Shown one piece after another: positions 1 through 64,000 of a stretch of DNA of 64,000 nt (positions within the stretch are counted from its first letter, which is position 1; each line of letters starts with the position of its first letter). The stretch comes from Asaia bogorensis. Its GTDB lineage: Bacteria; Pseudomonadota; Alphaproteobacteria; Acetobacterales; Acetobacteraceae. The stretch is from contig CAMBMS010000001.1 of assembly GCA_945868845.1 (NCBI GenBank), forward strand, positions 186,001 through 250,000, in the 5' to 3' direction. The notes beneath the pieces were generated by a model. It did not search any database, was not told the DNA's origin, and saw only the letters and a list, made by a program, of their open reading frames with translations. The position numbers and the translations under genes are program-made.

Positions 1-471
1 CAGTTCGCGCACTTCCATATCGACCAGCTCCAGCAGGTCTGGATCGTCAACCATGTCCACCTTGTTCATGAACACGACCAGCGCCGGCACGCCGACCTGG
101 CGGGCGAGCAGGATGTGTTCGCGCGTCTGCGGCATCGGACCATCGGCGGCGGAGACCACCAGGATCGCGCCGTCCATCTGAGCCGCACCCGTGATCATGT
201 TCTTCACATAGTCGGCATGGCCGGGGCAGTCGACATGCGCGTAATGCCGCGCCGCGGTTTCATATTCCACATGCGCTGTGGAAATGGTGATACCGCGAGC
301 CTTTTCTTCAGGCGCTTTATCGATCTGGTCATACGCCGTATAGATCGCACCGCCAGACTTTGCCAGGATCTTGGTGATCGCGGCTGTCAGCGACGTCTTA
401 CCATGATCAACATGGCCGATCGTGCCAATATTGCAATGCGGTTTATTCCGCTCGAATTTTGCCTTGCCCAT
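1..471 (-). CDS. tuf: Elongation factor Tu, N-terminal part (runs off the window)
   Basis: EF-Tu is the GTPase that brings aminoacyl-tRNA to the ribosome. The first 157 residues are present and the C-terminal part lies outside the window. Visible G motifs are GHVDHGKT (G1 P-loop), the switch region with GITI, DCPGH (G3) and NKVD (G4), so it is the canonical G domain of EF-Tu rather than EF-G. The ATG at 471 is preceded by GGAGAAG. It lies 45 bp downstream of rpsG on the same strand and is probably cotranscribed with it. The odd point is the absence of fusA, which normally separates rpsG from tuf in this operon. Confidence 0.97.
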
Positions 472-516
472 CGTCTTCTCCGTGCAACCGTTCGGGTTGT
501 GGGTGTGTCTGTTTGC

Positions 517-993
517 TTACCAGCGGTAATGACTGAAAGCCTTGTTGGCTTCGGCCATCCGATGGGTATCTTCACGCTTCTTCACAGCCGAGCCGCGGTT
601 GTTCACCGCGTCCAGCAGTTCGTTCGACAGCCGATCTTCCATCGTGTGCTCCCCACGCTTGCGGGCCGCATCGATGATCCAGCGAATGGCCAACGCCTGG
701 CGCCGCTCCGTCCGCACTTCCACCGGAACCTGATAGGTGGCGCCGCCCACGCGGCGCGAACGCACCTCGATGGCCGGCTTCACGTTATCCAACGCTTCGT
801 GGAACATCCGCATCGGATCCGCCTGCGCCCCGCCCCGCTTCTTCATCGAGTCGAGCGCGCCATAGACGATGCCCTCGGTGGTGGATTTCTTGCCGTCATA
901 CATCAGCGCGTTCATGAAACGGCTGAGCACGACATCACCGAATTTTGCATCCGGTAAAATTTCCCGCTTAACCGCGCGGCGACGACGAGACAT
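517..993 (-). CDS. rpsG: 30S ribosomal protein S7
   Basis: S7 is a 16S rRNA-binding protein of the small-subunit head and nucleates 3' domain assembly. The 158-residue product starts [11 protein letters not shown] and has the family's usual length and the conserved stretch [14 protein letters not shown]. The C-terminus with AFSHYRW is intact. The ATG at 993 is preceded by a G-rich ribosome-binding stretch, and the gene begins 12 bp after the rpsL stop. In other bacteria S7 can repress its own operon; no specific operator was identified here. Confidence 0.97.
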
Positions 994-1005
994 ACCAACG
1001 CCCCC

Positions 1006-1377
1006 TTACTTCGGCCGCTTCGCGCCGTACAGCGACCGGCGCTGGCGGCGCTTGGCAATGCCCTGGGTATCCAGCACGCCGCGTAGGATGTGATAGCGCA
1101 CGCCGGGCAGATCCTTCACCCGCCCGCCGCGGATCAGCACCACGGAATGTTCCTGCAGATTATGACCCTCACCAGGAATATAGCTGACCACCTCGTACCC
1201 ATTTGTCAGCCGCACCTTCGCGACTTTGCGCAGCGCCGAGTTCGGCTTTTTCGGGGTCGTCGTATACACACGCGTGCAGACGCCGCGCTTCTGCGGGCAG
1301 CCTTCCAACGCCGGCACTTTATTCCGGCTCTTCTGCGGCTCGCGCCCTTTGGCGATCAGCTGATTGATGGTCGGCAT
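1006..1377 (-). CDS. rpsL: 30S ribosomal protein S12
   Basis: S12 lies in the decoding centre of the small subunit. The 123-residue product starts [13 protein letters not shown] and contains the hallmark [18 protein letters not shown] and the [13 protein letters not shown] region, including the KPNS segment known for streptomycin-resistance changes. The lysine there is the wild-type residue. The frame is open for about 100 further codons upstream, but only the ATG at 1377 gives the conserved N-terminus, and it is preceded by AAAGGG. It is the first gene of the str operon. Confidence 0.97.
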
Positions 1378-1609
1378 AGACCCTTTGTCCCGTATTTTGT
1401 CCGCATGGCCCACCCACGCGAACGCCTCCGATCTCGACCCGCTCCCATGAACGAAACCCACAAGAAGCGGGACAATGCCCACCCTGCGGGGTCCGACCTG
1501 CTTGCGGCCTAGGCCCAACGGAAATCCCCGCCGGCGGCGCCGCGAGCGCCAGGTAACTGCGAAACAGCATCCACCCCGCAAAACCGCACGGGGTGGGCCG
1601 AGGGGCGGA
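1378..1609 (-). promoter_or_regulatory. Long 5' leader of the rpsL-rpsG-tuf operon
   Basis: The space between the predicted promoter and the rpsL start is about 225 nt, long for a leader. It contains a strong hairpin: CCACCCCG at 1571-1578 pairs with CGGGGTGG at 1589-1596 around a 10-nt loop. No run of U follows it closely, so it is not an obvious intrinsic terminator. It could be an antitermination or autoregulatory element. No conserved small ORF was recognised in it. Confidence 0.45.
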
Positions 1610-1638
1610 TAACTAGAAGCCGGGACAGGGTGAGTCAA
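1610..1638 (-). promoter_or_regulatory. Sigma70-type promoter of the str operon
   Basis: On the minus strand TTGACT (plus positions 1633-1638) and TAGTTA (1610-1615) are separated by exactly 17 bp. This is close to the -35/-10 consensus and lies about 230 bp upstream of rpsL. The remaining space up to 1743 holds no gene that I can support. Confidence 0.7.
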
Positions 1639-1743
1639 GCACGTTGGCAAAAAAACCGTGCCGATTTGAATGCGCCCACCGGACCCTACCATGCGCCCTG
1701 GCGGTTCCCCTCAAGTCTAGAAGAAGATTGATATTTCAACTAG

Positions 1744-3116
1744 CTATCCGTACCCCGAGCCGGGCGCCTCAACCATAAAGCCTTGCAGCGTCTCGATGCC
1801 TGTTTCCGCCACCCTGACATCCCGCACGGCGCGAAACCGCCGCTCTACAACCCTGGCACCCAAATCCAGCACCGCATCGCCACGCCGCTTCGCATCGGTG
1901 AAGCGAATATGCGGGTCCGCCAGCAGATATTGCCCTGATTGTGCATTACTCCAGCCGCGCGAGGAGATTAAGGAGCCGATGAACACGCTGGCCACCACCG
2001 GCGCCCTCGGGTCAGAAAAATCGCCCTGATGTCAGTGGCATAAAAACAATGCACATCGCCATCCAGGGTGATCGGATTGGCGATTTTGCGCGCCACCATG
2101 AAATCGGTCTGGCGCCGCCGCGCCGCCGGATAGCCATCCCAGGTGGCAGTCCACCAGAGCGGCTTTGCAGCCATCCCCTGGCGGAACTCCGCGAACAAGA
2201 ACTGTTGCGCCAGCACATTCCGCCGCGCCGGCAACGCCGTAAGCCCCGCCTCCAGCCAGCTTTCCTGCGCCGCCCCCAGCAGGCCCTACCGTATTGCTAC
2301 CCGCCCCCAGTTCCAGCCTTGGGCAGGCCTGATGCACACGATATGCCGGTCATCGACCACATGCAGCCGAGCCAAGCGGCCAAAATCCAGCTGCCGGCAG
2401 ACCGTTGCGCCCGGCGTAGCGGCATATGCTCCCAATAGGCCTGATAGGCCGCGGCGCGATGGGCCAAGCAGATCCGGGTCAGTCTTGTATTAGGCATAGC
2501 GGGTACGCCCCTCGGCGAGGGAATGGACCTCCTCACCCTCGTGGCGCGGCGCCAACTCCATCGGGCGGCGTGGCATGCCATACTCATAGACTATAGTCCC
2601 GGGCAAAGCAGATCGCGTCCGGCGCCTCGGCCGCCACATGCCGCCAGGCGCCGAAATAGCCTTGCTGGAAACTCTGGCAGGAGGCCAGGATAGTCTTATT
2701 AGCCGGGCCGGGCTCTCCCCGGCTTCCCGCGCCGTGCGCGTCCGCCCGACATCTCTCGCCTGGTCATGGGCAGTGAAGCGGTACCAGCATCACACGCCCG
2801 ACCGCAGCCCACACAACTCCCCATGCACGCTATGCGCCGCCCCCGGCTCGGCAATCTCCTCGCCGTGGGCGACGATCCGGGCGAAACTCTCGTCCTTCGC
2901 TATCTCCCGGCGTACCGCAACCGGCTGGTAGGGCATACCGCCACCCGCCAACGGATTCGGCGCCAGGCGGGTCCACAGCACGAACCCGCCCGGAACGGGA
3001 TCACCCGAGGCCACGCCCAACATAAATAATTTTTCTCCCGTTTGGGCAATTCCCGCCAGCGCGGCCACCAGCAACGCAGGCGCCGCAAGCAGCAGGCTGC
3101 GCCGGCATAGCCTCAC
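1744..3116 (-). pseudogene. PhoD-like alkaline phosphatase/phosphodiesterase pseudogene
   Basis: Pieces of a PhoD-family metallophosphatase appear in order on the minus strand but in different frames. The order is: a signal-peptide-like start near 3116; MLGVASGDPVPGGFVLWTRL and the PhoD N-terminal domain (about 3030-2800); a GYFGAW segment; AAYQAYWEHMPLR near 2440; then WDGYPAARR and a GDVHC metal-binding motif (about 2140-2040); and an ending with DPHIRF and a RVAETG region before the TAG at 1744. At least four frameshifts are needed. The central block with the catalytic DDHE region seems deleted between about 2600 and 2500. Intact members are secreted, Tat-exported phosphate scavengers of roughly 500 residues. 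The wreck is not expected to make a functional enzyme. Confidence 0.85.
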
Positions 3117-3141
3117 GTTTGCCGTTCGGAGCCACACCCAC

Positions 3142-3552
3142 CTAACGCTGCTGCCATGGCAGATCATCGGCCTTCCAGCCCGCTGCCCGCCCGCGATGAC
3201 CCGCCGGGTCCACCGGCCCCTCGAACCCGTCCGCCACGTTGAAAACCTGCGAAAATCCCGCTGCCTGTGCCGCCAGCGCCGCCAAAAGGCTGCGCGCCCC
3301 GCTACGGCAGATGAAATAAATTCTTTGCCCTTCCCCAACTCCTGTCGCCCGGAGTTGCGGCACAAATTCTCCATTAATCTGCATGGAGGGAAAAACCTGC
3401 CACGGGATCAACACCACCTGCTTGCCCAGCCCAGACAGATCCGGCAGCCCGACGAAATTCCATTCCACATCGGTGCGCACATCCACCAGCACTGCATGGG
3501 GATCGGACTGCAGGGCTTCCCAGACCTGCGCGGGTGGCACATTCTGTACCAT
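3142..3552 (-). CDS. Rhodanese-like domain protein
   Basis: Single-domain rhodanese of 136 residues. DVRTDVEWNFVG is the conserved CH2-type motif, and ICRSGARS is the active-site loop with the persulfide-carrying cysteine, so it is likely a sulfurtransferase or sulfur carrier in the cytoplasm. An upstream in-frame ATG exists at 3609, but the ATG at 3552 is chosen because it follows GGAG at a good distance and gives a normal N-terminus (MVQNVPPAQVW). It is divergent from cysK with 84 bp between the starts, which suggests a shared sulfur-related control region. The physiological substrate is unknown. Confidence 0.85.
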   Translation of the reverse strand: MVQNVPPAQVWEALQSDPHAVLVDVRTDVEWNFVGLPDLSGLGKQVVLIPWQVFPSMQINGEFVPQLRATGVGEGQRIYFICRSGARSLLAALAAQAAGFSQVFNVADGFEGPVDPAGHRGRAAGWKADDLPWQQR

Positions 3553-3636
3553 ATCAGCTACTCCGGTTGAACAAGGATCAGGCATCGCACGGCATGCCCC
3601 CGGCTTCAACCGCCTGACCAGGTAAGGATGCGAGGC

Positions 3637-4635
3637 ATGACGTCACTTCACCCCGGCATCGCCAGCGATCTGGCCGGCGCCATTGGCAACACGCCGCTGA
3701 TCAAGCTGCGCGGCGCCTCGGAAACCACCGGCTGCACCATCCTGGGCAAGGCCGAGTTCATGAACCCCGGTGGCTCAGTGAAAGATCGCGCCGGGCTCGC
3801 CATCATCCTGGACGCGGAAGCGCGCGGTGCGCTGAAACCCGGCGGTACCATCGTCGAGGGCACTGCCGGCAATACTGGCATCGGCCTAACCATCGTCGGC
3901 AACGCGCGCGGCTATCGCTGCGTCATCGTCATGCCGGAGAACCAGAGTCAGGAAAAAATCTCGTTTCTCCGCATGATCGGCGCCGATTTGCGTCTCGTTC
4001 CCGCCAAGCCGTATCGCGATCCCGGCAACTACGTCCATGTCTCACGCCGCCTTGCCGAAGAGACCGGTGCTGTCTGGGCAAACCAGTTCGATAATCTCGC
4101 CAATCGCGAAGGCCATCGCACCACTACCGGCCCGGAAATCTGGGCCCAAACAGACGGCAAGGTGGACGCCTTCACCTGCGCCTGTGGCACCGGCGGTACC
4201 CTGGCTGGCGTCGCCCTGGCGCTGAAAGCGCGCAACCCGAAAGTTAAAATCATCCTCGCCGACCCTGAAGGCAGCGGCCTCTACGGCTGGGTGAAGAACA
4301 ACGACCTCACCATCACCGGCAGCTCCATCACCGAAGGCATCGGCCAGTCCCGCGTGCCAGAAAATCTATCAAACGTCCCGATCGACGACGCCGTGCGCAT
4401 CGCCGACCCCGATGCCCTGCAACATATCTTCGACGTGATGATCCATGAAGGCATCTCCGTCGGCACCTCGTCAGGCATCAATATCGCCGCCGCCGTCGCC
4501 GTTGCCAAACAAATGGGCCCCGGCCACACCATCGTCACCATCCTCTGCGATGGTGGCTCTCGCTACCAGTCCAAACTCTTCAACGTCGACTTCCTCCGCG
4601 CCAAAAACCTCCCCTTACCAAGCTGGATGGCCTGA
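3637..4635 (+). CDS. cysK: Cysteine synthase (O-acetylserine sulfhydrylase), long form
   Basis: PLP enzyme that makes cysteine from O-acetylserine and sulfide. The 332-residue product has NTPLIKL at the N-terminus, NPGGSVKDRA with the PLP lysine, GTAGNTGIGL (substrate loop), and GTGGT for PLP phosphate binding. It belongs to the alphaproteobacterial long CysK form with a C-terminal SRYQSKLFN stretch; cystathionine beta-synthase-like relatives look similar, so substrate choice is inferred. The ATG at 3637 was preferred to the one at 3628 because AAGGATGCGAGG lies just upstream of it. The rhodanese is divergently transcribed. Confidence 0.92.
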   Translation: MTSLHPGIASDLAGAIGNTPLIKLRGASETTGCTILGKAEFMNPGGSVKDRAGLAIILDAEARGALKPGGTIVEGTAGNTGIGLTIVGNARGYRCVIVMPENQSQEKISFLRMIGADLRLVPAKPYRDPGNYVHVSRRLAEETGAVWANQFDNLANREGHRTTTGPEIWAQTDGKVDAFTCACGTGGTLAGVALALKARNPKVKIILADPEGSGLYGWVKNNDLTITGSSITEGIGQSRVPENLSNVPIDDAVRIADPDALQHIFDVMIHEGISVGTSSGINIAAAVAVAKQMGPGHTIVTILCDGGSRYQSKLFNVDFLRAKNLPLPSWMA

Positions 4636-4728
4636 TGCCGAGGTCTGGGGACGTGACCGACCGTAAGTAAGTTTGGGGGCTTTATCCCCAATCTCACTTA
4701 CAATTATTCACCCGTTAGACCTCGGCAT
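4635..4728. terminator. Nested inverted repeats between convergent genes (bidirectional terminator)
   Basis: Outer arms ATGCCGAGGTCT (4635-4646) and its exact reverse complement (4717-4728) enclose an inner hairpin, GTAAGTAAGTTTGGGG (4663-4678) against CCCCAATCTCACTTAC (4686-4701). The outer arms begin at the last base of both stop codons, so the two convergent genes are followed by the same 12 bp. The inner stem is a plausible terminator in both directions. Confidence 0.65.
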
Positions 4729-6116
4729 TAGCCCGCCAACTCGCCTTCGGCCCGCAGCATACGAGTGGCTTCGCGGAAGGCGTCCACGGTATCGTTGATT
4801 TCGGCAGTATCGTGGGTGGCGGAGGTAAAGCCACCGAGACGACCACTGATATCGACGCCGTTGGTCAGCAGGGCGAGACGCAATTTATTGGAGAGCACGG
4901 GTGGGTGCGCCTTAAATTCGTCCGGATCGATAGCGAAGGGATCGAATTTTTCGTGATCGATCTTATGGCCCTTGGCGTTCAAGAACAGGTGAAAGCCGGA
5001 GAACGTGCCATAGATCGCCCAGGGCACGTTCTCCGCAGCCAGCGTTTCGTTCAACGCGCCACGCAACCGCGCGGCGGTGGCAATCGCCTTGTCGCAGGCA
5101 TCGGTCTCCGCCAGTTGCGTCAGCACCGCTATGCCGGCGGCGGCGGAGACCGGATTGGCGTTGAAGGTGCCTGGGTGCTGCACTTTTTCCTTGCCGGATT
5201 TTTTCGTCACGGCGAAATCCAGCAGATCTAGAATATCCTTGCGCCCGCCGATCGCGGCACCGGGCAGCCCGCCAGCGATGATTTTCGCAAACGATGAAAG
5301 ATCGGGCGTGATGCCGAATTCCGCCGCCGCGCCACCCTTGGAGACACGAAAGCCGGTAACGACTTCATCCATGATCAGCAAGGAGCCATCCCGTGCCGTG
5401 ATCTCGCGTAGGAAATGCACAAACTCCGGCGTGACCGGCACCTGGCCAAAGGACGCGCCAGTCGGCTCCAGGATGACGGCGGCGATATCCTTGTTGGTCG
5501 CGAATGCCGCACGCACCGCCTCCATATCGCCTGGCGCGACGACGATGTTCTTATCGGCCACACCCGCAACAACCCCTGTCGTCGGCGTGCCGTCGAAATG
5601 GTTCGTGTACCCATGCGTCATATGATCGTGCCAGCCATGAAAATGGCCCTTGAAACGCAGCACGCACTGGCGCCCGGTGAAGGCGCGTGCCAGCCGCACC
5701 GCCATCAACGTGGCCTCGGTGCCGGATGAGGTGAACCGCACCCGCTCCGCGGAGGGCACCAGCCGCTGCACTGCCCGCCCCCAGGCCACCTCGCGCGGGT
5801 GATTGGCGCCAAAATGCGAGCCCGCGTCATATGCGTCCGTCACCGCCTGGGACACGACCGGATCGCGATGGCCCAAGATTAGCGCGCCATGGCCACCAAA
5901 ATAATCGACGTAGCCATTGCCGTCGACATCCCATTTACGCGGTCCGTGCGCACGCTCGATATAAATGCCATAGGGATCGATGTTGCGCGCGTCATGCGTA
6001 ATCCCGCTCGGGAATAGGCTTGCAGCCTCCGCCGCCAGCTTTGCGGACTCTGGCGTATGGGCGCGATAAGCCGCCTCGATGCCGGAATTACTGCGCGTGT
6101 CCTGGATGGTATCCAT
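4728..6116 (-). CDS. Class III aminotransferase, glutamate-1-semialdehyde aminomutase-like
   Basis: PLP-dependent fold type I enzyme of 462 residues. Visible features are FPSGITHDARNIDPY near the N-terminus, SSGTEA for phosphate binding, IMDEVVTGF with the pyridine-nitrogen aspartate, and SFAKIIAGGLPGAAIGG with the Schiff-base lysine. It resembles HemL but its N-terminal and active-site loops differ from a biosynthetic HemL, and many such paralogues are catabolic transaminases, so the substrate is not assigned. The ATG at 6116 follows AGAGAGG. It is divergent from an amidohydrolase gene; the two may act on the same nitrogenous compound. Confidence 0.85.
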   Translation of the reverse strand: MDTIQDTRSNSGIEAAYRAHTPESAKLAAEAASLFPSGITHDARNIDPYGIYIERAHGPRKWDVDGNGYVDYFGGHGALILGHRDPVVSQAVTDAYDAGSHFGANHPREVAWGRAVQRLVPSAERVRFTSSGTEATLMAVRLARAFTGRQCVLRFKGHFHGWHDHMTHGYTNHFDGTPTTGVVAGVADKNIVVAPGDMEAVRAAFATNKDIAAVILEPTGASFGQVPVTPEFVHFLREITARDGSLLIMDEVVTGFRVSKGGAAAEFGITPDLSSFAKIIAGGLPGAAIGGRKDILDLLDFAVTKKSGKEKVQHPGTFNANPVSAAAGIAVLTQLAETDACDKAIATAARLRGALNETLAAENVPWAIYGTFSGFHLFLNAKGHKIDHEKFDPFAIDPDEFKAHPPVLSNKLRLALLTNGVDISGRLGGFTSATHDTAEINDTVDAFREATRMLRAEGELAG

Positions 6117-6238
6117 GGGAACCTCTCTACGGAAAGGGGGGCGACGACCGTCAGACCATGTGGCAGGCTGTGCCCATACTGTGCGCACATGGCGCGATTT
6201 GAACACGTTTTGCCTAAGGCTGGAAAGTGGGAACGAAA

Positions 6239-7375
6239 ATGTTCGATCTGGTTCTGAAAGGCGGCCGCGTCATCGATCCGGCACAATCGCTGGATGGCGT
6301 GATGGATGTGGCCTTTACCGATGGCCGTGTCGCGGCGGTGGGGCCCGATCTGGAGCCTGCACAGAACAGCCGCGATTGCACCGGCCTGGTGGTGACCCCG
6401 GGCCTGATCGATCTGCACGCACATGTCTATTGGGGCGGCACCTCGCTCGGCGTGGACCCGGACAATTACGCGCGCGGCAGCGCTATCACCACCCTGATCG
6501 ATGCCGGCTCCGCCGGTCCAGGCAATATGCACGGTTTTCGTCGCCACGTGATCGAGCGATCGGATGTCCGCATCGTGCCGTTCTTGAATATTTCCTTCGC
6601 GGGAATTTTCGCCTTTTCCAATGAGGTGATGGTCGGCGAATGCGTCGACCTCCGCCTGCTCAACCCACGCGTCTGCCTGAGCGTGGCAAAACGCGATTCT
6701 GATCTGGTGGCAGGAATAAAAGTGCGCATCGGGGGCGGCACCTCCGCCATCAACGGGATCGAACCATTGCGCATGGCGTTGGAGGTAGCGGAGCATGCCG
6801 GCCTGCCGCTGATGGCGCATCTCGATAATCCCCCACCCTACCGCCCGGAAGTGATGCGCGCGCTGCGTTCAGGTGATATCTTGACGCATTGCTTTCGTCC
6901 GTTTCCCAACGCGCCCACCACCGCCGATGGACGCGTTCATCAGGACGTACAGGATGCACGCGCCCGCGGCGTGATTTTCGATATTGGCCATGGCAAGGGA
7001 TCCTTCGGATTCGAAACCGCTATGGCCATGGTCAAAAACGGCTTTCTGCCCGATGTCATTTCTTCTGATATTCATACGTTGTCGATCGATGGCCCCGCCT
7101 ATGACCTGCTGACCACCATGTCGAAATTTTTAGCCCTCGGCGCACCACTGCCGGAAGTAGTGCGTATGACGACGATCAACCCCGCCCGCGCGGTCCGCCT
7201 GACCGATCGCGGCACATTCCGCGTCGGCGCGCTGGGCGATGCTTCGGTGCTGACCGTCGCGCACGGGGCATTCGAATTCGAGGATGCACTGGGTGAAAAA
7301 ATGACCGGATCGGAGCGATTGGACTGCACCGCCATCGTCCTCGGCGGACGCGTGTGGCACGAACAAGGAAATTGA
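6239..7375 (+). CDS. Amidohydrolase/deacetylase family metallohydrolase
   Basis: Cytoplasmic metal-dependent hydrolase of 378 residues related to dihydroorotases and N-acyl amino acid deacetylases. Metal ligands visible are [10 protein letters not shown] (HxH), a lysine in AGIKVRIG that may be carboxylated, histidines in MAHLDNP and THCFRP, and an aspartate in SSDIHTL. A composite N- and C-terminal beta-sandwich typical of the superfamily is apparent (LKGGRVIDP). The ATG at 6239 follows GGGA; a GTG at 6227 is possible. It precedes gnd by five bases, so it sits in the same operon. The substrate cannot be named from sequence. Confidence 0.85.
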
Positions 7376-7380
7376 GAGAG

Positions 7381-8364
7381 ATGCAAATCGGCGTTGTTGG
7401 ACTTGGCCGCATGGGCGGCAACATCGTGCGGCGACTGGCGCGCGCGGGGCATTCTTCCGTCGTATTCGACGCCAGTGCCGACGCGGTTGCGGCGCTGGGC
7501 AAGGAAGGCGCGACCACTGCCAGTTCGCTCACCGACCTGGTCGGCAAGCTAAGCACCCGTCCACGCACAATATGGGTGATGCTGCCACATGGCATGGCCA
7601 CTGAAAACGCGGTGATGGAACTCGCCAGCGTGATGGCGCCAGGCGACATCATCATCGATGGCGGGAATTCCTATTACAAAGATGATATCCGTCGCGGCAA
7701 GGCCCTGGCGGCAAGAGGCATCCGCTATCTTGATGTCGGTACATCGGGCGGCGTCTGGGGCCTGGAACGCGGCTACTGCCTGATGATCGGCGGCGATGCC
7801 GAAGCGGTCAGCCATCTCGACCCGATCTTCGCCACCCTTACCCCGGGCCTCGGAGACATCGAACGCACCGCGGGCCGCGACGGCCGCGACACGCGCGCCG
7901 AACAAGGCTATCTGCATGTCGGACCCTGCGGGGCCGGGCATTTCGTGAAGATGATCCATAACGGCATCGAATACGGCATGATGCAGGCGATGGCCGAAGG
8001 CTTTGATATTCTCCGCAACAAGAACTCCGACAAGCTTCCCAGCGATGAACGTTTTGACCTCAATCTCGGTGACATCGCGGAGCTGTGGCGGCGTGGCTCA
8101 GTGGTGACATCGTGGCTGCTTGACCTGACGGCGCAGGCGCTGGCTACGGACGAAAAACTGGATAGTTTCTCCGGCAACGTGGCCGATTCCGGCGAAGGCC
8201 GCTGGACCGTCGAGGCCGCGATCGAGGAAGCCGTTCCCGCCGATGTCCTCGCCGCCTCGCTGTTCGTCCGCTTCCGCTCGCGCCAGGATCACACCTTCGC
8301 GGAAAAAGTACTCTCCGCCATGCGCTTCGGCTTTGGCGGCCATGTGGAAGCCCCCAAAAAGTAA
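7381..8364 (+). CDS. gnd: 6-phosphogluconate dehydrogenase, short NAD-type
   Basis: Decarboxylating oxidation of 6-phosphogluconate to ribulose 5-phosphate. The 327-residue product has the Rossmann fingerprint [31 protein letters not shown] for substrate binding and [15 protein letters not shown] with the catalytic lysine region just before it. Length matches the short class often annotated GndA, usually NAD-linked, rather than the 470-residue NADP enzyme. A TGAGAGAG ribosome site overlaps the stop of the preceding amidohydrolase gene. With gntK and the SMP-30 lactonase it forms a gluconolactone-to-pentose phosphate route. Confidence 0.92.
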
Positions 8365-8883
8365 ATGACTATCCTGGTGCTCATGGGTGTCACCGGTTGC
8401 GGCAAGACCACGATCGGCGCAGCCCTGGCGGCACGCTTCGGCTGGGAGTTTTTGGAAGGCGATTCCCTGCATCCGCCGGCGAACATAGCGAAAATGGCTG
8501 CCGGCACGCCACTCGACGATGTAGACCGCCTTCCCTGGCTGCGCGCCATCGCGGCACGCATCGATGCCTGGCCCACCCAGGATATTTCCAGCGTGGTCGC
8601 CTGCTCCGCCCTGAAACGCGCCTACCGAAAAATCCTGATCGGGTCGCGCACGGATATCCGCCTCGTTTACTTGCGCGGCGACCGCGACACCATCGCCGGG
8701 CGGCTGCGCGCCCGACGGGGGCATTTCATGCCACCCAGCCTGCTGGACAGCCAGTTCCGTGCGCTGGAGGAACCGGGAACCGATGAGGCCCCCATCACCG
8801 TGCCGCTCAACGGAACGCCAGAGACCATCGTCACAATGATCGTGGAAGCCTTACGATGCACGCCTAGCTCTACCCTAGCCTGA
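8365..8883 (+). CDS. gntK: Gluconokinase
   Basis: Phosphorylates gluconate to 6-phosphogluconate. The 172-residue protein has a P-loop GVTGCGKTT, EGDSLHPPANIAKMAAGTPLDD (the strongly conserved gluconokinase segment), CSALKRAYR and GHFMPPSLLDSQ. The ATG directly follows the gnd stop with no spacer and no clear ribosome site, so translation is probably coupled. A decayed dehydrogenase gene follows immediately; the lactonase further on would supply gluconate. Confidence 0.93.
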   Translation: MTILVLMGVTGCGKTTIGAALAARFGWEFLEGDSLHPPANIAKMAAGTPLDDVDRLPWLRAIAARIDAWPTQDISSVVACSALKRAYRKILIGSRTDIRLVYLRGDRDTIAGRLRARRGHFMPPSLLDSQFRALEEPGTDEAPITVPLNGTPETIVTMIVEALRCTPSSTLA

Positions 8884-9630
8884 AAGACCGCGTGGGCTTC
8901 ATCACCGGCGACGGTTTCCCACTTCACCGCCCATGGTGCGCACGTCAAATTCATCGATATCAACGATGCAGCCGCCGAGACCCTGATCGCGCGCCTCGCC
9001 GCGGCCGGCCAGGTCATTCTATCAGCACTACGACATCCAAGGCGTGGCCACGTTGCAGGCCGCGATCCCCGCCGTGGACGGAAAACCTGGTCCCATCACC
9101 GTACAGGTTAACAACGCCGTGTGCGACGACCGGCATCAGCTCAAAAGTGTAACGGTGGAATACTGGGACGAGCGCTAGGCCGTTAATCTGCGCCATCAGT
9201 TTTTCGCCATCCAGGCGGTGACGCCGATGATACGGGCGGGCGAGCGGGCGGGCGGCGGCGGCTCCATCATCAATTTTGGTTCCATCAGTTGGCATACTTA
9301 CGCCGGCGGCATGCCCGCCTACACTACCGCCAAAGGCGCGGTGGAAGGACTGACCAAGGGTATGGCGCGCGATCTAGGGCCAAACCGTATCTGCATTAAC
9401 TGCGTGGTGCCCGGCCAAGTGATGACGGCACGTCAGGTCAAGCTATGGCTGACACCGGAGAGTGAGGACGACCTACTGCAGACGCAATGGAGCGAAATAG
9501 GCCGGAAACCTTCGGCCATCCTTAATTTGGTCGCTGGTTTTCCGATCCCCGCATGCTGGGTCTGCTCCTATGCGGCCGCTTCGGCGCCCATCTGGCGCGC
9601 GCGCGCATCGCGCCGTAGCATCGTCCCAGC
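8880..9630 (+). pseudogene. Short-chain dehydrogenase/reductase pseudogene
   Basis: The remains of a classical SDR are readable in several frames: LKDRVGFITG at the start, KFIDINDAAAETLIARL, a VNNAV stretch (the NNAG motif), YWDER followed by an in-frame TAG at 9176 where the family has an alanine or similar, then VNLRHQFFAIQAV, GGSIINFGSISW and AYTTAKGAVEGLTKGMARDLGP (the YxxxK catalytic motif). Both frameshifts and a stop codon interrupt it, and the C-terminal DGG end is unrecognisable. It overlaps the end of gntK, so it was once part of this sugar-acid operon, perhaps as a gluconate or aldose dehydrogenase. Confidence 0.85.
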
Positions 9631-9648
9631 AGCAAGGAGAGAAATACG

Positions 9649-10590
9649 ATGTGGCAACCCAGCGATCGTTACCCCGACCCCGCCGTGCGTGTGCTGGACC
9701 CGGAATACAACAAATACCGCCTGCCGATGGCCTCAGTGGAACGGCTCTACACCGGCTGCCGCTGGTCCGAAGGACCGGTCTGGTTCGGCGAGCATCGCGC
9801 AGTTATCTGGTCCGACATTCCCAATAACCGCATCCTAAAATGGGAAGAAGAAACCGGCGCCGTTTCCGTTTTCCGCAAGCCATCCAACAACGCCAACGGC
9901 CATACGCGCGACCGCCAGGGCCGCCTCGTCGGCTGCGAACACGATGCGCGACGCGTGGTGCGCACGGAATATGATGGCTCCGTCACAATCCTTGCCGATA
10001 ACTATCAGGGCAAGAAACTAAATTCGCCCAATGATGTGGTGGTAAAATCGGACGGCTCCATCTGGTTTTCCGATCCGATGTTTGGCATCTCCGGCTTTTA
10101 CGAAGGCCACAAGGACACCACCGAACTGCCCATGGCCGTATATCGCGTGGACGGACAAACGGGCGCCATCACGAAAGCTACAGACGAAGTCGCTGGTCCC
10201 AACGGCCTCGCCTTCTCGCCCGACGAATCAATCCTCTACATCGTCGCCTCGCGCGCCGACCCGACCAGGCTGATCGTTGCCTACGATGTCGGCGCGGACG
10301 GCAAGGCTCTCGCCAACGGCCGCACCTTCATCGACGCCGCCGGCGGCACGCCCGATGGCTTCCGCGTCGATATCGAAGGCAATCTCTGGTGCGGCTGGGG
10401 CATGGGCAGCGATGAAAACGATGGCGTGCGCATCTTCAATAAATCCGGCGCGCCGATCGGCCATATCTCCCTGCCCGAACGCTGCGCCAATGTCTGCTTC
10501 GGCGGCCGCTACCGCAACCGCCTGTTCATGGCCGCCAGCCACAGCCTGTACTCGATCTACACCAACACCCAGGGCGTCGCCGGCAGTTAA
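9649..10590 (+). CDS. SMP-30/gluconolactonase/LRE family protein
   Basis: Six-bladed beta-propeller lactonase of 313 residues. Family marks are EGPVWF near residue 40 (metal-binding Glu), NSPNDVVVKSDGSIWFSDPMFG (Asn metal ligand), GPNGLAFSPDES and a DGFRVDIEGNLW aspartate motif. It very likely opens a sugar lactone such as gluconolactone. The ATG at 9649 has a good site, AAGGAG, 12 bases upstream. Context with gntK and gnd supports a role in making gluconate. No export signal is visible, so it acts in the cytoplasm. Confidence 0.9.
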   Translation: MWQPSDRYPDPAVRVLDPEYNKYRLPMASVERLYTGCRWSEGPVWFGEHRAVIWSDIPNNRILKWEEETGAVSVFRKPSNNANGHTRDRQGRLVGCEHDARRVVRTEYDGSVTILADNYQGKKLNSPNDVVVKSDGSIWFSDPMFGISGFYEGHKDTTELPMAVYRVDGQTGAITKATDEVAGPNGLAFSPDESILYIVASRADPTRLIVAYDVGADGKALANGRTFIDAAGGTPDGFRVDIEGNLWCGWGMGSDENDGVRIFNKSGAPIGHISLPERCANVCFGGRYRNRLFMAASHSLYSIYTNTQGVAGS

Positions 10591-10696
10591 GACGTTCGTC
10601 GCTTACGCTCAGTCGGCAGCTTCCCGCTCCCCCACCCGATCACTCATTAGGATATGGCCGTTGGATGGCCTGGTTGGGGAGCGGGAAAGTGCCGAC
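10588..10696 (+). repeat. Stop-codon-linked intergenic repeat with 21-bp inverted arms
   Basis: Starting at the TAA of the SMP-30 gene is the motif CGTTCGTCGCTTACGCT (10593-10609), shared with 51080-51096 and partly with 44631-44646. It runs into an inverted repeat: 10612-10632 pairs with 10676-10696 at 19 of 21 positions (GTCGGCAGCTTCCCGC and its complement). The loop is 43 nt. It may end transcription or be a REP-like element. Confidence 0.55.
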
Positions 10697-10716
10697 AGAG
10701 GTGCGGAATGCTCTAA

Positions 10717-10836
10717 GTGCGGATTTGCCAGCTCGACCCGGGACTCGGCGTGCCGAAGTTTCTGGCGACGATGCACTATGCGAATGACGCGGACCTGCAG
10801 CATCTGCGCGACGGGCTGCAGAAAACCGGAATGTAG
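10717..10836 (+). pseudogene. Orphan C-terminal fragment, possibly of an adenylate cyclase-type protein
   Basis: A 39-codon open stretch ends at TAG 10834-10836 and reads like a protein tail, with VPKFLATMHY and LRDGLQKTGM. The ending resembles the GLRKAGL terminus common to cyclase/TPR regulators. There is no recognisable upstream part and an in-frame stop lies directly before it. This is a weak assignment; it may be chance. Confidence 0.3.
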
Positions 10837-10842
10837 GTCGCT

Positions 10843-11268
10843 CTATTCGGGAACGGCCTGGCCCGAGCCGCCGAGCTCCTTGGGGAAGTCCTTGAGCTTG
10901 GGCAGCCCGTCCTTCATCGGCAGCACGGTCTCGGCATAGTTGACGTGCACGCCGGGCTTGAAGGCCGGCGTCGGGGTGGTGGCGGCATAGACGTCCATCA
11001 GGCCGAAGGTCGGATGGTCGGTCATGAGATGGCCGCCGCATTTCACGCAGAACTTGCGGTCGCTGGTCGGCGTCTTCTTAAAGCTGCCGATTTGATCTTT
11101 GCCCTTGGTAACCTTGACGTTCTCGGGCTTCCACAGGGTGAAGGCATTGACCGGCCCGGCCGACCACGAGCGGCACGAGCGGCAGTAGCATTAGCCCATG
11201 CCCTCGGGGTTGCCTGAAACCTCGGGGGTGACGGTGCCGCAGAAACAACTGCCTGTGTGCGTGACCAT
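10843..11268 (-). pseudogene. GFA-family (CENP-V/GFA domain) protein interrupted by one TAA
   Basis: Reads as an intact 141-codon GFA-domain protein except for one in-frame TAA at 11191-11193. Before the stop come MVTHTGSCFCGTV and NPEGMG; after it come CYCRSCRSWSAGP and KFCVKCGGHLMT, together the zinc-binding cysteine sets of the family. Relatives usually have GYCHC at this place, so a tyrosine codon changing to TAA would explain it. The ribosome site (GGAAGGAGG) and the C-terminus look healthy, so decay is recent, or there is a sequencing error. The family includes glutathione-dependent formaldehyde-activating enzymes, but function of most members is unknown. Confidence 0.85.
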
Positions 11269-11356
11269 GACCTCCTTCCTGTTTGTTGGTTGATGTGGCC
11301 TCAGATAAGGATGGAAAACCAGCGAGGCCGAGGGTAAGGCCCCCGGCCGTCCTGCC

Positions 11357-12889
11357 TTACTCCGCCGCCTGAGCGTGCAGCAGGTCCAACGCTTCCTCAT
11401 AGACCGTCATGTTCTTGCCGAACGAAATCGCTGCCGCCTGCGCCCCGCTCACCAGATGCATCCAGCGCCAGGGCTCACGCGTGGCATGGAACTCCTCCAC
11501 GATCGCCTGATGATGCTTGAAGGCATGCATCTCGGTAAAACTATCATGGCAGACGATTTCCGCCAGCCGCGCGATCAGTGCCTCCGGGTCATAGCGGAGC
11601 TCGACATATTGCTGCGCCAGATTCACAGTGTTCTTCACTTCCGGCACCGCGCGCATCATGCCCAGATTGGTCACCTTGGACCAATCCGTCGGCGGCTGAT
11701 GATAGATGCTGTCCGCGATTGCATCCAGCAAATCGGTCTGGGAGCGATGCGGCAGCGCCGCCACCGCGTCCATATCCGGTTGCTTGGTCGGTTCCATGCG
11801 GTATTGCGTAGCTTTAACTTCCGGCCCCGTGTGCCAGAACAGCAGTACCAGCAGCTTGTTACGCAGGCTCAACCCGTCCAGGCGCAGCAAGTAGCGACGC
11901 AGATTGGCGCTGGTATGAAGATGCACATCCATAGGGTTGCCGGTCAGCGAGCGCATGAACAGTCCGGCCGCGCCGATCGACAGTGCCTCCCCCGCGCCAT
12001 CCAGAGACAGCCCCGCCGCCAAGGCCTTAGCGATCATCTCTGGAATTTCGTTGTAATTGTTACACGCGCCAATAGATTCGCCCACGAAACCGATGGCCGC
12101 GGTTTCATCCTCGCCGCTTTGCTGCCGCGTCACGCAATTCAGCAGGTCGTATTCCACGATCAACCCGTCGATATCGGGTAGCACACGCGCCATCGGGAAT
12201 CGCGCAACGTAGCGTACGGCCGGGCGCATCAGCACTTTCAGATGTTCGGCACCGTAGTTCTGCAGGTAGCGCCAAGTATTGGCCGGAAAGATGAAATAAT
12301 GATCGTCGAGCGCGTTCTTGGGGATGGCAACGCTCATCAACAGATCGAACGCTTCCATTGGCGGGACATTGTCCCACAGCCACAGGAATAGGTGATCGGC
12401 TTTGTTGCTCTCACCGCGATTGACCGCCTTTAAGAAAGCTTCCTTGGTCGCCTCGATCCCTGCCGCACTCACTACGTCGCCACCCCCATCGGCCGCCATG
12501 TCCGCGAGGCGAGAAACCGTGGCTTTGGCGGCATCCATTGGCGCGAATTCCAGCAATTGATACGGCCCCGTCACTGGATCGTTGATATGTTTATTCGCCA
12601 GCGCCACGTGCTGCAGAATGGGCACGAAGCGCTGCTCGCCCTCTAGCCGCTCGGACAGCTTCGTCACCGCATACAGCCCGGCCAGTGGATGAAGCGGCCC
12701 CCCATGATGGCCGGGCGGCAGATCGGAGGACCGCGTCACCGCTAGCGCCGAGGCCGTCAGCATGGCACGCACAGAAACACCTCCCCGCAGCCTGTCCAGC
12801 GTGCGATCTACGATCTCGCTTGGTGGCGTATCCTCGATGAACTGAACCAAGGGCTCGATGGCGGCATCGTATTGGACGCGTTGGGGCAT
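11357..12889 (-). CDS. Conserved-looking protein of unknown function, 510 aa
   Basis: Not recognised with confidence. The protein looks soluble and mostly helical, with no signal peptide and no long hydrophobic segment. It is rich in histidine clusters that could bind metal: PPGHHGGPLHPLAG around residues 58-71, DVHLHTS in the middle, and HDSFTEMHAFKHHQ near the C-terminus. The arrangement recalls questin-oxidase-like (DUF4243) proteins, but that is a guess. Codon use and composition match the neighbours, so it is a real gene. The ATG at 12889 follows GGAG. It stands alone between two pseudogenes. Confidence 0.75.
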   Translation of the reverse strand: MPQRVQYDAAIEPLVQFIEDTPPSEIVDRTLDRLRGGVSVRAMLTASALAVTRSSDLPPGHHGGPLHPLAGLYAVTKLSERLEGEQRFVPILQHVALANKHINDPVTGPYQLLEFAPMDAAKATVSRLADMAADGGGDVVSAAGIEATKEAFLKAVNRGESNKADHLFLWLWDNVPPMEAFDLLMSVAIPKNALDDHYFIFPANTWRYLQNYGAEHLKVLMRPAVRYVARFPMARVLPDIDGLIVEYDLLNCVTRQQSGEDETAAIGFVGESIGACNNYNEIPEMIAKALAAGLSLDGAGEALSIGAAGLFMRSLTGNPMDVHLHTSANLRRYLLRLDGLSLRNKLLVLLFWHTGPEVKATQYRMEPTKQPDMDAVAALPHRSQTDLLDAIADSIYHQPPTDWSKVTNLGMMRAVPEVKNTVNLAQQYVELRYDPEALIARLAEIVCHDSFTEMHAFKHHQAIVEEFHATREPWRWMHLVSGAQAAAISFGKNMTVYEEALDLLHAQAAE

Positions 12890-13127
12890 TGGGGGTCTCC
12901 GGCTAGGGTGAACTCTCCGACACTACCGTTCTGTCTCGCCCGGCACCCACGCTTCCTGGGCCTCGCGCCAGCAGCGCGAGGCTTTAATGAGGCCGCCAGA
13001 GATCGTCACGCGCGCCGCCCCAGCTGTCAACAAAAGATCGACACAGGAACCCCCGGTCAGATTTACCCGACATCCTAGATTCCGGCCACACAGCAGCATA
13101 AATCGTTCTCCGGACGGAGTATCCCCA

Positions 13128-13695
13128 TGTCACACATGCCCCCCTCCAACCTTCTCGCGGCCGCCCCCTGCTGGCCACCGCACTGCGTGCCAGCCCCCAG
13201 GCGCAGGAAAAATCGTCCGCGTCGGCGGCTTCGTCAGCCGGGTTAACACCAACGCCCGCGGACTGGAGCTCACCTGGGCCCTCGCTTTCCTCCCGGGCGG
13301 GGCAATGCTGGTCACAGAACGCCCCGGCCGGCTGCGTCGCCGACGGCACGCTGTCCGCGCCACTTGCCGGCATTGCCACCGGCCATGCGCAGGGCCAGGG
13401 CCGGCTACTCCATATCGCCCTTGGCATCGTTCTAGGCCCGGATTTCTCCACCAGCCGGCTGGTCTACTCTGGCCTAAGCGGAACCCCGCCCCGGCTGGCG
13501 TGGCAGCCTGCTGCTCGGCGGCCTGCAATCGGATGCCATCACCCGCCTCATCCCCGATGGCGAGACCGTCACCGCCGTGGATTGCGTTCTCCTCGCCGGT
13601 GTCCGCATCCGCGATTTCCGCCAGGGCCCTGATGGCCTGATCTACGCCTGACCGACGCCGCCAACGATGAGCTCCTGAGCCTCTCGTCCTACTGA
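13128..13695 (+). pseudogene. PQQ-dependent sugar (glucose/sorbosone) dehydrogenase remnant
   Basis: Begins with an ATG behind CGGAG and a signal-peptide-like start, but recognisable blocks are in different frames: LELTWALAFLPGGAMLVTER, then GTLSAPLAGI and LGPDFSTSRLVYS, then IRDFRQGPDGLIYALTDA close to the TGA at 13693. These are the blades of soluble aldose/sorbosone dehydrogenase-type beta-propellers. Intact members have about 370 residues; the central half is missing and at least three frameshifts are present. The 234 bp between the preceding gene and this remnant (12890-13123) show no gene. Confidence 0.8.
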
Positions 13696-13749
13696 CACCT
13701 CTTTCAGCATTCACCGCATTGGCCCTAAAGTCCGCGCCGGAGGGAACAC

Positions 13750-14883
13750 ATGAGCAAATTCAGTTTTTCCAGCGAGCAGGATGAATTCCGTACCAATCTG
13801 CGCCGCTATCTGGCTGACCATGTCCCCCCAAAGGAAGTGCGCCGGCTGATGGAAACCGAAACCGGCTGGGACCGCGCCTTCTGGCGCCGCCTCAACAACG
13901 ATCTCGGCGTCGCCGCCATCCATATCCCCGAGAAGTATGGCGGCCACGGCTTCGGTTTCGGCGAGCTCGGCATCGTCATGGAGGAAATGGGCCGCGCCCT
14001 TGTCTGCGTCCCCCTCCTGGCCTCCGCCGTCTTGGCCGCCAACGCGATCCTGAACGCCGGCACCGAGGCCGAGAAACGCGCCCTCCTCCCCACCATCGCC
14101 AGCGGCGAAACAGTTTCGACCGTCGCCAGCGCCGAGGATAACGGCAGTTGGGATGCCGGCGCCACCACCCTGATTGCCACGCTATCCGCCGGCGACTTTC
14201 GTCTCGACGGTCATAAAAGCTTTGTGCTCGACGGCCACACGGCGGATCTGATCGTCGTCCTTGCGCGCGCCCCCGGCAGCACAGGCGAGGCCGGCCTCTC
14301 CTTCTTCACCGTCCCCGGCGATGCGCCGGGCCTGACGCGGCGGTTGCTGCAATCGATGGATCCGACGCGCAAGCTCGCCCGCCTGGAATTCAACGCGGTG
14401 CAAGCTACTCCGCTCGGCAGCGCAGGTAGCGCCGCCGCGGCGTTCGCCAAAACTATGACGCAGGCAAATGCCTGCCTTGCAAATGAAATGGTCGGCGGCG
14501 CCGACCGGTTGCGCGAAGACGCCTTCGCCTACGCTATGATGCGCATGCAGTTCGGACGCGCCATCGCCTCCTTCCAATCGATGAAACACAAACACGCGGA
14601 CATGCTGCTGGAAGTGGAACTGGCGAAATCCGCCGCCTACTATGCCGCCGCGGCCCTCGATGACGGCGACGCCGATGCCCCCGCCATGGCCTCTCTCGCC
14701 AAGGCCAGTGCCAGCGAGACCTATCTGCAAACCGCCATCCACGCCATCCAAATCCATGGCGGCATCGGCTTTACCTGGGATAACGATACGCATCTATGGT
14801 TCAAGCGCGCCAAAAGCTCCGAAGTGCTGTTCGGTGACGCCGCGCATCATCGCGAACTTATGCTGCGCAACTGGGCTGCGTGA
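13750..14883 (+). CDS. Acyl-CoA dehydrogenase, smaller subunit-like
   Basis: FAD flavoprotein of 377 residues with the three-domain acyl-CoA dehydrogenase layout: helical N-domain with IPEKYGGHGFGFGELGIVMEEMGR, a beta middle domain, and a C-terminal domain with QFGRAIASFQSMKHKHADM and AIQIHGGIGFTWDNDTHLWFKRAK. The middle domain is degenerate in the usual TEP/WIT motifs (it has SAEDN), as in the non-catalytic partner of alpha2beta2 dehydrogenases. GGAGGGAA precedes the ATG. The gene for a second dehydrogenase begins 11 bases after its stop, so the two probably form one complex. Substrate unknown. Confidence 0.88.
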   Translation: MSKFSFSSEQDEFRTNLRRYLADHVPPKEVRRLMETETGWDRAFWRRLNNDLGVAAIHIPEKYGGHGFGFGELGIVMEEMGRALVCVPLLASAVLAANAILNAGTEAEKRALLPTIASGETVSTVASAEDNGSWDAGATTLIATLSAGDFRLDGHKSFVLDGHTADLIVVLARAPGSTGEAGLSFFTVPGDAPGLTRRLLQSMDPTRKLARLEFNAVQATPLGSAGSAAAAFAKTMTQANACLANEMVGGADRLREDAFAYAMMRMQFGRAIASFQSMKHKHADMLLEVELAKSAAYYAAAALDDGDADAPAMASLAKASASETYLQTAIHAIQIHGGIGFTWDNDTHLWFKRAKSSEVLFGDAAHHRELMLRNWAA

Positions 14884-14894
14884 GGGAAGAAAAC

Positions 14895-16151
14895 ATGAAC
14901 GAAGCAGCCGAATCCGCCGTCCGCGCCGAAGTCAGCGCCTGGCTCAATGCCAACTGGAACCCCGAACGCGGCCTCGTCGAATGGCGCAACATGCTGGCCG
15001 ATTCCGGCTGGGGCGTGCCACACTGGCCGAAGCAATGGTATGGTCGCGATCTTCCCGTCGGCCTGGTGCCGATGGTCGAGGAAGAATTCAAGCGCATCGG
15101 CGCCGTCGGCGTCGCCAAGGTCGGCATCCGCGTCCTCGCCGCCGCCACCATCCTCGCGCATGGCAACGATATGCATAAAGAAAAATTCCTTCGCCGTATC
15201 TTAACCGGCGAGGATGCGTGGTGCCAGCTCTTCAGCGAACCCGGTTCCGGCTCAGACGCGGCGGGCGCCGTCACCCGCGCCGATCTGCGCGGCAATCAGT
15301 GGATCGTTAATGGCCAAAAAGTCTGGACGTCCGGGGCGCAAAAAGCGCATTGGGGTCTTTTACTCGCCCGCACCGATTGGGATAAGCCCAAGCACGCTGG
15401 CCTTTCTTACTTCATCATCGGCATGCACCAGACCGGCGTGAAAGTACAGCCCCTGAAACAGATGAACGGCCACGCCACCTTCAACCAGGTTTTTCTGACC
15501 GACGCCGCCGTGCCACCGGAATTCATGCTCGGCCGCGAAGGCGAGGGCTGGGCTGTCACCACTACCACCTTGATGCATGAACGCCGCGGCGCGGATGCCT
15601 TGCGCGGCTGGTCCATGAGTTCGGACCTGCCCGGCCGCGCCTATGAGGAAGAACGTAAGGAAATCAGCGTCGATCTCGCTCCCTATAAGTGGTACCCGCA
15701 ACGCGCTGGCCGCGTTGATCTCCTGCTCCCCCGCGCAAGGGAAACCGGCGGCATTGATGACCCGGTCATTCGCCAGGAACTAGCCAAGCTCCTCATAATG
15801 TCTAAATCCTCCGAATGGACGGCGCGCCGCGCCCGCGCCGCGCAGGCGCAAGGCAAGCCGCAAGGCCCGGAAGGATCATTGGGGAAACTCGCCTCCAGCC
15901 ATGTCGCTCGCCTCGCCGCACGCATCCACACGCAACTCTCCGGCGCCGCCGCTCTGCTCACCGGTCCCGACGGCGAGATGGACGGGCTGATCGCGGAGAT
16001 CCTCGTCTCCGTCCCCGCCACCTCCATCGCCGGTGGCACGGACGAGATCCAGCGCAACATCATCGCTGAACGCGTACTGAAAATGCCGCGTGAAGCCGCC
16101 GTCGATACCAACCGGCCGTTTCGCGACGTGCCGCGCAACATCGCGTCATAA
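14895..16151 (+). CDS. Acyl-CoA dehydrogenase, larger subunit-like
   Basis: The 418-residue FAD enzyme has QLFSEPGSGSDAAG (substrate/FAD loop), GQKVWTSGAQKAHWGLLLART (the WxTSG motif) and AGGTDEIQRNIIAERVL at the C-terminus. The glutamate found before GT in medium-chain enzymes is replaced by glycine here, so the catalytic base would have to sit elsewhere, as in the long-chain/isovaleryl type, or in the partner. The ATG at 14895 follows GAGGGAAGA. It is probably co-translated with the preceding dehydrogenase; a Bug solute-binding protein gene follows. Together they suggest uptake and oxidation of an unusual carboxylic acid. Confidence 0.9.
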   Translation: MNEAAESAVRAEVSAWLNANWNPERGLVEWRNMLADSGWGVPHWPKQWYGRDLPVGLVPMVEEEFKRIGAVGVAKVGIRVLAAATILAHGNDMHKEKFLRRILTGEDAWCQLFSEPGSGSDAAGAVTRADLRGNQWIVNGQKVWTSGAQKAHWGLLLARTDWDKPKHAGLSYFIIGMHQTGVKVQPLKQMNGHATFNQVFLTDAAVPPEFMLGREGEGWAVTTTTLMHERRGADALRGWSMSSDLPGRAYEEERKEISVDLAPYKWYPQRAGRVDLLLPRARETGGIDDPVIRQELAKLLIMSKSSEWTARRARAAQAQGKPQGPEGSLGKLASSHVARLAARIHTQLSGAAALLTGPDGEMDGLIAEILVSVPATSIAGGTDEIQRNIIAERVLKMPREAAVDTNRPFRDVPRNIAS

Positions 16152-16211
16152 GCCGCATCAAAAAGTTAGTAAAATAAAACTTGAAAGCTAATAAAAATAG
16201 GAAAAATAAAA
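16152..16211 (+). promoter_or_regulatory. AT-rich leader of the Bug protein gene
   Basis: Sixty bases at roughly 20% GC, in a high-GC surrounding, composed of repeated A-runs (AAAATAAAA type) just before the start codon. TAGGAAAAATAAAA supplies a weak ribosome site. The A-runs may serve as an unstructured translation enhancer or promoter region. No exact -35/-10 pair is claimed. Confidence 0.4.
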
Positions 16212-17189
16212 ATGTCCATCCGTCTGCTACCGGCACTGCTCGCCTGCTGCCTTGCCGTCCCCCTTCCCTCCCTCGCCCAGGATAATTGGCCGACCAAGCC
16301 GATCCGCTGGATCGTTACCTTTGCTGTCGGCGGCGGTGTCGATATCGCGTCCCGCATCATCACGCCAAAAATGTCGGAGCTGCTCGGACAGCAGATCCTG
16401 GTCGATAACCGGCCGGGCGCCGGCGGCGTCATCGGCGCCGACGCGGGCGCGAAAGCGCCGCCGGACGGCTATACGGTGCTGATGGCCGACACCTCCTCTT
16501 TCGGGATCAATCCCTGGCTCTATAAGAAACTTCCCTATGATCCCGAAAAGGATTTTTCCCCGATCGGCGAGGCGATCGCCACCTCCTTCACCCTCGCCGT
16601 GCATAAATCCGTCCCGGCAACGGATTTAAAAAGCTTCGTCGAAATCGTGCGCGCCGCCCCCGGCAAATACTCCTATGGCTCGCCCGGCCTCGGCACCACG
16701 CCGCATCTCTGTGCCGAGCAGATGAAATCCATGGCCGGCGGCCTCGATATCGTCCACGTCCCCTATCGTGGTGCCGGCCCCGTGGTGAACGACCTCACCG
16801 CCGGCCAGATCGCCATGAGCTTCCTCGTCCCCGCGACGCTGCTCCCGCATCTGGGAAGCGGCGCCCTACGCGGCCTCGGCGTCGGTCTGAAAACCCGCGA
16901 CCCGGCGCTACCCGACATCCCAACCCTGGAGGCGCAGGGGCTGAACGGCTTCGAATGCTTCGGCTGGTTTGGCCTCTTTGCCCCGACCAAAACCCCGGAT
17001 CGTATCGTCAAGCACCTGAACGCGGTGCTGAATATCGCCCTCGCCGACTCCGCCGTGATCGAACGCCTTGCCGCGACCGGCCTGCGCCCCACCCCTGGCT
17101 CCACCCCCGACAGCTTCGCCGCCATGGTCCGTGCCGACCGTGCCAAATGGGGACCGGTGGTCAAAGGCATCGGCATGCAACTGGATTAG
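16212..17189 (+). CDS. Bug/TctC family periplasmic solute-binding protein
   Basis: Secreted binding protein of 325 residues with a signal peptide ending at LPSLAQDNWPTKPI. Hallmarks are WPTKPIRWIVTF, GGGVDIASRI, VDNRPGAGGVIGAD and the GSPGLGTTPHL / VPYRGAGP ligand-loop motifs. Such proteins bind small carboxylates and usually work with TctAB transporters, none of which is in this window. It follows the acyl-CoA dehydrogenase pair and may bind their precursor acid. Confidence 0.92.
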   Translation: MSIRLLPALLACCLAVPLPSLAQDNWPTKPIRWIVTFAVGGGVDIASRIITPKMSELLGQQILVDNRPGAGGVIGADAGAKAPPDGYTVLMADTSSFGINPWLYKKLPYDPEKDFSPIGEAIATSFTLAVHKSVPATDLKSFVEIVRAAPGKYSYGSPGLGTTPHLCAEQMKSMAGGLDIVHVPYRGAGPVVNDLTAGQIAMSFLVPATLLPHLGSGALRGLGVGLKTRDPALPDIPTLEAQGLNGFECFGWFGLFAPTKTPDRIVKHLNAVLNIALADSAVIERLAATGLRPTPGSTPDSFAAMVRADRAKWGPVVKGIGMQLD

Positions 17190-17219
17190 GAGCATGTTCG
17201 AAAAGTTCGGTATTACCCC

Positions 17220-17885
17220 TCACTCCTCAACAGGATCGAGCAACGCCGCGCTGTCATGACGCACATTGTTCACTGCGGTGGAAACCATCCACCGCCGTAA
17301 AGGCGCACCGGACGGACGCAGCAGCGCCGCCGCGTCCCCCGCGCCTTCGCCCAACCAGAGCGGCCAGTCTGGTTCTTCCAGGATCACCGGCATGCGTTCA
17401 TGCAGATCGCGCAACGAATCGGTAGCGGCGGTGGTCAGGATGGCGAAACTGCGGATCACCGAACCATCCGCGCCGCGCCATCCTTCCCACAGGCCGGCGA
17501 ACACCAGCGGCGCCCCATCTGCACGCGCGATCGCCCAAGGCTGTTTGGCGCCATCCAGGCCATGCCATTCATAAAATGCGTCCGCCGGCACCAGGCAGTG
17601 CCGGCGCGCGAAGGCATCACGAAACATCGACGTGCTCGCCGCGGTCTCGCTGCGTGCATTAATCGGTTGGCGGGTAGTCCTGGGCTCCTTCGCCCAGTGC
17701 GGCAGCAGGCCCCAGCGCAACAGATCGAGGTGACGCGCCCTAGTCTCGGGATGCAACCGGATCACCGGCGCCAGCCGGGACGGCGCCATGTTCCAGCTGG
17801 GCGCGGAGTTGGGCGGCGGGTTCACAGTGCGAAACACCGCGCGCAACGCCTCCGTTGGCAGCAAGCTGGCATACCGTCCGCACAT
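17220..17885 (-). CDS. SRAP family protein (YedK/HMCES-like)
   Basis: The 221-residue product begins MCGRYA, where Cys2 after removal of Met is the residue that forms a thiazolidine cross-link with abasic sites in single-stranded DNA. Other family marks are NMAPS, INARSET, FYEW with the active-site glutamate, and HERMPVIL with the histidine. It should protect abasic DNA at replication forks. No SOS box was sought in detail. It is convergent with the Bug gene and is separated from ispE by a large palindrome. Confidence 0.92.
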   Translation of the reverse strand: MCGRYASLLPTEALRAVFRTVNPPPNSAPSWNMAPSRLAPVIRLHPETRARHLDLLRWGLLPHWAKEPRTTRQPINARSETAASTSMFRDAFARRHCLVPADAFYEWHGLDGAKQPWAIARADGAPLVFAGLWEGWRGADGSVIRSFAILTTAATDSLRDLHERMPVILEEPDWPLWLGEGAGDAAALLRPSGAPLRRWMVSTAVNNVRHDSAALLDPVEE

Positions 17886-17925
17886 GGTCGGATTTTTCGA
17901 CCAAACGCCGGCGGCGGCAAGCCCG

Positions 17926-17993
17926 CCGCGGTTAGGGCGTTTGTGACCTCAGTTAGGCCGGACCGACTGAAGTCACAAACGCCCTAACCGCGG
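17926..17993. repeat. Large palindrome at the ispE stop, 22-bp perfect arms
   Basis: Arms 17926-17947 and 17972-17993 are perfect reverse complements of 22 bp (CCGCGGTTAGGGCGTTTGTG and so on). After one mismatch the stem continues with TCAGT/ACTGA. The right arm contains the ispE TAG. Read from that stop, TAGGGCGTTTGT then CAGTCGG resembles the stop-linked repeat seen at 10.6 and 51.1 kb. It probably terminates ispE transcription and may be a palindromic pair of that repeat. Confidence 0.65.
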
Positions 17994-18844
17994 GCTAGCG
18001 GGCCACCCCAGCACCACCAACCTGGCCGCGACAAAACGGTCGCGGCGGCGCGCGCGGCCTCAGCGCTGGGATAGATACCGAAGCATGTCGCGCCCGAACC
18101 GCTCATGCGCGCCAGCAGGCAGCCATAGGTTTCCCCCATCGCCGCCAGCACCGCCGCGATGGCCGGGCAGAGCCCGATGGCGGCCGCCTCCCGATCGTTC
18201 CGTAGCCGGGAAAGATCGGACGACATCGTCGCCGCGCTCAACCACGCCTCCGGCAGCAATGCGTCAGGGGGGGAGAACGCACCGCCGCGCACCGCGAACA
18301 CATCTTTTGTTGCGAGCGAAACTCCCGGATTGACCAGTAATATCCCACAACGCGGCGGCACCGGCGCCTCGGACAGGATGTCGCCAATCCCGCTCATGCG
18401 GGTCGGCCGGCTGCCCAGGCAAACCGGCGTATCCGCCCCCAGCCGCACCGCGATCGCCAGCAGATCGGCGCGTGGGATATCGAGGTTCCAGAACCGCGAT
18501 AGCAACCGCAACGCCGCCGCCGCATTCGCCGATCCGCCACCGATCCCGGATGCCACCGGCAGATTTTTTTCCAAAATCAGCCGCGCGGCCGGCCGCATGC
18601 CTTCCCAGCGCGCCAAGGCCCGCCCTGCCCGCAGGACAAGATTATCAGTCTCCCCCTCCAACGCCACGGCGAATGGTCCAGTGAGTGAAAGCGAAAAATC
18701 TTCCGCCGGCTCCACCGCCAGCACGTCAGCAGCGCCGGCGAAAACGACAACGCTATCCAGCAGGTGATAGCCATCCGCCCGCCGGCCGGTGACATGCAGA
18801 AAAAGATTAACTTTGGCGGACGCCAATTCGCGCGGCATGGGCAT
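17984..18844 (-). CDS. ispE: 4-diphosphocytidyl-2-C-methyl-D-erythritol kinase
   Basis: GHMP kinase of the non-mevalonate isoprenoid pathway, 286 residues. ASAKVNLFLHVTGRRADGYHLL is the family N-terminal signature and LPVASGIGGGSANAAAAL the ATP-binding motif; MSGSGATCFGIY near the C-terminus is the third GHMP motif. It starts 15 bp after the TPR gene stop on the same strand, so it is the last gene of an ETF-QO/TPR/ispE transcript. Two ATGs are possible (18844, 18838). The final codons lie inside the palindrome that follows. Confidence 0.95.
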   Translation of the reverse strand: MPMPRELASAKVNLFLHVTGRRADGYHLLDSVVVFAGAADVLAVEPAEDFSLSLTGPFAVALEGETDNLVLRAGRALARWEGMRPAARLILEKNLPVASGIGGGSANAAAALRLLSRFWNLDIPRADLLAIAVRLGADTPVCLGSRPTRMSGIGDILSEAPVPPRCGILLVNPGVSLATKDVFAVRGGAFSPPDALLPEAWLSAATMSSDLSRLRNDREAAAIGLCPAIAAVLAAMGETYGCLLARMSGSGATCFGIYPSAEAARAAATVLSRPGWWCWGGPLARG

Positions 18845-18859
18845 GGTGCAAGCGCGCGC

Positions 18860-20578
18860 CTATCGCACGCTGCGCTCGGGGGGGAGGGGCTGGCCAGGTC
18901 CGGCTTCTTCCCGCAGCTTCGCTTCCAAACGGGTTTTTTCGTCCGGTTCGGGATTGAACAGCAAAGCCCGGCGCCATTGTACCTGCGCCTCCCGCTTGCG
19001 CCCGGCCGACCAGTAAGCATCGCCCAGATGGCTGTTGATGGTGGCGTCTTCCGACTGCAATTCCGCCGCGCGTTCCAGCAGCCGGATCGCCCCCACCACA
19101 TCCCCCTGGCGAAACACCACCCAGCCCAGGCTGTCGGTGATCGCGCCATCGTTGGGCTTCAACGCCATCGCCTTCTCGATCAGGCCACGCGCCTTGGCCA
19201 GGTTGGTGCCTTGATCGGCCCAGGAATACCCGAGATAGTTCAGAATATAAGGCTGGTCCGGCGCCAGCTCCAAAGCGCGCTGCAGATCCCGCTCCGCCTG
19301 GCGCCAGTCACGCGCTCGGTCATGCGCGATGCCACGGGCATAAAACAACGGCCAGGTGCCGCGCTTCGGCGCGCTGATCCGAGCGATCGCCTTATCATAG
19401 GCCACCACCGCCTCCGCATAGCGATATTTCTGCCGCAGAATATCCGCCTGCGTGGCATAAGGCTGCGGGCTGTCGGGATAATCGCGCGCCAATTGCTCCA
19501 GCTCGCGCAACGCCTCCTCCGTATCCCCACCAGATTCCGCCAGACTGGCCCGCCGCAAGCGGGCCATTCCGATCAACGGATCGTTGACGGAAACGGACGC
19601 CAGGATCTGGATCGCGGCACCGGTCCGCTTCTTCGCCCCCAGCATTTCCGCCATCAGCAGCCGCGCGGTGGTGAAATCCGGCCGCAGATCCAGCGCCAGA
19701 CGCAGCAACAGCAATGCGTATTCCCCGGCATCCTGCTGGCTGAAGGAATCGGCGAGGCCCAGATATATCTCCGCCACACCCTCGGCAGCACCGCTGACCA
19801 GGCGCTGGTCGGCCGCGCCGAGCAGCACCGAAACGGTAATCGGCAGTTCCTGGCCAGCCTGGCCAAGGCCGCGCAAGGTCTGGCTGGCCTCCGCCAACTG
19901 GCCCTGGCGCAGCTGCCAGCTGGCCACCGCCTGCGCGATGCGCAAACTGGTTACCCCACCCTCGGCCTGAACTTGCCGATAGAGCCGCGTTGCCTCGGCA
20001 TTTCGACCGGCGATATCGTTGATCAGCGCGGCATGCAACGCATACACCCCACGCATCCGCGGACCATCCTGCAACGGCCGCAGGATCGTCAGGGCGGCAT
20101 CGGCGCGCCCAGCGCCCAGTTGCATCCAGGACAGCAGCAAAGGTTGCAAGAGCTCTGTCACCCCCCGACGCGGCAAGGCGCGGATCCGGCTTTCCGCCAC
20201 ATCCCAGTTACCAGCCTTGATCTCCTGGTTCACGAGCAATAGCTGCGCCGCCTGCAGATCGGGCAACAACCGCGCGAGGCCCACCGCCTCCACCCGCCCG
20301 GCCAGCAGATTCGCGATAAAGGCCGGCTGCACCACCTCTGGATTTCGCGGCTCGGCGGCCAGAGCACGCAGCAATGCCTCCGCCGCGATGTCCTGGTCCC
20401 CCTGATGGGCGGCAAACCGGCCATGCAGGAAGGCCCCATAAATCCCACTCGCGAGGACCGGCCCAGACCGGCGCGACGGCAGGTTCGACAAAGACGGATC
20501 CGACGGCGCAGCGGCACAGCACATCAGGGCCGCGAGGGAAGGCATCGCCAGCCGGCGGAAAATGGTACGGTAGTGCAT
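18860..20578 (-). CDS. Tetratricopeptide repeat protein, exported
   Basis: The 572-residue protein starts with a signal-like segment (AMPSLAALMCCAAAPS, possibly a lipoprotein-type cysteine) and continues with a string of TPR helices. Clear repeat units are YAEAVVAYDKAIA, DWRQAERDLQRALELAPDQPYILNYLGY, NLAKARGLIEKAMALKPNDGAI and DVVGAIRLLERAAELQSEDATI. Such proteins are protein-protein scaffolds, probably periplasmic. The ATG at 20578 is preferred because the signal segment then lies at the N-terminus, although no strong ribosome site is seen; the frame is open to 20650. It lies between etf-QO and ispE on the same strand. Confidence 0.85.
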   Translation of the reverse strand: MHYRTIFRRLAMPSLAALMCCAAAPSDPSLSNLPSRRSGPVLASGIYGAFLHGRFAAHQGDQDIAAEALLRALAAEPRNPEVVQPAFIANLLAGRVEAVGLARLLPDLQAAQLLLVNQEIKAGNWDVAESRIRALPRRGVTELLQPLLLSWMQLGAGRADAALTILRPLQDGPRMRGVYALHAALINDIAGRNAEATRLYRQVQAEGGVTSLRIAQAVASWQLRQGQLAEASQTLRGLGQAGQELPITVSVLLGAADQRLVSGAAEGVAEIYLGLADSFSQQDAGEYALLLLRLALDLRPDFTTARLLMAEMLGAKKRTGAAIQILASVSVNDPLIGMARLRRASLAESGGDTEEALRELEQLARDYPDSPQPYATQADILRQKYRYAEAVVAYDKAIARISAPKRGTWPLFYARGIAHDRARDWRQAERDLQRALELAPDQPYILNYLGYSWADQGTNLAKARGLIEKAMALKPNDGAITDSLGWVVFRQGDVVGAIRLLERAAELQSEDATINSHLGDAYWSAGRKREAQVQWRRALLFNPEPDEKTRLEAKLREEAGPGQPLPPERSVR

Positions 20579-20654
20579 GGTTTTAGAGTAACAGCCAATC
20601 CGGGCCGCTGTCATGCGCGATGCGTCAAGATCGCCCAATAATTCGCCCAACTAA

Positions 20655-22337
20655 TCACATACCCCCGGGATAATTTGGCCCACCGCCGCCCTCGGGAGTG
20701 ATCCAGTTGATGTTCTGGGTCGGGTCCTTGATGTCACAGGTTTTGCAATGCACGCAGTTCTGCGCGTTGATCTGCAAGCGCGGCGCCCCCTCCTCAACGC
20801 CGATGAATTCATAAACTCCAGCCGGGCAGTACCGCGCCTCCGGCCCGCCAAAGCGCATGAAATTCACCTCCACCGGCACCGCTGCATCCATCAGGGTCAG
20901 ATGCGCTGGCTGGTTTTCCTCATGATTGGTGTTGGAAACAAATACCGAAGAATTACGATCGAAAGTCAACACTCCATCCGGCTTCGGATAATCGATGCGC
21001 GGCGCCCCGTCCGCCGCCATCAGGGTCTCATGGTCCTGATGCGTGTGATGGAGCGTCCAGGGCGCCTTGCCACGCAACAGATACGTATCCAGCCCGGCAT
21101 AGGCCATGCCGCCCCAGAAACCGAACCGGGCAAAGGCCGGACGGATATTGCGCACAGCGGACAATTCTTCCCACACCCAGCTCTCCCGCAGCCGCACTTC
21201 ATAGGAAACCGGCTCTACCTGCCGCCCGCCCGCCAGCGCTTCCGCCAGGGCCTCGGCTGCCAGCATGCCGGACTTCATCGCCGTATGCGTGCCCTTGATC
21301 TTCGGCACATTCACGAACCCAGCGGAACAGCCGATCAGCGCCCCGCCTGGAAAGGTTAATTTTGGAATGGACTGCAACCCGCCCTCGTTCAGCGCCCGCG
21401 CGCCATAGCCGATCCGCCGCCCGCCCTCAAAATGCTTTCGTACGTGCGGATGCGTCTTGAAACGTTGCAATTCCTCGAACGGTGACAGCCACGGATTTTT
21501 GTAATCCAAGCCGATCACGAACCCCGTGGAAACCAGATTATGGCCCAGATGGTAAAGAAACGACCCGCCATAGGTATCGGTCGATAACGGCCATCCCGTC
21601 GTATGCTCGATCAACCCAGCCTGATGGTTCTCCTTTGGAATTTCCCAGAGTTCCTTGATGCCGATCGCATAGGTCTGCGGATCTCGTCCGTCGCGCAGAC
21701 GAAACCGAGCGATCAGCTGCTTCGACAACGACCCGTGCGCCCCCTCGGCGAACAACGTATACGTGGCGCGCAATTCCATCCCGCGGGCAAAATTATCGGT
21801 GGGATTGCCATCCTTGCCGATACCCATATCACCCGTCGCGACGCCGACGACCCGGCCATCGTCAAACAGCACCTCGGCGGCCGCGAAGCCGGGATAAATT
21901 TCCACGCCCAAGGCTTCCGCCTGCTGGCCCAGCCAGCGGCAGACATTGCTGAGCGAAACGATGTAATTGCCGTGGTTCTTCATCTGCGGCGGCGTCGGCA
22001 GGCGCGTGGCGCGCGTTTCGGTCAGGAACAGAAACCGGTCCACCCTCGCTGGCGTGTCCAACGGCGCGCCCAGCGCCTTCCAGTCGGGTAACAGCTCGTT
22101 CAGCGCGCGCGGCTCTAGCACCGCACCGGAGAGGATATGCGCCCCGATCTCGCTGCCTTTTTCCACCAAACAGACAGATATATCCGGTGAAATCTGCTTC
22201 ATCCGGATCGCCGCCGACAGGCCCGACGGGCCACCACCGACAATGACAACATCGAATTCCATCGCCTCGCGCGGGATGTCTCGTGGATCGTCCTTCATGA
22301 CGCTTTTCAGAATTTCCCGCCGCGTATGTTCAGACAT
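20655..22337 (-). CDS. Electron transfer flavoprotein-ubiquinone oxidoreductase
   Basis: Monotopic inner-membrane enzyme of 560 residues that passes electrons from ETF, and so from acyl-CoA dehydrogenases, to ubiquinone. [17 protein letters not shown] is the FAD Rossmann motif; [16 protein letters not shown] and the [12 protein letters not shown] segment are typical; near the C-terminus CPAGVYE and [16 protein letters not shown] carry the four 4Fe-4S cysteines. Full length. It serves the dehydrogenases encoded at 13.7-16.2 kb. Its start faces the UDG-like gene. Confidence 0.96.
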
Positions 22338-22418
22338 CCGAATCCTCCGTCACGAATGGCGAACCTAATCAAGGCGGGGCGGTTGCGCAAAATTTCCGAA
22401 ACGGGCAGGAGTACGGCC

Positions 22419-23189
22419 ATGGACGCACTGGCCCTGCTTGCCCTGCAAATAGATTGGGGTGCCGATGAGGCGCTAGCGGGGCAGCCTGTCAACCGCCTGT
22501 CCACCGCCGCACCGCCTCTCCGTTCTGCCGCACCGGCCCAGGGAGCTGCATCCCACCAGCCGATCCCGCCTATCGCCGCACGCACGTTGGACGCCCGCAC
22601 GTTGGAGGAATGGCACGCAGCGGTGCGCGCCTTCACCGGCTGCACCCTGCGCGAAACTGCCACCAACCCAGTGCTGGCCACTGGCGAGCCATGGGGCGAC
22701 CGGCGAAGCGATCCGGCCGGCCGCCTGCTGATCATCGGCGAGCCCCCGGTGGCGGAGGACGATCGTAGCGGCCGGCCCTTCAGCGGCGCGGCTGGCCAGG
22801 TGCTGGACCGCATTCTCGCCGCCCTCGGATTAAAGCGGGAAAAAGTCCTGCTGGCCCCGCTAATCCCCTGGCGCCCACCAGGCAACCGCCCGCCCACCGA
22901 CGCCGAACTGGCGCAATGCCTGCCCTTGCTGCACCGGTTGATCGTGCTGAGCGCACCCCGATACATTGTCCTGACCGGGATTCTGCCGGTGCGCGCCTTG
23001 CTCGGCAGCGCCGCCAGCCTGCGCCGGCTGCGCGGACGCTGGGCGGAATTAAGCGTCCCCGATCTGGAAAATCCCATCCAAACTTTGCCGACATTCAGCC
23101 TTGCCAATCTGAAAACCGCGACCGAACGGCACGATGCCTGGGCGGATTGGCGAATGCTGAATCGCGATATGCAGGCTGGAAAACCTTAA
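22419..23189 (+). CDS. Uracil-DNA glycosylase-like protein, family 4 type, atypical motifs
   Basis: A 256-residue member of the UDG superfamily close to the proteobacterial form of family 4. GCTLRETATN, EDDRSGRPFSGAAGQVLDRIL, WRPPGNRPPT and LRGRW are conserved. Two functional motifs deviate: motif A is GEPPV (residues 108-112) instead of GEAPG, and the C-terminal HP(S/A) motif is replaced by FSLANL (226-231), losing the uracil-contacting histidine. It may have altered specificity or be inactive. The ATG at 22419 follows GGCAGGAG. It is divergent from ETF-QO. Confidence 0.82.
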   Translation: MDALALLALQIDWGADEALAGQPVNRLSTAAPPLRSAAPAQGAASHQPIPPIAARTLDARTLEEWHAAVRAFTGCTLRETATNPVLATGEPWGDRRSDPAGRLLIIGEPPVAEDDRSGRPFSGAAGQVLDRILAALGLKREKVLLAPLIPWRPPGNRPPTDAELAQCLPLLHRLIVLSAPRYIVLTGILPVRALLGSAASLRRLRGRWAELSVPDLENPIQTLPTFSLANLKTATERHDAWADWRMLNRDMQAGKP

Positions 23190-23306
23190 TCCCTGTTGGA
23201 TATTGTGACCTAAAGTTTCTGATCAGCGGTCAAATTGCCTAATTTATAAGCATACGTCACGGCACATCCCTTGCCTCATCTCGCATTTCTGTGTATCGCC
23301 CCCCCT

Positions 23307-25067
23307 ATGCGAGGGACCGGTCACACGATCTCCCGCCTTCCCGCCGCCCGGGCCGCCATGGCCGGGGCCGCAATTCTGGCAGGGGCAAGCTTCGCCTCCG
23401 CCGCGCAGGCACAACACACCCTGGCCGGGAATGGCGAAGAAACCGCCTATGCGGTATCACGGATCGCGCCTTTGGGCGGCGGGGTCGCGTTACCGCGCCC
23501 GCTCGCCCCGTCCCAAGTGGTCCTGGCCCGGCACATTTTCGCGAAACAGGCGAAAGGCAATCTGGCTGGGGCTGACCGCGACATAGCCGGCCTCGACAAT
23601 CCGCTATTGCTCGGCCATCTCCTGGCGGATCGTTATTTGGGCCGCTTCCACCGCTCCACCGCCGGGGAACTCGCCGTCTGGCTGGCCCGCTATGAGGCGC
23701 AGCCTGACGCCCTCGCCATCCACGCCCTGCTGACCCGCCGCCTACCGAAGGGCGCCACCAACCCCGCCCGGCCCGCCTTGGCGGCGTCACTGGCCCACAC
23801 CGCCCTGCCACTCGCCCCACCCGAAGAAATCGACCAGGCCATGCGTGCCCTGCCCACCGATGGCTCGCGCAAACACGCTCTGGCCGCGTTCCAGCAGGCG
23901 GAGAGAGCCCAAAGCCTGTTCGCGCAAAATCGCGATGCACAGGCGCTGGAGATGGCCGGCGCGGCCTTCCGCCGCGGGCCGGCGGCCGGGCAGGTCGCCT
24001 ATGCCGGCTATATCGCCGGCCTCGCCGCCTGGCGGCTGCAACGCCCCGCCCTCGCGCGGCAATATTTCGAGGACGCGGCGCGCGCCAAGTTGGCCTCCGC
24101 AGCCGTGCGCGCCGCCGCCGCTTTCTGGGCCGCGCGTGCCAACACGATCACCGGCAATCCCGCCGGCTTCACGCCCTGGCTGCAGCACGCGGCACAGGAG
24201 AACCGTACTTTCTATGGCCTGCTGGCCCAGCGCACGCTGGGCCAGCAGGCCGGTCTCGCCTGGCACCACGAAAGCCTGACCGAAGCCGACGTCGCCGCCA
24301 TCGCGGCCACCGCCAGCGGCGAACGCGCCTTCGCGCTGCTCCAAGTGGGCGAGACCCAGCGCGCGGAAGCCGAATTACGCCAGCTCTGGACCGAAAGCCG
24401 CGCCCTCCCCGGCTTCGAACGCGCGTTGCTACTCGTGGCGCGCGAAGCCGACATGATCGATTTCGCCGCCCAGCTCACCACCCTCCTTCAGGGCGCCGAT
24501 GGCCAAGCGCATGACGATGTGCGCTTGGCCCTGCCTCGCCTCGCCCCGCGCGGCGGCTTCCGGGTGGAAGCGGCGCTGGTGTACGCGCTGGCACGGCTGG
24601 AATCTAATTTCGACACCGCCGCGATTTCCCGCTCCGGCGCGCGCGGCCTGATGCAGCTGATGCCCGTCACCGCCGGCTACATCGCGCGCGATGCCGCCCT
24701 GCCACAGGAACGGCTGCACGATCCGGCGATCAATCTCGATCTCGGACAGAGTTATCTAATTTATCTATCGGAACGCGAGCATATCAGCGATAATTTAATC
24801 CGACTGCTCGCCAGCTATAACTCCGGCCCCGGCAGATTCTCCCGTTGGGTCGCCGATATTCGCGATAACGAGGACCCGGTGTTGTTTATCGAATCGATTC
24901 CGCAAATGGAAACACGATATTTTGTGCAGCACGTACTAGCCTATAGTTGGATCTATGCCGCGCGCATGGGCAAGCAGCCGCCAGGCCTGAACGAACTGGC
25001 CGCCGGAGCCTTCCCGCGCTTCGTCACGCGCGACCCCGCCCGGCACGGCGCCTCTTCTCGTAACTAA
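23307..25067 (+). CDS. Soluble lytic murein transglycosylase
   Basis: Periplasmic peptidoglycan lyase of about 586 residues. An N-terminal signal peptide (MAGAAILAGASFASAAQAQ) precedes a long helical superhelix, then a lysozyme-like domain with ALARLESNF (catalytic Glu about residue 432), GARGLMQLMP, and LASYNSGPGRFSRW. This order fits family 1A Slt proteins. The start is uncertain: no ribosome site is clear; the ATG at 23307 is chosen because it places the signal peptide properly, and TTG 23271 is an alternative. Confidence 0.9.
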   Translation: MRGTGHTISRLPAARAAMAGAAILAGASFASAAQAQHTLAGNGEETAYAVSRIAPLGGGVALPRPLAPSQVVLARHIFAKQAKGNLAGADRDIAGLDNPLLLGHLLADRYLGRFHRSTAGELAVWLARYEAQPDALAIHALLTRRLPKGATNPARPALAASLAHTALPLAPPEEIDQAMRALPTDGSRKHALAAFQQAERAQSLFAQNRDAQALEMAGAAFRRGPAAGQVAYAGYIAGLAAWRLQRPALARQYFEDAARAKLASAAVRAAAAFWAARANTITGNPAGFTPWLQHAAQENRTFYGLLAQRTLGQQAGLAWHHESLTEADVAAIAATASGERAFALLQVGETQRAEAELRQLWTESRALPGFERALLLVAREADMIDFAAQLTTLLQGADGQAHDDVRLALPRLAPRGGFRVEAALVYALARLESNFDTAAISRSGARGLMQLMPVTAGYIARDAALPQERLHDPAINLDLGQSYLIYLSEREHISDNLIRLLASYNSGPGRFSRWVADIRDNEDPVLFIESIPQMETRYFVQHVLAYSWIYAARMGKQPPGLNELAAGAFPRFVTRDPARHGASSRN

Positions 25068-25157
25068 CATCGGTATTTTGCGTAACCTTCATCTCGCCAT
25101 GACAGGTGAGCGCGGATCGGCTATGCTCGCTCCTTCACGGCGCACCGAGAAAAAACC

Positions 25158-25706
25158 ATGTCCCGCATCGATGCATCCCGTCCGTTCATCCCTGTTCATA
25201 TCGCCGTCCTCACGGTCTCGGACACCCGCACCCTGGAAACCGATACCTCCGGCGCCACCTTGGCTGAACGAATCGTCAAGGCCGGCCATGTGCTGGCTAC
25301 ACGCCACATCGAAAAAGACGATGTTAGTGCCATAGAACCGCATTTGCGTGCCTGGATTGCCGACCCCGGCATCGATGTGGTGATCACCACCGGCGGCACC
25401 GGCATTACCGGGCGCGACGTCACTCCCGAAGCCTTCGACCGCGTTCTGGAAAAACGCATCGAAGGATTTGGCGAGCTGTTCCGCATGTTAAGTTATCAAA
25501 AAATCGGCACGTCCACGATGCAGTCGCGCGCTATCGCCGGCGTCGCCGGTGGCACGTATCTGTTCGCCCTACCCGGCAGTTCCGGCGCCGTCAAGGATGG
25601 CTGGGACGATATTCTCATGCATCAACTCGACAATCGATTTCGCCCCTGCAACCTCGTCGAATTAATGCCGCGTCTGCAGGAACATCTGAAGCCGGTTGCG
25701 GAATAG
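25158..25706 (+). CDS. moaB: Molybdopterin adenylyltransferase/MoaB family protein
   Basis: A 182-residue MoCF-type protein for molybdenum cofactor synthesis. The conserved core is VVITTGGTGITGRDVTPEA, and LPGSSGAVKDGWDDIL is the second MPT-binding segment. The length suits MoaB rather than gephyrin-like MoeA. It stands alone between slt and a Bug gene, with no other moa or mob genes in the window. Confidence 0.92.
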   Translation: MSRIDASRPFIPVHIAVLTVSDTRTLETDTSGATLAERIVKAGHVLATRHIEKDDVSAIEPHLRAWIADPGIDVVITTGGTGITGRDVTPEAFDRVLEKRIEGFGELFRMLSYQKIGTSTMQSRAIAGVAGGTYLFALPGSSGAVKDGWDDILMHQLDNRFRPCNLVELMPRLQEHLKPVAE

Positions 25707-25801
25707 CTTTACTTCAATCCAGAAACCTCTTGCCCCCCCCCTAAGCGGCCCCTAGAATGAGTGGCATCAATAAAAACAATACGCCACAGGGGGAGCTAAC
25801 G

Positions 25802-26791
25802 ATGCTGAACATACGCCATGTATCCCGTTTTATCTACGCCGCCAGTCTGCTAGCCAGCGGGATCGTCGCCACCACCACGCCCGCCGCCAGCCAACCCGCA
25901 GACATCTGGCCCAGCAAGCCCGTGCGCATCATCGTCAATTTTGCCCCCGGCGGCTCCACCGACAATGCCACCCGCCCCTTCGCGGATCGGTTGTCGCGCG
26001 CGCTCGGCCAGCAATTCGTCATCGAGAACAAGCCCGGCGCATCCGGCACCATCGGGGTCGAACTTGGCACCAAATCCCCCCAGGATGGCTATACCTTCTT
26101 CGTCACCGGCGCGCCTGTCGTCACCGTAATACCGCAAGCACGCAAAGTTTCTTGGGATCCGTTCAAGGACATGGCGCCGGTTGCCTATTACGCCGACTAC
26201 ACGATGGTGATCGCGGTAAATAATACTCTGCCGGTCACCTCGATCAAGGAGCTTGCATCCTATGCGAAACAAAACCCCGGCAAGCTGAATTGCGGTTCTG
26301 CCGGGCTTGGCACCTTGACGCATGTGGTCTGCGAAAGCCTAAAACGCTCCGGCGGTATCGACACCTTGCACGTGCCCTATCGCGGCGGCGCGGACGCGCT
26401 GAACGACTTCCTCGCTGGCATCACGCAAATCCATTCAGAACCCAATGTGCTGCCCCATATTAAGGCCGGCAAGGCCCGCATGCTGGCGGTGGTGGACCGA
26501 GTGCGCCACCCCGATTACCCCGCCATACCGATGATCAAGGAAATCTATCCGGATATCGATATCGTCGGCTGGTTCGGTATGTTCGTGCCCACCGGCACGC
26601 CGCCGGCGATCATCAAGCGCATGAGCGAGGAAATGGCGAAGATTTCCAAGGCCCCCGATTTGAACACCCAGTTCCTGGGCCTCGCTTTGCGCCCCAACGG
26701 CGGCAGCCCGGAAGAACTCGCCGCCATCCTGCGCAAGGATTACGACCTCTACGGCAAGCTGGTGCGGGAGCTCAATCTCCGCCTGGATTAA
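25802..26791 (+). CDS. Bug/TctC family periplasmic solute-binding protein
   Basis: A 329-residue secreted binding protein with a signal peptide ending near ATTTPAASQPADIWPSKPV. Fingerprints are WPSKPVRIIVNFAPGGSTDNATR, IENKPGASGTIGVE, GSAGLGTLTH and VPYRGGADALN. The ATG at 25802 follows GGGGAG and is preferred over an upstream ATG at 25757. Its stop overlaps the stop of the convergent MFS gene. The ligand is unknown, probably a small carboxylate. Confidence 0.92.
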   Translation: MLNIRHVSRFIYAASLLASGIVATTTPAASQPADIWPSKPVRIIVNFAPGGSTDNATRPFADRLSRALGQQFVIENKPGASGTIGVELGTKSPQDGYTFFVTGAPVVTVIPQARKVSWDPFKDMAPVAYYADYTMVIAVNNTLPVTSIKELASYAKQNPGKLNCGSAGLGTLTHVVCESLKRSGGIDTLHVPYRGGADALNDFLAGITQIHSEPNVLPHIKAGKARMLAVVDRVRHPDYPAIPMIKEIYPDIDIVGWFGMFVPTGTPPAIIKRMSEEMAKISKAPDLNTQFLGLALRPNGGSPEELAAILRKDYDLYGKLVRELNLRLD

Positions 26792-27981
26792 CTCCGCCGG
26801 TAACTTTCCGGCGCCATGATCGCGAATAACAATCCAACACTGCCCAGCAATATGGCAGAGACGACCAGCGCCACCTCCGGCCCGTACCCGTCCGCCAGCA
26901 AGCCCAACAGGATCGGCCCGGCGACATAACCCGCGTCGCCGGCCATCCGATGCACGCTCATCGTCGTCGCATTCAACCCCGGCGGTGCGCAATCCGCCGC
27001 ATAAGCCGCCGGCGCCGCGCCACCAATCGCACTCGCTACGCCCCAGACCAGACACGCCACCATGAACCACGGCGCCGAGGGTGCAAAGCAGAACAGCAGC
27101 ATCGACACCCCGGCAATCATCGACGCCGGCCAGATCACCACCTTGCGCCCAAAGCGATCCAACAGCATGCCTGCGGGATAAATGGCCAGTAGCCCCGCCA
27201 CGCTGCCCGCAGCCAACCCGAACCCGATCGTCGTCACCGACAGTCCCAGCCTGTCATTCGCAATCAGCGGCACCAAACTAAACAACCCTCCGGTACGCGC
27301 CACCGCGTTAATAAATGCCACCAGACACACAAGAACATAGCCCATCTGCCGCCCCAGCTGGCGCAGCTGCGCCCGATAGGATGGTCCCTCGCCCGGCGCA
27401 TGCACGCGCCTGTCCCGTGCCATCTCCCGCGTCTCTCCCACCGCAAACCAGGCGAGGGCCCCGGCCACTAATCCGGCGAAAGTATAAGCCCAGAACGGAG
27501 CGGTTAGGCCGAAATGCGCTGCCAATAACCCACCCGGCAACGGCCCGATGCCGACGGCAAAAATAAATGTCCCCTGATAGATCGCCATCATCCGCCCGCG
27601 CCGCTCCGGCGTGGTAATATCTGCCAGCACGATCTGTCCGGTGGTGACAATCAATCCCGCGCCCGCCCCGGCTATGAAGCGCGCCACAATGAATTCCGGA
27701 TAACTCACCGCCAAAGCGGACCATAAATTTCCGGCCGCCGTGATCAGCCCACCCAGCGCCAAGGCCTTGCGCCGTCCCATCCGATCGGACATCTGTCCGG
27801 CCGGTGCGGCGACGCAAAACCGCGCCAACCCATAAATCCCCACCGACAGGCCGATCGCCGAGGCCGACACCCCGAACGACGCTGCATATAGTGGCAAGGA
27901 CGGCATGACACCGCCAAACCCCAACTGGTTGATGGCCGTCAGCACGCACATCCACAGCAAGATCCGCCGTTCCGGGCTCAT
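26788..27981 (-). CDS. Major facilitator superfamily transporter
   Basis: Inner-membrane protein of about 397 residues with 12 predicted segments. MFS signatures are GIYGLARFCVAAPAGQMSDRMGRRKAL in loop 2-3 and AGMLLDRFGRKVVIW in loop 8-9. It resembles multidrug or sugar-efflux MFS proteins; the substrate cannot be told. An in-frame TTG at 28008 could give nine more residues, but neither start has a clear ribosome site. The TAA lies in TTAA and overlaps the stop of the convergent Bug gene. Confidence 0.88.
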   Translation of the reverse strand: MSPERRILLWMCVLTAINQLGFGGVMPSLPLYAASFGVSASAIGLSVGIYGLARFCVAAPAGQMSDRMGRRKALALGGLITAAGNLWSALAVSYPEFIVARFIAGAGAGLIVTTGQIVLADITTPERRGRMMAIYQGTFIFAVGIGPLPGGLLAAHFGLTAPFWAYTFAGLVAGALAWFAVGETREMARDRRVHAPGEGPSYRAQLRQLGRQMGYVLVCLVAFINAVARTGGLFSLVPLIANDRLGLSVTTIGFGLAAGSVAGLLAIYPAGMLLDRFGRKVVIWPASMIAGVSMLLFCFAPSAPWFMVACLVWGVASAIGGAAPAAYAADCAPPGLNATTMSVHRMAGDAGYVAGPILLGLLADGYGPEVALVVSAILLGSVGLLFAIMAPESYRRS

Positions 27982-28118
27982 GCGCGAAACAGGCCGGGCA
28001 GCAGGCAAGACACAGCTAAAAAAATCACGAACATGGCAATCCCATGCGCCACGATGGGCGTGGCGGGCAAGCTATGGCAGGGTGTACGCCCAACACACCG
28101 CAGAAAACCGAGTCTCGC

Positions 28119-28961
28119 ATGCCCATTCTCTCCGGAACATCTCGGCTCGCCGGCATCATCGGCTGGCCCGTCGCACATTCCCGCTCCCCGCGCCTGCACG
28201 GCTACTGGCTGCGCCGGCACGGTATCGATGGCGCCTATGTCCCGCTACCAATCCGCGCAGAGGATTTTGTCACCGCCATCCGCGGCCTTGTCGCGGCCGG
28301 TTTTCAGGGCGCCAACGTCACCCAGCCGCACAAGCTTGCCGCCTTTGATATCTGCGACACGGTGGAAGCATCAGCGCGCCACGCCGGCGCGGTGAACACC
28401 CTGATCTTCCGCGACGGCAAGATCATCGGGCGCAATACCGATGGCTGGGGGTTTCTCGCCCACCTGCGGGCCTCCGGCATAGACCCAAAAACCGGGCCAG
28501 CCCTTGTGCTTGGTGCAGGTGGCGCCGCCCGCGCCATCGTTGCGGTGCTGCAGGATGAAGGCGTGCCCGTCACCCTCGCCAACCGCACGCGCACCCGGGC
28601 GGAGGAACTGGCGACGCTGCTACCCGGCCTGAAACTTCTCGATTGGGACCGCCGTACGGCCGCGCTGGCGGACAACGCCCTGCTAATCAACACCACCTCG
28701 CTGGGTATGCATGGCCATGAACCACTGACCATCGATCTGGATCGCGGCAGCGCGTGCCTCGCCGTGGCGGATATCGTCTATGTGCCGCTGGAAACCCCGT
28801 TGCTGGCGGCCGCGCGCGCGCACGGCCTGCGCGGCGTGGAGGGCCTCGGCATGCTGCTGCACCAAGCCGTGCCCGGCTTCAGCGCATGGTTCGGCACCAC
28901 CCCGGTGGTGGATGACGAACTGCGCCGATTTGTCGCCTGGGATTTGATCGACGCAAAATGA
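28119..28961 (+). CDS. aroE: Shikimate dehydrogenase
   Basis: NADPH-linked reduction of 3-dehydroshikimate, 280 residues. PVAHSRSPRLH binds shikimate, NVTQPHK has the catalytic lysine, NTDGWGF the aspartate, and VLGAGGAARAIV with NRTRTRAEEL forms the cofactor site that favours NADPH. The ATG at 28119 is chosen for the conserved N-terminus; an open extension to 28044 is not conserved-looking. It overlaps coaE by four bases (ATGA), and dnaQ follows, a gene order common in alphaproteobacteria. Confidence 0.95.
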   Translation: MPILSGTSRLAGIIGWPVAHSRSPRLHGYWLRRHGIDGAYVPLPIRAEDFVTAIRGLVAAGFQGANVTQPHKLAAFDICDTVEASARHAGAVNTLIFRDGKIIGRNTDGWGFLAHLRASGIDPKTGPALVLGAGGAARAIVAVLQDEGVPVTLANRTRTRAEELATLLPGLKLLDWDRRTAALADNALLINTTSLGMHGHEPLTIDLDRGSACLAVADIVYVPLETPLLAAARAHGLRGVEGLGMLLHQAVPGFSAWFGTTPVVDDELRRFVAWDLIDAK

Positions 28962-29563
28962 AAATCATCGGCCTTACCGGCGGCATCGGCATGGGAAAAT
29001 CCACCGCCGCCCATGCGTTTCGCCGTGCCCGCATTCCGGTCTTCGACGCCGACGCTGCGGTGCATCGCATGTATGAAAAGGGCGGCCGCGCCGTGCGCCC
29101 GATTGGCGCCGCGTTTCCTAGTGCCATCGTCGACGGCGCCGTCGACCGCGGCAAGCTGCGCAACATCGTCTTCGGCAACCCCGAAGAACTCCGCCAACTG
29201 GAACATCTGGTGCATCCGCTCGTATGGCAGGCCGAGGCCGAGGCCATCGCCCGCGCGCGGCGCGCCGGCAAGCGCGCCGTCATCATCGACAACCCGCTGC
29301 TGTTCGAGATGAAACGGCCGCGATGGATGCGCTGGCACAAACCTTTCGATCAAGCGCTCGTGGTGTCCGCCCCACCCGACATCCAGATCCATCGCGTGCG
29401 CCTGCGCGGGCGCATGACAACGGAGCAAATCAAGGCGGTGATCGCCAAGCAGATGCCCGATGCCGAAAAGCGCCGCCGCGCCGATGTCGTGATCCGCACC
29501 GGCCTGTCTCGTAACACCACCCTGCGCCCGCTACGCCGGCTGGTCCTGGAGCTCCTCGCATGA
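28958..29563 (+). CDS. coaE: Dephospho-CoA kinase
   Basis: Last step of coenzyme A synthesis, 201 residues. LTGGIGMGKSTAAHAF is the P-loop, VFDADAAVHRMYE the substrate-binding DAD motif, and IDNPLLFE corresponds to the family D(I/V)PLLFE with Asn replacing Ile/Val. RRRADVVIRTG lies near the C-terminus as usual. It overlaps aroE and dnaQ by four bases at each end, so translation is coupled. Confidence 0.95.
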   Translation: MKIIGLTGGIGMGKSTAAHAFRRARIPVFDADAAVHRMYEKGGRAVRPIGAAFPSAIVDGAVDRGKLRNIVFGNPEELRQLEHLVHPLVWQAEAEAIARARRAGKRAVIIDNPLLFEMKRPRWMRWHKPFDQALVVSAPPDIQIHRVRLRGRMTTEQIKAVIAKQMPDAEKRRRADVVIRTGLSRNTTLRPLRRLVLELLA

Positions 29564-30252
29564 GCCGTTCTATCCTGTTCGATACGGAAACCACCGGCCT
29601 CGACCCGCTGAACGGCGACCGCATCATCGAAATCGCCGCGCTGGAACTGATCAACGATTTGCCAACCGGCGAGAGTTTTCACCGCCTGATCAACCCCGAA
29701 CGCGATGTGCCCGCGGATGCCACGCGCATCCACGGCTTCACCAATGCGCATGTGCGAGGCAAGCCGAAATTTGCCGATATCGCGCAAGACCTGCTGGCCT
29801 TCATCGGCAACGACAAGCTCGTCGCCCACAACGCGCCCTTCGATTTTGGTTTCCTCGATGCGGAATTCGCCCGCAGTGACCACCCCGCCCTGGACCGCGC
29901 GCGCATGATCGACACCCTGACGCTGGCAAAAACCCGTTTCCCCGGCATGCCGAACAGTCTTGATGCGCTGTGCCGGCGCTTTGAGATCGATCTATCGGCC
30001 CGCACCACGCATAACGCACTGCTGGACTGCAAGCTGCTGGCGCAGGTCTATGTTGAACTCACCGGCGGCCGCCAGCGTGGACTTTCGCTCGCCACCAGCG
30101 GCGGTTCCGGTCTCACTGTTAAGCGTTACGCCGCCACCGGGCCACGTACCCCGCGCCCAATCATTCCCGACGCAGCGGCGTTAGCCGCCCACGCCGCGAT
30201 GGTCGCGCGCCTGGCGGACCCGCTCTGGGAAACCTCGAATGCGATTTGTTAA
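29560..30252 (+). CDS. dnaQ: DNA polymerase III epsilon subunit (3'-5' proofreading exonuclease)
   Basis: A 230-residue DEDDh exonuclease. Exo I is FDTETTGLD, Exo II HNAPFDFGFLDAEF, and Exo III H..ALLD within TTHNALLDCKLLAQVY. The C-terminal tail would bind the polymerase alpha subunit. It is the last gene of aroE-coaE-dnaQ. It ends in a cysteine codon plus TAA that is mirrored at the end of the convergent rdgB gene by the palindrome between them. Confidence 0.95.
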   Translation: MSRSILFDTETTGLDPLNGDRIIEIAALELINDLPTGESFHRLINPERDVPADATRIHGFTNAHVRGKPKFADIAQDLLAFIGNDKLVAHNAPFDFGFLDAEFARSDHPALDRARMIDTLTLAKTRFPGMPNSLDALCRRFEIDLSARTTHNALLDCKLLAQVYVELTGGRQRGLSLATSGGSGLTVKRYAATGPRTPRPIIPDAAALAAHAAMVARLADPLWETSNAIC

Positions 30253-30355
30253 TTCCGGCACGGCCAGCACCACCACCCCATCCGCCCTTCGGCTACCCGC
30301 AGCAGTGTAGCCTGTTGGGTGGCTAGGTGGGGGTGTAGCCCGGTGCCGGGATTAA
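30247..30355. terminator. Inverted repeat joining the ends of dnaQ and rdgB
   Basis: TGTTAATTCCGGCAC (30247-30261) and the complement of 30341-30355 (TGTTAATCCCGGCAC) match at 14 of 15 positions. Each arm includes the terminal Cys codon and the TAA of one gene. Further in, ACCACCCC on one side and AGGTGGGGGT on the other can extend the pairing. It is a likely two-way terminator. Confidence 0.6.
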
Positions 30356-30960
30356 CAAACCAAATCCAAACAACTCCGTAGCATCTGCGCGAACGCCCGT
30401 GCCCGATGGCTGATCGCATGTTTTGCCTCCGCCTCCATTTCGGCAAATGTCTCCGTCGTGCCGGCAGCGACAAAGATTGGGTCATAACCAAACCCTTTTG
30501 TCCCGCGCGGTGGCCAGGTCACATGCCCATCAATGCGGCCGACAAATGTTGCCGTATCGAAATCGGGCCAAGCGAGGCAGAGCGCAGCAACGAACCAGGC
30601 ACGGCGATCCTGCGATCCACCCAACTCCCGGTTCACCCGCTCCATCGCCGGGCCGAAATCCTTCCCCGGCCCCGCCCAGCGCGCCGAAAGAACCCCCGGC
30701 GCCCCGCCCAACGCAGCAACACAAAACCCCGAATCATCTGCCAGCGCAGGCAAGCCAGACGTCGTGGCCGCCGCCAGGGCCTTGATCCGCGCATTGCCGA
30801 AAAAATCCGGCGCATCCTCGTTAGGCTCGGCCAACCCCAGCTCACCCGCCGAGACCGCCACAACCCCATGCGGGGCGAGCAGGGCGGAAATTTCGTGCAA
30901 CTTTCCCGGATTGTGCGTGGCGATCACCACCCGCGCGCCACGCGGCAAACGCCGTGCCAT
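30352..30960 (-). CDS. rdgB: Non-canonical purine NTP pyrophosphatase (dITP/XTP)
   Basis: House-cleaning nucleotidase of the HAM1 family, 202 residues, that hydrolyses dITP and XTP. Marks are IATHNPGKLHEI for phosphate binding, ADDSGFCVAALGGAPGVLSARW with the metal-binding aspartates, GFGYDPIF, and SHRARAF near the end. The ATG at 30960 overlaps the rph stop by one base (TGATG), so the two are co-translated. Confidence 0.95.
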   Translation of the reverse strand: MARRLPRGARVVIATHNPGKLHEISALLAPHGVVAVSAGELGLAEPNEDAPDFFGNARIKALAAATTSGLPALADDSGFCVAALGGAPGVLSARWAGPGKDFGPAMERVNRELGGSQDRRAWFVAALCLAWPDFDTATFVGRIDGHVTWPPRGTKGFGYDPIFVAAGTTETFAEMEAEAKHAISHRARAFAQMLRSCLDLVC

Positions 30961-31679
30961 CAGGGGGCTTCCACCGCTGCCAGTTGCGCGGCGAAAAGCT
31001 CTGTGGTGCCCTTCCGCGCCAGCGCCAAAAGCGCCAGAAAATCCGCCTCCGCGAACGGATCTCCCTCCGCCGTGCCCTGGATTTCCACGATGCCCCCCTT
31101 GTCCGTGAGTACGAAATTGGCGTCCGCGCGGGCGGACGAATCCTCCGCATAATCCAAATCGAGCACCGGCCCCACGGATGTCAGCCCGCACGACACCGCC
31201 CCCACCTGGCCGATAATCGGCACGCTGGACAGCACTTTCATGTTCACCAGATGGCGAAACGCCAAATAGAGCGCCACCCAGGCCCCGGTAATGGAGGCGC
31301 AGCGCGTGCCGCCGTCGGCGTTCAGCACATCGCAATCGAGCGTGACGGTCATCTCCCCCATCGCCTTGCGATCCACCACGGCGCGCAAGCTGCGTCCGAT
31401 CAGCCGCTGGATCTCCTGCGTCCGCCCCGACTGCTTGCCACGCGCGGCCTCGCGGTCGCCACGCGTATGTGTGGCGCGCGGCAGCATGCCGTATTCGGCA
31501 GTCACCCAACCCTGCCCTTGGCCACGCATGAACCCCGGCACCTTGCCCTCGACGGAGGCAACGCACAGCACTTCTGTCAGACCCATGCGGATTAAACACG
31601 ATCCTTCGGCATGGCGGGCGAAACCCGTAGTGATCGAAACAATGCGAAGCGCGTCGGGCGCGCGACCGGATGGGCGCAT
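30960..31679 (-). CDS. rph: Ribonuclease PH
   Basis: Phosphorolytic 3'-5' exoribonuclease trimming tRNA 3' ends, 239 residues. [12 protein letters not shown] is the conserved start; [33 protein letters not shown] has the phosphate-binding arginines; [19 protein letters not shown] completes the active site. The open frame extends to 31721, but the ATG at 31679 gives the family N-terminus. It is divergent from hrcA, a gene order widespread in alphaproteobacteria. Confidence 0.96.
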
Positions 31680-31735
31680 AGGATACAAGGTCCATGATGT
31701 GAGTGGTCCGATAGCATACAAGGGAAACCCGCGCG

Positions 31736-31764
31736 TTGACCACGCCGTGCAGGCTACCTACCTT
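31736..31764 (+). promoter_or_regulatory. Candidate sigma70-like promoter of hrcA
   Basis: TTGACC (31736-31741) and TACCTT (31759-31764) are separated by 17 bp and lie 23 bp upstream of the hrcA ATG. The -10 is a poor match, so this is tentative. No CIRCE palindrome (TTAGCACTC type) was seen nearby. Confidence 0.35.
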
Positions 31765-31787
31765 CCGGGCACAGGGAGTTGCCATTG

Positions 31788-32900
31788 ATGGATCGGCCAT
31801 TATCGGGAGGGAAGTCATCCTTGGGTGTCGGCGCCGAGCGCTTGCTCGGGCGTTTGTCCGGCCTGCCCTCGGCGCTGGATGTCCGCGCCGCCGCCGTCTT
31901 GCGCGAAATCGTGGAGCAATATGTGGAAACCGGCGAACCCGTCGGCTCGCGCACCTTGTCCCGCCGCCTACCCATCGCGCTGTCACCGGCGACCATCCGC
32001 AATGTGATGTCCGACCTGACGGACGCCGGGCTGCTGTTTGCCCCGCATACCTCCGCCGGGCGCTTGCCAACAGAACTCGGCCTGCGCCTGTTCGTAGACG
32101 GGCTGCTGCAATTCGGCGAACTGGCCGAAGACGAACGCGAGACGATCGGCGCCGCGCTCTCCGCCTCCGGGCGCAGCTTGGAGGACACGTTGGCAGAAGC
32201 CTCCACCATGCTCTCCGGCCTCTCCTCGGCCGCCGGCCTCGTGCTGGCCCCGAAAGGCGAAGGCCCGCTGAAACATATCGAGTTTGTTCCTCTTGGCCCC
32301 GGCCGCGCCTTGGTGGTCCTGGTCGCCGCCGATGGGCATGTGGAAAACCGGGTGATCGAAACCCCCCCCGGCCTGCCGCCCTCGGCCCTGCAAAAGGCGG
32401 GCAATTACCTGAATGCCAAGCTTTCCGGCCGGCCGCTCAGCGAATTGCGCCTGATCGTGGCCGAGGAAATGGCCGCCAACCGCAGCCAGTTGGACGCGCT
32501 CTCATCCCTGGTGGTCGAGGCCGGCCTGGCCACTTGGGCCGGCGACAACACACGCGGCGGCAGCCTGATCGTGCGCGGCCAGGCGAAACTGCTGGCAGAC
32601 GTCACGCAGATCGAGCGTCTCACCGCCATCCAGGCCCTATTTGAACGGCTTGAAACGCAGGAGACTATGCTACGCCTGCTTGATCTGGCGGAAGAATCCG
32701 ATGGCGTACGCATCTTCATCGGTGCTGAAAGCGGGTTGTTCGGCACTTCCGGCGTGGCCATGGTTGTCGCCCCCGCCCGTGGCGAGGGCGGGCGCATCGT
32801 CGGCGCCATCGGCGTGATCGGCCCGACCCGGATCAATTACGGCCGCATCATTCCGGTCGTCGATTATACCGCCAGGGTGATCGGGCGATTGCTGGGGTAA
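31788..32900 (+). CDS. hrcA: Heat-inducible transcription repressor HrcA
   Basis: Repressor of groESL and dnaK-type operons through CIRCE sites, 370 residues. The winged-helix part has REIVEQYVETGEPVGSRTLSRR and LSPATIRNVMSDLTDAGLL; SAGRLPTELGLRLFVDGLL is the next family block; the C-terminus has GPTRINYGRIIPVVDYTA. The ATG at 31788 lies nine bases after AGGGAG, better placed than the TTG at 31779. grpE, a common downstream partner, is absent; a ThDP enzyme gene follows. Confidence 0.95.
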   Translation: MDRPLSGGKSSLGVGAERLLGRLSGLPSALDVRAAAVLREIVEQYVETGEPVGSRTLSRRLPIALSPATIRNVMSDLTDAGLLFAPHTSAGRLPTELGLRLFVDGLLQFGELAEDERETIGAALSASGRSLEDTLAEASTMLSGLSSAAGLVLAPKGEGPLKHIEFVPLGPGRALVVLVAADGHVENRVIETPPGLPPSALQKAGNYLNAKLSGRPLSELRLIVAEEMAANRSQLDALSSLVVEAGLATWAGDNTRGGSLIVRGQAKLLADVTQIERLTAIQALFERLETQETMLRLLDLAEESDGVRIFIGAESGLFGTSGVAMVVAPARGEGGRIVGAIGVIGPTRINYGRIIPVVDYTARVIGRLLG

Positions 32901-32966
32901 TCCCCCCCTTGCATGCAGCGCGGTTCGGCGTAGCCTTCCCCTTATAACGATCAAGTGGGGGAAATA

Positions 32967-34622
32967 ATGGCCAAGATCGACGGGGCGACCATCATGGCGC
33001 GAGCCCTAAAACAGCAGGGCGTCGAATATATGTTCGGCATTGTCGGCTTTCCCGTGCAGCCCATAGCCGCAGCGGCGCAGAGCGTCGGCATTAAATATTA
33101 CGGTATGCGCAATGAACAATCCGCCTCCTACGCAGCGCAGGCCGCCGGCTATCTGACCGGCCGCCCGGGCGCCTGCCTCGTCGTCTCCGGCCCCGGCGTG
33201 GTGCATGGCCTGGCGGGGCTAGCGAACGCGCAGCAAAATTGCTGGCCGATGATTCTGATCGGCGGCGCATCGCCCACCTACCAGAACGGCATGGGCGCAT
33301 TCCAGGAAGAGCGCCAGGTGCAAATCGCCGCGCCCTTTAGTAAATTCGCGCATGCGGTGGAACATGTACACCGCATTCCCTTCTACGTGGAACTCGCCGT
33401 GCGCCAGTCCATCTATGGCCGCCCCGGCGCCACCTATCTTGATATGCCCGACGACATTATTCGCGGCGAATGCGAGGAGGACGCGGTACATGAAGCCGCC
33501 ACCATTCCCGAACCGCCACGCATGCAGGCGATGCAGGAGGACGTGGAAAAAGCCCTAAACGCCCTAGAATCCGCCGAACGCCCGCTGGTCATCGTCGGCA
33601 AAGGCATGGCCTGGTCGCGCGCGGAGGACGAGGTGCGCGCCTTCATCGAACGCACCCGCCTGCCCTTCCTCGCCTCCCCCATGGGCAAGGGCGTTCTAGA
33701 CGATACGCATCCACTGTCGGTCGGTGCCGCGCGCAGCCACGCGCTGAAGGAAGCCGACGTCATCTTCCTGATGGGTGCGCGGCTGAACTGGATCATGCAT
33801 TACGGTCTGCCGCCACGCTTCAACAAGAAAGTGCGCATCGTACAGCTGGATATTTCCCCCGAAGCCATCGGCAACAACGTGCCAACCGAAGTGGCTTTAG
33901 TAGGCGATGGCAAGGCCATAGTCGGGCAACTGAACAAGGCGCTCACCAACCGACAATGGTTTTATCCCTCCGACACGCCCTGGCATAAGGCAATTACGGA
34001 AAAAGCCACGGCGAACGCGCAATCCATCCAACCAATGATCGACGATAATACCGCTCCGACCAATTATTACCGAGCCTTCAAGGATATCAGCGCCTGGCTG
34101 CCCGACAATGCAGTGATCATCGGCGAGGGTGCAAACACAATGGATATTGGCCGCACACAGATGCCGAACAAATCCGCCCGCCTGCGCCTCGATGCCGGCA
34201 GCTATGGCACCATGGGCATCGGCATGGGCTTCGCCATCGCCGCTGCGGTGGTGCATCCTGATCGCCCGATTGTCTCCGTCTCCGGCGACAGCGCCATCGG
34301 CTTTTCCGGCATGGAGATCGAAACCGCCTGCCGCTACAATTTGCCAGTCAAAATCGTCGTGCTGAACAATGGCGGCATCGGCGGCGGCATCGCCGAATTC
34401 CCAAAGGAAGGCCAATTGCCGCCGCGCGTGCTGACCATTGGTGCGCGCTATGACAAGATGATGGAGGCCTTCGGCGGCAAAGGTTTCTATGTCGAGGATC
34501 CGAAGGATCTGCGCGCGGCACTGGATGCGGCCATGGCGCATCCCGGTCCCGCCTTGGTCAATGTGAAGCTGCAACCCGAGGCCACTCGCAAGCCTCAGCA
34601 ATTCGGCTGGCTCACCACGTAA
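32967..34622 (+). CDS. ThDP-dependent 2-hydroxyacyl-CoA lyase / oxalyl-CoA decarboxylase family
   Basis: The 551-residue enzyme has the three ThDP-lyase domains. FGIVGFPVQPIAAAAQSVGIKYYGMRNEQ has the catalytic glutamate of the PYR domain, and GDSAIGFSGMEIETACRYNLPVKIVVLNN is the ThDP/Mg motif. The whole sequence, including MGKGVLDDTHP, GANTMDIGRTQMPN and the C-terminal FGWLTT, matches the pattern I know from eukaryotic peroxisomal 2-hydroxyacyl-CoA lyase better than that of acetolactate synthase. It would cleave a 2-hydroxyacyl-CoA to an aldehyde and formyl-CoA, or decarboxylate oxalyl-CoA. The ATG at 32967 follows GTGGGGGAA. It leads a run of three plus-strand genes. Confidence 0.85.
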   Translation: MAKIDGATIMARALKQQGVEYMFGIVGFPVQPIAAAAQSVGIKYYGMRNEQSASYAAQAAGYLTGRPGACLVVSGPGVVHGLAGLANAQQNCWPMILIGGASPTYQNGMGAFQEERQVQIAAPFSKFAHAVEHVHRIPFYVELAVRQSIYGRPGATYLDMPDDIIRGECEEDAVHEAATIPEPPRMQAMQEDVEKALNALESAERPLVIVGKGMAWSRAEDEVRAFIERTRLPFLASPMGKGVLDDTHPLSVGAARSHALKEADVIFLMGARLNWIMHYGLPPRFNKKVRIVQLDISPEAIGNNVPTEVALVGDGKAIVGQLNKALTNRQWFYPSDTPWHKAITEKATANAQSIQPMIDDNTAPTNYYRAFKDISAWLPDNAVIIGEGANTMDIGRTQMPNKSARLRLDAGSYGTMGIGMGFAIAAAVVHPDRPIVSVSGDSAIGFSGMEIETACRYNLPVKIVVLNNGGIGGGIAEFPKEGQLPPRVLTIGARYDKMMEAFGGKGFYVEDPKDLRAALDAAMAHPGPALVNVKLQPEATRKPQQFGWLTT

Positions 34623-34637
34623 GGGGCGGCTCCCCCG

Positions 34638-36275
34638 ATGTCCAACGCCGCCGAGATCTATGACTATATCGTCACCGGCGCCGGCTCCGCCGGCTGCGTG
34701 TTGGCGGCCAGACTTTCTGAGTCTGGCCGCTATCGCGTGCTTTTACTTGAGGCAGGCCCTCCCGATAACAACCCGTGGATCCATATCCCGCTCGGGTTCG
34801 CCAAAACCTATGTGAACCCGAAGATCAACTGGAAATTCGAGACCGTGCCGCAGCCGCAATTGGGCGGGCGCAAACTTTACCTACCGCGTGGCAAGACCCT
34901 GGGTGGGTCCAGTTCTATCAATGGCATGGTCTATATTCGCGGCAATCACGGCGATTACGACGAATGGCGCCAGCGTGGCTGCGAAGGCTGGGATTTCGAC
35001 TCCATCCTGCCCTATTTCAAGAAAGGCGAAAACCAGATCCGCGGCGCCGATGATTTTCACGGTGTCGGCGGCCCGCTGCATGTTTCCGACCAACCGAAAA
35101 AATTCGAACTCGCCGAAGCCGCGCTCGCCGCCTGCGAGCTGGCCGGCATTCCACGCAACCCCGATTTCAATGGCAAGCTGCAAGAAGGCTGCGGCTATTA
35201 CCAGACCACCACCAACAACCGTCGCCGCTGGAGCACCGCGCAAGCATATCTCCACCCCGCGCGAGCGCGAAGAAATCTGGTGGTGAAAACCGGCGCGCAA
35301 ACCACCAAAATCATTATTCAAAACAACCGCACGGTAGGAGTGGAATTCCACACCGCGCAGGGTCGAGGCACGGCCCACGCACGCGGAGAAGTCATCGTCT
35401 CCGGCGGCGCCTTCGGCTCGCCGCAATTGCTGCAACTTTCGGGCCTGGGCCCCGGGCGGCATTTACAGGATATGGGCATCGACGTGGTGCGCGACATGCC
35501 AGCCGTCGGTGCCAACCTGCACGACCATTTCAACACCAACCTGAGCTGGCGGATCAACAAGGCTATCACGCTCAACGATCTGGAAAATAGCTGGCTGCGC
35601 AAGATCGCCGCCGCCGCGCAATACGCGCTGTTTCGCTCCGGTCCGATGGCATCAAACGGCATCCATGCCGGTGTGTTCACGCGTTCCGACCCGCGCCTGG
35701 AACGGCCGGATCTGCAAATCAATATTTTTGAGTGGAGCACCCTGGAACGCGGCATCAACGGCGTGCGCCCACACCCGTTTCCGGGCTTTACATTAATGCC
35801 CGTGCATCTACGCCCCGATGGCCGCGGCACCGTCCGCCTGTCCAGCCCCGATCCGTTGGCCGCGCCCGCCGTGCAGTTCGATTATCTGCGCAGCGAGTAT
35901 GACATGCAGGCCATGCTTGCCGGCATCCGCCTCGCCCGCCAGATTGCGGCGCAGACCCCGCTCCGCTCCTATATCATCGCGGAAATAACCCCTGGCATCA
36001 CCATCGACAGCGACCAGGACCTAGCCAATTTCGTGCGCGAATCGGGCGTCTCCAACCAGCATCCCACCAGTTCCTGTGCCATGGGGCATGGCCCCACCAG
36101 CGTAGTCGATCCCCGATTGCGCGTGCACGGCATCGATGGTCTGCGGGTCGCCGATGCATCCATCATGCCGGTGGTCGTCGGCGGTAACACCAACGCGCCC
36201 ACCATCATGATCGCCGAAAAAGCCGCTGCAATGATTTTGGAAGACGCCGCCGCACCACAACGCGCCGCCGCCTGA
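34638..36275 (+). CDS. GMC family FAD oxidoreductase (choline dehydrogenase-like)
   Basis: The 545-residue flavoprotein has [19 protein letters not shown] (FAD Rossmann motif), [18 protein letters not shown] (GMC signature 1), [18 protein letters not shown] (signature 2) and [11 protein letters not shown] with the catalytic histidine region. It oxidises an alcohol group of an unknown substrate. It starts 15 bp after the ThDP lyase gene and is followed by a small dimeric-barrel protein gene, so the three are likely one operon. Confidence 0.92.
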
Positions 36276-36296
36276 TCCCCGAAGCAGGAAAGATCA

Positions 36297-36968
36297 ATGA
36301 CCAAAACGCGCGGTACCGGGCTCCTGATGGCATGGTGCGATGTTGACCCGCAACACGAAGCCGCTTTCAACGAATGGTACAACCGCGAGCATATCAACCA
36401 TCTGCTCAAAATTCCTGGCTTCCTCAGCGCCGGCCGCTACTGTGCCCTGCGCGGCGCGCCAAAATATCTGGCCATGTACGAACTGGAGGAACCGGAGGTT
36501 CTGCAGACCAGCGCATTTCTCGATAATGTGCGCTACAAACCCACCCCCGATCGGGCTAAAATTTCTGGCGGCTCGCTCGGGCGCAACTTCATCCTCAACG
36601 GCTACCGGCAGATCTTCCCTGCCTACACCAACCCGGCCGACGACACGCACACGATGGCACCGTTTCTGCAAATGGGCCGTATGGATATCCCCGCGCATAT
36701 GGAGGAAGAATTTAACGACTGGTACAACACAGCCTACATCCCCGAATATCTGAAAGTCCCTGGCGTGCAGCGCGTGCGCCGTTATCGAATCGAACGCGGT
36801 GGGCAGCCAAAATATCTCACTGTCTACGAATTCGAAAACCCAAACGTGCCTGATTCGTCGGAATGGAAACGCGCGCGGGAATCGAACCCCTGGTCCAACC
36901 GCGTGCGCCCACATATGCGTCTCGACGCAGGGTCGCCAGCTGTGTTCGAACGAATTTTTCCAAAGTAA
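36297..36968 (+). CDS. Duplicated dimeric alpha/beta-barrel protein (DUF4286/EthD-like)
   Basis: A 223-residue cytoplasmic protein in two similar halves. The first has [19 protein letters not shown] followed by [11 protein letters not shown]; the second has [19 protein letters not shown] followed by [11 protein letters not shown]. Each half looks like a ferredoxin-fold ABM domain, so the chain may mimic a dimer. Such proteins are found in aromatic and acyl catabolic clusters, with function mostly unknown. GCAGGAAAG precedes the ATG. It is convergent with a CoA-transferase gene 18 bp away. Confidence 0.8.
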
Positions 36969-36986
36969 GCGCGGATAAATTAACCG

Positions 36987-38183
36987 CTACAGCACACCCT
37001 CGCGTTTCAGTCCCGCCACCTCCGCGGCGCTGAGGCCAAGCATCTCAAATAATACTTCCTCATTATGCTCGCCCAGGCGCGGGCTCGGCGCAAACGTGGC
37101 CACCGCCGCGCCATGCAAACGCAACGGCGTCGTCGGCATCACCACCCGGCCGAGTTCCGGATGCTCCACCCATTCCAGCATGCCGCGCGCATGCATATGC
37201 TCATCCACCATCACCTCGCTCACATCACGAACCGGGGCTACGGGAATACGATGCTTGCGCGCCGCCGCCGCCACTTCTGCCTTGGTGACGGATTGCGTCC
37301 AGGTCAGTACAATATCATTCACCATGTCTTTGTGCCGCCCACGATCATGCATGGTCGCCAAGCGCGGATCGTCCAACAACTCCTGCCGTCCGGCAGCCAC
37401 CAAAATGTTTCGCCAATGCTGTTCCGTGCCAGTGTGGATCGCCACAAACCCATCCTTCACCGGATACACGCCATAGGGCACGATGGTATTGCCCCCCACA
37501 TTGCCCGTGCGCGGCGGCAATTTCCCGGTGCGGTGATAAATATCCAAAGGCCCGGCAAGGGTGAAATAAACCGCTTCCTGCATGGCAATTTCCACCAGCC
37601 TGCCGTGTCCCGTGCGATCACGTTCATACAATGCGGTCATGATCCCGGCGTAAAGATGCGTCCCACCGGCAATGTCCGCCATCGTCACGCCCACACGCAT
37701 CGGCTGTCCGCCTGCCTCCCCGGTCACGCTCATCACGCCGGAGGCCGCCTGCACGGTCAGGTCCATGGCCAGGTTATCGGCATTCGGGCCGCTGATGCCG
37801 TATCCGGTGGCGCTGGCATAGATCAAGCGTGGGTTTTTATGCCGCAGCACGTCCCAGCCAACACCGAGGTTATCCATCGCCCCCGGTCCAAAATTCTCCA
37901 CTAGCACATCGGCCTTGGCCACCAGGTCGAACAGTATTTGCCGACCGCGCTCGTTCTTTAAGTTTAGCGTAATGCCGCGCTTGTTGCAGTTCATCATGGC
38001 AAAAGACAATGTGCTGGTCTTACCCGGCGGCACGCGCTGGCGCAGCGGCTCGCCATGTGGTGGCTCAACCTTGATCACATTGGCGCCCGCCTTCGCCATC
38101 AGAACGGATGCATAGGCGCCCTGGTAGATCTGGCCAAAATCAATTACGGTAATGCCGCCCAATGGAAGTTGGGTTTCAGTCAC
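36987..38183 (-). CDS. CaiB/BaiF family CoA-transferase (first copy)
   Basis: Family III CoA-transferase of 398 residues. GITVIDFGQIYQGAYASVLMA is the N-terminal CoA-binding block, IKVEPPHGEP the adenine-binding strand, and NLAMDLTVQAASGVMSVTGE has the catalytic aspartate position; RPGxG-like PRTGNVGGNTIVPYGVY follows. It moves CoA between carboxylic acids, for example formyl-CoA to another acid. Its start overlaps the stop of the deacylase gene by eight bases, so both are expressed together. The partner acids are unknown. Confidence 0.92.
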   Translation of the reverse strand: MTETQLPLGGITVIDFGQIYQGAYASVLMAKAGANVIKVEPPHGEPLRQRVPPGKTSTLSFAMMNCNKRGITLNLKNERGRQILFDLVAKADVLVENFGPGAMDNLGVGWDVLRHKNPRLIYASATGYGISGPNADNLAMDLTVQAASGVMSVTGEAGGQPMRVGVTMADIAGGTHLYAGIMTALYERDRTGHGRLVEIAMQEAVYFTLAGPLDIYHRTGKLPPRTGNVGGNTIVPYGVYPVKDGFVAIHTGTEQHWRNILVAAGRQELLDDPRLATMHDRGRHKDMVNDIVLTWTQSVTKAEVAAAARKHRIPVAPVRDVSEVMVDEHMHARGMLEWVEHPELGRVVMPTTPLRLHGAAVATFAPSPRLGEHNEEVLFEMLGLSAAEVAGLKREGVL

Positions 38184-39897
38184 GTGCGCCGGTTCCCTTC
38201 AGCAATTGTCCACCATGATGGCCCGTGGCGACACCATCTTCAAACGCCACCACACCATTGACGATGGTGGCCACAATCCCTTCCGCCTTCTGTACTAACC
38301 GCCGCGCGCCGCCTGGTAAATCCCATTCCACCGTCGGCATCGATGGACGAATTTCGTCGGCATCAAACAACACTAGGTCAGCGGCAAATCCCGCTCGCAC
38401 TAACCCGCGGTCATTCATCTCCCACGCTGCCGCGTTATCGAACGTCAAACGTCGGATCGCCGCTTCTAAAGTAAATTCTTTCTTCTGCCGTACCCAGTAA
38501 CTTAGCATATGGGTTTGTAGGGACGATCCCATCTCCTGGCACACATGTGCCCCCGAATCAGAGAATGTCGCCAAAGTCCAGGGATGGCGCAGCATATCCA
38601 GCACATGATCCGGCTGTTCGTTTACCAATGGCTGCACAAACACCTGATTTTCGTTGGCTAGCATTAGGTCGATCATCACATCGACTGGGTGCTTGCCGCG
38701 CGCGGCTGCAAGGTCGGCCACCGTCGGATCTTCCCACGCCACGTCCTTCATCGCGAACAAATTATCGTAATTTGGCTTATGCGGATTGGTGGTCGCCGCA
38801 CCGCCGCCTTGGAACACATTCCCGCGCGGCTTCATCGTTGCTTCATCAGCCACCAGCTGCGCACGCAAGGCTGGATCCGCCATCCGGCGCTGCTGTTCCG
38901 CCACCGGCAGGCCACGCAACGGTTTCCAATGTTCCAAAGCATCAAACGGCAAATAGGATTTTAGTGAAAAAATTGCATTGATCGATTTCGTCGTTGTCTG
39001 CCCGAACATGCGCGCCCCGGCTGCCACGCTCTCATTCAAATAATCGAGCTGATACTGGTACGGGTTCGGACTATCCCCCTGCTTGGTAGAAATCGTGCCG
39101 AACATCGTCGGCCGCCCGGTTGCGATGGCCAACTTTCGAAGCTGCGCTAGGAAGGCGCGCTGGTTGGCGCCGTTGGACACATCCGGCCCGATCTGGAAAA
39201 TCCCCGCATCCAACTCCGCCATCGCGCCCACCAGCGCCTCCAGTTCGCTCCAATCGGCGATACGGCTGGCGACGGGGGTGTCATCAGGGGTCACATGGGT
39301 ATGCGCGCGAGAAGAAGAAAACCCTATCGCCCCAGCGCGCAGAGCTTCTTGCACCGCGTGCATCATGCACTTCACATCGTCCTCGGTTGCTTTTTCGCTC
39401 AGCGCGCGTTCACCCATCACCGTCATGCGCAAGGCTGAATGGCCGATATAGCTGGCATAGTTCAGTGCCTTCGGCAGCCGTTCCACGGTGGCTAAGTATT
39501 CGGGGAAACTCTCCCAGGTCCAATCGATACCCGCCAGCATCGCGTCGAGCGGAATATCCTCAACGGCACTCAGGCAGCGCGCGAACCATTCGCGCTGATC
39601 CGCCGGGCAAGGTGCTAGGGCAAAACCGCAATTGCCCATCACCACGCTGGTCACGCCATGCCAGCAGGAAGACGTGCCCGCGCTATCCCAGTTCACCTGC
39701 GCGTCCATATGCGTATGGCCATCGATGAAGCCCGGCGCCACAATCAACCCATCGGCGTTGATCACCCGTTGCGCCGGCGCGCGGATGCGCCCGATTTCCA
39801 CGATGCGCCCACCCTTCACCCCCACATCGGCGCGATAGCGGCCCATGCCTGACCCATCCACGATGGTGCCGTTACGAATGACGAGATCGAAGCTCAT
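38176..39897 (-). CDS. N-acyl-D-amino-acid deacylase family amidohydrolase
   Basis: A 573-residue metallohydrolase. GFIDGHTHMDAQ gives the HxH metal site, VMGNCGFALAPC has the bridging-type cysteine of D-aminoacylases, YIGHSALR a further histidine, and FSDSGAHVCQ the catalytic aspartate. The C-terminus has the GFAADLVLFD beta-sandwich return. Family members also include bacterial enzymes of unknown substrate, so a D-aminoacylase role is only likely. The ATG at 39897 lies eight bases after GGGGA; ATG 39903 is also possible. It is the first gene of a two-gene unit with the CoA-transferase. Confidence 0.88.
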   Translation of the reverse strand: MSFDLVIRNGTIVDGSGMGRYRADVGVKGGRIVEIGRIRAPAQRVINADGLIVAPGFIDGHTHMDAQVNWDSAGTSSCWHGVTSVVMGNCGFALAPCPADQREWFARCLSAVEDIPLDAMLAGIDWTWESFPEYLATVERLPKALNYASYIGHSALRMTVMGERALSEKATEDDVKCMMHAVQEALRAGAIGFSSSRAHTHVTPDDTPVASRIADWSELEALVGAMAELDAGIFQIGPDVSNGANQRAFLAQLRKLAIATGRPTMFGTISTKQGDSPNPYQYQLDYLNESVAAGARMFGQTTTKSINAIFSLKSYLPFDALEHWKPLRGLPVAEQQRRMADPALRAQLVADEATMKPRGNVFQGGGAATTNPHKPNYDNLFAMKDVAWEDPTVADLAAARGKHPVDVMIDLMLANENQVFVQPLVNEQPDHVLDMLRHPWTLATFSDSGAHVCQEMGSSLQTHMLSYWVRQKKEFTLEAAIRRLTFDNAAAWEMNDRGLVRAGFAADLVLFDADEIRPSMPTVEWDLPGGARRLVQKAEGIVATIVNGVVAFEDGVATGHHGGQLLKGTGARD

Positions 39898-40034
39898 GAC
39901 CATTTTCCCCACCGATACGCCGCCAGTCTAGCGCGCCCGCGCAGGCGCGGAAACGGCCCCCCAGTCGCGGCTTGAACCGGTGGTGCATGGCGCATAGGCT
40001 CGTGCCAAGCGCGAAGAAAATGAGGGGAAAACCG

Positions 40035-41240
40035 ATGGCCGGGCCACTAGCGGGCGTGCGGATTCTGGACTGCACATCGGTCGTTCTCGGCCCGTGGGCG
40101 GCGCAGCAGCTGGGCGATCTCGGTGCCGATGTGATCAAGATCGAACCGCCCACCGGCGATACCACGCGCCAGCTCGGCCCGCGGCGTAATCCGGGCATGG
40201 CGGCGTTCTTCCTCGGCTGCAATCGTAACAAGCGCAGCATCGTGCTGGATCTGAAAGTCCCCGAGGGTCGTGACGCCCTGTTCGAACTGGCAAAAACCGC
40301 CGATGTGCTGATGCACAACTACCGCCCCGAACCCGCCGCGCGCCTTGGCGTGCCGTACGAGGCATTCCAAAAAATAAATCCCAAACTGCTCTATGTCGCC
40401 GCCTACGGCTACCGCGCCGCCGGGCCGATGGGGCCGAAAGCGGCGTATGACGATATCATCCAAGCCGGCACTGGCATGGCCATGCTGCAAACCGTGGTCG
40501 CCGGCGCGCCGCGCTTCCTGCCCACCCTCGTCGCCGATAAGTCCAGTTCGAACGCCGTCGTCTCGGCCGTGCTGGCAGGATTATTTGAACGCGAACGCTC
40601 CGGCCAGGGCCAGGCGGTCGAGGTGCCGATGTACGAAACCCTCGTCTCCTTCGTCATGGTGGAGCATCTGTATGGCGAAACGTTCCGTCCTGCGATCGAA
40701 GGCGCGGGCTATCGCCGCCTGCTGAACAAAGAACGCCGCCCTTACCCCTCAAAAGACGGCTTCTTTGCCCTGTTGCCCTACACTGACGGGCACTGGCGCG
40801 AATTCGTCAAACTGATCGGGCGTGACGAGATCATGCAGGACCCGCGCTTCTTCTCGCTCGCCACGCGGCTCGACAATATCGAAGTGGTTTACTCCACCCT
40901 GGCGGAAATCTGCGCCACCCGCACCAACGCCGAATGGGTGGCGCTGCTGAAGAACGCCAACGTCCCGCATGGCCCAGTCAATACGCTGGAAGATTTGCTC
41001 ACCGAAGAACAACTGGTCGCCACCGGCTTCTGGAAGGACGTCGATCACCCGACCGAGGGCAAGCTACGCATGCCCGACATCCCAACGCGCTTCAGCCGCA
41101 CCGCACCCGAAATCCGCCGCCTGCAGCCGCGCCTCGGCGAACACAGCCTGGAAGTCCTGCGCGAATCCGGCTTCAGCGAGGAGCGCATCGCCACCATGCT
41201 CACCACCGGCGCCACGCGTGACGGCAACGCGCCAGGATAA
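40035..41240 (+). CDS. CaiB/BaiF family CoA-transferase (second copy)
   Basis: A 401-residue family III CoA-transferase, clearly different from the copy at 37 kb. Blocks are GVRILDCTSVVLGPWAAQQLGDLGADVIKIEPPTGD, NRNKRSIVLDLKVPEGRDAL and KAAYDDIIQAGTGMA, where the Asp-Asp holds the catalytic aspartate. It looks like the type that uses succinyl-CoA or a dicarboxylate. GAGGGGAAAA precedes the ATG. It is divergent from the deacylase gene and ends at a large inverted repeat. Confidence 0.92.
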   Translation: MAGPLAGVRILDCTSVVLGPWAAQQLGDLGADVIKIEPPTGDTTRQLGPRRNPGMAAFFLGCNRNKRSIVLDLKVPEGRDALFELAKTADVLMHNYRPEPAARLGVPYEAFQKINPKLLYVAAYGYRAAGPMGPKAAYDDIIQAGTGMAMLQTVVAGAPRFLPTLVADKSSSNAVVSAVLAGLFERERSGQGQAVEVPMYETLVSFVMVEHLYGETFRPAIEGAGYRRLLNKERRPYPSKDGFFALLPYTDGHWREFVKLIGRDEIMQDPRFFSLATRLDNIEVVYSTLAEICATRTNAEWVALLKNANVPHGPVNTLEDLLTEEQLVATGFWKDVDHPTEGKLRMPDIPTRFSRTAPEIRRLQPRLGEHSLEVLRESGFSEERIATMLTTGATRDGNAPG

Positions 41241-41342
41241 GGTAAGGCCAGGGGCGCTGCCCCTGGGCCTAGCTAAGAGCATACCCTTGTAGCCCATTCA
41301 TATTGGTAGAATTGAAGCAGGTGTAGCGCCCTTGGCCTTACC
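41241..41342. terminator. Inverted repeat between CoA-transferase and secB ends
   Basis: GGTAAGGCCAGGGGCGCT (41241-41258) and the complement of 41325-41342 match at 17 of 18 positions; each arm begins right after a stop codon. Nested in the left side is a tight hairpin, GGCCAGGGGC, loop GCT-type, GCCCCTGGGCC (41246-41269, one bulge). Both could end transcription from either side. Confidence 0.65.
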
Positions 41343-41882
41343 TCACGCTGGCGCCACACCGCTGGCACGGCGCGATTGCCACAGCGCAACAAAATCCAAC
41401 GGCTGCAAAAACACCGGCGGAAAACCGCCATCGCGGGTGATATCGGCCAGGATATTGCGCGCGAAGGGGAACAGAAGGCGCGGCGCTTCCACCAGCAGCA
41501 GCGGCTCGATGGCATTCTCCGCCACCCCACCCAGGGTGAACACGCCGGCGAAAGTCAGTTCAGCGACGAACAAGGTGGGCGCGGACTCATCCACGGGGCC
41601 CGGCGCCTGGCCGTTCGGGCCTGGCGTCGGACCGTTCGGGCCTGGCGCCGGCGTCTGCTTCGCCTCCGCGCGGATCACCAGGGATACCTCGTAGACATGC
41701 TGGTTCGGATCCAGCCGGCTCGCCTGCACATCCAGATTCAGGTTCACCTGCGGCTGGCCCTGCGGCTGCATATAGACCCCCGGCGCGCCTGGCACTTCGA
41801 AGGAGATATCCTTCACGTATTGAATATTGATGGTCAGGGGCATGCTGCCAGGCGGCGGGGCGCCCTGGGTGGTTCCGGACAT
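41343..41882 (-). CDS. secB: Protein-export chaperone SecB with a Pro/Gly-rich insertion
   Basis: Cytoplasmic tetrameric chaperone for Sec export, 179 residues. INIQYVKDISFEVPGAP is the conserved first strand region, TFAGVFTLGGV and APRLLFPFARNILADITRDGGFPPVFLQPLDFVALW the C-terminal core. Between RAEAK and TLFVAELTF it carries an insertion of about 25 residues (76-102) made of GPNG repeats, which usual SecB proteins lack. The ATG at 41882 follows GGAG and gives a normal length; the open frame upstream to 42002 is not SecB-like. It is divergent from nudC. Confidence 0.92.
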   Translation of the reverse strand: MSGTTQGAPPPGSMPLTINIQYVKDISFEVPGAPGVYMQPQGQPQVNLNLDVQASRLDPNQHVYEVSLVIRAEAKQTPAPGPNGPTPGPNGQAPGPVDESAPTLFVAELTFAGVFTLGGVAENAIEPLLLVEAPRLLFPFARNILADITRDGGFPPVFLQPLDFVALWQSRRASGVAPA

Positions 41883-42002
41883 CTGGGTCTCCACTGGCTG
41901 CGATCGCCGCCGCATCGGAAAGAAGGAGCCGGGCGGTAGCACGGGTCGCGCCATCGCACCATCTTGAAACAAGCCGCGCCCCGTTGCCCCCTCCGCCGGC
42001 AC

Positions 42003-42989
42003 ATGGCACCGTCACCCCCAGTAACGCCCCATGAGCATGAGCAACCCATCGTGACCCTGATTACCGCCAGCCGCCCGAATGTCTATTCATCGTCCCCCCT
42101 TGACCGCATCGCCACCAGACGCGAGGACCAGGCCTGGATCAACGAACAGCTGAACAATCCCGAATCACTATTCGTGCCGGTCTGGCGCAACCGCAACCTC
42201 GTGCACGGGGTGGCAGAGGGCCAACCGGAAGCGATCTATATCTCCGGCGCCGCGGCGCAAACCTTGCGCATGGCCGGCGGCCTTTCAGATACCCCCTGGG
42301 CCTTCCTCGGCCTGCTGGAGGGCAAGGCGGTGTTTACCGTCGATCTCTCCGCCGCCGATGATCCGGTACCGCTGCTTTCGGACAGCCTTGGCACATTCGT
42401 CGATCTGCGCTCGGTCGGCTGGGGGGTAGCGAAGCCGGAAGCATCAGTCCTGGCGCATGCGCGAGGACTGATGCACTGGCGCTCCAGGCACGGCTATTGC
42501 GGCGTGTGCGGCGGTGCCTGCGAATCGCGCTCCTCCGGCCACATGATGAAATGCACTGCCTGCGGAGCGGAACATTTCCCGCGCACTGATTCTGCGGTGA
42601 TCATGCTGGTGACGCGCGGCGATCATTGCCTGCTCGGCCATTCGCAGCGTTTTCCGCGCGCCAATATGTATTCCACCCTCGCCGGCTTCTTGGAACCTGG
42701 CGAAACATTGGAAGAAGCCGTCCGCCGCGAAGTGTTCGAGGAATCCGGCATCAAGGTCGGCTACGTGCAGTATCATTCCAGCCAACCCTGGCCCTTTCCC
42801 GGCAACATCATGCTGGGCTTCTATGCCGAGGCCCTGACCGATCAGATCACCATCGACCCGGAAGAGCTGATCGACGCCCGCTGGTTCTCCCGCGATCAAT
42901 GCAAGAACCCGGAGGCGCATGATTTCCTCCTCCCCCGCGTCGATAGCATCGCGCGACGTTTAATCGAGGACTGGATGGCGGCCGGATGA
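42003..42989 (+). CDS. nudC: NAD+ diphosphatase (NADH pyrophosphatase)
   Basis: Nudix hydrolase of about 328 residues that splits NAD(H) or removes NAD caps from RNA. The zinc ribbon is YCGVCGGACES followed by MKCTACGAEHFPR; the Nudix box is GFLEPGETLEEAVRREVFEESGI; SQPWPFPGNIMLGFYAEA is the NudC-specific SQPWPFPxS motif. The start is uncertain: ATG 42003, ATG 41964 and GTG 42051 are all in frame and none has a strong ribosome site. It overlaps the next gene by four bases. Confidence 0.93.
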   Translation: MAPSPPVTPHEHEQPIVTLITASRPNVYSSSPLDRIATRREDQAWINEQLNNPESLFVPVWRNRNLVHGVAEGQPEAIYISGAAAQTLRMAGGLSDTPWAFLGLLEGKAVFTVDLSAADDPVPLLSDSLGTFVDLRSVGWGVAKPEASVLAHARGLMHWRSRHGYCGVCGGACESRSSGHMMKCTACGAEHFPRTDSAVIMLVTRGDHCLLGHSQRFPRANMYSTLAGFLEPGETLEEAVRREVFEESGIKVGYVQYHSSQPWPFPGNIMLGFYAEALTDQITIDPEELIDARWFSRDQCKNPEAHDFLLPRVDSIARRLIEDWMAAG

Positions 42990-43273
42990 TCCGCGCTTTC
43001 GCTCTTATCCTGCTGCTTGCCGCCTGCGGCCCCACCGCCAACACACCGGACACGATCTGCCAGCGCGACGCCAATGACGATCCGGCCGTAAAGCACATCA
43101 TCATCCGCCAGGTCGGCAACCCATCCCTCGGATCGAACGACTCCGACGCGCTTTCACAAGCCCGTGCTCAGGCTAGACGCGCCTGCCTGCACCGTCTGGG
43201 CGTACTCCCACAGGGGGGCGGCGGCGTGGAACCGGTACGCCAGCCCAGCTCGGCATTTCGCGGCCTATTCTGA
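42986..43273 (+). CDS. Small lipoprotein of unknown function
   Basis: A 95-residue product with a typical lipoprotein signal: MIRAFALILLLAACGPT, lipobox LAAC. The mature part contains one further cysteine pair (ICQRDAND and RRACLHRLG), suggesting a disulfide in the periplasm, and AVKHIIIRQVG. It starts within the nudC stop codon (ATGA), so translation is coupled. I recall similar short proteins in related bacteria but no known role. Confidence 0.75.
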   Translation: MIRAFALILLLAACGPTANTPDTICQRDANDDPAVKHIIIRQVGNPSLGSNDSDALSQARAQARRACLHRLGVLPQGGGGVEPVRQPSSAFRGLF

Positions 43274-43280
43274 GCGTGTG

Positions 43281-43736
43281 ATGGCAGGCATGTCGGAATT
43301 GCTGACTATTGGGTATGAAGGCACCACCCTCGCCAACGTGCTCGCCGCACTGCGGGCAGCGCATGTGGAATTGCTCATTGACGTGAGAGCCGTCGCGTCC
43401 TCCCGTAAACCGGGATTCTCCAAGAACCTACTGGCAGCTTCCCTTGCGGACGCAGGTATCGGCTATCTGCATTTACAATCACTCGGCACGCCGAAGGAAG
43501 GTCGCCTGGCTGTCCGTGCCGGGCATCCCGAACGCATGCACGCGATTTTTCACACCCACATGGCAGCGGACCGCCCCCGCGCCGCCCTCGCCCAAGCCAT
43601 CGCAGCCGCCCGCGGCCAGCGCGCCTGCTTGCTTTGTTTCGAACATGATCACCGCACCTGCCATCGCGCCCTGGTGGCGGAGATGATCCAGGCGGAGACC
43701 AGCCAATCCGTCACGCACCTGCACGTCGCGCTTTGA
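43281..43736 (+). CDS. DUF488 family protein
   Basis: A 151-residue cytoplasmic protein. TIGYEGTTLANVLAALRAAHVELLIDVRA at the N-terminus, SRKPGFSKNLL, and LLCFEHDHRTCHRALVAEMI with Cys and His residues at the C-terminus are the DUF488 marks. Function is not known; conserved Asp, Arg, Cys and His suggest a nuclease or metal site. ATG 43281 and ATG 43290 are both possible starts. It lies between the small lipoprotein and cysQ, all on the plus strand. Confidence 0.82.
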   Translation: MAGMSELLTIGYEGTTLANVLAALRAAHVELLIDVRAVASSRKPGFSKNLLAASLADAGIGYLHLQSLGTPKEGRLAVRAGHPERMHAIFHTHMAADRPRAALAQAIAAARGQRACLLCFEHDHRTCHRALVAEMIQAETSQSVTHLHVAL

Positions 43737-43755
43737 CCATCCCCGCCCGGCTGGT

Positions 43756-44628
43756 ATGAGCGAGCGCATGGACGGCGATGCCTTACTGGCCCTGGCGATC
43801 GATCTCACGGAACGCGCCGGCGCGGCCATCCTGGCCGTACGCGCACGCGGCTTCGACGTGATCCGCAAGACCGATGCCTCTCCGGTCACCGAGGCCGATT
43901 ACGCCGCCGAAGCCATCATCCTCGCCGGGCTGCGCGCCGGTTCCCCACAAATCCCGGTGATCGCCGAGGAAGAAATGGCCGCCGGGCATCCCGGTGTCGC
44001 AAGTGAAGAATTCTGGCTGGTCGATCCGCTGGACGGTACGCGCGAATTCGTCGCCGGGCACGATGAGTTCACCGTCAATATCGCCCTGATCCGCGAGACC
44101 CGCCCGGTGCTCGGCGTTGTCGGCGTGCCGGTCACGGGTGAAATTTTCATCGGCATTGTCGGGCGCGGCGCGGCGAAGCGCGACCGCACCGGCCGCCGCG
44201 CCATCTTCGCCCGCAAGCCCCCACCCGAGGGTCTGACCGTTTTGGCCAGCCGCTCGCACGCCAACGAAGCCGCCCTGCAAGAATTCCTGCGCGGCCGCAA
44301 CGTGAAAAAAATAACCAATTACGGATCATCATTAAAATTTTGCCGCATAGCGGAGGGGCTGGCGGATCTCTATCCGCGCCAGGGCCGTACAATGGAATGG
44401 GACACGGCGGCGGCACAGGCGGTGCTGCAAGCAGCCGGCGGCGCAGTCCTCACCTTGGACGGCTTTCCTCTCCGCTACGGAAAACCCGGCTGGGAAAATC
44501 CGCATTTTTACGCAACTGGCCAGATCGTCGCCGTCCAGCCATTACCCGGTGAAACGGGTGGCACAACAGGCCCGGAGCCAACGCGCTATGGCGACTGGGC
44601 GCACAAGGGCCGCGTCAGCGATTTTTAG
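43756..44628 (+). CDS. cysQ: 3'(2'),5'-bisphosphate nucleotidase CysQ
   Basis: Mg-dependent phosphatase of the inositol monophosphatase superfamily that clears PAP, 290 residues (286 if ATG 43768 is used). KTDASPVTEADYAAE, VIAEEEMAAG, WLVDPLDGTREFVAGHDEFTVNIAL (metal-binding DPLDGT) and MEWDTAAAQAVL are the superfamily motifs in order. The C-terminus has about 30 extra residues with GETGGTTGPEPTRYGDW. The TAG is followed by a copy of the short intergenic repeat. Confidence 0.9.
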   Translation: MSERMDGDALLALAIDLTERAGAAILAVRARGFDVIRKTDASPVTEADYAAEAIILAGLRAGSPQIPVIAEEEMAAGHPGVASEEFWLVDPLDGTREFVAGHDEFTVNIALIRETRPVLGVVGVPVTGEIFIGIVGRGAAKRDRTGRRAIFARKPPPEGLTVLASRSHANEAALQEFLRGRNVKKITNYGSSLKFCRIAEGLADLYPRQGRTMEWDTAAAQAVLQAAGGAVLTLDGFPLRYGKPGWENPHFYATGQIVAVQPLPGETGGTTGPEPTRYGDWAHKGRVSDF

Positions 44629-44646
44629 AGTATTTGTCGCTTACGC
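44626..44646 (+). repeat. Diverged copy of the stop-linked repeat
   Basis: The cysQ TAG is followed by AGTATTTGTCGCTTACGC, matching copies at 10588 and 51075 in TTYGTCGCTTACGC and in its position at a stop codon. It lies in the 30 bp between the convergent cysQ and MprF-like genes. Confidence 0.5.
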
Positions 44647-44658
44647 CCCCAGCTCCAG

Positions 44659-46644
44659 TTACGGTCCCAGCTCCGGCAGCAACCCCAGCATCGTCTCCAG
44701 GTCGCGTTCGGCGACGCAGACCAGATAGGCTTCGGCCATCGGCGTATCGCCCTCAGTTTCCGGCAACGGACGGTTATCGGGGCCGAGCGGCAGCGCGGTC
44801 AGCCCCAAATCGGCATAAACGCTCAAGAGATCAGGCCCTGTGCGCCAGAAAACCGGACTGCGGTTTTCTTTCATCGCCAGATCGCACAATTGCCACACGG
44901 CGGTAGCCCGGTCGTTTCTGTTACCGACTGGATCGCCGAGCCCCAGCAGAATCCGCCCATGCCTGCGAAAGGCTAGCGCGGCCGTTCCAGCCTCGCCCCA
45001 GACCAGGCCATCAACGGAGGTCGGCACACGTCCGCCCAAACTTACGAACCGGCCGCGCGCCGTCTCATCCCATGCCTGTACCGCCACGCGGCCGGGTCGG
45101 ATCAGGCTCCAGATCGCGAACAGGCCGAGGCCGACCGCCAATGCGATGGTCACCCGCAGCACCGCCGGCATCTCGGGCGCGAGGATAATTTTCCACCACG
45201 CAAAATCGGCCATGAAACGCGCCTGATGGGCAAACCCCGCCAATGCCAACACACACGCCGTCAACACCAGTAGCGGCACGGTGGTGGAAACCTGCAACGG
45301 CCCGGACAGTAGGCGCGCGTGCCGGTAAAAGCTGCGGTGAAACGGCGCGATCAGCACCATCACGACCAACAGCATACCACCGACCCACAGCCGTGTGCCC
45401 TGCATCAGGTTAAAAACGCCACCGAACAGCAGCAGGCCCAGAGTGACACCCCACGCCAGATGGACCCGTCGCGACAACCCCACCGCCAGCACCAGCAATC
45501 CCGCACCGACCAAGGATGGAACGAACTGCCCCGCATGGGTGGCGATCTGCCCCAGCTCCAGGTCGATCCAGGAAAAATCTGGTGGCGACGCCAGCGCGCC
45601 CACCAACATCAGCATCGCGCCGCTGAGCGCGACGGCGCCGGTGGCGATCGCAATCGGGAAGTCCGGCTCGCTCCAGCTTGCCAGGGTGCGCACGCCCTTC
45701 AGCATGAAGCCGCCGCGCAGCAGCAATTCATTACCGGTGAACATCAGCCCGGCGATGAACAGCGGGATAATGTAATAGAACAGCCGGAACCCTACGATGG
45801 CGCCGACGATCGTGGGCGCGTCCAGCCAGGGCGACAGGCCGAGCAGCATGGCGGTGTCGAACACGCCGATACCGCCCGGGATGTTGGCGGCCAGCCCCGC
45901 CGTGTAGGCGGTGAGATACACCGCCAGGAAGCGCAGCAGTGTCAGCCCATCCGCGTTCGGCAGCATGGCGTAGAAGATTGTAGCCGTCATGATGACGTCG
46001 ATGGTGGCCAGCACCACTTGCAGCAGCGCCAAACGGAAGCCCGGTAAGCCGATCGGTTGCCCGAACAGGTTGAACGTACCCAGCACCCGCGCCAGGGTGA
46101 CATAGCCGATCACCACCACCCACAGCCCGGTGCCGATCACGTACATCATCCAGTACGGCAGGCGATCGCCAAAGAAGGGCACCGCGTCCGGCTCAAGGAA
46201 CAGCACGAGACCGCCCAGCACCATACCGCCCAGAGAAAAGGTGAGACTACAGAACGCCACGAGCTTGGCGATCTGCACTGGCGTCATGCCCCAATGGGAA
46301 TACAGCCGATAGCGCACGGCGGCGCCAGATACAGCAGCAAAACCGAGATTATGCGACAGCGTATAGGCGCAGAACGACGCGAAGCAGACCCGGCCATAAG
46401 TGATGCGGTGCCCAGCATAGATGGTGCCCAGCAGGTCGTAAAACGTCAGCACGTAATAAGACATGAAGGTCCAGAAGAAGGAAAACACCAGCGCCAGGAC
46501 GGGAAGCGCGGCCAGCGCATGGGCGATATCCTCCAGCTTCAGGTTGCGGAACTCCTTCTGCACCACATAAATAGCGCCCAGCAGCAGCACCACACCGATC
46601 AGAGCCGGCAAATGGCGCGCAAATTTTTTCAGTGTTTCGATCAC
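44659..46644 (-). CDS. MprF-like membrane protein with shortened synthase domain
   Basis: About 661 residues. The N-terminal 500 or so form a polytopic membrane domain of the MprF flippase/UPF0104 type (YVVQKEFRNLKLEDIAHAL, LSHNLGFAAVSGAAVRYRLY, ANIPGGIGVFDTAML, FRLFYYIIPLFIAG). The C-terminal soluble part begins RFVSLGGRVPTSVDGLVWGEAGTAALAFRRHGRILLGLGDPVG, the first half of the DUF2156 aminoacyl-phosphatidylglycerol synthase domain, then stops after LGLTALPLGPDNR and a short tail. Usual MprF proteins have about 850 residues, so the second GNAT half is missing. The GTG at 46644, after GACGAGG, is preferred over GTG 46671. It follows lysS on the same strand, 16 bp away. Confidence 0.8.
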   Translation of the reverse strand: MIETLKKFARHLPALIGVVLLLGAIYVVQKEFRNLKLEDIAHALAALPVLALVFSFFWTFMSYYVLTFYDLLGTIYAGHRITYGRVCFASFCAYTLSHNLGFAAVSGAAVRYRLYSHWGMTPVQIAKLVAFCSLTFSLGGMVLGGLVLFLEPDAVPFFGDRLPYWMMYVIGTGLWVVVIGYVTLARVLGTFNLFGQPIGLPGFRLALLQVVLATIDVIMTATIFYAMLPNADGLTLLRFLAVYLTAYTAGLAANIPGGIGVFDTAMLLGLSPWLDAPTIVGAIVGFRLFYYIIPLFIAGLMFTGNELLLRGGFMLKGVRTLASWSEPDFPIAIATGAVALSGAMLMLVGALASPPDFSWIDLELGQIATHAGQFVPSLVGAGLLVLAVGLSRRVHLAWGVTLGLLLFGGVFNLMQGTRLWVGGMLLVVMVLIAPFHRSFYRHARLLSGPLQVSTTVPLLVLTACVLALAGFAHQARFMADFAWWKIILAPEMPAVLRVTIALAVGLGLFAIWSLIRPGRVAVQAWDETARGRFVSLGGRVPTSVDGLVWGEAGTAALAFRRHGRILLGLGDPVGNRNDRATAVWQLCDLAMKENRSPVFWRTGPDLLSVYADLGLTALPLGPDNRPLPETEGDTPMAEAYLVCVAERDLETMLGLLPELGP

Positions 46645-46660
46645 TCGCGCCAACCTCGTC

Positions 46661-48241
46661 CTACGCGGCACCCAGATCGCGCGTCAGCCCAGAATAGATC
46701 AACGCCACCGTTTCATGCACGCCGTAGAGCGCAATGAACCCGCCAAAGCGCGGACCGTCGGTCTGCCCGAGCAGCACTTGGTAAAGACACAAAAACCACG
46801 CCCGTAGTTCAGGAAACGCATGCCGCTTGCCCACTTCAAACACTAGGTTCTGCAAGGCCTCACCATCCAGCTGCCCATCGAAGCCACGCAATGTCTCCGC
46901 CAGATCCTCCAGGGCCGCGCGTTCGATATCCGTTGGCGCGCGATAGTGTTTCGTCGGCCGCACGAAATCCTGGTAATAGGCGATCGCGTGATGCACGAGG
47001 CGACCAAGGAATGGCATCTTTTCCGCCGTCGCGCCTGGATTATAACGCTGGATGAAGCCCCAGAGAATTTCCGGCGCCTCCGCATTCACCACGGAAGCAA
47101 GATTGAGAAGCATTCCGAAAGATATCGGGCTGCCGCCATGGTTGGGTAGGCTGCCTCCATGGATGTACCAAACGGGGTTGGCAGGCTGCATCTCAGCCGT
47201 TTGCTCGGACATCTTGGCCGCGTTGGTGAGATATTCATCCACCGCGCGCGGGATGACGTCGAAGTAAAGCCGCTTGGCGCGCGAAGGGGCATTGTACATG
47301 AACTGCGCCAGGCTTTCCGCCGGAGCATAGCGCAACCATTCATCGACCGAGAGACCATTGCCCTTGGACTTGCTGATTTTCTGCGCCTGCTCATCGAGGA
47401 ACAGCTCGTAGGTGAAGCCTACCGGCGGTAGTCCACCCAGAATGCGGCAGATGCGGCCCGACAGCCTTACGGAATCGATCAGATCCTTGCCCGACATTTC
47501 GTAATCCACGCCGAGTGCGTACCAACGCATCGCCCAGTCCGCCTTCCATTGCAGCTTGCAAGCGCCACCGCGTACCGAGGTTTCGAATTTTTCTCCATTG
47601 TCGGGGTCTTGCCAGACCACCGTGCCGGCGGCGGCATCGCGCGCGATCATAGGCACCTGCATGACGATACCGGTTTTTGGATGCACCGGCAGGATCGGCG
47701 AATAGGTGGCCCGTCGATCAGGGCCGAGAGTCGGGAGAATGACCTCCATTACGCGGTCGTATTCTTCCAGCACCCGGATCAGCGCCGCGTCAAATTTGCC
47801 ACTGGCATAGTATTCGGTGGAGGAAGCGAATTCATACTCGAAACCAAATTTATCCAGGAACGCGCACAGGCGGGCATTGTTGTGCGCGCCAAAACTTTCA
47901 TGCGTACCGAACGGGTCGGGGATGCGGGTGAGCGGCTTTCCAAGATGCGGAGTGAGCAAATCGCGGTTGGGTACGTTATCCGGCACCTTGCGCAGCCCGT
48001 CCATGTCGTCGCTGAACGCGAGCAGGCGCGAAGGCAGGCCGGTGAATTTGCTGAACGCCTTGCATACCCAGGAGGTGCGCGCGACTTCTCCGAAGGTACC
48101 AATATGCGGCAGACCGGAGGGGCCGTAGCCGGTCTCAAACAGGGCATGGCCCTTGCCGGATTTCCGCATGCTCTCCATCACCTTGGCGGCTTCCTCGAGC
48201 GGCCAAGCCTTGAGCAGAACGGGGAATGAGGTGTCGGACAT
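46661..48241 (-). CDS. lysS: Lysyl-tRNA synthetase, class I
   Basis: Charges tRNA-Lys. The 526-residue protein is of the class I (archaeal-type) form: [17 protein letters not shown] holds the HIGH-type motif and [18 protein letters not shown] the KMSKS motif. This class is typical of alphaproteobacteria. Full length, with the helical anticodon-binding end. The ATG at 48241 starts [11 protein letters not shown]. It is followed by the MprF-like gene, which in relatives can use Lys-tRNA, a fitting neighbour. Confidence 0.95.
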
Positions 48242-48315
48242 GGGCGCGCAAGCTATGGACCGGGGTGGCGCAGGTCAATGATTGGTGATGTGTCGATTTG
48301 AAGTCAGACGCTAGC

Positions 48316-48401
48316 TGGTGGAGGGGGTTGGATTCGAACCAACGTAGGCGTACGCCAGCGGATTTACAGTCCGCCCCCTTTAGCCACTCGGGCACCCCTC
48401 C
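48316..48401 (-). tRNA. tRNA-Tyr (GTA)
   Basis: An 86-nt class II tRNA with a long variable arm. The acceptor pairs GGAGGGG with CCCCTCC, the anticodon stem is GCGGA/TCCGC around CTGTAAA, giving anticodon GTA, and the T arm has GGTTCGAATCC. Discriminator A and CCA are encoded. It lies upstream of lysS and divergent from rlmB. Confidence 0.97.
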
Positions 48402-48542
48402 ATGACCGTGCGACGTATCCGCGTCCGACCGGAGGGGCGGACTATTCCCAAAGCGGGGCGCTTGTCAACGTGACCAGGGATGCGATAGCGGATCGTGTCG
48501 CGCTCTGGGCAGGCGAAGTGGGTTTAGCTATACAACGCGACC

Positions 48543-49721
48543 ATGAAACCTCCCCATTCGCATCGGCCTGGTGGCGGCGGCCGCCCACCGTCCGACCGTG
48601 GCCCCGCGGATCGTGGTCCCGCGGATCGCAATTCGGGCCGCTCCGGGCAAGGCGGGCCACAGCGCCCCTCCGGTGGGCAGGGCCCGTATCAGGGTTCCGG
48701 ACGTGGTCAAGGTGGGGGCCAAGGGGGGAGCGGTCGCAATCAAACCCCTAACCGCCCGGCGCTATCGGGCCAGGGCCAAATCCAGCCAAGCCGCGTTTAC
48801 CACTCCGATGCCCCACCCCGTGATACCTCGCCACGTGATACCTCGCCACGTGATACCTCACAGCGCAATGCTAGGCCACACGAGCCACAGGCGGACGGTA
48901 GGACCCTCTATGCCCGCCCGCCCCATGCCGGCGCCTTTCGCGGCCCCGATCAGCGCGCCAATCAGCGCCCAGATCAGCAGCGGGAAGACCGCTCCGCCCC
49001 ACCCACCCCGCGCGGTGCTATCTGGCTTTATGGCTATCACGCCGTCGCCGCCGCGCTCGGCAATTCCGCGCGCCGCCTGCGCCGCCTCATCCTCACGGAA
49101 GACGCCGAGGCCACCCTCGCTACCCGCCGCCCACAACCCTGGTCGATCGCGCCGGAACGCATGGACCGTGCCGGCATGGACCGTTTATTGGGGCGTGATG
49201 CGGTGCATCAGGGTGTCGCCCTGCTCGCCGATCCGCTGGCCCCGCCCCAACTCGCCACCGTGCTAGCACGCCCCGGCTCCATCCTGGTGCTCGATCAGGT
49301 CACGGACCCGCGCAATATCGGCGCCATCCTCCGTTCCGCCGCCGCGTTTGACGTGGCCGGCGTCATTACCCAAGACCGCAACGCGCCCGAGGAAACTGGC
49401 GCCATGGCCAAAGCCGCCGCCGGCGCGATGGAAATGGTGCCCCTGATCCGCGCGGTGAACATCTCCCGGACCCTTATCGTACTAAAAGCCGCCGGCCTTT
49501 GGGTGGTAGGGCTCGATGCCTCCGGTCCGCCTTTGGCCGGCCCATCCCTGGCGGGCCGACGTATTGCCTTGGTGATGGGTGCCGAGAGCGAGGGCATGCG
49601 TCGGCTGACGCGGGAAACCTGCGATGAGATAGCCGGCCTCAGCATGCACGGCGTGATGGAAAGCCTCAACGTCTCCGCCGCCGCCGCCATTGCGCTTTAT
49701 GAACTAAGCCGGCGCGGATGA
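48543..49721 (+). CDS. rlmB: 23S rRNA 2'-O-methyltransferase RlmB with long disordered N-terminus
   Basis: SpoU-type methyltransferase, 392 residues. The C-terminal 235 residues are a full TrmH/RlmB unit: a substrate-binding part (IWLYGYHAVAAALGNSARR), then LVLDQVTDPRNIGAILRSAAAF, ALVMGAESEGMRRL and MESLNVSAAAAIALYE, which form the SPOUT knot. It probably methylates G2251 of 23S rRNA. The first 155 residues are Gly/Pro/Arg/Gln-rich and predicted disordered, with tandem units GPADR and PRDTS. It overlaps the next gene by four bases. Confidence 0.9.
   Translation: MKPPHSHRPGGGGRPPSDRGPADRGPADRNSGRSGQGGPQRPSGGQGPYQGSGRGQGGGQGGSGRNQTPNRPALSGQGQIQPSRVYHSDAPPRDTSPRDTSPRDTSQRNARPHEPQADGRTLYARPPHAGAFRGPDQRANQRPDQQREDRSAPPTPRGAIWLYGYHAVAAALGNSARRLRRLILTEDAEATLATRRPQPWSIAPERMDRAGMDRLLGRDAVHQGVALLADPLAPPQLATVLARPGSILVLDQVTDPRNIGAILRSAAAFDVAGVITQDRNAPEETGAMAKAAAGAMEMVPLIRAVNISRTLIVLKAAGLWVVGLDASGPPLAGPSLAGRRIALVMGAESEGMRRLTRETCDEIAGLSMHGVMESLNVSAAAAIALYELSRRG
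48816..48860 (+). repeat. Three tandem 15-bp units in rlmB
   Basis: CCMCGTGATACCTCR is repeated three times without gaps and encodes PRDTS three times (residues 92-106 of RlmB). A two-unit 15-bp repeat, encoding DRGPA, lies earlier at 48594-48623. The repeats keep the frame and so can vary in number without breaking the gene. Confidence 0.8.
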
Positions 49722-50503
49722 GCACGAACTTCGATCCGCTTCCCGCAGCCCAGGCCCTGCATCGGGCGCGCCAGACCCGCGCCATGGTCGGCCTGCCCGC
49801 CACCATCGCCCCACGGGATGAAGCCGAGGCCATCGCCGTCCAACACGCTCTCGCTCGCCATGTCGGAATCACCCAGCCGCCCGGCTTCAAGATCGGCGCC
49901 ACCGGGTCCCGCATGCAGGCCTATCTCGGCCTGTCCGGCCCGGCCGCCGGCTTCATGGTCACCGCCAGCATCCATACCAGCGGCGCCAGCCTGCGCTTCG
50001 CCGATAACATCCGCCCGGGCCTGGAATGCGAACTGGCCGTCCGCCTTGCCCGCGACCTACCGCCCGGTCCCTGCACGCAGGAGCAAGCTATGGCAGCGGT
50101 GGGCGAACTGACGGCCGGGATCGAGCTGGTGGATAACCGCTACGGCGCCATAGACACGCTGCACATGCCCACCTTGCTCGCCGACCAGGTGTTTCATAGC
50201 GCCGCCATTCTCGGCGCCCCGGCGCCAGTCACCTGGCGGAACTGGGATCTGGCGACGATCGCCGGCCGCATACTAGTCGATGGGCTGGAACGCGACACAG
50301 GCATGGGCGGCGAATTGCTCGGCCACCCAATGCGCGGCCTCGCCTGGCTTGCCAGCTCCGCCCTCGCCGCCGCCTTTGGCGGGCTGAAAGCCGGGCAGGT
50401 CGTCATGCTGGGCAGCGTGACGCCGCCCATCTGGCTGGAGGGCCCGGCGCATGCCCGGGTGGAATTCGCTGGCCTGCCAGCGGTGGAATTCTCCCTCGTC
50501 TGA
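49718..50503 (+). CDS. 2-keto-4-pentenoate hydratase family protein
   Basis: A 261-residue member of the MhpD/hydratase-decarboxylase branch. KIGATGSRMQAYLGLSGPAAGFM has the conserved lysine, CELAVRLARDLP the metal-binding glutamates with GIELVDNRY, and LGSVTPPIWLEGPAHARVEF is the C-terminal block. It would hydrate a 2-hydroxydienoate or decarboxylate a 2-oxoacid. Its start overlaps the rlmB stop (ATGA), although no functional link is apparent. The 218 bp after it (50504-50721) show no gene. Confidence 0.87.
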   Translation: MSTNFDPLPAAQALHRARQTRAMVGLPATIAPRDEAEAIAVQHALARHVGITQPPGFKIGATGSRMQAYLGLSGPAAGFMVTASIHTSGASLRFADNIRPGLECELAVRLARDLPPGPCTQEQAMAAVGELTAGIELVDNRYGAIDTLHMPTLLADQVFHSAAILGAPAPVTWRNWDLATIAGRILVDGLERDTGMGGELLGHPMRGLAWLASSALAAAFGGLKAGQVVMLGSVTPPIWLEGPAHARVEFAGLPAVEFSLV

Positions 50504-50721
50504 TCCCCGGCACAAAAGCATTCATGTCCGGTGGCAATAGTGCCGCCATGACCGCGCACTTTCCCATTTTCTCGCGGCAGTTGAGCAACGCCAGGATGGC
50601 ATGGTTGGGAAAATGGCCCATGCTGTCAGACGATTTATAGTTCACCCTGTCGCGCGCCGTCCTGTGCCCCGACACGGGAAATCTGCTGTCCTCTGGCCGA
50701 CAATATCACAAGAGGGCATCG

Positions 50722-51077
50722 ATGGATGGACGCTTTACCTGCAGTACGGTGCGTTATCGGATGCACGGAAAACCACTTTTTACCCATTGCTGCCATTGGC
50801 GCTGGTGCTAGCGTGAAGCCGGCACTGCGTTTGCCCTGAATGCGATAATCGAGACCGACCGGGTGAAATTGCTGGCCGGGGAGCCCGATTACACCACCAT
50901 TCAAACGCAAAGCGGCTATGGCCAGAAAATCACCCGCCGGACATCCATATCTTCAGCAGCTCCAAACAGCACTGTGTGGTGTTACCGAAAGGGGTGAAGG
51001 TGGTGCCAGAATTTTACTGCCGTTCGGAGACCAGGCCGACAAAGAGCCTGGACCGGGCGGGCGCACTGCCGCGTTAG
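50722..51077 (+). pseudogene. Second GFA-family pseudogene (nonsense codon and internal deletion)
   Basis: Begins with ATG behind AGAGGG and reads MDGRFTCSTVRYRMHGKPLF, then CCHWRWC followed by TAG at 50809-50811 where relatives have glutamine. It goes on with REAGTAFALNAIIETDRVKL and SGYGQK. Near 50930 the frame changes and about 40 family codons are missing; the rest reads PPDIHIFSSSKQHCVVLPKGV and ends RAGALPR before TAG at 51075. These are blocks of a GFA-domain protein with zinc cysteines already partly altered (CSTV for CGAV). It is not functional as it stands. Confidence 0.75.
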
Positions 51078-51104
51078 AGCGTTCGTCGCTTACGCTGAGT
51101 AGGC
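51075..51104 (+). repeat. Stop-linked intergenic repeat, second full copy
   Basis: Beginning with the TAG of the GFA remnant, 51080-51104 matches 10593-10617 at 23 of 25 positions, including the shared core CGTTCGTCGCTTACGCT. No large inverted arm like the one at 10.6 kb follows. Confidence 0.6.
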
Positions 51105-51181
51105 ACCGGCGCGCACCCTGGTCCAACGCGCGCTGATCGGGCAGACTGGATGTCACGTTCCCGCATGCAGGAGAAAACGCC

Positions 51182-52111
51182 ATGGCTGGAAAAGTCATCA
51201 TCAGCTGCGCCATCACCGGTGGCATCCACACGCCATCCATGTCGCCCTATCTGCCAATCACCCCCGAGCAGATCGCGCGCGACTCGATCGACGCGGCGGA
51301 GGCCGGCGCTGCCATCATCCACCTGCATGCGCGCGATCCGGAAACCGGTGAACCCACCCCTGATCCCGCCGTGTTTCAGCGCTTTTTACCGGTGATCAAA
51401 CAGGCCACGGACGCCGTGGTGAACATCACCACTGGCGGCGGGCTCAACATGACCCTGGAGGAGCGGCTCGCAGCGCCGTTGCAGGCCAGCCCGGAGATGT
51501 GCTCGCTCAACATGGGGTCGATGAATTTCAATATCTCCCAGGCCGGCAACCGGGTGAAGGAATGGAAATACGCCTGGGAAAAACCTTATCTGGACCGTAC
51601 CACCGGCTTCATCTTCCGTAACACCTTCGCCGACATCGAGGGGATCGTGGAAAAGCTCGGCAAGGGCCACGGCACGCGCTTCGAGTTTGAATGCTACGAT
51701 ATCGGCCATCTCTATAACCTGGCCTATTGCCTGGATAAGAAGATCGTCGAGCCGCCCTTGTTCGTGCAGTCCATCTTCGGCATCACCGGCGGCATTGGCG
51801 CCGATATTCAAAACCTAATGTTCGCGCGGGAAACCGCGAACCGGTTATTCGGCGATCAGTATATCTGGTCCGTTCTTGCCGCTGGGCGCCACCAGATGGC
51901 GTTCACCACCACCGCCGGCATTCTGGGCGGCAATGTCCGCGTGGGACTGGAAGACTCGCTTTATATCGGCAAGGGCGAGCTGGCGACTTCCAACGCGCAA
52001 CAGGTGGCAAAAATCCGCCGTATCCTGGAAGACCTGTCCCTGGAGATAGCGACACCAAAGGAAGCGCGAGAAATTCTAAAACTGAAGGGCGGCGACCGGG
52101 TTAAGTTCTGA
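51182..52111 (+). CDS. BKACE family protein (3-keto-5-aminohexanoate cleavage enzyme type)
   Basis: A zinc enzyme of 309 residues that condenses a beta-keto acid with acetyl-CoA in a Claisen-type exchange. KVIISCAITGGIHTPSMSPYLPITPEQIA is the family start, AAIIHLHARDPETGEP has the zinc histidines, and FEFECYDIGHLYNLAY and GITGGIGADIQNL complete the core. The beta-keto acid substrate varies widely across the family and cannot be told here. AGGAG precedes the ATG. M19 dipeptidase and aldo/keto reductase genes follow closely. Confidence 0.93.
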   Translation: MAGKVIISCAITGGIHTPSMSPYLPITPEQIARDSIDAAEAGAAIIHLHARDPETGEPTPDPAVFQRFLPVIKQATDAVVNITTGGGLNMTLEERLAAPLQASPEMCSLNMGSMNFNISQAGNRVKEWKYAWEKPYLDRTTGFIFRNTFADIEGIVEKLGKGHGTRFEFECYDIGHLYNLAYCLDKKIVEPPLFVQSIFGITGGIGADIQNLMFARETANRLFGDQYIWSVLAAGRHQMAFTTTAGILGGNVRVGLEDSLYIGKGELATSNAQQVAKIRRILEDLSLEIATPKEAREILKLKGGDRVKF

Positions 52112-52152
52112 TCGCCACTTGACGACACGGCGCGGGGGGAGAAGCGTTCGCC

Positions 52153-53175
52153 ATGACCGATTCTGATCCCGCCACGTGGCATGCGTCTCTCCTCACCATC
52201 GATACGCACATAGATATTCCCTGGCCCACCGGGCCCTCGCCCTTCGAGCGCGGGCCGCGCCATGTAGATCTGCCGAAGATGCGCGAAGGTGGACTGGCTG
52301 TCGGCTTCTTCGCCGCCTATGTACCGCAGCAGCGCCGCACGCCGGAAAACGAACAAGCCGCCTATGACCGCGCCATTGCCATGCTGCATGCCATCCGCGG
52401 CATGGGTGCCGCTCGCAACGATATTACGGCGCGCATCGCTGTCACCGCCGACGAGATCATGGCGATCAAGCGCGACGGCGTGCTGGGTATCGTGCCCTGC
52501 GTCGAAAACGGTTTTTCGATTGGCACCGACCTGTCGCGTCTCGCGGAATTCCGGGCATTGGGCGCGCGCTACCTCACCATCACGCATAACGGCCATAACG
52601 CCCTGGCCGACGCCGCCATTGCGCGACCGGATCTGGGCGATAGCCCCGCCGAACATGGCGGCCTTTCGGCGCTCGGCCGCGATGCCATCGGCATCATGAA
52701 CCAGCTGGGCATGTTGATCGACGTATCGCACATCTCTCGCGACGCGATGCTGCAAGCCGCCGCTATCTCGCGTTCGCCCACCGTGGCGACGCATTCCTGC
52801 GTACGCGCTTTGTGCGATCACCCGCGCAACATGGATGACGCGCAGCTCGACGTGCTGCGCGATGTCGGCGGCGTCATCCAGATCACCGCCGTCTCCGCTT
52901 TCCTGCGGGCCAAGGCGAGACCCGAAGATGTTACGCCAGTCGATTTCGCCGACCACATCGACTACGCCGTGCGGCGCATTGGCCTCGATCATGTCGGTAT
53001 TTCGTCGGATTTCGATGGTGGCGGCTGGTTCGCCGGCTGGCGCGATGCGTCGGAAAGCGCGAACATCACCACCGAGCTGATCCGGCGCGGCTATGACCGC
53101 GCCGCGCTACGACAGCTTTGGGGTGGTAATTTTTTACGGGTGATGCGACAGGCGGAGGAGATCGCCGATGCGTAG
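52153..53175 (+). CDS. Membrane dipeptidase family (peptidase M19)
   Basis: A 340-residue zinc dipeptidase of the renal dipeptidase family. TIDTHIDIPW gives the HxD site, GIVPCVENGF the bridging glutamate, THNGHN and ATHSCVRALCDHPRN the histidines, and HVGISSDFDGGGW the aspartate. No signal peptide is visible, so it is cytoplasmic and likely splits dipeptides or an amide in the pathway with BKACE. Its stop overlaps the start of the aldo/keto reductase gene by eight bases. Confidence 0.9.
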   Translation: MTDSDPATWHASLLTIDTHIDIPWPTGPSPFERGPRHVDLPKMREGGLAVGFFAAYVPQQRRTPENEQAAYDRAIAMLHAIRGMGAARNDITARIAVTADEIMAIKRDGVLGIVPCVENGFSIGTDLSRLAEFRALGARYLTITHNGHNALADAAIARPDLGDSPAEHGGLSALGRDAIGIMNQLGMLIDVSHISRDAMLQAAAISRSPTVATHSCVRALCDHPRNMDDAQLDVLRDVGGVIQITAVSAFLRAKARPEDVTPVDFADHIDYAVRRIGLDHVGISSDFDGGGWFAGWRDASESANITTELIRRGYDRAALRQLWGGNFLRVMRQAEEIADA

Positions 53176-54004
53176 ACTGCGCCTAGCGCATGGCGTGGAT
53201 GTGAGCGCCCTGGGCCAGGGCACCTGGCTGATGGCCGAGGGCAAGCGGCGCGCAAAAGATGAAGAGGCCGCGCTGGCGCTGGGCGTCGATCTCGGCATGA
53301 CCCTGATCGACACCGCCGAAATGTATGGCTCCGGAAAGTCCGAGGACCTAATCGGGCGAGTGATCAAAACTCGACGTGACGAGGTTTTCCTGGTCTCAAA
53401 AGTCTATCCACACAACGCCTCCCGCGATGGCGTGCCCATTGCCTGCGCGCGCAGCCTAAAACGCCTTGGTGTCGAGAGGATCGATCTTTATTTACTTCAC
53501 TGGCGCGGTGGCATTCCGTTGGCGGAAACTGTCGCAGCGTTCGAAAAATTAAGGATGGACGGCAAGATCGGTGCCTGGGGCGTATCCAATTTCAACACCG
53601 AGGACATGGTAGAACTCGCCACAATTCCCGGCGGCCAACACTGCGTCGCCAACCAGGTACTGTACCACCCAGACAGTCGTGGCATCGAATACGATCTGCT
53701 GCCCTATTGCGCAGAACAAAACATCGCGGTGATGGCCTATTCACCACTTGGTCATTCCGGCACCCCGTTGCGCTCGCGCGCCCTGGCCGAAATCGCCAAG
53801 AGACATAACGTCACGCCGGCACAAATCGCTATCGCCTGGGGCATGCGCCATCCGCATGTCATTTCCATTCCCAAGTCCGGCGATATCGCGCATGTGCGGG
53901 AAAATTCTGCAGCGGCCGATATCGTTCTAAGCGCGGACGACTTCGCCATTATCGACACGACGCATAAGCCACCACGCCGCAAGCAGGCGCTGGACATACT
54001 GTGA
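53168..54004 (+). CDS. Aldo/keto reductase
   Basis: NAD(P)H-dependent oxidoreductase with a TIM barrel, 278 residues. The catalytic tetrad is visible: Asp in LIDTAEMYG with Tyr, Lys in FLVSKVYPHNA, and His in LYLLHWRGG. GVSNFN and PKSG (cofactor) follow in order. It is related to AKR5/YeaE-like bacterial enzymes of broad specificity. It overlaps the dipeptidase gene, and hyfB starts 13 bases after its stop. Confidence 0.92.
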   Translation: MRRLRLAHGVDVSALGQGTWLMAEGKRRAKDEEAALALGVDLGMTLIDTAEMYGSGKSEDLIGRVIKTRRDEVFLVSKVYPHNASRDGVPIACARSLKRLGVERIDLYLLHWRGGIPLAETVAAFEKLRMDGKIGAWGVSNFNTEDMVELATIPGGQHCVANQVLYHPDSRGIEYDLLPYCAEQNIAVMAYSPLGHSGTPLRSRALAEIAKRHNVTPAQIAIAWGMRHPHVISIPKSGDIAHVRENSAAADIVLSADDFAIIDTTHKPPRRKQALDIL

Positions 54005-54017
54005 GCAGAGGTGCGGC

Positions 54018-56033
54018 GTGATTACGATTGCCCTGCATGGCCTGGTAGCCATCCTGCTGGGCCTTGCGGGGCTGGGTGTGGTCGGCACTTTCAGCAAAGG
54101 CCGGGCATCGTTCGTGCATCAGGGCTGCGCGATCCTCTGCGCGCTCGGCGCGTTATTGTCGATCACGGCCTTGCTTCTGCCGGGCGCGGCCACGCTGGCC
54201 TTGCCGGTCGGCCTGCCGGGCAAGGCGATGCAGCTAGCACTGGACCCGCTATCGCTGGTCTTCCTGCTGCTGCTGTTCGTCACCGCCACGGCGGCCGCGG
54301 TGTTCGCGCTAGAACAGCACGCGCCAGAAGAAGCCCGTGCTATGCCTTTTTTTCCCGTCTTCATCGCCGCCATGGCGCTCGCCTTACTGGCAGCGGATGC
54401 CTTTACTTTTCTGGTCGGCTTCGAGTTGATGTCGCTCGCCTCCTGGGCCACGGTTTTGTACCGCCATGAGGAAGACCGTTCGCGCAGCGCCGCCTTGTTC
54501 TATCTCGGCATGGCGAGCTTTAGCGCGGCCTGCCTGATCCCAGCCTTCGCGTTGCTCGGCGGCGGCGAGCCCGATTTCGCGGCGATGCGCGCGCTGCCGC
54601 CGGAGGGCTGGCACGCGTTCCTGGTCCTCGCTTTGGTGGTGCTGGGTGCGGGTTCCAAGGCCGGGTTGGCGCCGCTGCATCTGTGGCTACCGCTCGCCCA
54701 TCCGGCCGCTCCCAGCCATATATCTGCCCTGATGTCCGGAGCGATGACGAAGGTGGCGCTCTACGTCATCATTCGCGTGCTGTTCGATCTGTGCGGCCCA
54801 GCGCAGCCGATCTGGTTCGGCTATCCGCTGCTCGTAATGGGCTCGGCCTCCGCCATCCTTGGCGCCTTGCGGGCCAATATGGAGAGCGACCTAAAATCGG
54901 TTCTGGCAGCCAGCACGATCGAGAATGTCGGCCTCGTCGCCATCGGCCTCGGCCTGGCGCTGCTAGCGCGCGGCGCCGACCTGGCGCCGTTGGCGGCCCT
55001 CGCCCTGGCCGGAGCGCTGTTACATATATTGACCCACGGCGTGTTCAAGACTTTGCTGTTCCTCGGCGCCGGCGCGGCGCAGCATGGCGGCGGCAGCCGG
55101 ATATTGCAGCGTCTCGGCGGGCTGGTGCATCGCATGCCGGTCACCACCGCCTGCATGATCGCCGGCTGCATCTGCCTCGCCGCCCTGCCACCCGGACCCG
55201 GCTTCGCGAGCGAATGGCTGCTGTTCCAGGCCGTTCTCGCCGCGCCACGCATCGGTGGTCTCGCCCTGCAAACCTGCCTCACGGTCGTCGCCGCGCTGAT
55301 GGCCATGGCCGCCGCGCTGGCCGCCACCGCCGCCATTCGCCTGCTCGGCGTCGCCTTTCTCGGCCGCCCGCGCACCCCGCGCGTCGCCGGAGCGCAGGAA
55401 GCCGGGCCCGCCGCGCGCGCCGCCATGCTGGGCCTCGTCGCACTCTCCGCCGTGATCGGACTTTTCCCGACCAGCGCGCTGGCCCTAATCGAGCCGGCGA
55501 TCCGCCAGATGCTGCGCACCCACCTGTCCGGCCAGATCGGTGTGCTGAGCCTCCATCCCAGCGCGGACGCGCCCGGCTACACGGCGCTGATCACCGCCTT
55601 GCTGCTGGCGGCCAGTGGTATCGGCATTTTCCTCCTCCTGCGGCGCTGGGCGGTGGCCGGGCATCGGCGCGGCCCAGCCTGGGCCTGCGGCTTTGCCGCC
55701 CCGCCCGCCTGGCTGCCCTTCGGCGACCCGGCGACCCAATATGGCGGCGCCTCCTTTGCCCAACCGCTGCGCCGGGCACTCGGCACCGCGTTGCTGGCGG
55801 CGCGGGAGGAGGTGGACATACCGCGCCCAGGTGAAACACGAGCTGGCCGCCACAGCGTGACGCTGCGCGACCCGGCGGAGCCCTGGCTGTTCGCCCCGAT
55901 CGGGCGCTGGCGCGAAAAAATCGTCGGCATCGCCGATGCCATGCAATTCCTCACCATCCGCCAAACCTTGTCGGTGATGTTCGCCGTGCTGATACTGTTC
56001 TTGGCCAGCATAGCGGTGGTGGAGACATGGTGA
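54018..56033 (+). CDS. hyfB: Hydrogenase-4 component B-like membrane subunit (NuoL/MrpA-type)
   Basis: A 671-residue antiporter-like membrane protein with about 15 helices. It has the proton-channel pattern of HyfB/HycC: FELMSLASWATVLYRHEE, GAGSKAGLAPLHLWLPLAHPAAPSHISALMSGAMTK with channel lysines, ENVGLVAIGLGLA, LLHILTHGVFKTLLFLGAG and LPPGPGFASEWLLFQ. A GTG start at 54018 follows AGAGG. It is the first gene of a six-gene unit in which every gene overlaps the next. It should pump protons or sodium ions, driven by the peripheral arm. Confidence 0.92.
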   Translation: MITIALHGLVAILLGLAGLGVVGTFSKGRASFVHQGCAILCALGALLSITALLLPGAATLALPVGLPGKAMQLALDPLSLVFLLLLFVTATAAAVFALEQHAPEEARAMPFFPVFIAAMALALLAADAFTFLVGFELMSLASWATVLYRHEEDRSRSAALFYLGMASFSAACLIPAFALLGGGEPDFAAMRALPPEGWHAFLVLALVVLGAGSKAGLAPLHLWLPLAHPAAPSHISALMSGAMTKVALYVIIRVLFDLCGPAQPIWFGYPLLVMGSASAILGALRANMESDLKSVLAASTIENVGLVAIGLGLALLARGADLAPLAALALAGALLHILTHGVFKTLLFLGAGAAQHGGGSRILQRLGGLVHRMPVTTACMIAGCICLAALPPGPGFASEWLLFQAVLAAPRIGGLALQTCLTVVAALMAMAAALAATAAIRLLGVAFLGRPRTPRVAGAQEAGPAARAAMLGLVALSAVIGLFPTSALALIEPAIRQMLRTHLSGQIGVLSLHPSADAPGYTALITALLLAASGIGIFLLLRRWAVAGHRRGPAWACGFAAPPAWLPFGDPATQYGGASFAQPLRRALGTALLAAREEVDIPRPGETRAGRHSVTLRDPAEPWLFAPIGRWREKIVGIADAMQFLTIRQTLSVMFAVLILFLASIAVVETW

Positions 56034-56998
56034 ACGTAGTCGTCGCCGCCACGCTCGGCCTGCTTGCGCAGGTGCTGCATCTCGTCCTGATGCTCGCCGC
56101 CGCGCCGCTACTGGTCGGATTGATCCGGCTGGTCAAGGCGCGATTGCTCGGCCGGCGCGGCCCGCCGCTGATCCAGCCCTGGCGCGATTTGCTGCGCCTG
56201 GCGCGCAAGCAGCCGGTGCTGGCCGATAATGCCTCGATCGTGTTTCGCTTGGCACCCGCGGTGACATTGGCAGCGACTCTCGCGGCGACAGCGCTGGTGC
56301 CCTCCTTCGCGCTCGGCATGACCCTGGGGCCAGTCTCGGATCTGCTGGTCATCGCCGGCCTGCTCGCTTTGGGCCGCTGCGCCACCGCGTTGGCCGGAAT
56401 GGATGTCGGCACCGCTTTCGGCGGCATCGGTACCAGCCGGGAAATGATGTTTTCGGTGTATGCCGAACCCGCCTTGCTGCTGATCATCCTCACCCTCGCC
56501 TTGCTGGCGGGCTCAACCAATCTCGATCTGATCGTCGGCCTATTGCGCGATGGGGCGCTGGGCTTGCGCGTTTCGCTGGGACTGGCCCTGGTAGCGATGC
56601 TCACCGTGGCCATCGCCGAAAATGGCCGCGTCCCAGTGGATAATCCTGCCACTCATCTGGAGCTGACCATGGTGCATGAAGCCATGGTCCTCGAATATAG
56701 CGGCCGCGACCTCGCGCTGGCTGAGGCCAGCACCGCCCTGAAGCTGCTGCTCTGGCTCAGCCTGATCAGCGCCATTTTCTTCCCCTTCGGCATGGCTATG
56801 GCGGATGATCCGTTGTTCTGGCCATTGGGGGCGGTGATCTGGACCGCAAAAATCAGCGTGCTGGCCGTGACGCTGGCGGTATTTGAAACCGCGATCGCGA
56901 AGATGCGGGTGTTCCGGGTGCCGGAATTTCTCGGCGTCGCCCTGTTGCTCGGATTGCTCGCCGCCGTGTTCCTGTTCGTTTCCACCGGGTTGACCTGA
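56027..56998 (+). CDS. hyfC: Hydrogenase-4 component C-like membrane subunit (NuoH-type)
   Basis: A 323-residue homologue of HyfC/HycD and complex I subunit NuoH. It links the membrane arm with the soluble arm. RRGPPLIQPWRDLLRLARKQ is the cytoplasmic loop typical of the family, GIGTSREMMFSVYAEPALLL and AENGRVPVDNPATHLELTMVHEAMVLEY, with conserved acidic residues, form the quinone-side/E-channel region. It overlaps hyfB by seven bases. Confidence 0.92.
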   Translation: MVNVVVAATLGLLAQVLHLVLMLAAAPLLVGLIRLVKARLLGRRGPPLIQPWRDLLRLARKQPVLADNASIVFRLAPAVTLAATLAATALVPSFALGMTLGPVSDLLVIAGLLALGRCATALAGMDVGTAFGGIGTSREMMFSVYAEPALLLIILTLALLAGSTNLDLIVGLLRDGALGLRVSLGLALVAMLTVAIAENGRVPVDNPATHLELTMVHEAMVLEYSGRDLALAEASTALKLLLWLSLISAIFFPFGMAMADDPLFWPLGAVIWTAKISVLAVTLAVFETAIAKMRVFRVPEFLGVALLLGLLAAVFLFVSTGLT

Positions 56999-57684
56999 TG
57001 GGTGCGCGCATCGCCTTCGGCAGCCTGCCCTATGACGTGGCCCACATGCTCAGCGGCGCCATGCTGGTGCTGTCCTTTGCTCTGCTCTACCAGCGCCGTA
57101 TCGGCGCAGTGATCAAGATCTATGCCCTGCAAGGCATCGTGCTCGCCGCCGCCGCCGGCTGGCAGGGGTTCATTCAGGCATCGCCGCATCTTTACGTCAC
57201 CGCCGCCATCGCCTTCGCCGCGAAGGGGGTGGTGATCCCGATCGCCCTGCACTGGCTCATGCAACGGTTGAAAATTCATCGCGAAATCGAGACCGCTTTG
57301 GGTATCTTCCCGTCGATGATCCTCGGCGTCGGCCTGGTTGCGCTGGCCATCTTGGTAGTGATGCCCACCACCATGGCGGCGCAGGCACCGGCGTTGACGC
57401 GCGAGGATCTGGCCATTGCCCTCTCCGTACTACTGCTGGGCCTGCTGATGATGATCACGCGGCGCAATGCGCTGACCCAGGTGATCGGCTTCCTGTCGCT
57501 CGAAAACGGCCTCATCCTCGCCGCGGTCGGCATCGCCGGCATGCCCCTGGTGGTGGAGCTGTCCAGTGCCTTCCTGATCCTCGTCGCCGTCATCGTCTTC
57601 GGCATGTTTTTCTTCCGCATTCGCGATCGCTTCGACAGCCTCGATGTCCACCACCTCGACCGCGTGGGCGAGACCCACCGATGA
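56998..57684 (+). CDS. hyfE: Hydrogenase-4 component E-like membrane subunit
   Basis: A 228-residue membrane protein of the HyfE type. The C-terminal half resembles NuoK (RNALTQVIGFLSLENGLILAAVGIAGMPLVVELSSAFLILVAVIVFGMFFFRI, with the conserved membrane glutamate), while the N-terminal helices are HyfE-specific. The ATG overlaps the hyfC stop (TGATG). The last codons overlap hyfF by four bases. Confidence 0.9.
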   Translation: MGARIAFGSLPYDVAHMLSGAMLVLSFALLYQRRIGAVIKIYALQGIVLAAAAGWQGFIQASPHLYVTAAIAFAAKGVVIPIALHWLMQRLKIHREIETALGIFPSMILGVGLVALAILVVMPTTMAAQAPALTREDLAIALSVLLLGLLMMITRRNALTQVIGFLSLENGLILAAVGIAGMPLVVELSSAFLILVAVIVFGMFFFRIRDRFDSLDVHHLDRVGETHR

Positions 57685-59162
57685 ATGTGTCGGCCATGAC
57701 CCCGTGGGAATTGTTCCTGCCCGTTGGCTGGCCGGCGCTGCTGCCCTTCCTCGCCGCCATCTTGCTGGCCCTGATCCCATCCTGGCGCATCGGCGCCTGG
57801 GTCAATGCCGCCGCCGCGACCGCCGGCTTTCTGCTGGCCTGCACCCTGCCCTGGAAAATCGGCCATGTCGGAGCGTTTTTACTGGTCGACCGGCTGGCGA
57901 CGCATTTCGCCATTCTGACGGCGTTCGTGGCCATGACCACCGCCTGGTTCAGCCTCACCTATATCCGCGCGGAAATCCTGGCCCGGCGCATCGACCGCTC
58001 CAGGCTGCGGCTTTATCATGCCATGTTCCAGACCTTCGCTGGCGGCATGCAACTGGCGCTGCTGTCCAACAATCTCGGCGTCACCTGGGTGGCGGTGGAG
58101 ACCGCGACCATCGCCGCCGTCCTCGTCGTCGGACTGCCACGCACCACCGAGGCGGTCCAAGCATCCTGGAAATTCTTTTTGGTCTGTGGCGTCGGCATTG
58201 CCCTCGCACTGTTCGGTACCGTGGTGCTTTACTTGGCAGCCCTGCCAGCCCTAGGGCCAGGGTTGGCGGCGATGAGCTGGAGCGGGCTTGGCCCAGCGGC
58301 GGCGAAATGCAATGGCGCGGTGCTGAACCTAGCATTCGTGTTCCTGCTGCTGGGCTACGGCACCAAGGCAGGACTAGCACCGCTGCATGGCTGGATGCCC
58401 GATGCCCATGCCGAAGGCCCTACCCCGGTCTCCGCCGTGCTGGCGGGTTCGATCCTCAACGTGGCGTTGTTCGTCATTCTGCGCCTGCGCGCCATCATGG
58501 ACAGCAATGCCGACGCCGGTGCCGGCGCCATCGCGCCCGGCCCGCCGATCATGACCTTAGGACTGCTCTCCCTGCTACTCGCCGCCTTTAGCCTGTGGCG
58601 GCGGCGCGACGTGAAACGGTTTTTTGCCTTTTCCACCATCGAGCAATCAGGCATTTCCGCCTTTGCCTTCGGCCTTGGCGGGCCGGCGGCGACCTTTGCG
58701 GGGTTATTACACTTAACGCTGCACACCCTGACCAAGGCCGGCATTTTCCAATGCGTGGGGCGGGCGGCGCAGCTGAAGGGTGGGCAGAGATTCACCGACA
58801 TCGGCGGCTTGATCCCCTCCCACCCCGCCCTCGGCCTGACCCTGGCCGCGGGCATCATCGCCCTCGCTGCCCTGCCCCCCTTCGGCCTGTTCGCCAGCGA
58901 GTTTCTGATCGTCACCGATACCATTCGCCGCCAACCCTGGCTCGCCGTGCCGCTCGGCCTCGGCATTCTGGTGGGCGCCTGGGCGGTATTGATGCGCCTG
59001 CAAAGCCTGTGTTTCGGCCCCGCAACACCGGATCGCGGACTGGCCCCGACGGCGCTACTGCTGGCGCCGGTCTGGATCCATCTCGGCCTTGTCGTGCTGA
59101 TCGGCCTTGCCATGCCGGCGCCGCTGTTTGCCTGGATGTCCATGATCGCCGGGGGGTCATGA
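57681..59162 (+). CDS. hyfF: Hydrogenase-4 component F-like membrane subunit (NuoN/MrpD-type)
   Basis: A 493-residue antiporter-like subunit. Channel residues appear in GVTWVAVETATIAAVLVV (Glu), ASWKFFLVCGVG (Lys), GYGTKAGLAPLHGWMPDAHAEGPTPVSAVLAGSILN (Lys, His) and HLTLHTLTKAGIFQCVGR. HyfB plus HyfF give two pump-like subunits; a HyfD-like third is absent. It overlaps hyfE and hyfG by 4 and 1 bases. Confidence 0.92.
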   Translation: MNVSAMTPWELFLPVGWPALLPFLAAILLALIPSWRIGAWVNAAAATAGFLLACTLPWKIGHVGAFLLVDRLATHFAILTAFVAMTTAWFSLTYIRAEILARRIDRSRLRLYHAMFQTFAGGMQLALLSNNLGVTWVAVETATIAAVLVVGLPRTTEAVQASWKFFLVCGVGIALALFGTVVLYLAALPALGPGLAAMSWSGLGPAAAKCNGAVLNLAFVFLLLGYGTKAGLAPLHGWMPDAHAEGPTPVSAVLAGSILNVALFVILRLRAIMDSNADAGAGAIAPGPPIMTLGLLSLLLAAFSLWRRRDVKRFFAFSTIEQSGISAFAFGLGGPAATFAGLLHLTLHTLTKAGIFQCVGRAAQLKGGQRFTDIGGLIPSHPALGLTLAAGIIALAALPPFGLFASEFLIVTDTIRRQPWLAVPLGLGILVGAWAVLMRLQSLCFGPATPDRGLAPTALLLAPVWIHLGLVVLIGLAMPAPLFAWMSMIAGGS

Positions 59163-60685
59163 TGAGCGACGCGGCGCAGCGCCCCGCCAGTACGATCATC
59201 CGCGCCGGCGCGGCGCAAAATTGCCAACCCTGGCCGCGCATGCGGCTGCGCCAGGATGCCTGGGGGGGGATGGCGACCGCACTCGCCCGCGAACCCTCCC
59301 TCGACCTCATCGCCCTCTGGGCCGACTCCGACGAGGTCCATGCGCTGTTCGCCGACGAAGCCGCCCACGCCATTCTCTGCGCCTCCGTCCCCGTCGAGGC
59401 CGGCCGCTACCCGGCCCTTTCCCCCAGCCGCCCCGGCGCCGCCTGGTATGAGCGTATGATCGCCGACCTGTGGGGCCACGCGGCGCAGGGTGGCACCGAC
59501 GGGCGCGCCTGGCTGGATCATGGGCGCTGGCCCAACACCCTGCCGATGGCCGCGCGGCCTGGTCCCGCCGGCCTGGCCCCTGAGCCGCCGGAATTCCTCC
59601 CCACCGAGGGCGAGGATTTGCACCAGATCGCCGTCGGTCCCATCCATGCCGGCATTATCGAGCCTGGCCATTTCCGTTTCACCGCCCAGGGTGAGACCAT
59701 CGCGCGGCTCGAAATCCGGCTCGGCTATACCCATAAGGGCACGCTCGGCCTGATGCGCGGCAAATCCCCCCGCGTTGCCGCCCGCTTCGCCGCCCGTCTG
59801 TCGGGCGACGCAACCGTTGCCCATTCCGTCGCGTTCGCCCGCGCCACCGAGGCCGCCTTGCGCGTCACCGCCCCCGACCGCGCCGCCACCCTGCGCGCGG
59901 TGATGGCGGAGCTGGAGCGTGTGGCAAATCATCTCGGCGATGTCGGCGCCATCTGCAACGATGCTAGCTTCGCCTTCGCCCTCGCCCGTTTCGGCTTCTT
60001 ACGCGAAACCATCCTACGCGTCGCCAACGCCGCCTTCGGCCATCGGTTAATGATGGATTGCATCATCCCCGGCGGCATCGCGGCCGACCTCGCCCCCGGC
60101 GGCACTGAGACCATCCTGAGCGCCCTAGCCGCTGTGGACGACGAACTGCCCGACCTTATTCGGGTCTATGAGAACTATGCCAGCCTGACGGACCGCATGG
60201 TCACCACCGGCATCATCGCCCCCGCTTTGGCCGCGCATTTCGCCGCCGGCGGTCCTGTCGGTCGCGCCGCAGACCGCTGCGTTGACGCGCGGCGCTTCCC
60301 CGGCTATCCGCCCTACACCGACTTTCCGCCCAAAATCCCGGTCCTCACCGCCAGCGATGTCGATGCCCGCGTCCGCATCCGCCTCGCCGAAATCCCCGAA
60401 AGCACCCGGCTGATCCGCGCCATGCTGGATACTTTGCCCGGCGGCCCCATCAGCGAGCCGCTGCCCATCGGCACTGGCGAAGGCCTCGGCGTCGCCGAAA
60501 GTTTTCGCGGCGATGCCTGGCACTTCGTCCGCCTCGAAGGCGGGCTAATCACGGCGAATTTTATGCGCGACCCCAGTTGGGCGCACTGGCCGCTGCTGGA
60601 AGCCGCCATCGAGGATAATATCGTCGCCGACTTCCCGCTGGTGAACAAATCCGTCAATGGCTCCTACTCGGGAGTGGACCTGTAA
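59162..60685 (+). CDS. Hydrogenase-4 component G-like large subunit lacking all NiFe cysteines
   Basis: A 507-residue fusion: a NuoC-like N-terminal domain (about 1-150) and a NuoD/HyfG-like large-subunit domain (about 155-507; GETIARLEIRLGYTHKGTLGLM, ELERVANHLGDVGAICND, RFGFLRETIL). In true NiFe enzymes the first motif is RxCGxCxxxH and the last is DPCxxC. Here they read ARLSGDATVAH (211-221) and NKSVNGSYSGVDL (495-507), so all four nickel-binding cysteines are gone, and the chain ends at the position of the second motif. It is therefore like the energy-converting hydrogenase-related (Ehr) group. The frame is open far upstream, but the start at 59162 fits the hyfF stop and family length. Confidence 0.88.
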   Translation: MSDAAQRPASTIIRAGAAQNCQPWPRMRLRQDAWGGMATALAREPSLDLIALWADSDEVHALFADEAAHAILCASVPVEAGRYPALSPSRPGAAWYERMIADLWGHAAQGGTDGRAWLDHGRWPNTLPMAARPGPAGLAPEPPEFLPTEGEDLHQIAVGPIHAGIIEPGHFRFTAQGETIARLEIRLGYTHKGTLGLMRGKSPRVAARFAARLSGDATVAHSVAFARATEAALRVTAPDRAATLRAVMAELERVANHLGDVGAICNDASFAFALARFGFLRETILRVANAAFGHRLMMDCIIPGGIAADLAPGGTETILSALAAVDDELPDLIRVYENYASLTDRMVTTGIIAPALAAHFAAGGPVGRAADRCVDARRFPGYPPYTDFPPKIPVLTASDVDARVRIRLAEIPESTRLIRAMLDTLPGGPISEPLPIGTGEGLGVAESFRGDAWHFVRLEGGLITANFMRDPSWAHWPLLEAAIEDNIVADFPLVNKSVNGSYSGVDL

Positions 60686-61206
60686 TGGTGTGGCGCCGCA
60701 TCCTCCGTAACCTGCTGGACGGACCCGCGACCGAACCAGCCGGCACCGTCCCCGACGCCACCACGCGCGCCATCGCCGCGCAGCTAGATACGACCAACCA
60801 ACCCCGGCTCGGGCGTAGCCTCGCCATCCGCCATGTGGATTGCGGCAGTTGCAACGGTTGCGAACTGGAAATCCACGCACTGAACAATATCGTCTACGAT
60901 TTGGAACGCTTCGGCCTGCGCTTCGTCGCCAGCCCCCGCCACGCCGATATTCTGCTTGTTACCGGCCCGCTGTCGCACAATCTGCGCGAGGCGCTAGACC
61001 GTACCCATGAAGCCACCCCCGACCCAAAATTCGTCGTTGGCATGGGCGATTGCGCCGTCGATGGCGGCGTCTTCAAAGGCAGCTATGCCGTCGAAGGCGG
61101 CATCAGTGGCGCCGTGCCGGTGGACCTGCTCATTCCCGGCTGCCCGCCGACGCCGGCACAGATTTTGGCGGGGTTGCGGGTGCTGGTGGAGGCGAATGCA
61201 AGGTAG
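60685..61206 (+). CDS. hyfI: Hydrogenase-4 component I-like small subunit (NuoB-type)
   Basis: A 173-residue iron-sulfur subunit. DCGSCNGCELE (Cys53, 56, 59), GMGDCAVDGGVF (Cys123) and IPGCPPTP (Cys153) supply the ligands of the proximal 4Fe-4S cluster, and the fold matches NuoB/HycG. The cluster is therefore kept even though the large subunit has no NiFe site. Its ATG overlaps the stop of the large-subunit gene (TAATG). No ferredoxin-like HyfA/HyfH or maturation gene follows. Confidence 0.92.
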   Translation: MVWRRILRNLLDGPATEPAGTVPDATTRAIAAQLDTTNQPRLGRSLAIRHVDCGSCNGCELEIHALNNIVYDLERFGLRFVASPRHADILLVTGPLSHNLREALDRTHEATPDPKFVVGMGDCAVDGGVFKGSYAVEGGISGAVPVDLLIPGCPPTPAQILAGLRVLVEANAR

Positions 61207-61296
61207 GTTGGGGGGGCAGGTGTGCGGGTGGTGGCGTTAAAGCGTGGATGGCCTTCATCGACCATGACGGTGGGGGTGCCGGGAGAGTGAGGGCGC

Positions 61297-61845
61297 TTAG
61301 CCCCGTGCCGTTTGCGCGCGCAGTTCCCGGGCACGTGACAAAACCTTGTTTTCGATCTCGCTGATGGTTACCTGGCTGACCGAGGTGTCGATCCAGCGGC
61401 CGCCTTGCAGCACCTGGCGGAAGATGGAGATGCGCAAGCCGTCGGCGCGCAGTTGCCGACCGAGTATAAAGGCGGTGGCCTTGAACCGTTCGCCGGGGGT
61501 GGCTGGTGGTTCGTACCAGTCGGTGATGATCACGCCGCCGAAAGGATCGGCGGAGGCGAGCGGCATGAAGCCGAGCGTATCCAACGCCCCACGCCATAGA
61601 TAGGCATTCACCCCCAGCGCGGCACCGTCATTCGACCCGCTGGCACCACCCTGTTTACCGCCGACGCCGAGCACGATGCCGGTATCACCGAACAAATTGC
61701 CGCTGGCGGCACCGCGGTAGCGCGGGTCGTTATATTCGTCTTCCGACACATAGCGACTATTGCCGCAGGCGGAGAGGGCGAGGGACAACAGTAACGTCAC
61801 GACGATTGGCAGGAAGGTCTTGGTTAAGCGAAAAGGCGGCATCAT
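61297..61845 (-). CDS. DUF3576 family lipoprotein
   Basis: A 182-residue lipoprotein with signal LTKTFLPIVVTLLLSLALSACGNS (lipobox LSAC). The mature part has NAYLWRGALDTLGFMPLASADPFGGVIITDWYEPPATPGERFK, the core of DUF3576, and QVTISEIENKVLSRARELR at the end. It is widespread in alphaproteobacteria next to lptD/lol-type or translation genes; its role is unknown, probably at the outer membrane. Two adjacent ATGs (61845, 61842) are possible starts. It is convergent with hyfI. Confidence 0.88.
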   Translation of the reverse strand: MMPPFRLTKTFLPIVVTLLLSLALSACGNSRYVSEDEYNDPRYRGAASGNLFGDTGIVLGVGGKQGGASGSNDGAALGVNAYLWRGALDTLGFMPLASADPFGGVIITDWYEPPATPGERFKATAFILGRQLRADGLRISIFRQVLQGGRWIDTSVSQVTISEIENKVLSRARELRAQTARG

Positions 61846-62121
61846 GGGCCTGTCGGTCTGGGTTAATCGCGCCGCCCGGATTGGCAGGCTGAGTGTATTT
61901 AGTGGGAACCCGGGCAGACGCCAAGGGGGCATGGTTACACACCAGGGTAATCGCACTTGGACATTGCTCCAGCCCATCTGCGTCAATGGACGATCCTCGT
62001 GACCGCCACCCTAGCGCAAGCGGGGGTCAAGCCCAGCCGCGTGCGGGTTGCTCGACCGGATCCCGGCTTGCGTCAGGGTGATGGAGCCGGGGTGACGGTG
62101 GACGGAATAGTACGGTGGCCC
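61846..62121. other. Intergenic region without a recognised gene
   Basis: About 275 bp upstream of the DUF3576 gene and downstream of the porin terminator. On the minus strand it should hold the DUF3576 promoter; GCTTGACC occurs near 62030, but no well-spaced -10 was found. No ORF with coding character is seen. Confidence 0.5.
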
Positions 62122-62160
62122 AAAAACGAAAAAGGCGGAGGGTTGCCCCACCGCCTTTTC
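62122..62160 (-). terminator. Intrinsic terminator of the porin gene
   Basis: On the minus strand AAAAGGCGG (62159-62151) pairs with CCGCCTTTT (62138-62130) around TGGGGCAACCCT, followed by a T-rich tract (TTTCGTTTTT). It lies 27 bp after the porin stop codon and is a textbook Rho-independent terminator. Confidence 0.88.
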
Positions 62161-62186
62161 GCTCTCGATAGACGATAAAAGTTAGA

Positions 62187-63503
62187 TTACCAGCGGAACA
62201 AGACGCCAGCAGTGACCATCTGGCCCTCCGCCGTGCTCTGAGTGCCGGACTTGTAGGCGTTGATATCGGCACCAGCCTGAGTGGACTCACCCGTGGCAAG
62301 GATTAGCATGGCAGCAATACCCGGCGCGATACCGTAGTTAACGGCGGAGTAGATGCCGCTATCCTTCCGCTTGCCAGTGATGGTGGTACCATTCCATGTG
62401 CCTGCACGTGAAGCCTCAACGTAGCTTACACCGATCTGCACCGGCCCAGTGGTGTAGCTGGTGCCAAGCTGCCAGGTGAGCTGGTTAGGCGCACCGGTCA
62501 CGAGCAAGCCCATCCTGTCTTCCTTGCCGCCTTCGATCGCACCTTCAAAGGTGAAGCCGGCATAGCTCACGGTGACGCCGCCCCAGCCAACGCTCAAGTT
62601 TTCGTAGCCGGTAGCAGCGCCAGTGACATTGGCGACTTTTCCGCTGGCTAGATAACCACCAGAAACTGCCACGCCGACTCCATTTACGACACCGCGATAG
62701 CGCGCCGCCACGTCAACAGTATTCCGACGACGCTTCAAATCATTCCCTGCGCCGCTCGACTGATTGTCGCAACCGGAATTGGACCCGGCCACTAAGCAAC
62801 CGCTTTGCATGCCGCCCGTCCCCGTGTTGGGCTCAAAACCAACGCCGAAATCAAAGCCGTTAAACGAAGGCGTCAGATACACTATCTTGTTGGTAGTGTA
62901 CATGTTGCCAGAGCAGTTCTGGAATGGGCTGGGCATAGCTCCCATTCTAGCCGGACCTGCAACGGACCAAGTGTCACCACAGAAATTGGAGTCACCCAGC
63001 CCAAACATTTGGCCCGTGGCCATCAGGGAGAAGGGGCTATCGCCCATACCCAAACGCAACGTGCCCACGCTTGCATGGCCGACATAGCCATATGCCCGGC
63101 GCGCATACAAGCTGTTAGCAGGCGTGGTCTGAGAGCCCGGAGTAGCCAGTGACGCATGGGGCTGGTCTGTACGGATCTCGGCGGAAGCACCATAAAGGAG
63201 CCCATTATTTCCCTGCGCTTCAAAGCCAGGATACAACCGGATATAGGTGGAGGGGAACGCAGTGCTGACTTTGCCCGTGGAGTTACCAAGCGCACCGCCG
63301 CTACTAGCCTGATAGTAGAACCGCACTATACCGTTCAGACGAACGGCCATCTGACCAGGACCCGGCGTTGCCGCAACAACAGAGCCGCCACCCGCCGAGT
63401 TACCGGCCATTTTGGAGTCGCCCGTATCGTGCACTGCTTTCTGCGCCTGAGCGACACTCGTCGCCCCCAGCAATGCTATACTAGCCAATAAAAACTTACG
63501 CAT
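62187..63503 (-). CDS. Gram-negative porin
   Basis: An outer-membrane protein of 438 residues with signal peptide MRKFLLASIALLGATSVAQAQ. The mature chain has many alternating beta strands, a start of the barrel at GQMAVRLNGIVRFYYQ, YGYVGHASVGTLRLGMGDS (L3-type constriction region), pairs of cysteines in outer loops (NFCGDTW/FQNCSG; SGCLVAG/SGCDN), and a terminal aromatic residue (VLFRW) as needed for BAM recognition. AGGAG precedes the ATG at 63503. It would let small solutes cross the outer membrane. An intrinsic terminator follows. Confidence 0.9.
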   Translation of the reverse strand: MRKFLLASIALLGATSVAQAQKAVHDTGDSKMAGNSAGGGSVVAATPGPGQMAVRLNGIVRFYYQASSGGALGNSTGKVSTAFPSTYIRLYPGFEAQGNNGLLYGASAEIRTDQPHASLATPGSQTTPANSLYARRAYGYVGHASVGTLRLGMGDSPFSLMATGQMFGLGDSNFCGDTWSVAGPARMGAMPSPFQNCSGNMYTTNKIVYLTPSFNGFDFGVGFEPNTGTGGMQSGCLVAGSNSGCDNQSSGAGNDLKRRRNTVDVAARYRGVVNGVGVAVSGGYLASGKVANVTGAATGYENLSVGWGGVTVSYAGFTFEGAIEGGKEDRMGLLVTGAPNQLTWQLGTSYTTGPVQIGVSYVEASRAGTWNGTTITGKRKDSGIYSAVNYGIAPGIAAMLILATGESTQAGADINAYKSGTQSTAEGQMVTAGVLFRW

Positions 63504-64000
63504 TGATATACTCCTCATTTCGCCGGTACTCCGGCAGTAAACCTTAAAGCCCCGCTCCCAATGCCCAAAAGGACATTCCGATGGTTCGGAAATATCACTT
63601 GTGGGCGGAGTCAGCCAGACCTGGGGCACAGTATTGAACCGCACCGCGAAATTCCGCAACAGTTGAAAAGTATCCAAAGCGGCAATCCTGGAACACTGTG
63701 CTTTTTTTGCCACAAAATCAGGGTCGAAACCGGCGTACAGCACAAAAACCAGCTAAATTCACGGTTTTGCGTCGTCATGCCGCACCCGTTCAGCCGCCCA
63801 GCGCCCCGATCGCGCCTACGCCGGCGCATAATTTTGCCGGCAATGCCCGTACTCGCCGCCCGCTCACCCCGCCTAGGGCAAAAATCGCGGCTACTCTGCT
63901 CCCGGGGGCGAGAATCGGCCCACCGCCCGCCCGCACCAATCTGGCCCACCGCATTGCCCCCAGCGCGGGCGCGCCGGGGTGGCTCGCGGTCGGAAAGACC
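63504..64000. other. Porin upstream region and window edge, no supported gene
   Basis: About 500 bp. The part next to the porin must hold its promoter and leader; CCGGAGTACCGG near 63520-63531 is a small palindrome just before the ribosome site. I could not place a convincing -35/-10 pair. Beyond 63740 the sequence is GC-rich and shows no ORF that resembles a protein. Confidence 0.4.

Follow-up and report, generated by a model that had tools for sequence, protein, structure and literature searches.

The hyfG-like gene of Asaia bogorensis described here is a real and intact member of a widespread family of complexes with kinship to both hydrogenase and respiratory complex I. Sequence comparison indicates that the NiFe site of this family has been replaced by a conserved, predicted pocket without metal ligands. 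The gene lies in the window (the whole 64,000-nucleotide stretch of DNA that was analysed), within an operon of the order hyfB-C-E-F-G-I whose gene ends overlap (Table 1). The original prediction of a perfect operon order holds for these six subunits but not for the full set: no counterparts of E. coli hyfA, hyfD, hyfH or hyfJ were found within the operon, leaving it without the ferredoxin-like HyfH and without HyfA and HyfD.

Table 1. Genes of the operon and sites of its large subunit (window coordinates)
Feature	Position	Strand	Details
hyfB-like antiporter subunit	54018..56033	+	671 aa, GTG start; Pfam Proton_antipo_M 2.3e-44; NCBIfam hydrogenase 4 subunit B 2.8e-171, 571 bits, below cut-off 667
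hyfC/NuoH-like membrane anchor	56027..56998	+	323 aa; Pfam NADHdh 8.7e-38
hyfE-like membrane subunit	56998..57684	+	228 aa; NCBIfam PRK11492 2.4e-25, 90 bits, below cut-off 136
hyfF-like antiporter subunit	57681..59162	+	493 aa; NCBIfam hydrogenase 4 subunit F 1.5e-169, above cut-off
hyfG/ehrL-like large subunit without Ni ligands	59162..60685	+	507 aa; translation, Pfam, PDB match, Foldseek, MAFFT alignment
beta1-beta2 loop GPIHAGIIEPGHF, residues 159-171	59636..59674	+	E167 aligned with HycE E193 and MbhL E21
L1 site ARLSGDATVAH, residues 211-221	59792..59824	+	S214 and A217 replace Ni cysteines; D216 new
L2 site NKSVNGSYSGVDL, residues 495-507	60644..60682	+	S501 and G504 replace Ni cysteines; stop codon directly after
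hyfI/ehrS-like small subunit	60685..61206	+	173 aa; Pfam Oxidored_q6 1.6e-31; best PDB match HycG 2.9e-38

The operon (hyfBCEF-G-I) matches published descriptions of Ehr complexes, known as ehrABCDLS in Methylacidiphilum and as Ehr in Geobacter, Nitrospira and Sulfobacillus. They share these kinds of subunit, namely a NuoL-like protein, a formate hydrogenlyase subunit 4-like protein of the NuoH type, a HyfE-like protein and the large and small subunits (names from passages of PMC7894505, PMC13194489 and PMC6688271), and their large subunit is of group 4 type and lacks the NiFe motifs. The likeness to Ehr that had been suggested is thereby borne out. Passages of PMC4378227, PMC10284858, PMC12342949 and PMC10432482 term the function of these complexes unknown; across passages of PMC4378227, PMC6688271, PMC12342949, PMC10284858, PMC7894505 and PMC6349859, which describe the shared subunits and the large subunit free of Ni motifs, it is unknown or at most proposed.

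The large subunit reading frame contains no internal stops. Its best solved sequence relative is E. coli HycE (7z0s_E, E 1.1e-49), and a Foldseek search with the predicted model, which is poor over residues 141–190 and 503–507, ranks HycE first and NuoCD next. In the MAFFT alignment HycE C241, C244, C531 and C534 fall on S214, A217, S501 and G504; both the RxCGxC and the DPCxxC motif are lost, and the prediction of an intact gene stripped of all four NiFe cysteines is correct. N499 stands in place of the canopy Asp, and N495 and K496 are new. The possibility that the cysteines had merely shifted by a few residues was examined by alignment and rejected: cysteines of relatives at columns 494 and 500 lie outside the ligand columns, and the window protein has V494 and G500. 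A sequencing error or pseudogene was ruled out by the relatives, the dN/dS values and the intact reading frames. A relative 81% identical to the window protein (locus L002) carries the same letters at the places named above save for Ser at 217; comparison of the two hyfG genes gives dN/dS of 0.129/0.901 with no stops, and the ratio is about 0.08–0.14 for all six operon genes.

In [NiFe] hydrogenases maturation cleaves a C-terminal tail off the large subunit. The window protein has no such tail: its last residue aligns with HycE R537, and HycE extends 32 residues past that point. HypD, the Hyp protein searched, gave no match in the Asaia genome, which is scored 100% complete, while the E. coli control was positive. 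Because it lacks the ligands, the tail and a HypD match, the complex is not a NiFe hydrogenase of any known kind, as had been claimed. A Fer4_NifH search of the same genome returned two short matches, and a separate NuoD is present. Within Acetobacteraceae, HypD is more frequent among core Ehr carriers (23 of 78) than among other genomes (4 of 72), counts that ignore kinship.

The loss of the NiFe cysteines is real but not peculiar to the window gene. Of 117 core large-subunit rows, the window included, 114 have no Cys in any of the four ligand columns, as do 107 of the 110 distinct rows that remain once rows at least 99% alike are removed. Column 494 holds Cys in 97 of the 117 rows and column 500, adjoining a ligand column, in 102. 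The residues of the HycE proton relay (E193, R478, H284, E437 and R395; E167, R449, H257, E410 and R368 in the window) are retained in 116–117 of the 117 rows, the Glu of the E167 column in every one. Equally invariant are D216, N495 and the Asn (N499) that occupies the column of the canopy residue HycE Asp529, an Asp described as strictly conserved across hydrogenases and complex I; K496 is found in 115 rows and is Arg in the other two. Conservation of the pocket reaches the last residue, and family large subunits with complete ends share one stop position, past which E. coli HycE and HyfG extend. Relay retention, the replacement of the canopy Asp by Asn and the near-invariance of D216, N495 and K496 are new here, as are the retention of the cluster cysteines and the absence of the quinone His/Tyr described below.

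The small subunit HyfI has the predicted proximal [4Fe-4S] ligands C56, C59, C123 and C153. None of the 109 complete core rows lacks any of these four cysteines; 3 truncated rows were left out of the count. In the membrane arm, alignment with E. coli HyfB, HycC and NuoL/M/N places E136, K214, K293 and K344 of HyfB at the TM5, TM7, TM8 and TM12 positions and E140, K229, K312 and K352 of HyfF at the antiporter positions. The TM7-type motif is found in 24 of 24 core loci, the window included, and the charged loop AENGRVPVDNPATHLELTMVHEAMVLEYSG of the HyfC-like subunit is retained, with some changes, across 23 aligned core loci. At the level of sequence, the family has thus lost the Ni ligands and kept the proximal cluster ligands and relay residues, and the window HyfB and HyfF keep the antiporter Lys and Glu. 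E. coli formate hydrogenlyase HycE/HycG, a group 4 [NiFe] enzyme, is the best match in sequence and fold and shares the relay and the cluster ligands; the operon lacks equivalents of its four Ni ligands, canopy Asp529, last 32 residues and HycB/HycF/FdhF input.

As the likeliest reading, at roughly even odds, we propose that this Ehr complex pumps protons by means of redox chemistry in a polar pocket free of metal. With six subunits and kinship to both complex I and the group 4 hydrogenases, it could neither produce nor consume H2 at a NiFe site. Electrons would move from the HyfI proximal cluster to a substrate, or the reverse; the substrate would be small, probably polar and not bound to metal, and the residues around it would be D216, N495, K496, N499, Y502 and L507 at the C-terminus. 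A soluble carrier may dock on HyfI at the place HyfH would occupy, protons could be supplied via E167, and the redox step would power proton translocation via HyfC, HyfB and HyfF. Several observations weigh against this proposal: no conserved electron donor gene was found among the flanking proteins scanned, HypD is more frequent in core Ehr carriers, some relatives have lost the cluster cysteines or the antiporter Lys motifs (below), and the model is poor in the two loops that form the predicted pocket.

Alternatively, the complex could be a shortened complex I that takes electrons from a carrier and passes them to quinone, with the former NiFe site serving for quinone reduction although the customary His/Tyr are missing. 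NuoD is homologous and has the same fold, likewise lacks Ni ligands and tail, and stops at the same position; the antiporter residues match those of complex I, and a passage of PMC6349859 suggests that an FDH-Ehr complex might reduce quinone. We nevertheless consider this explanation doubtful: the quinone His and Tyr of the two NuoD rows (Nqo4 H38 and Y87) fall in columns that hold I166 (117 of 117 rows) and G215 (115 of 117) in the family, HyfI has C56-x-x-C59 rather than the tandem CC of NuoB, and the hydrogenase Glu and Arg are kept, Arg449 standing against Lys in both NuoD rows. In the tree, long branches and uneven composition leave the placement of hydrogenases and NuoD unsure. The Pyrococcus sulfane sulfur reductase MBS, likewise a relative of complex I, also has a depleted Ni site and lacks the quinone His/Tyr. 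According to PMC7684303, however, two of the four Cys persist in MBS, whereas the window HyfG has none; the Glu equivalent to MbhL E21, kept in the window as E167, is said to be missing from MBS; and its cluster has three Cys ligands owing to a shortened loop, whereas HyfI has four and a loop that is gapless against MbhJ and HycG. MbsL has one acidic residue on the E21-type loop (PMC9474812).

Some relatives have lost more. In Allomeiothermus silvanus the four cluster cysteines are replaced by T, D, E and S in a small subunit that aligns with HyfI without gaps at 51% identity, so that a redox role of the proximal cluster is not universal, while the antiporter and large subunits are retained. 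In one Acetobacteraceae genus three of the four cluster Cys are gone in each of three species. These losses, together with an operon devoid of an input subunit, would fit an Mrp-like ion transporter capped by a peripheral arm that is no enzyme and has a structural or sensing role, its cluster a sensor or leftover, and Ehr is listed among possible pH homeostasis systems in part of PMC6688271. Such a role appears unlikely, given the four cluster ligands in every complete core row and a conserved pocket extending through the last residue. Moreover, an Acetobacteraceae side-branch that has lost the TM7 and TM12 antiporter Lys motifs still has all four Cys in 17 of its 18 small subunits, making cluster and pump separable. 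An N-terminal extension of the A. silvanus subunit contains a CxxCxxC stretch, with only weak Pfam matches to Fe-S domains, so that this subunit may still carry clusters. Plasmids of Alicyclobacillus and Caballeronia encode other cysteine-free types, e.g. RISGTATASH and DASLGLSYAG; Ehr-like proteins therefore comprise more than one motif class.

The neighbourhood was searched through 115 of the 189 flanking proteins (about three in five) from 53 loci. Simple gene calling yielded many antisense ORFs, making the neighbourhood counts rough. Among these proteins no conserved partner, electron donor or accessory gene was found by Pfam beside the operon, a result that also fits a non-enzymatic arm. 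Helix-turn-helix was the commonest family (7), followed by Pyr_redox_2 (5); the latter recurs along with other flavoprotein-type families (DAO 2, Bac_luciferase 2, FAD_binding_3 2). Part of the Pyr_redox_2 count is a neighbour read as SelD-like and common to L019, L022 and L027 (cluster 32). In many relatives, among them 20 loci of a single cluster, the gene immediately 5' of hyfB is of helix-turn-helix type by annotation and Pfam; neither the Azospirillum thermophilum record nor the window has it there. A cluster beside an aldehyde oxidoreductase in Azospirillum lipoferum was rejected as a family member; its CGIC and DPCxxC motifs are intact, and it is therefore a different complex. A formate dehydrogenase encoded elsewhere has been proposed as the partner of other Ehr complexes (passages of PMC6349859 and PMC7894505), the latter reporting Geobacter Ehr subunits as more abundant on formate than under hydrogen-containing conditions. 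For the present family this is quite improbable: neither ferredoxin nor formate dehydrogenase appears among the 25 of 157 Pfam families listed for the flanking proteins, and the H2 production suggested in the PMC7894505 passage is at odds with a site lacking Ni ligands.

A decaying hydrogenase that has lost its function, as argued for Geobacter Ehr in a passage of PMC13194489, would be consistent with the relaxed side-branch within Acetobacteraceae, yet is very improbable given six genes under purifying selection, a pocket exchanged for another near-invariant set rather than randomised, and relatives in 47 of 299 Pseudomonadota genomes (at no less than 500 bits, A. bogorensis included) and on plasmids of Rhodococcus and Allomeiothermus. 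Binding of a different metal via the conserved possible ligands S214, D216, N495, N499 and D506 is hardly credible, as the nearby K496 and R449 would argue against a cation and no conserved accessory gene was found among the flanking proteins scanned.

The proposal of a redox-driven pump can be extended, tentatively, to the whole family, which may be a working proton pump whose former NiFe site is a metal-free acid/base pocket (E167, D216, N495, K496, N499, R449) for a redox reaction novel relative to hydrogenases, MBS and complex I. Some lineages, such as A. silvanus, may have dispensed with the proximal FeS cluster while keeping the pump, in which case a complex I core could operate with no redox centre of its own. 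Exact residues for mutation follow from the conserved pocket, the exchange of the canopy Asp and the natural series of losses, and tests are practical because Rhizobium johnstonii 3841, a possible host, carries the operon on plasmid pRL11 (RL_RS31255 to RL_RS31230). The reaction of so common a family is a target for discovery, and solving it would inform how complex I couples redox chemistry with pumping.

Alignment of HyfG to HycE, the large subunit of E. coli formate hydrogenlyase, with residue roles drawn from the accessible text of PMC9474812, places S214, A217, S501 and G504 in the nickel-ligand columns, confirming the original observation that all four ligands are gone. No ligand column holds a cysteine in 114 of the 117 core-family large subunits aligned (window included), and the other three (L034, L092 and L151) have a single one each. 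Ser occupies column 214 in 114 rows, column 217 in 107 (Ala in six, the window included) and column 501 in 110, and Gly fills column 504 in all 117; seven rows are near-copies, and the picture over the remaining 110 is unchanged. Cysteines are common in the relatives at columns 494 (97/117) and 500 (102/117), both lost in the window; other rows carry V, I or N at 494 and G, L or A at 500, indicating that these cysteines are dispensable in parts of the family.

The C-terminal tail of a hydrogenase large subunit is cleaved in maturation. HyfG ends opposite HycE R537 in the alignment, beyond which HycE continues for 32 residues, and among the matches listed those family members whose ends are complete terminate there too. 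A search of the Asaia genome for HypD gave no match, the E. coli control being positive. The replaced ligand columns, the missing HycE-type tail and the absence of a HypD match together bear out the claim that HyfG is no NiFe hydrogenase. A scan of genome contigs yielded 56 related loci, 50 of which form an alignment with the window; the genomes of these 50 contain HypD in 23 cases and not in 27, genome completeness not being given. HypD is present in 27 of 150 Acetobacteraceae genomes, comprising 23 of 78 core carriers (55 without) versus 4 among the 72 remaining genomes (Fisher p 1e-4, uncorrected for kinship). Most core carriers live without HypD, yet carriers are enriched for it.

Coordinates of the window hyf genes (several NCBIfam subunit scores lie under the family cut-offs) and of small subunits altered at the cluster cysteines
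Feature	Coordinates	Strand	Assignment
hyfB	54018-56033	+	antiporter-type subunit (Pfam/NCBIfam)
hyfC	56027-56998	+	NuoH-type anchor (Pfam/NCBIfam)
hyfE	56998-57684	+	HyfE-type subunit (Pfam/NCBIfam)
hyfF	57681-59162	+	antiporter-type subunit (Pfam/NCBIfam)
hyfG	59162-60685	+	NuoD/hydrogenase-type large subunit, 507 aa
hyfI	60685-61206	+	NuoB-type small subunit (Pfam/NCBIfam)
Allomeiothermus silvanus small subunit	L178 (plasmid pMESIL01), 9278-10150		
Side-branch small subunit, three Cys lost	L122, 10123-10701	+	
Side-branch small subunit, three Cys lost	L168		
Side-branch small subunit, three Cys lost	L169		

The six window genes overlap in one run and, unlike E. coli hyf, have no counterparts of hyfA, hyfD, hyfH and hyfJ. 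HyfG matches Complex1_49kDa (2.7e-29) and NiFeSe_Hases (5.9e-07) in Pfam; among solved structures it is closest to HycE (1.1e-49), and HyfI to the small subunit HycG (2.9e-38). An AlphaFold model of HyfG (mean pLDDT 84, below 50 at 141-190 and 503-507) retrieved HycE first (TM 0.82 by query) and NuoCD second with Foldseek. Upstream, co-directional genes for a beta-keto acid cleavage enzyme, an M19 dipeptidase and an aldo/keto reductase (51182-54004, +) end 13 bases 5' of hyfB; genes of the first two clusters also precede hyfB in the related locus L002. Downstream, a DUF3576 gene lies on the opposite strand (61297-61986, -). In Rhizobium, Bradyrhizobium and other relatives (L163, L164, L166, L176, L145, L149 and L153) a possible regulator sits immediately 5' of hyfB, namely a small gene of helix-turn-helix type that in L149 and L153 also has a cupin domain, whereas the window has the aldo/keto reductase gene at that place.

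One explanation for the lost ligands is decay: PMC13194489, in the accessible part of this work on Geobacter, regards Ehr as nonfunctional because the NiFe site is lacking. The six window genes compared with L002 show dN/dS of about 0.08-0.14 (hyfG 0.129/0.901) and no stops, hyfG being the intact gene that had been claimed; therefore, nonfunctionality does not fit the window's family.

In place of the ligands the family has a conserved large-subunit site. The HycE proton-relay residues named in the accessible text of PMC9474812, E193, R478, H284 and E437, correspond to E167, R449, H257 and E410 in all 117 core rows, and R395 to R368 in 116. MbhL E21, which PMC7684303 describes as key to proton reduction in MBH, likewise falls on E167. 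The place of the canopy residue HycE D529, which the available text of PMC9474812 presents as apparently strictly conserved, is Asn499 in 117/117. D216 and N495 are invariant (117/117 each) and K496 nearly so (115, plus two Arg), whereas the alignment's six comparison rows, four of hydrogenases and two of NuoD, have other residues at these columns; the NuoD quinone His and Tyr columns are I166 and G215 in HyfG. The open Ehr literature searched, as far as its text was accessible, yielded nothing on these pocket residues.

The small subunit retains its cluster cysteines (C56, C59, C123 and C153), all four of which occur in every one of the 109 complete core rows; three further rows are truncated and were not counted. 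The HyfI cluster loop aligns gap-free to MbhJ and HycG and is not shortened, in contrast to the loop of the Pyrococcus sulfane sulfur reductase MBS described in the accessible text of PMC7684303. HyfB retains the antiporter residues E136, K214, K293 and K344, and HyfF retains E140, K229, K312 and K352. All 24 core loci examined carry the TM7-type motif. The TM8 Lys, absent from HyfB of L005, does not occur throughout. The window operon contains no input subunit. Among 115 flanking proteins, selected by hand from longer lists, the commonest families were helix-turn-helix (7) and Pyr_redox_2 (5), and neither ferredoxin nor formate dehydrogenase occurs among the 25 of their 157 Pfam families listed.

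Losses in relatives form a natural series. Twenty Acetobacteraceae sequences (L122-L141) form a clade (support 97/99) beside the ten-member clade holding the window, their inner order being unsure because of long branches in several rows. In these loci and two congeners of L122 (L173 and L174), TM7-/TM12-type Lys motifs occur in 0 of 22, HyfE gave no match in 16 of 22, and the large-subunit pocket is eroded; the TM5 Glu is still present in HyfF of L137 and L141. Of 18 small subunits recovered from these loci, 17 still have the full set of four cysteines. One genus within this clade has lost the same three of four in three species (G445, G494 and G495), with dN/dS between them of 0.12-0.47 over six ORFs (hyfI about 0.35-0.39, hyfG 0.12-0.14) and one stop within the aligned stretch of one hyfE-like pair. 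A narrow search of the open literature, partly accessible, found nothing on this side-branch.

The Allomeiothermus silvanus DSM 9946 small subunit, 51% identical to HyfI over 123 gap-free residues, has T, D, E and S in place of the four cysteines; its N-terminal extension contains a CxxCxxC stretch, with only weak Fe-S domain matches. Its antiporter subunits (Proton_antipo_M 1.7e-32 and 1.6e-46) keep the Lys places, judged by a mix of pattern matching and visual inspection. The large subunit has a C-terminal NKSFDLSYAGCDL, RAGGE at the first former ligand site (HyfG residues 211-221) and Asp at the place of HycE D529; in the last two features it departs from the core members.

Scores of at least 500 bits were found in 47 of 299 Pseudomonadota genomes, Asaia included, the next being 306 bits. 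The 253-306-bit range holds true hydrogenases (L142 and L143, when checked, have intact Ni motifs), one fragment and two side-branch members; the Asaia NuoD scores 165 bits, separate from HyfG. Matches at 1e-55 occur in 103 of the 150 Acetobacteraceae genomes and reach 1e-154 or better in 78 of those. Ninety of 72,556 plasmid records match at 1e-20, including Rhizobium, Azospirillum, Cupriavidus, Rhodococcus and Allomeiothermus plasmids as well as true enterobacterial hydrogenases. Plasmid AZO_p2 of Azospirillum lipoferum 4B encodes a complex of group 4 type (L183) with intact CGIC and DPCxxC motifs and a large subunit ending tail-less at DPCISCTDR; its genes adjoin those for an aldehyde ferredoxin oxidoreductase and a ubiquitin-like small modifier. 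Public labels of the same gene range over 'NADH-quinone oxidoreductase subunit C', 'nickel-dependent hydrogenase large subunit' and 'hydrogenase expression protein HypE'.

Ehr complexes are described in several lineages in the literature accessible. That their reaction is not established, as originally stated, agrees with the available text of PMC4378227, PMC10284858 and PMC12342949, which call the function unknown, and of PMC10432482, which treats it as open. An FDH-Ehr complex is proposed in PMC6349859. For Geobacter, PMC7894505 reports a higher abundance of Ehr subunits on formate and suggests that they are linked to formate dehydrogenase, and PMC12342949 cites no rise of Ehr expression with H2 in Nitrospira moscoviensis. 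The original interpretation of HyfG is supported, and within its unexplained family hyfG is unremarkable. Its worth as a subject comes from the replacement site conserved across the family and from the series of losses, both of which offer ways of testing what these complexes do.
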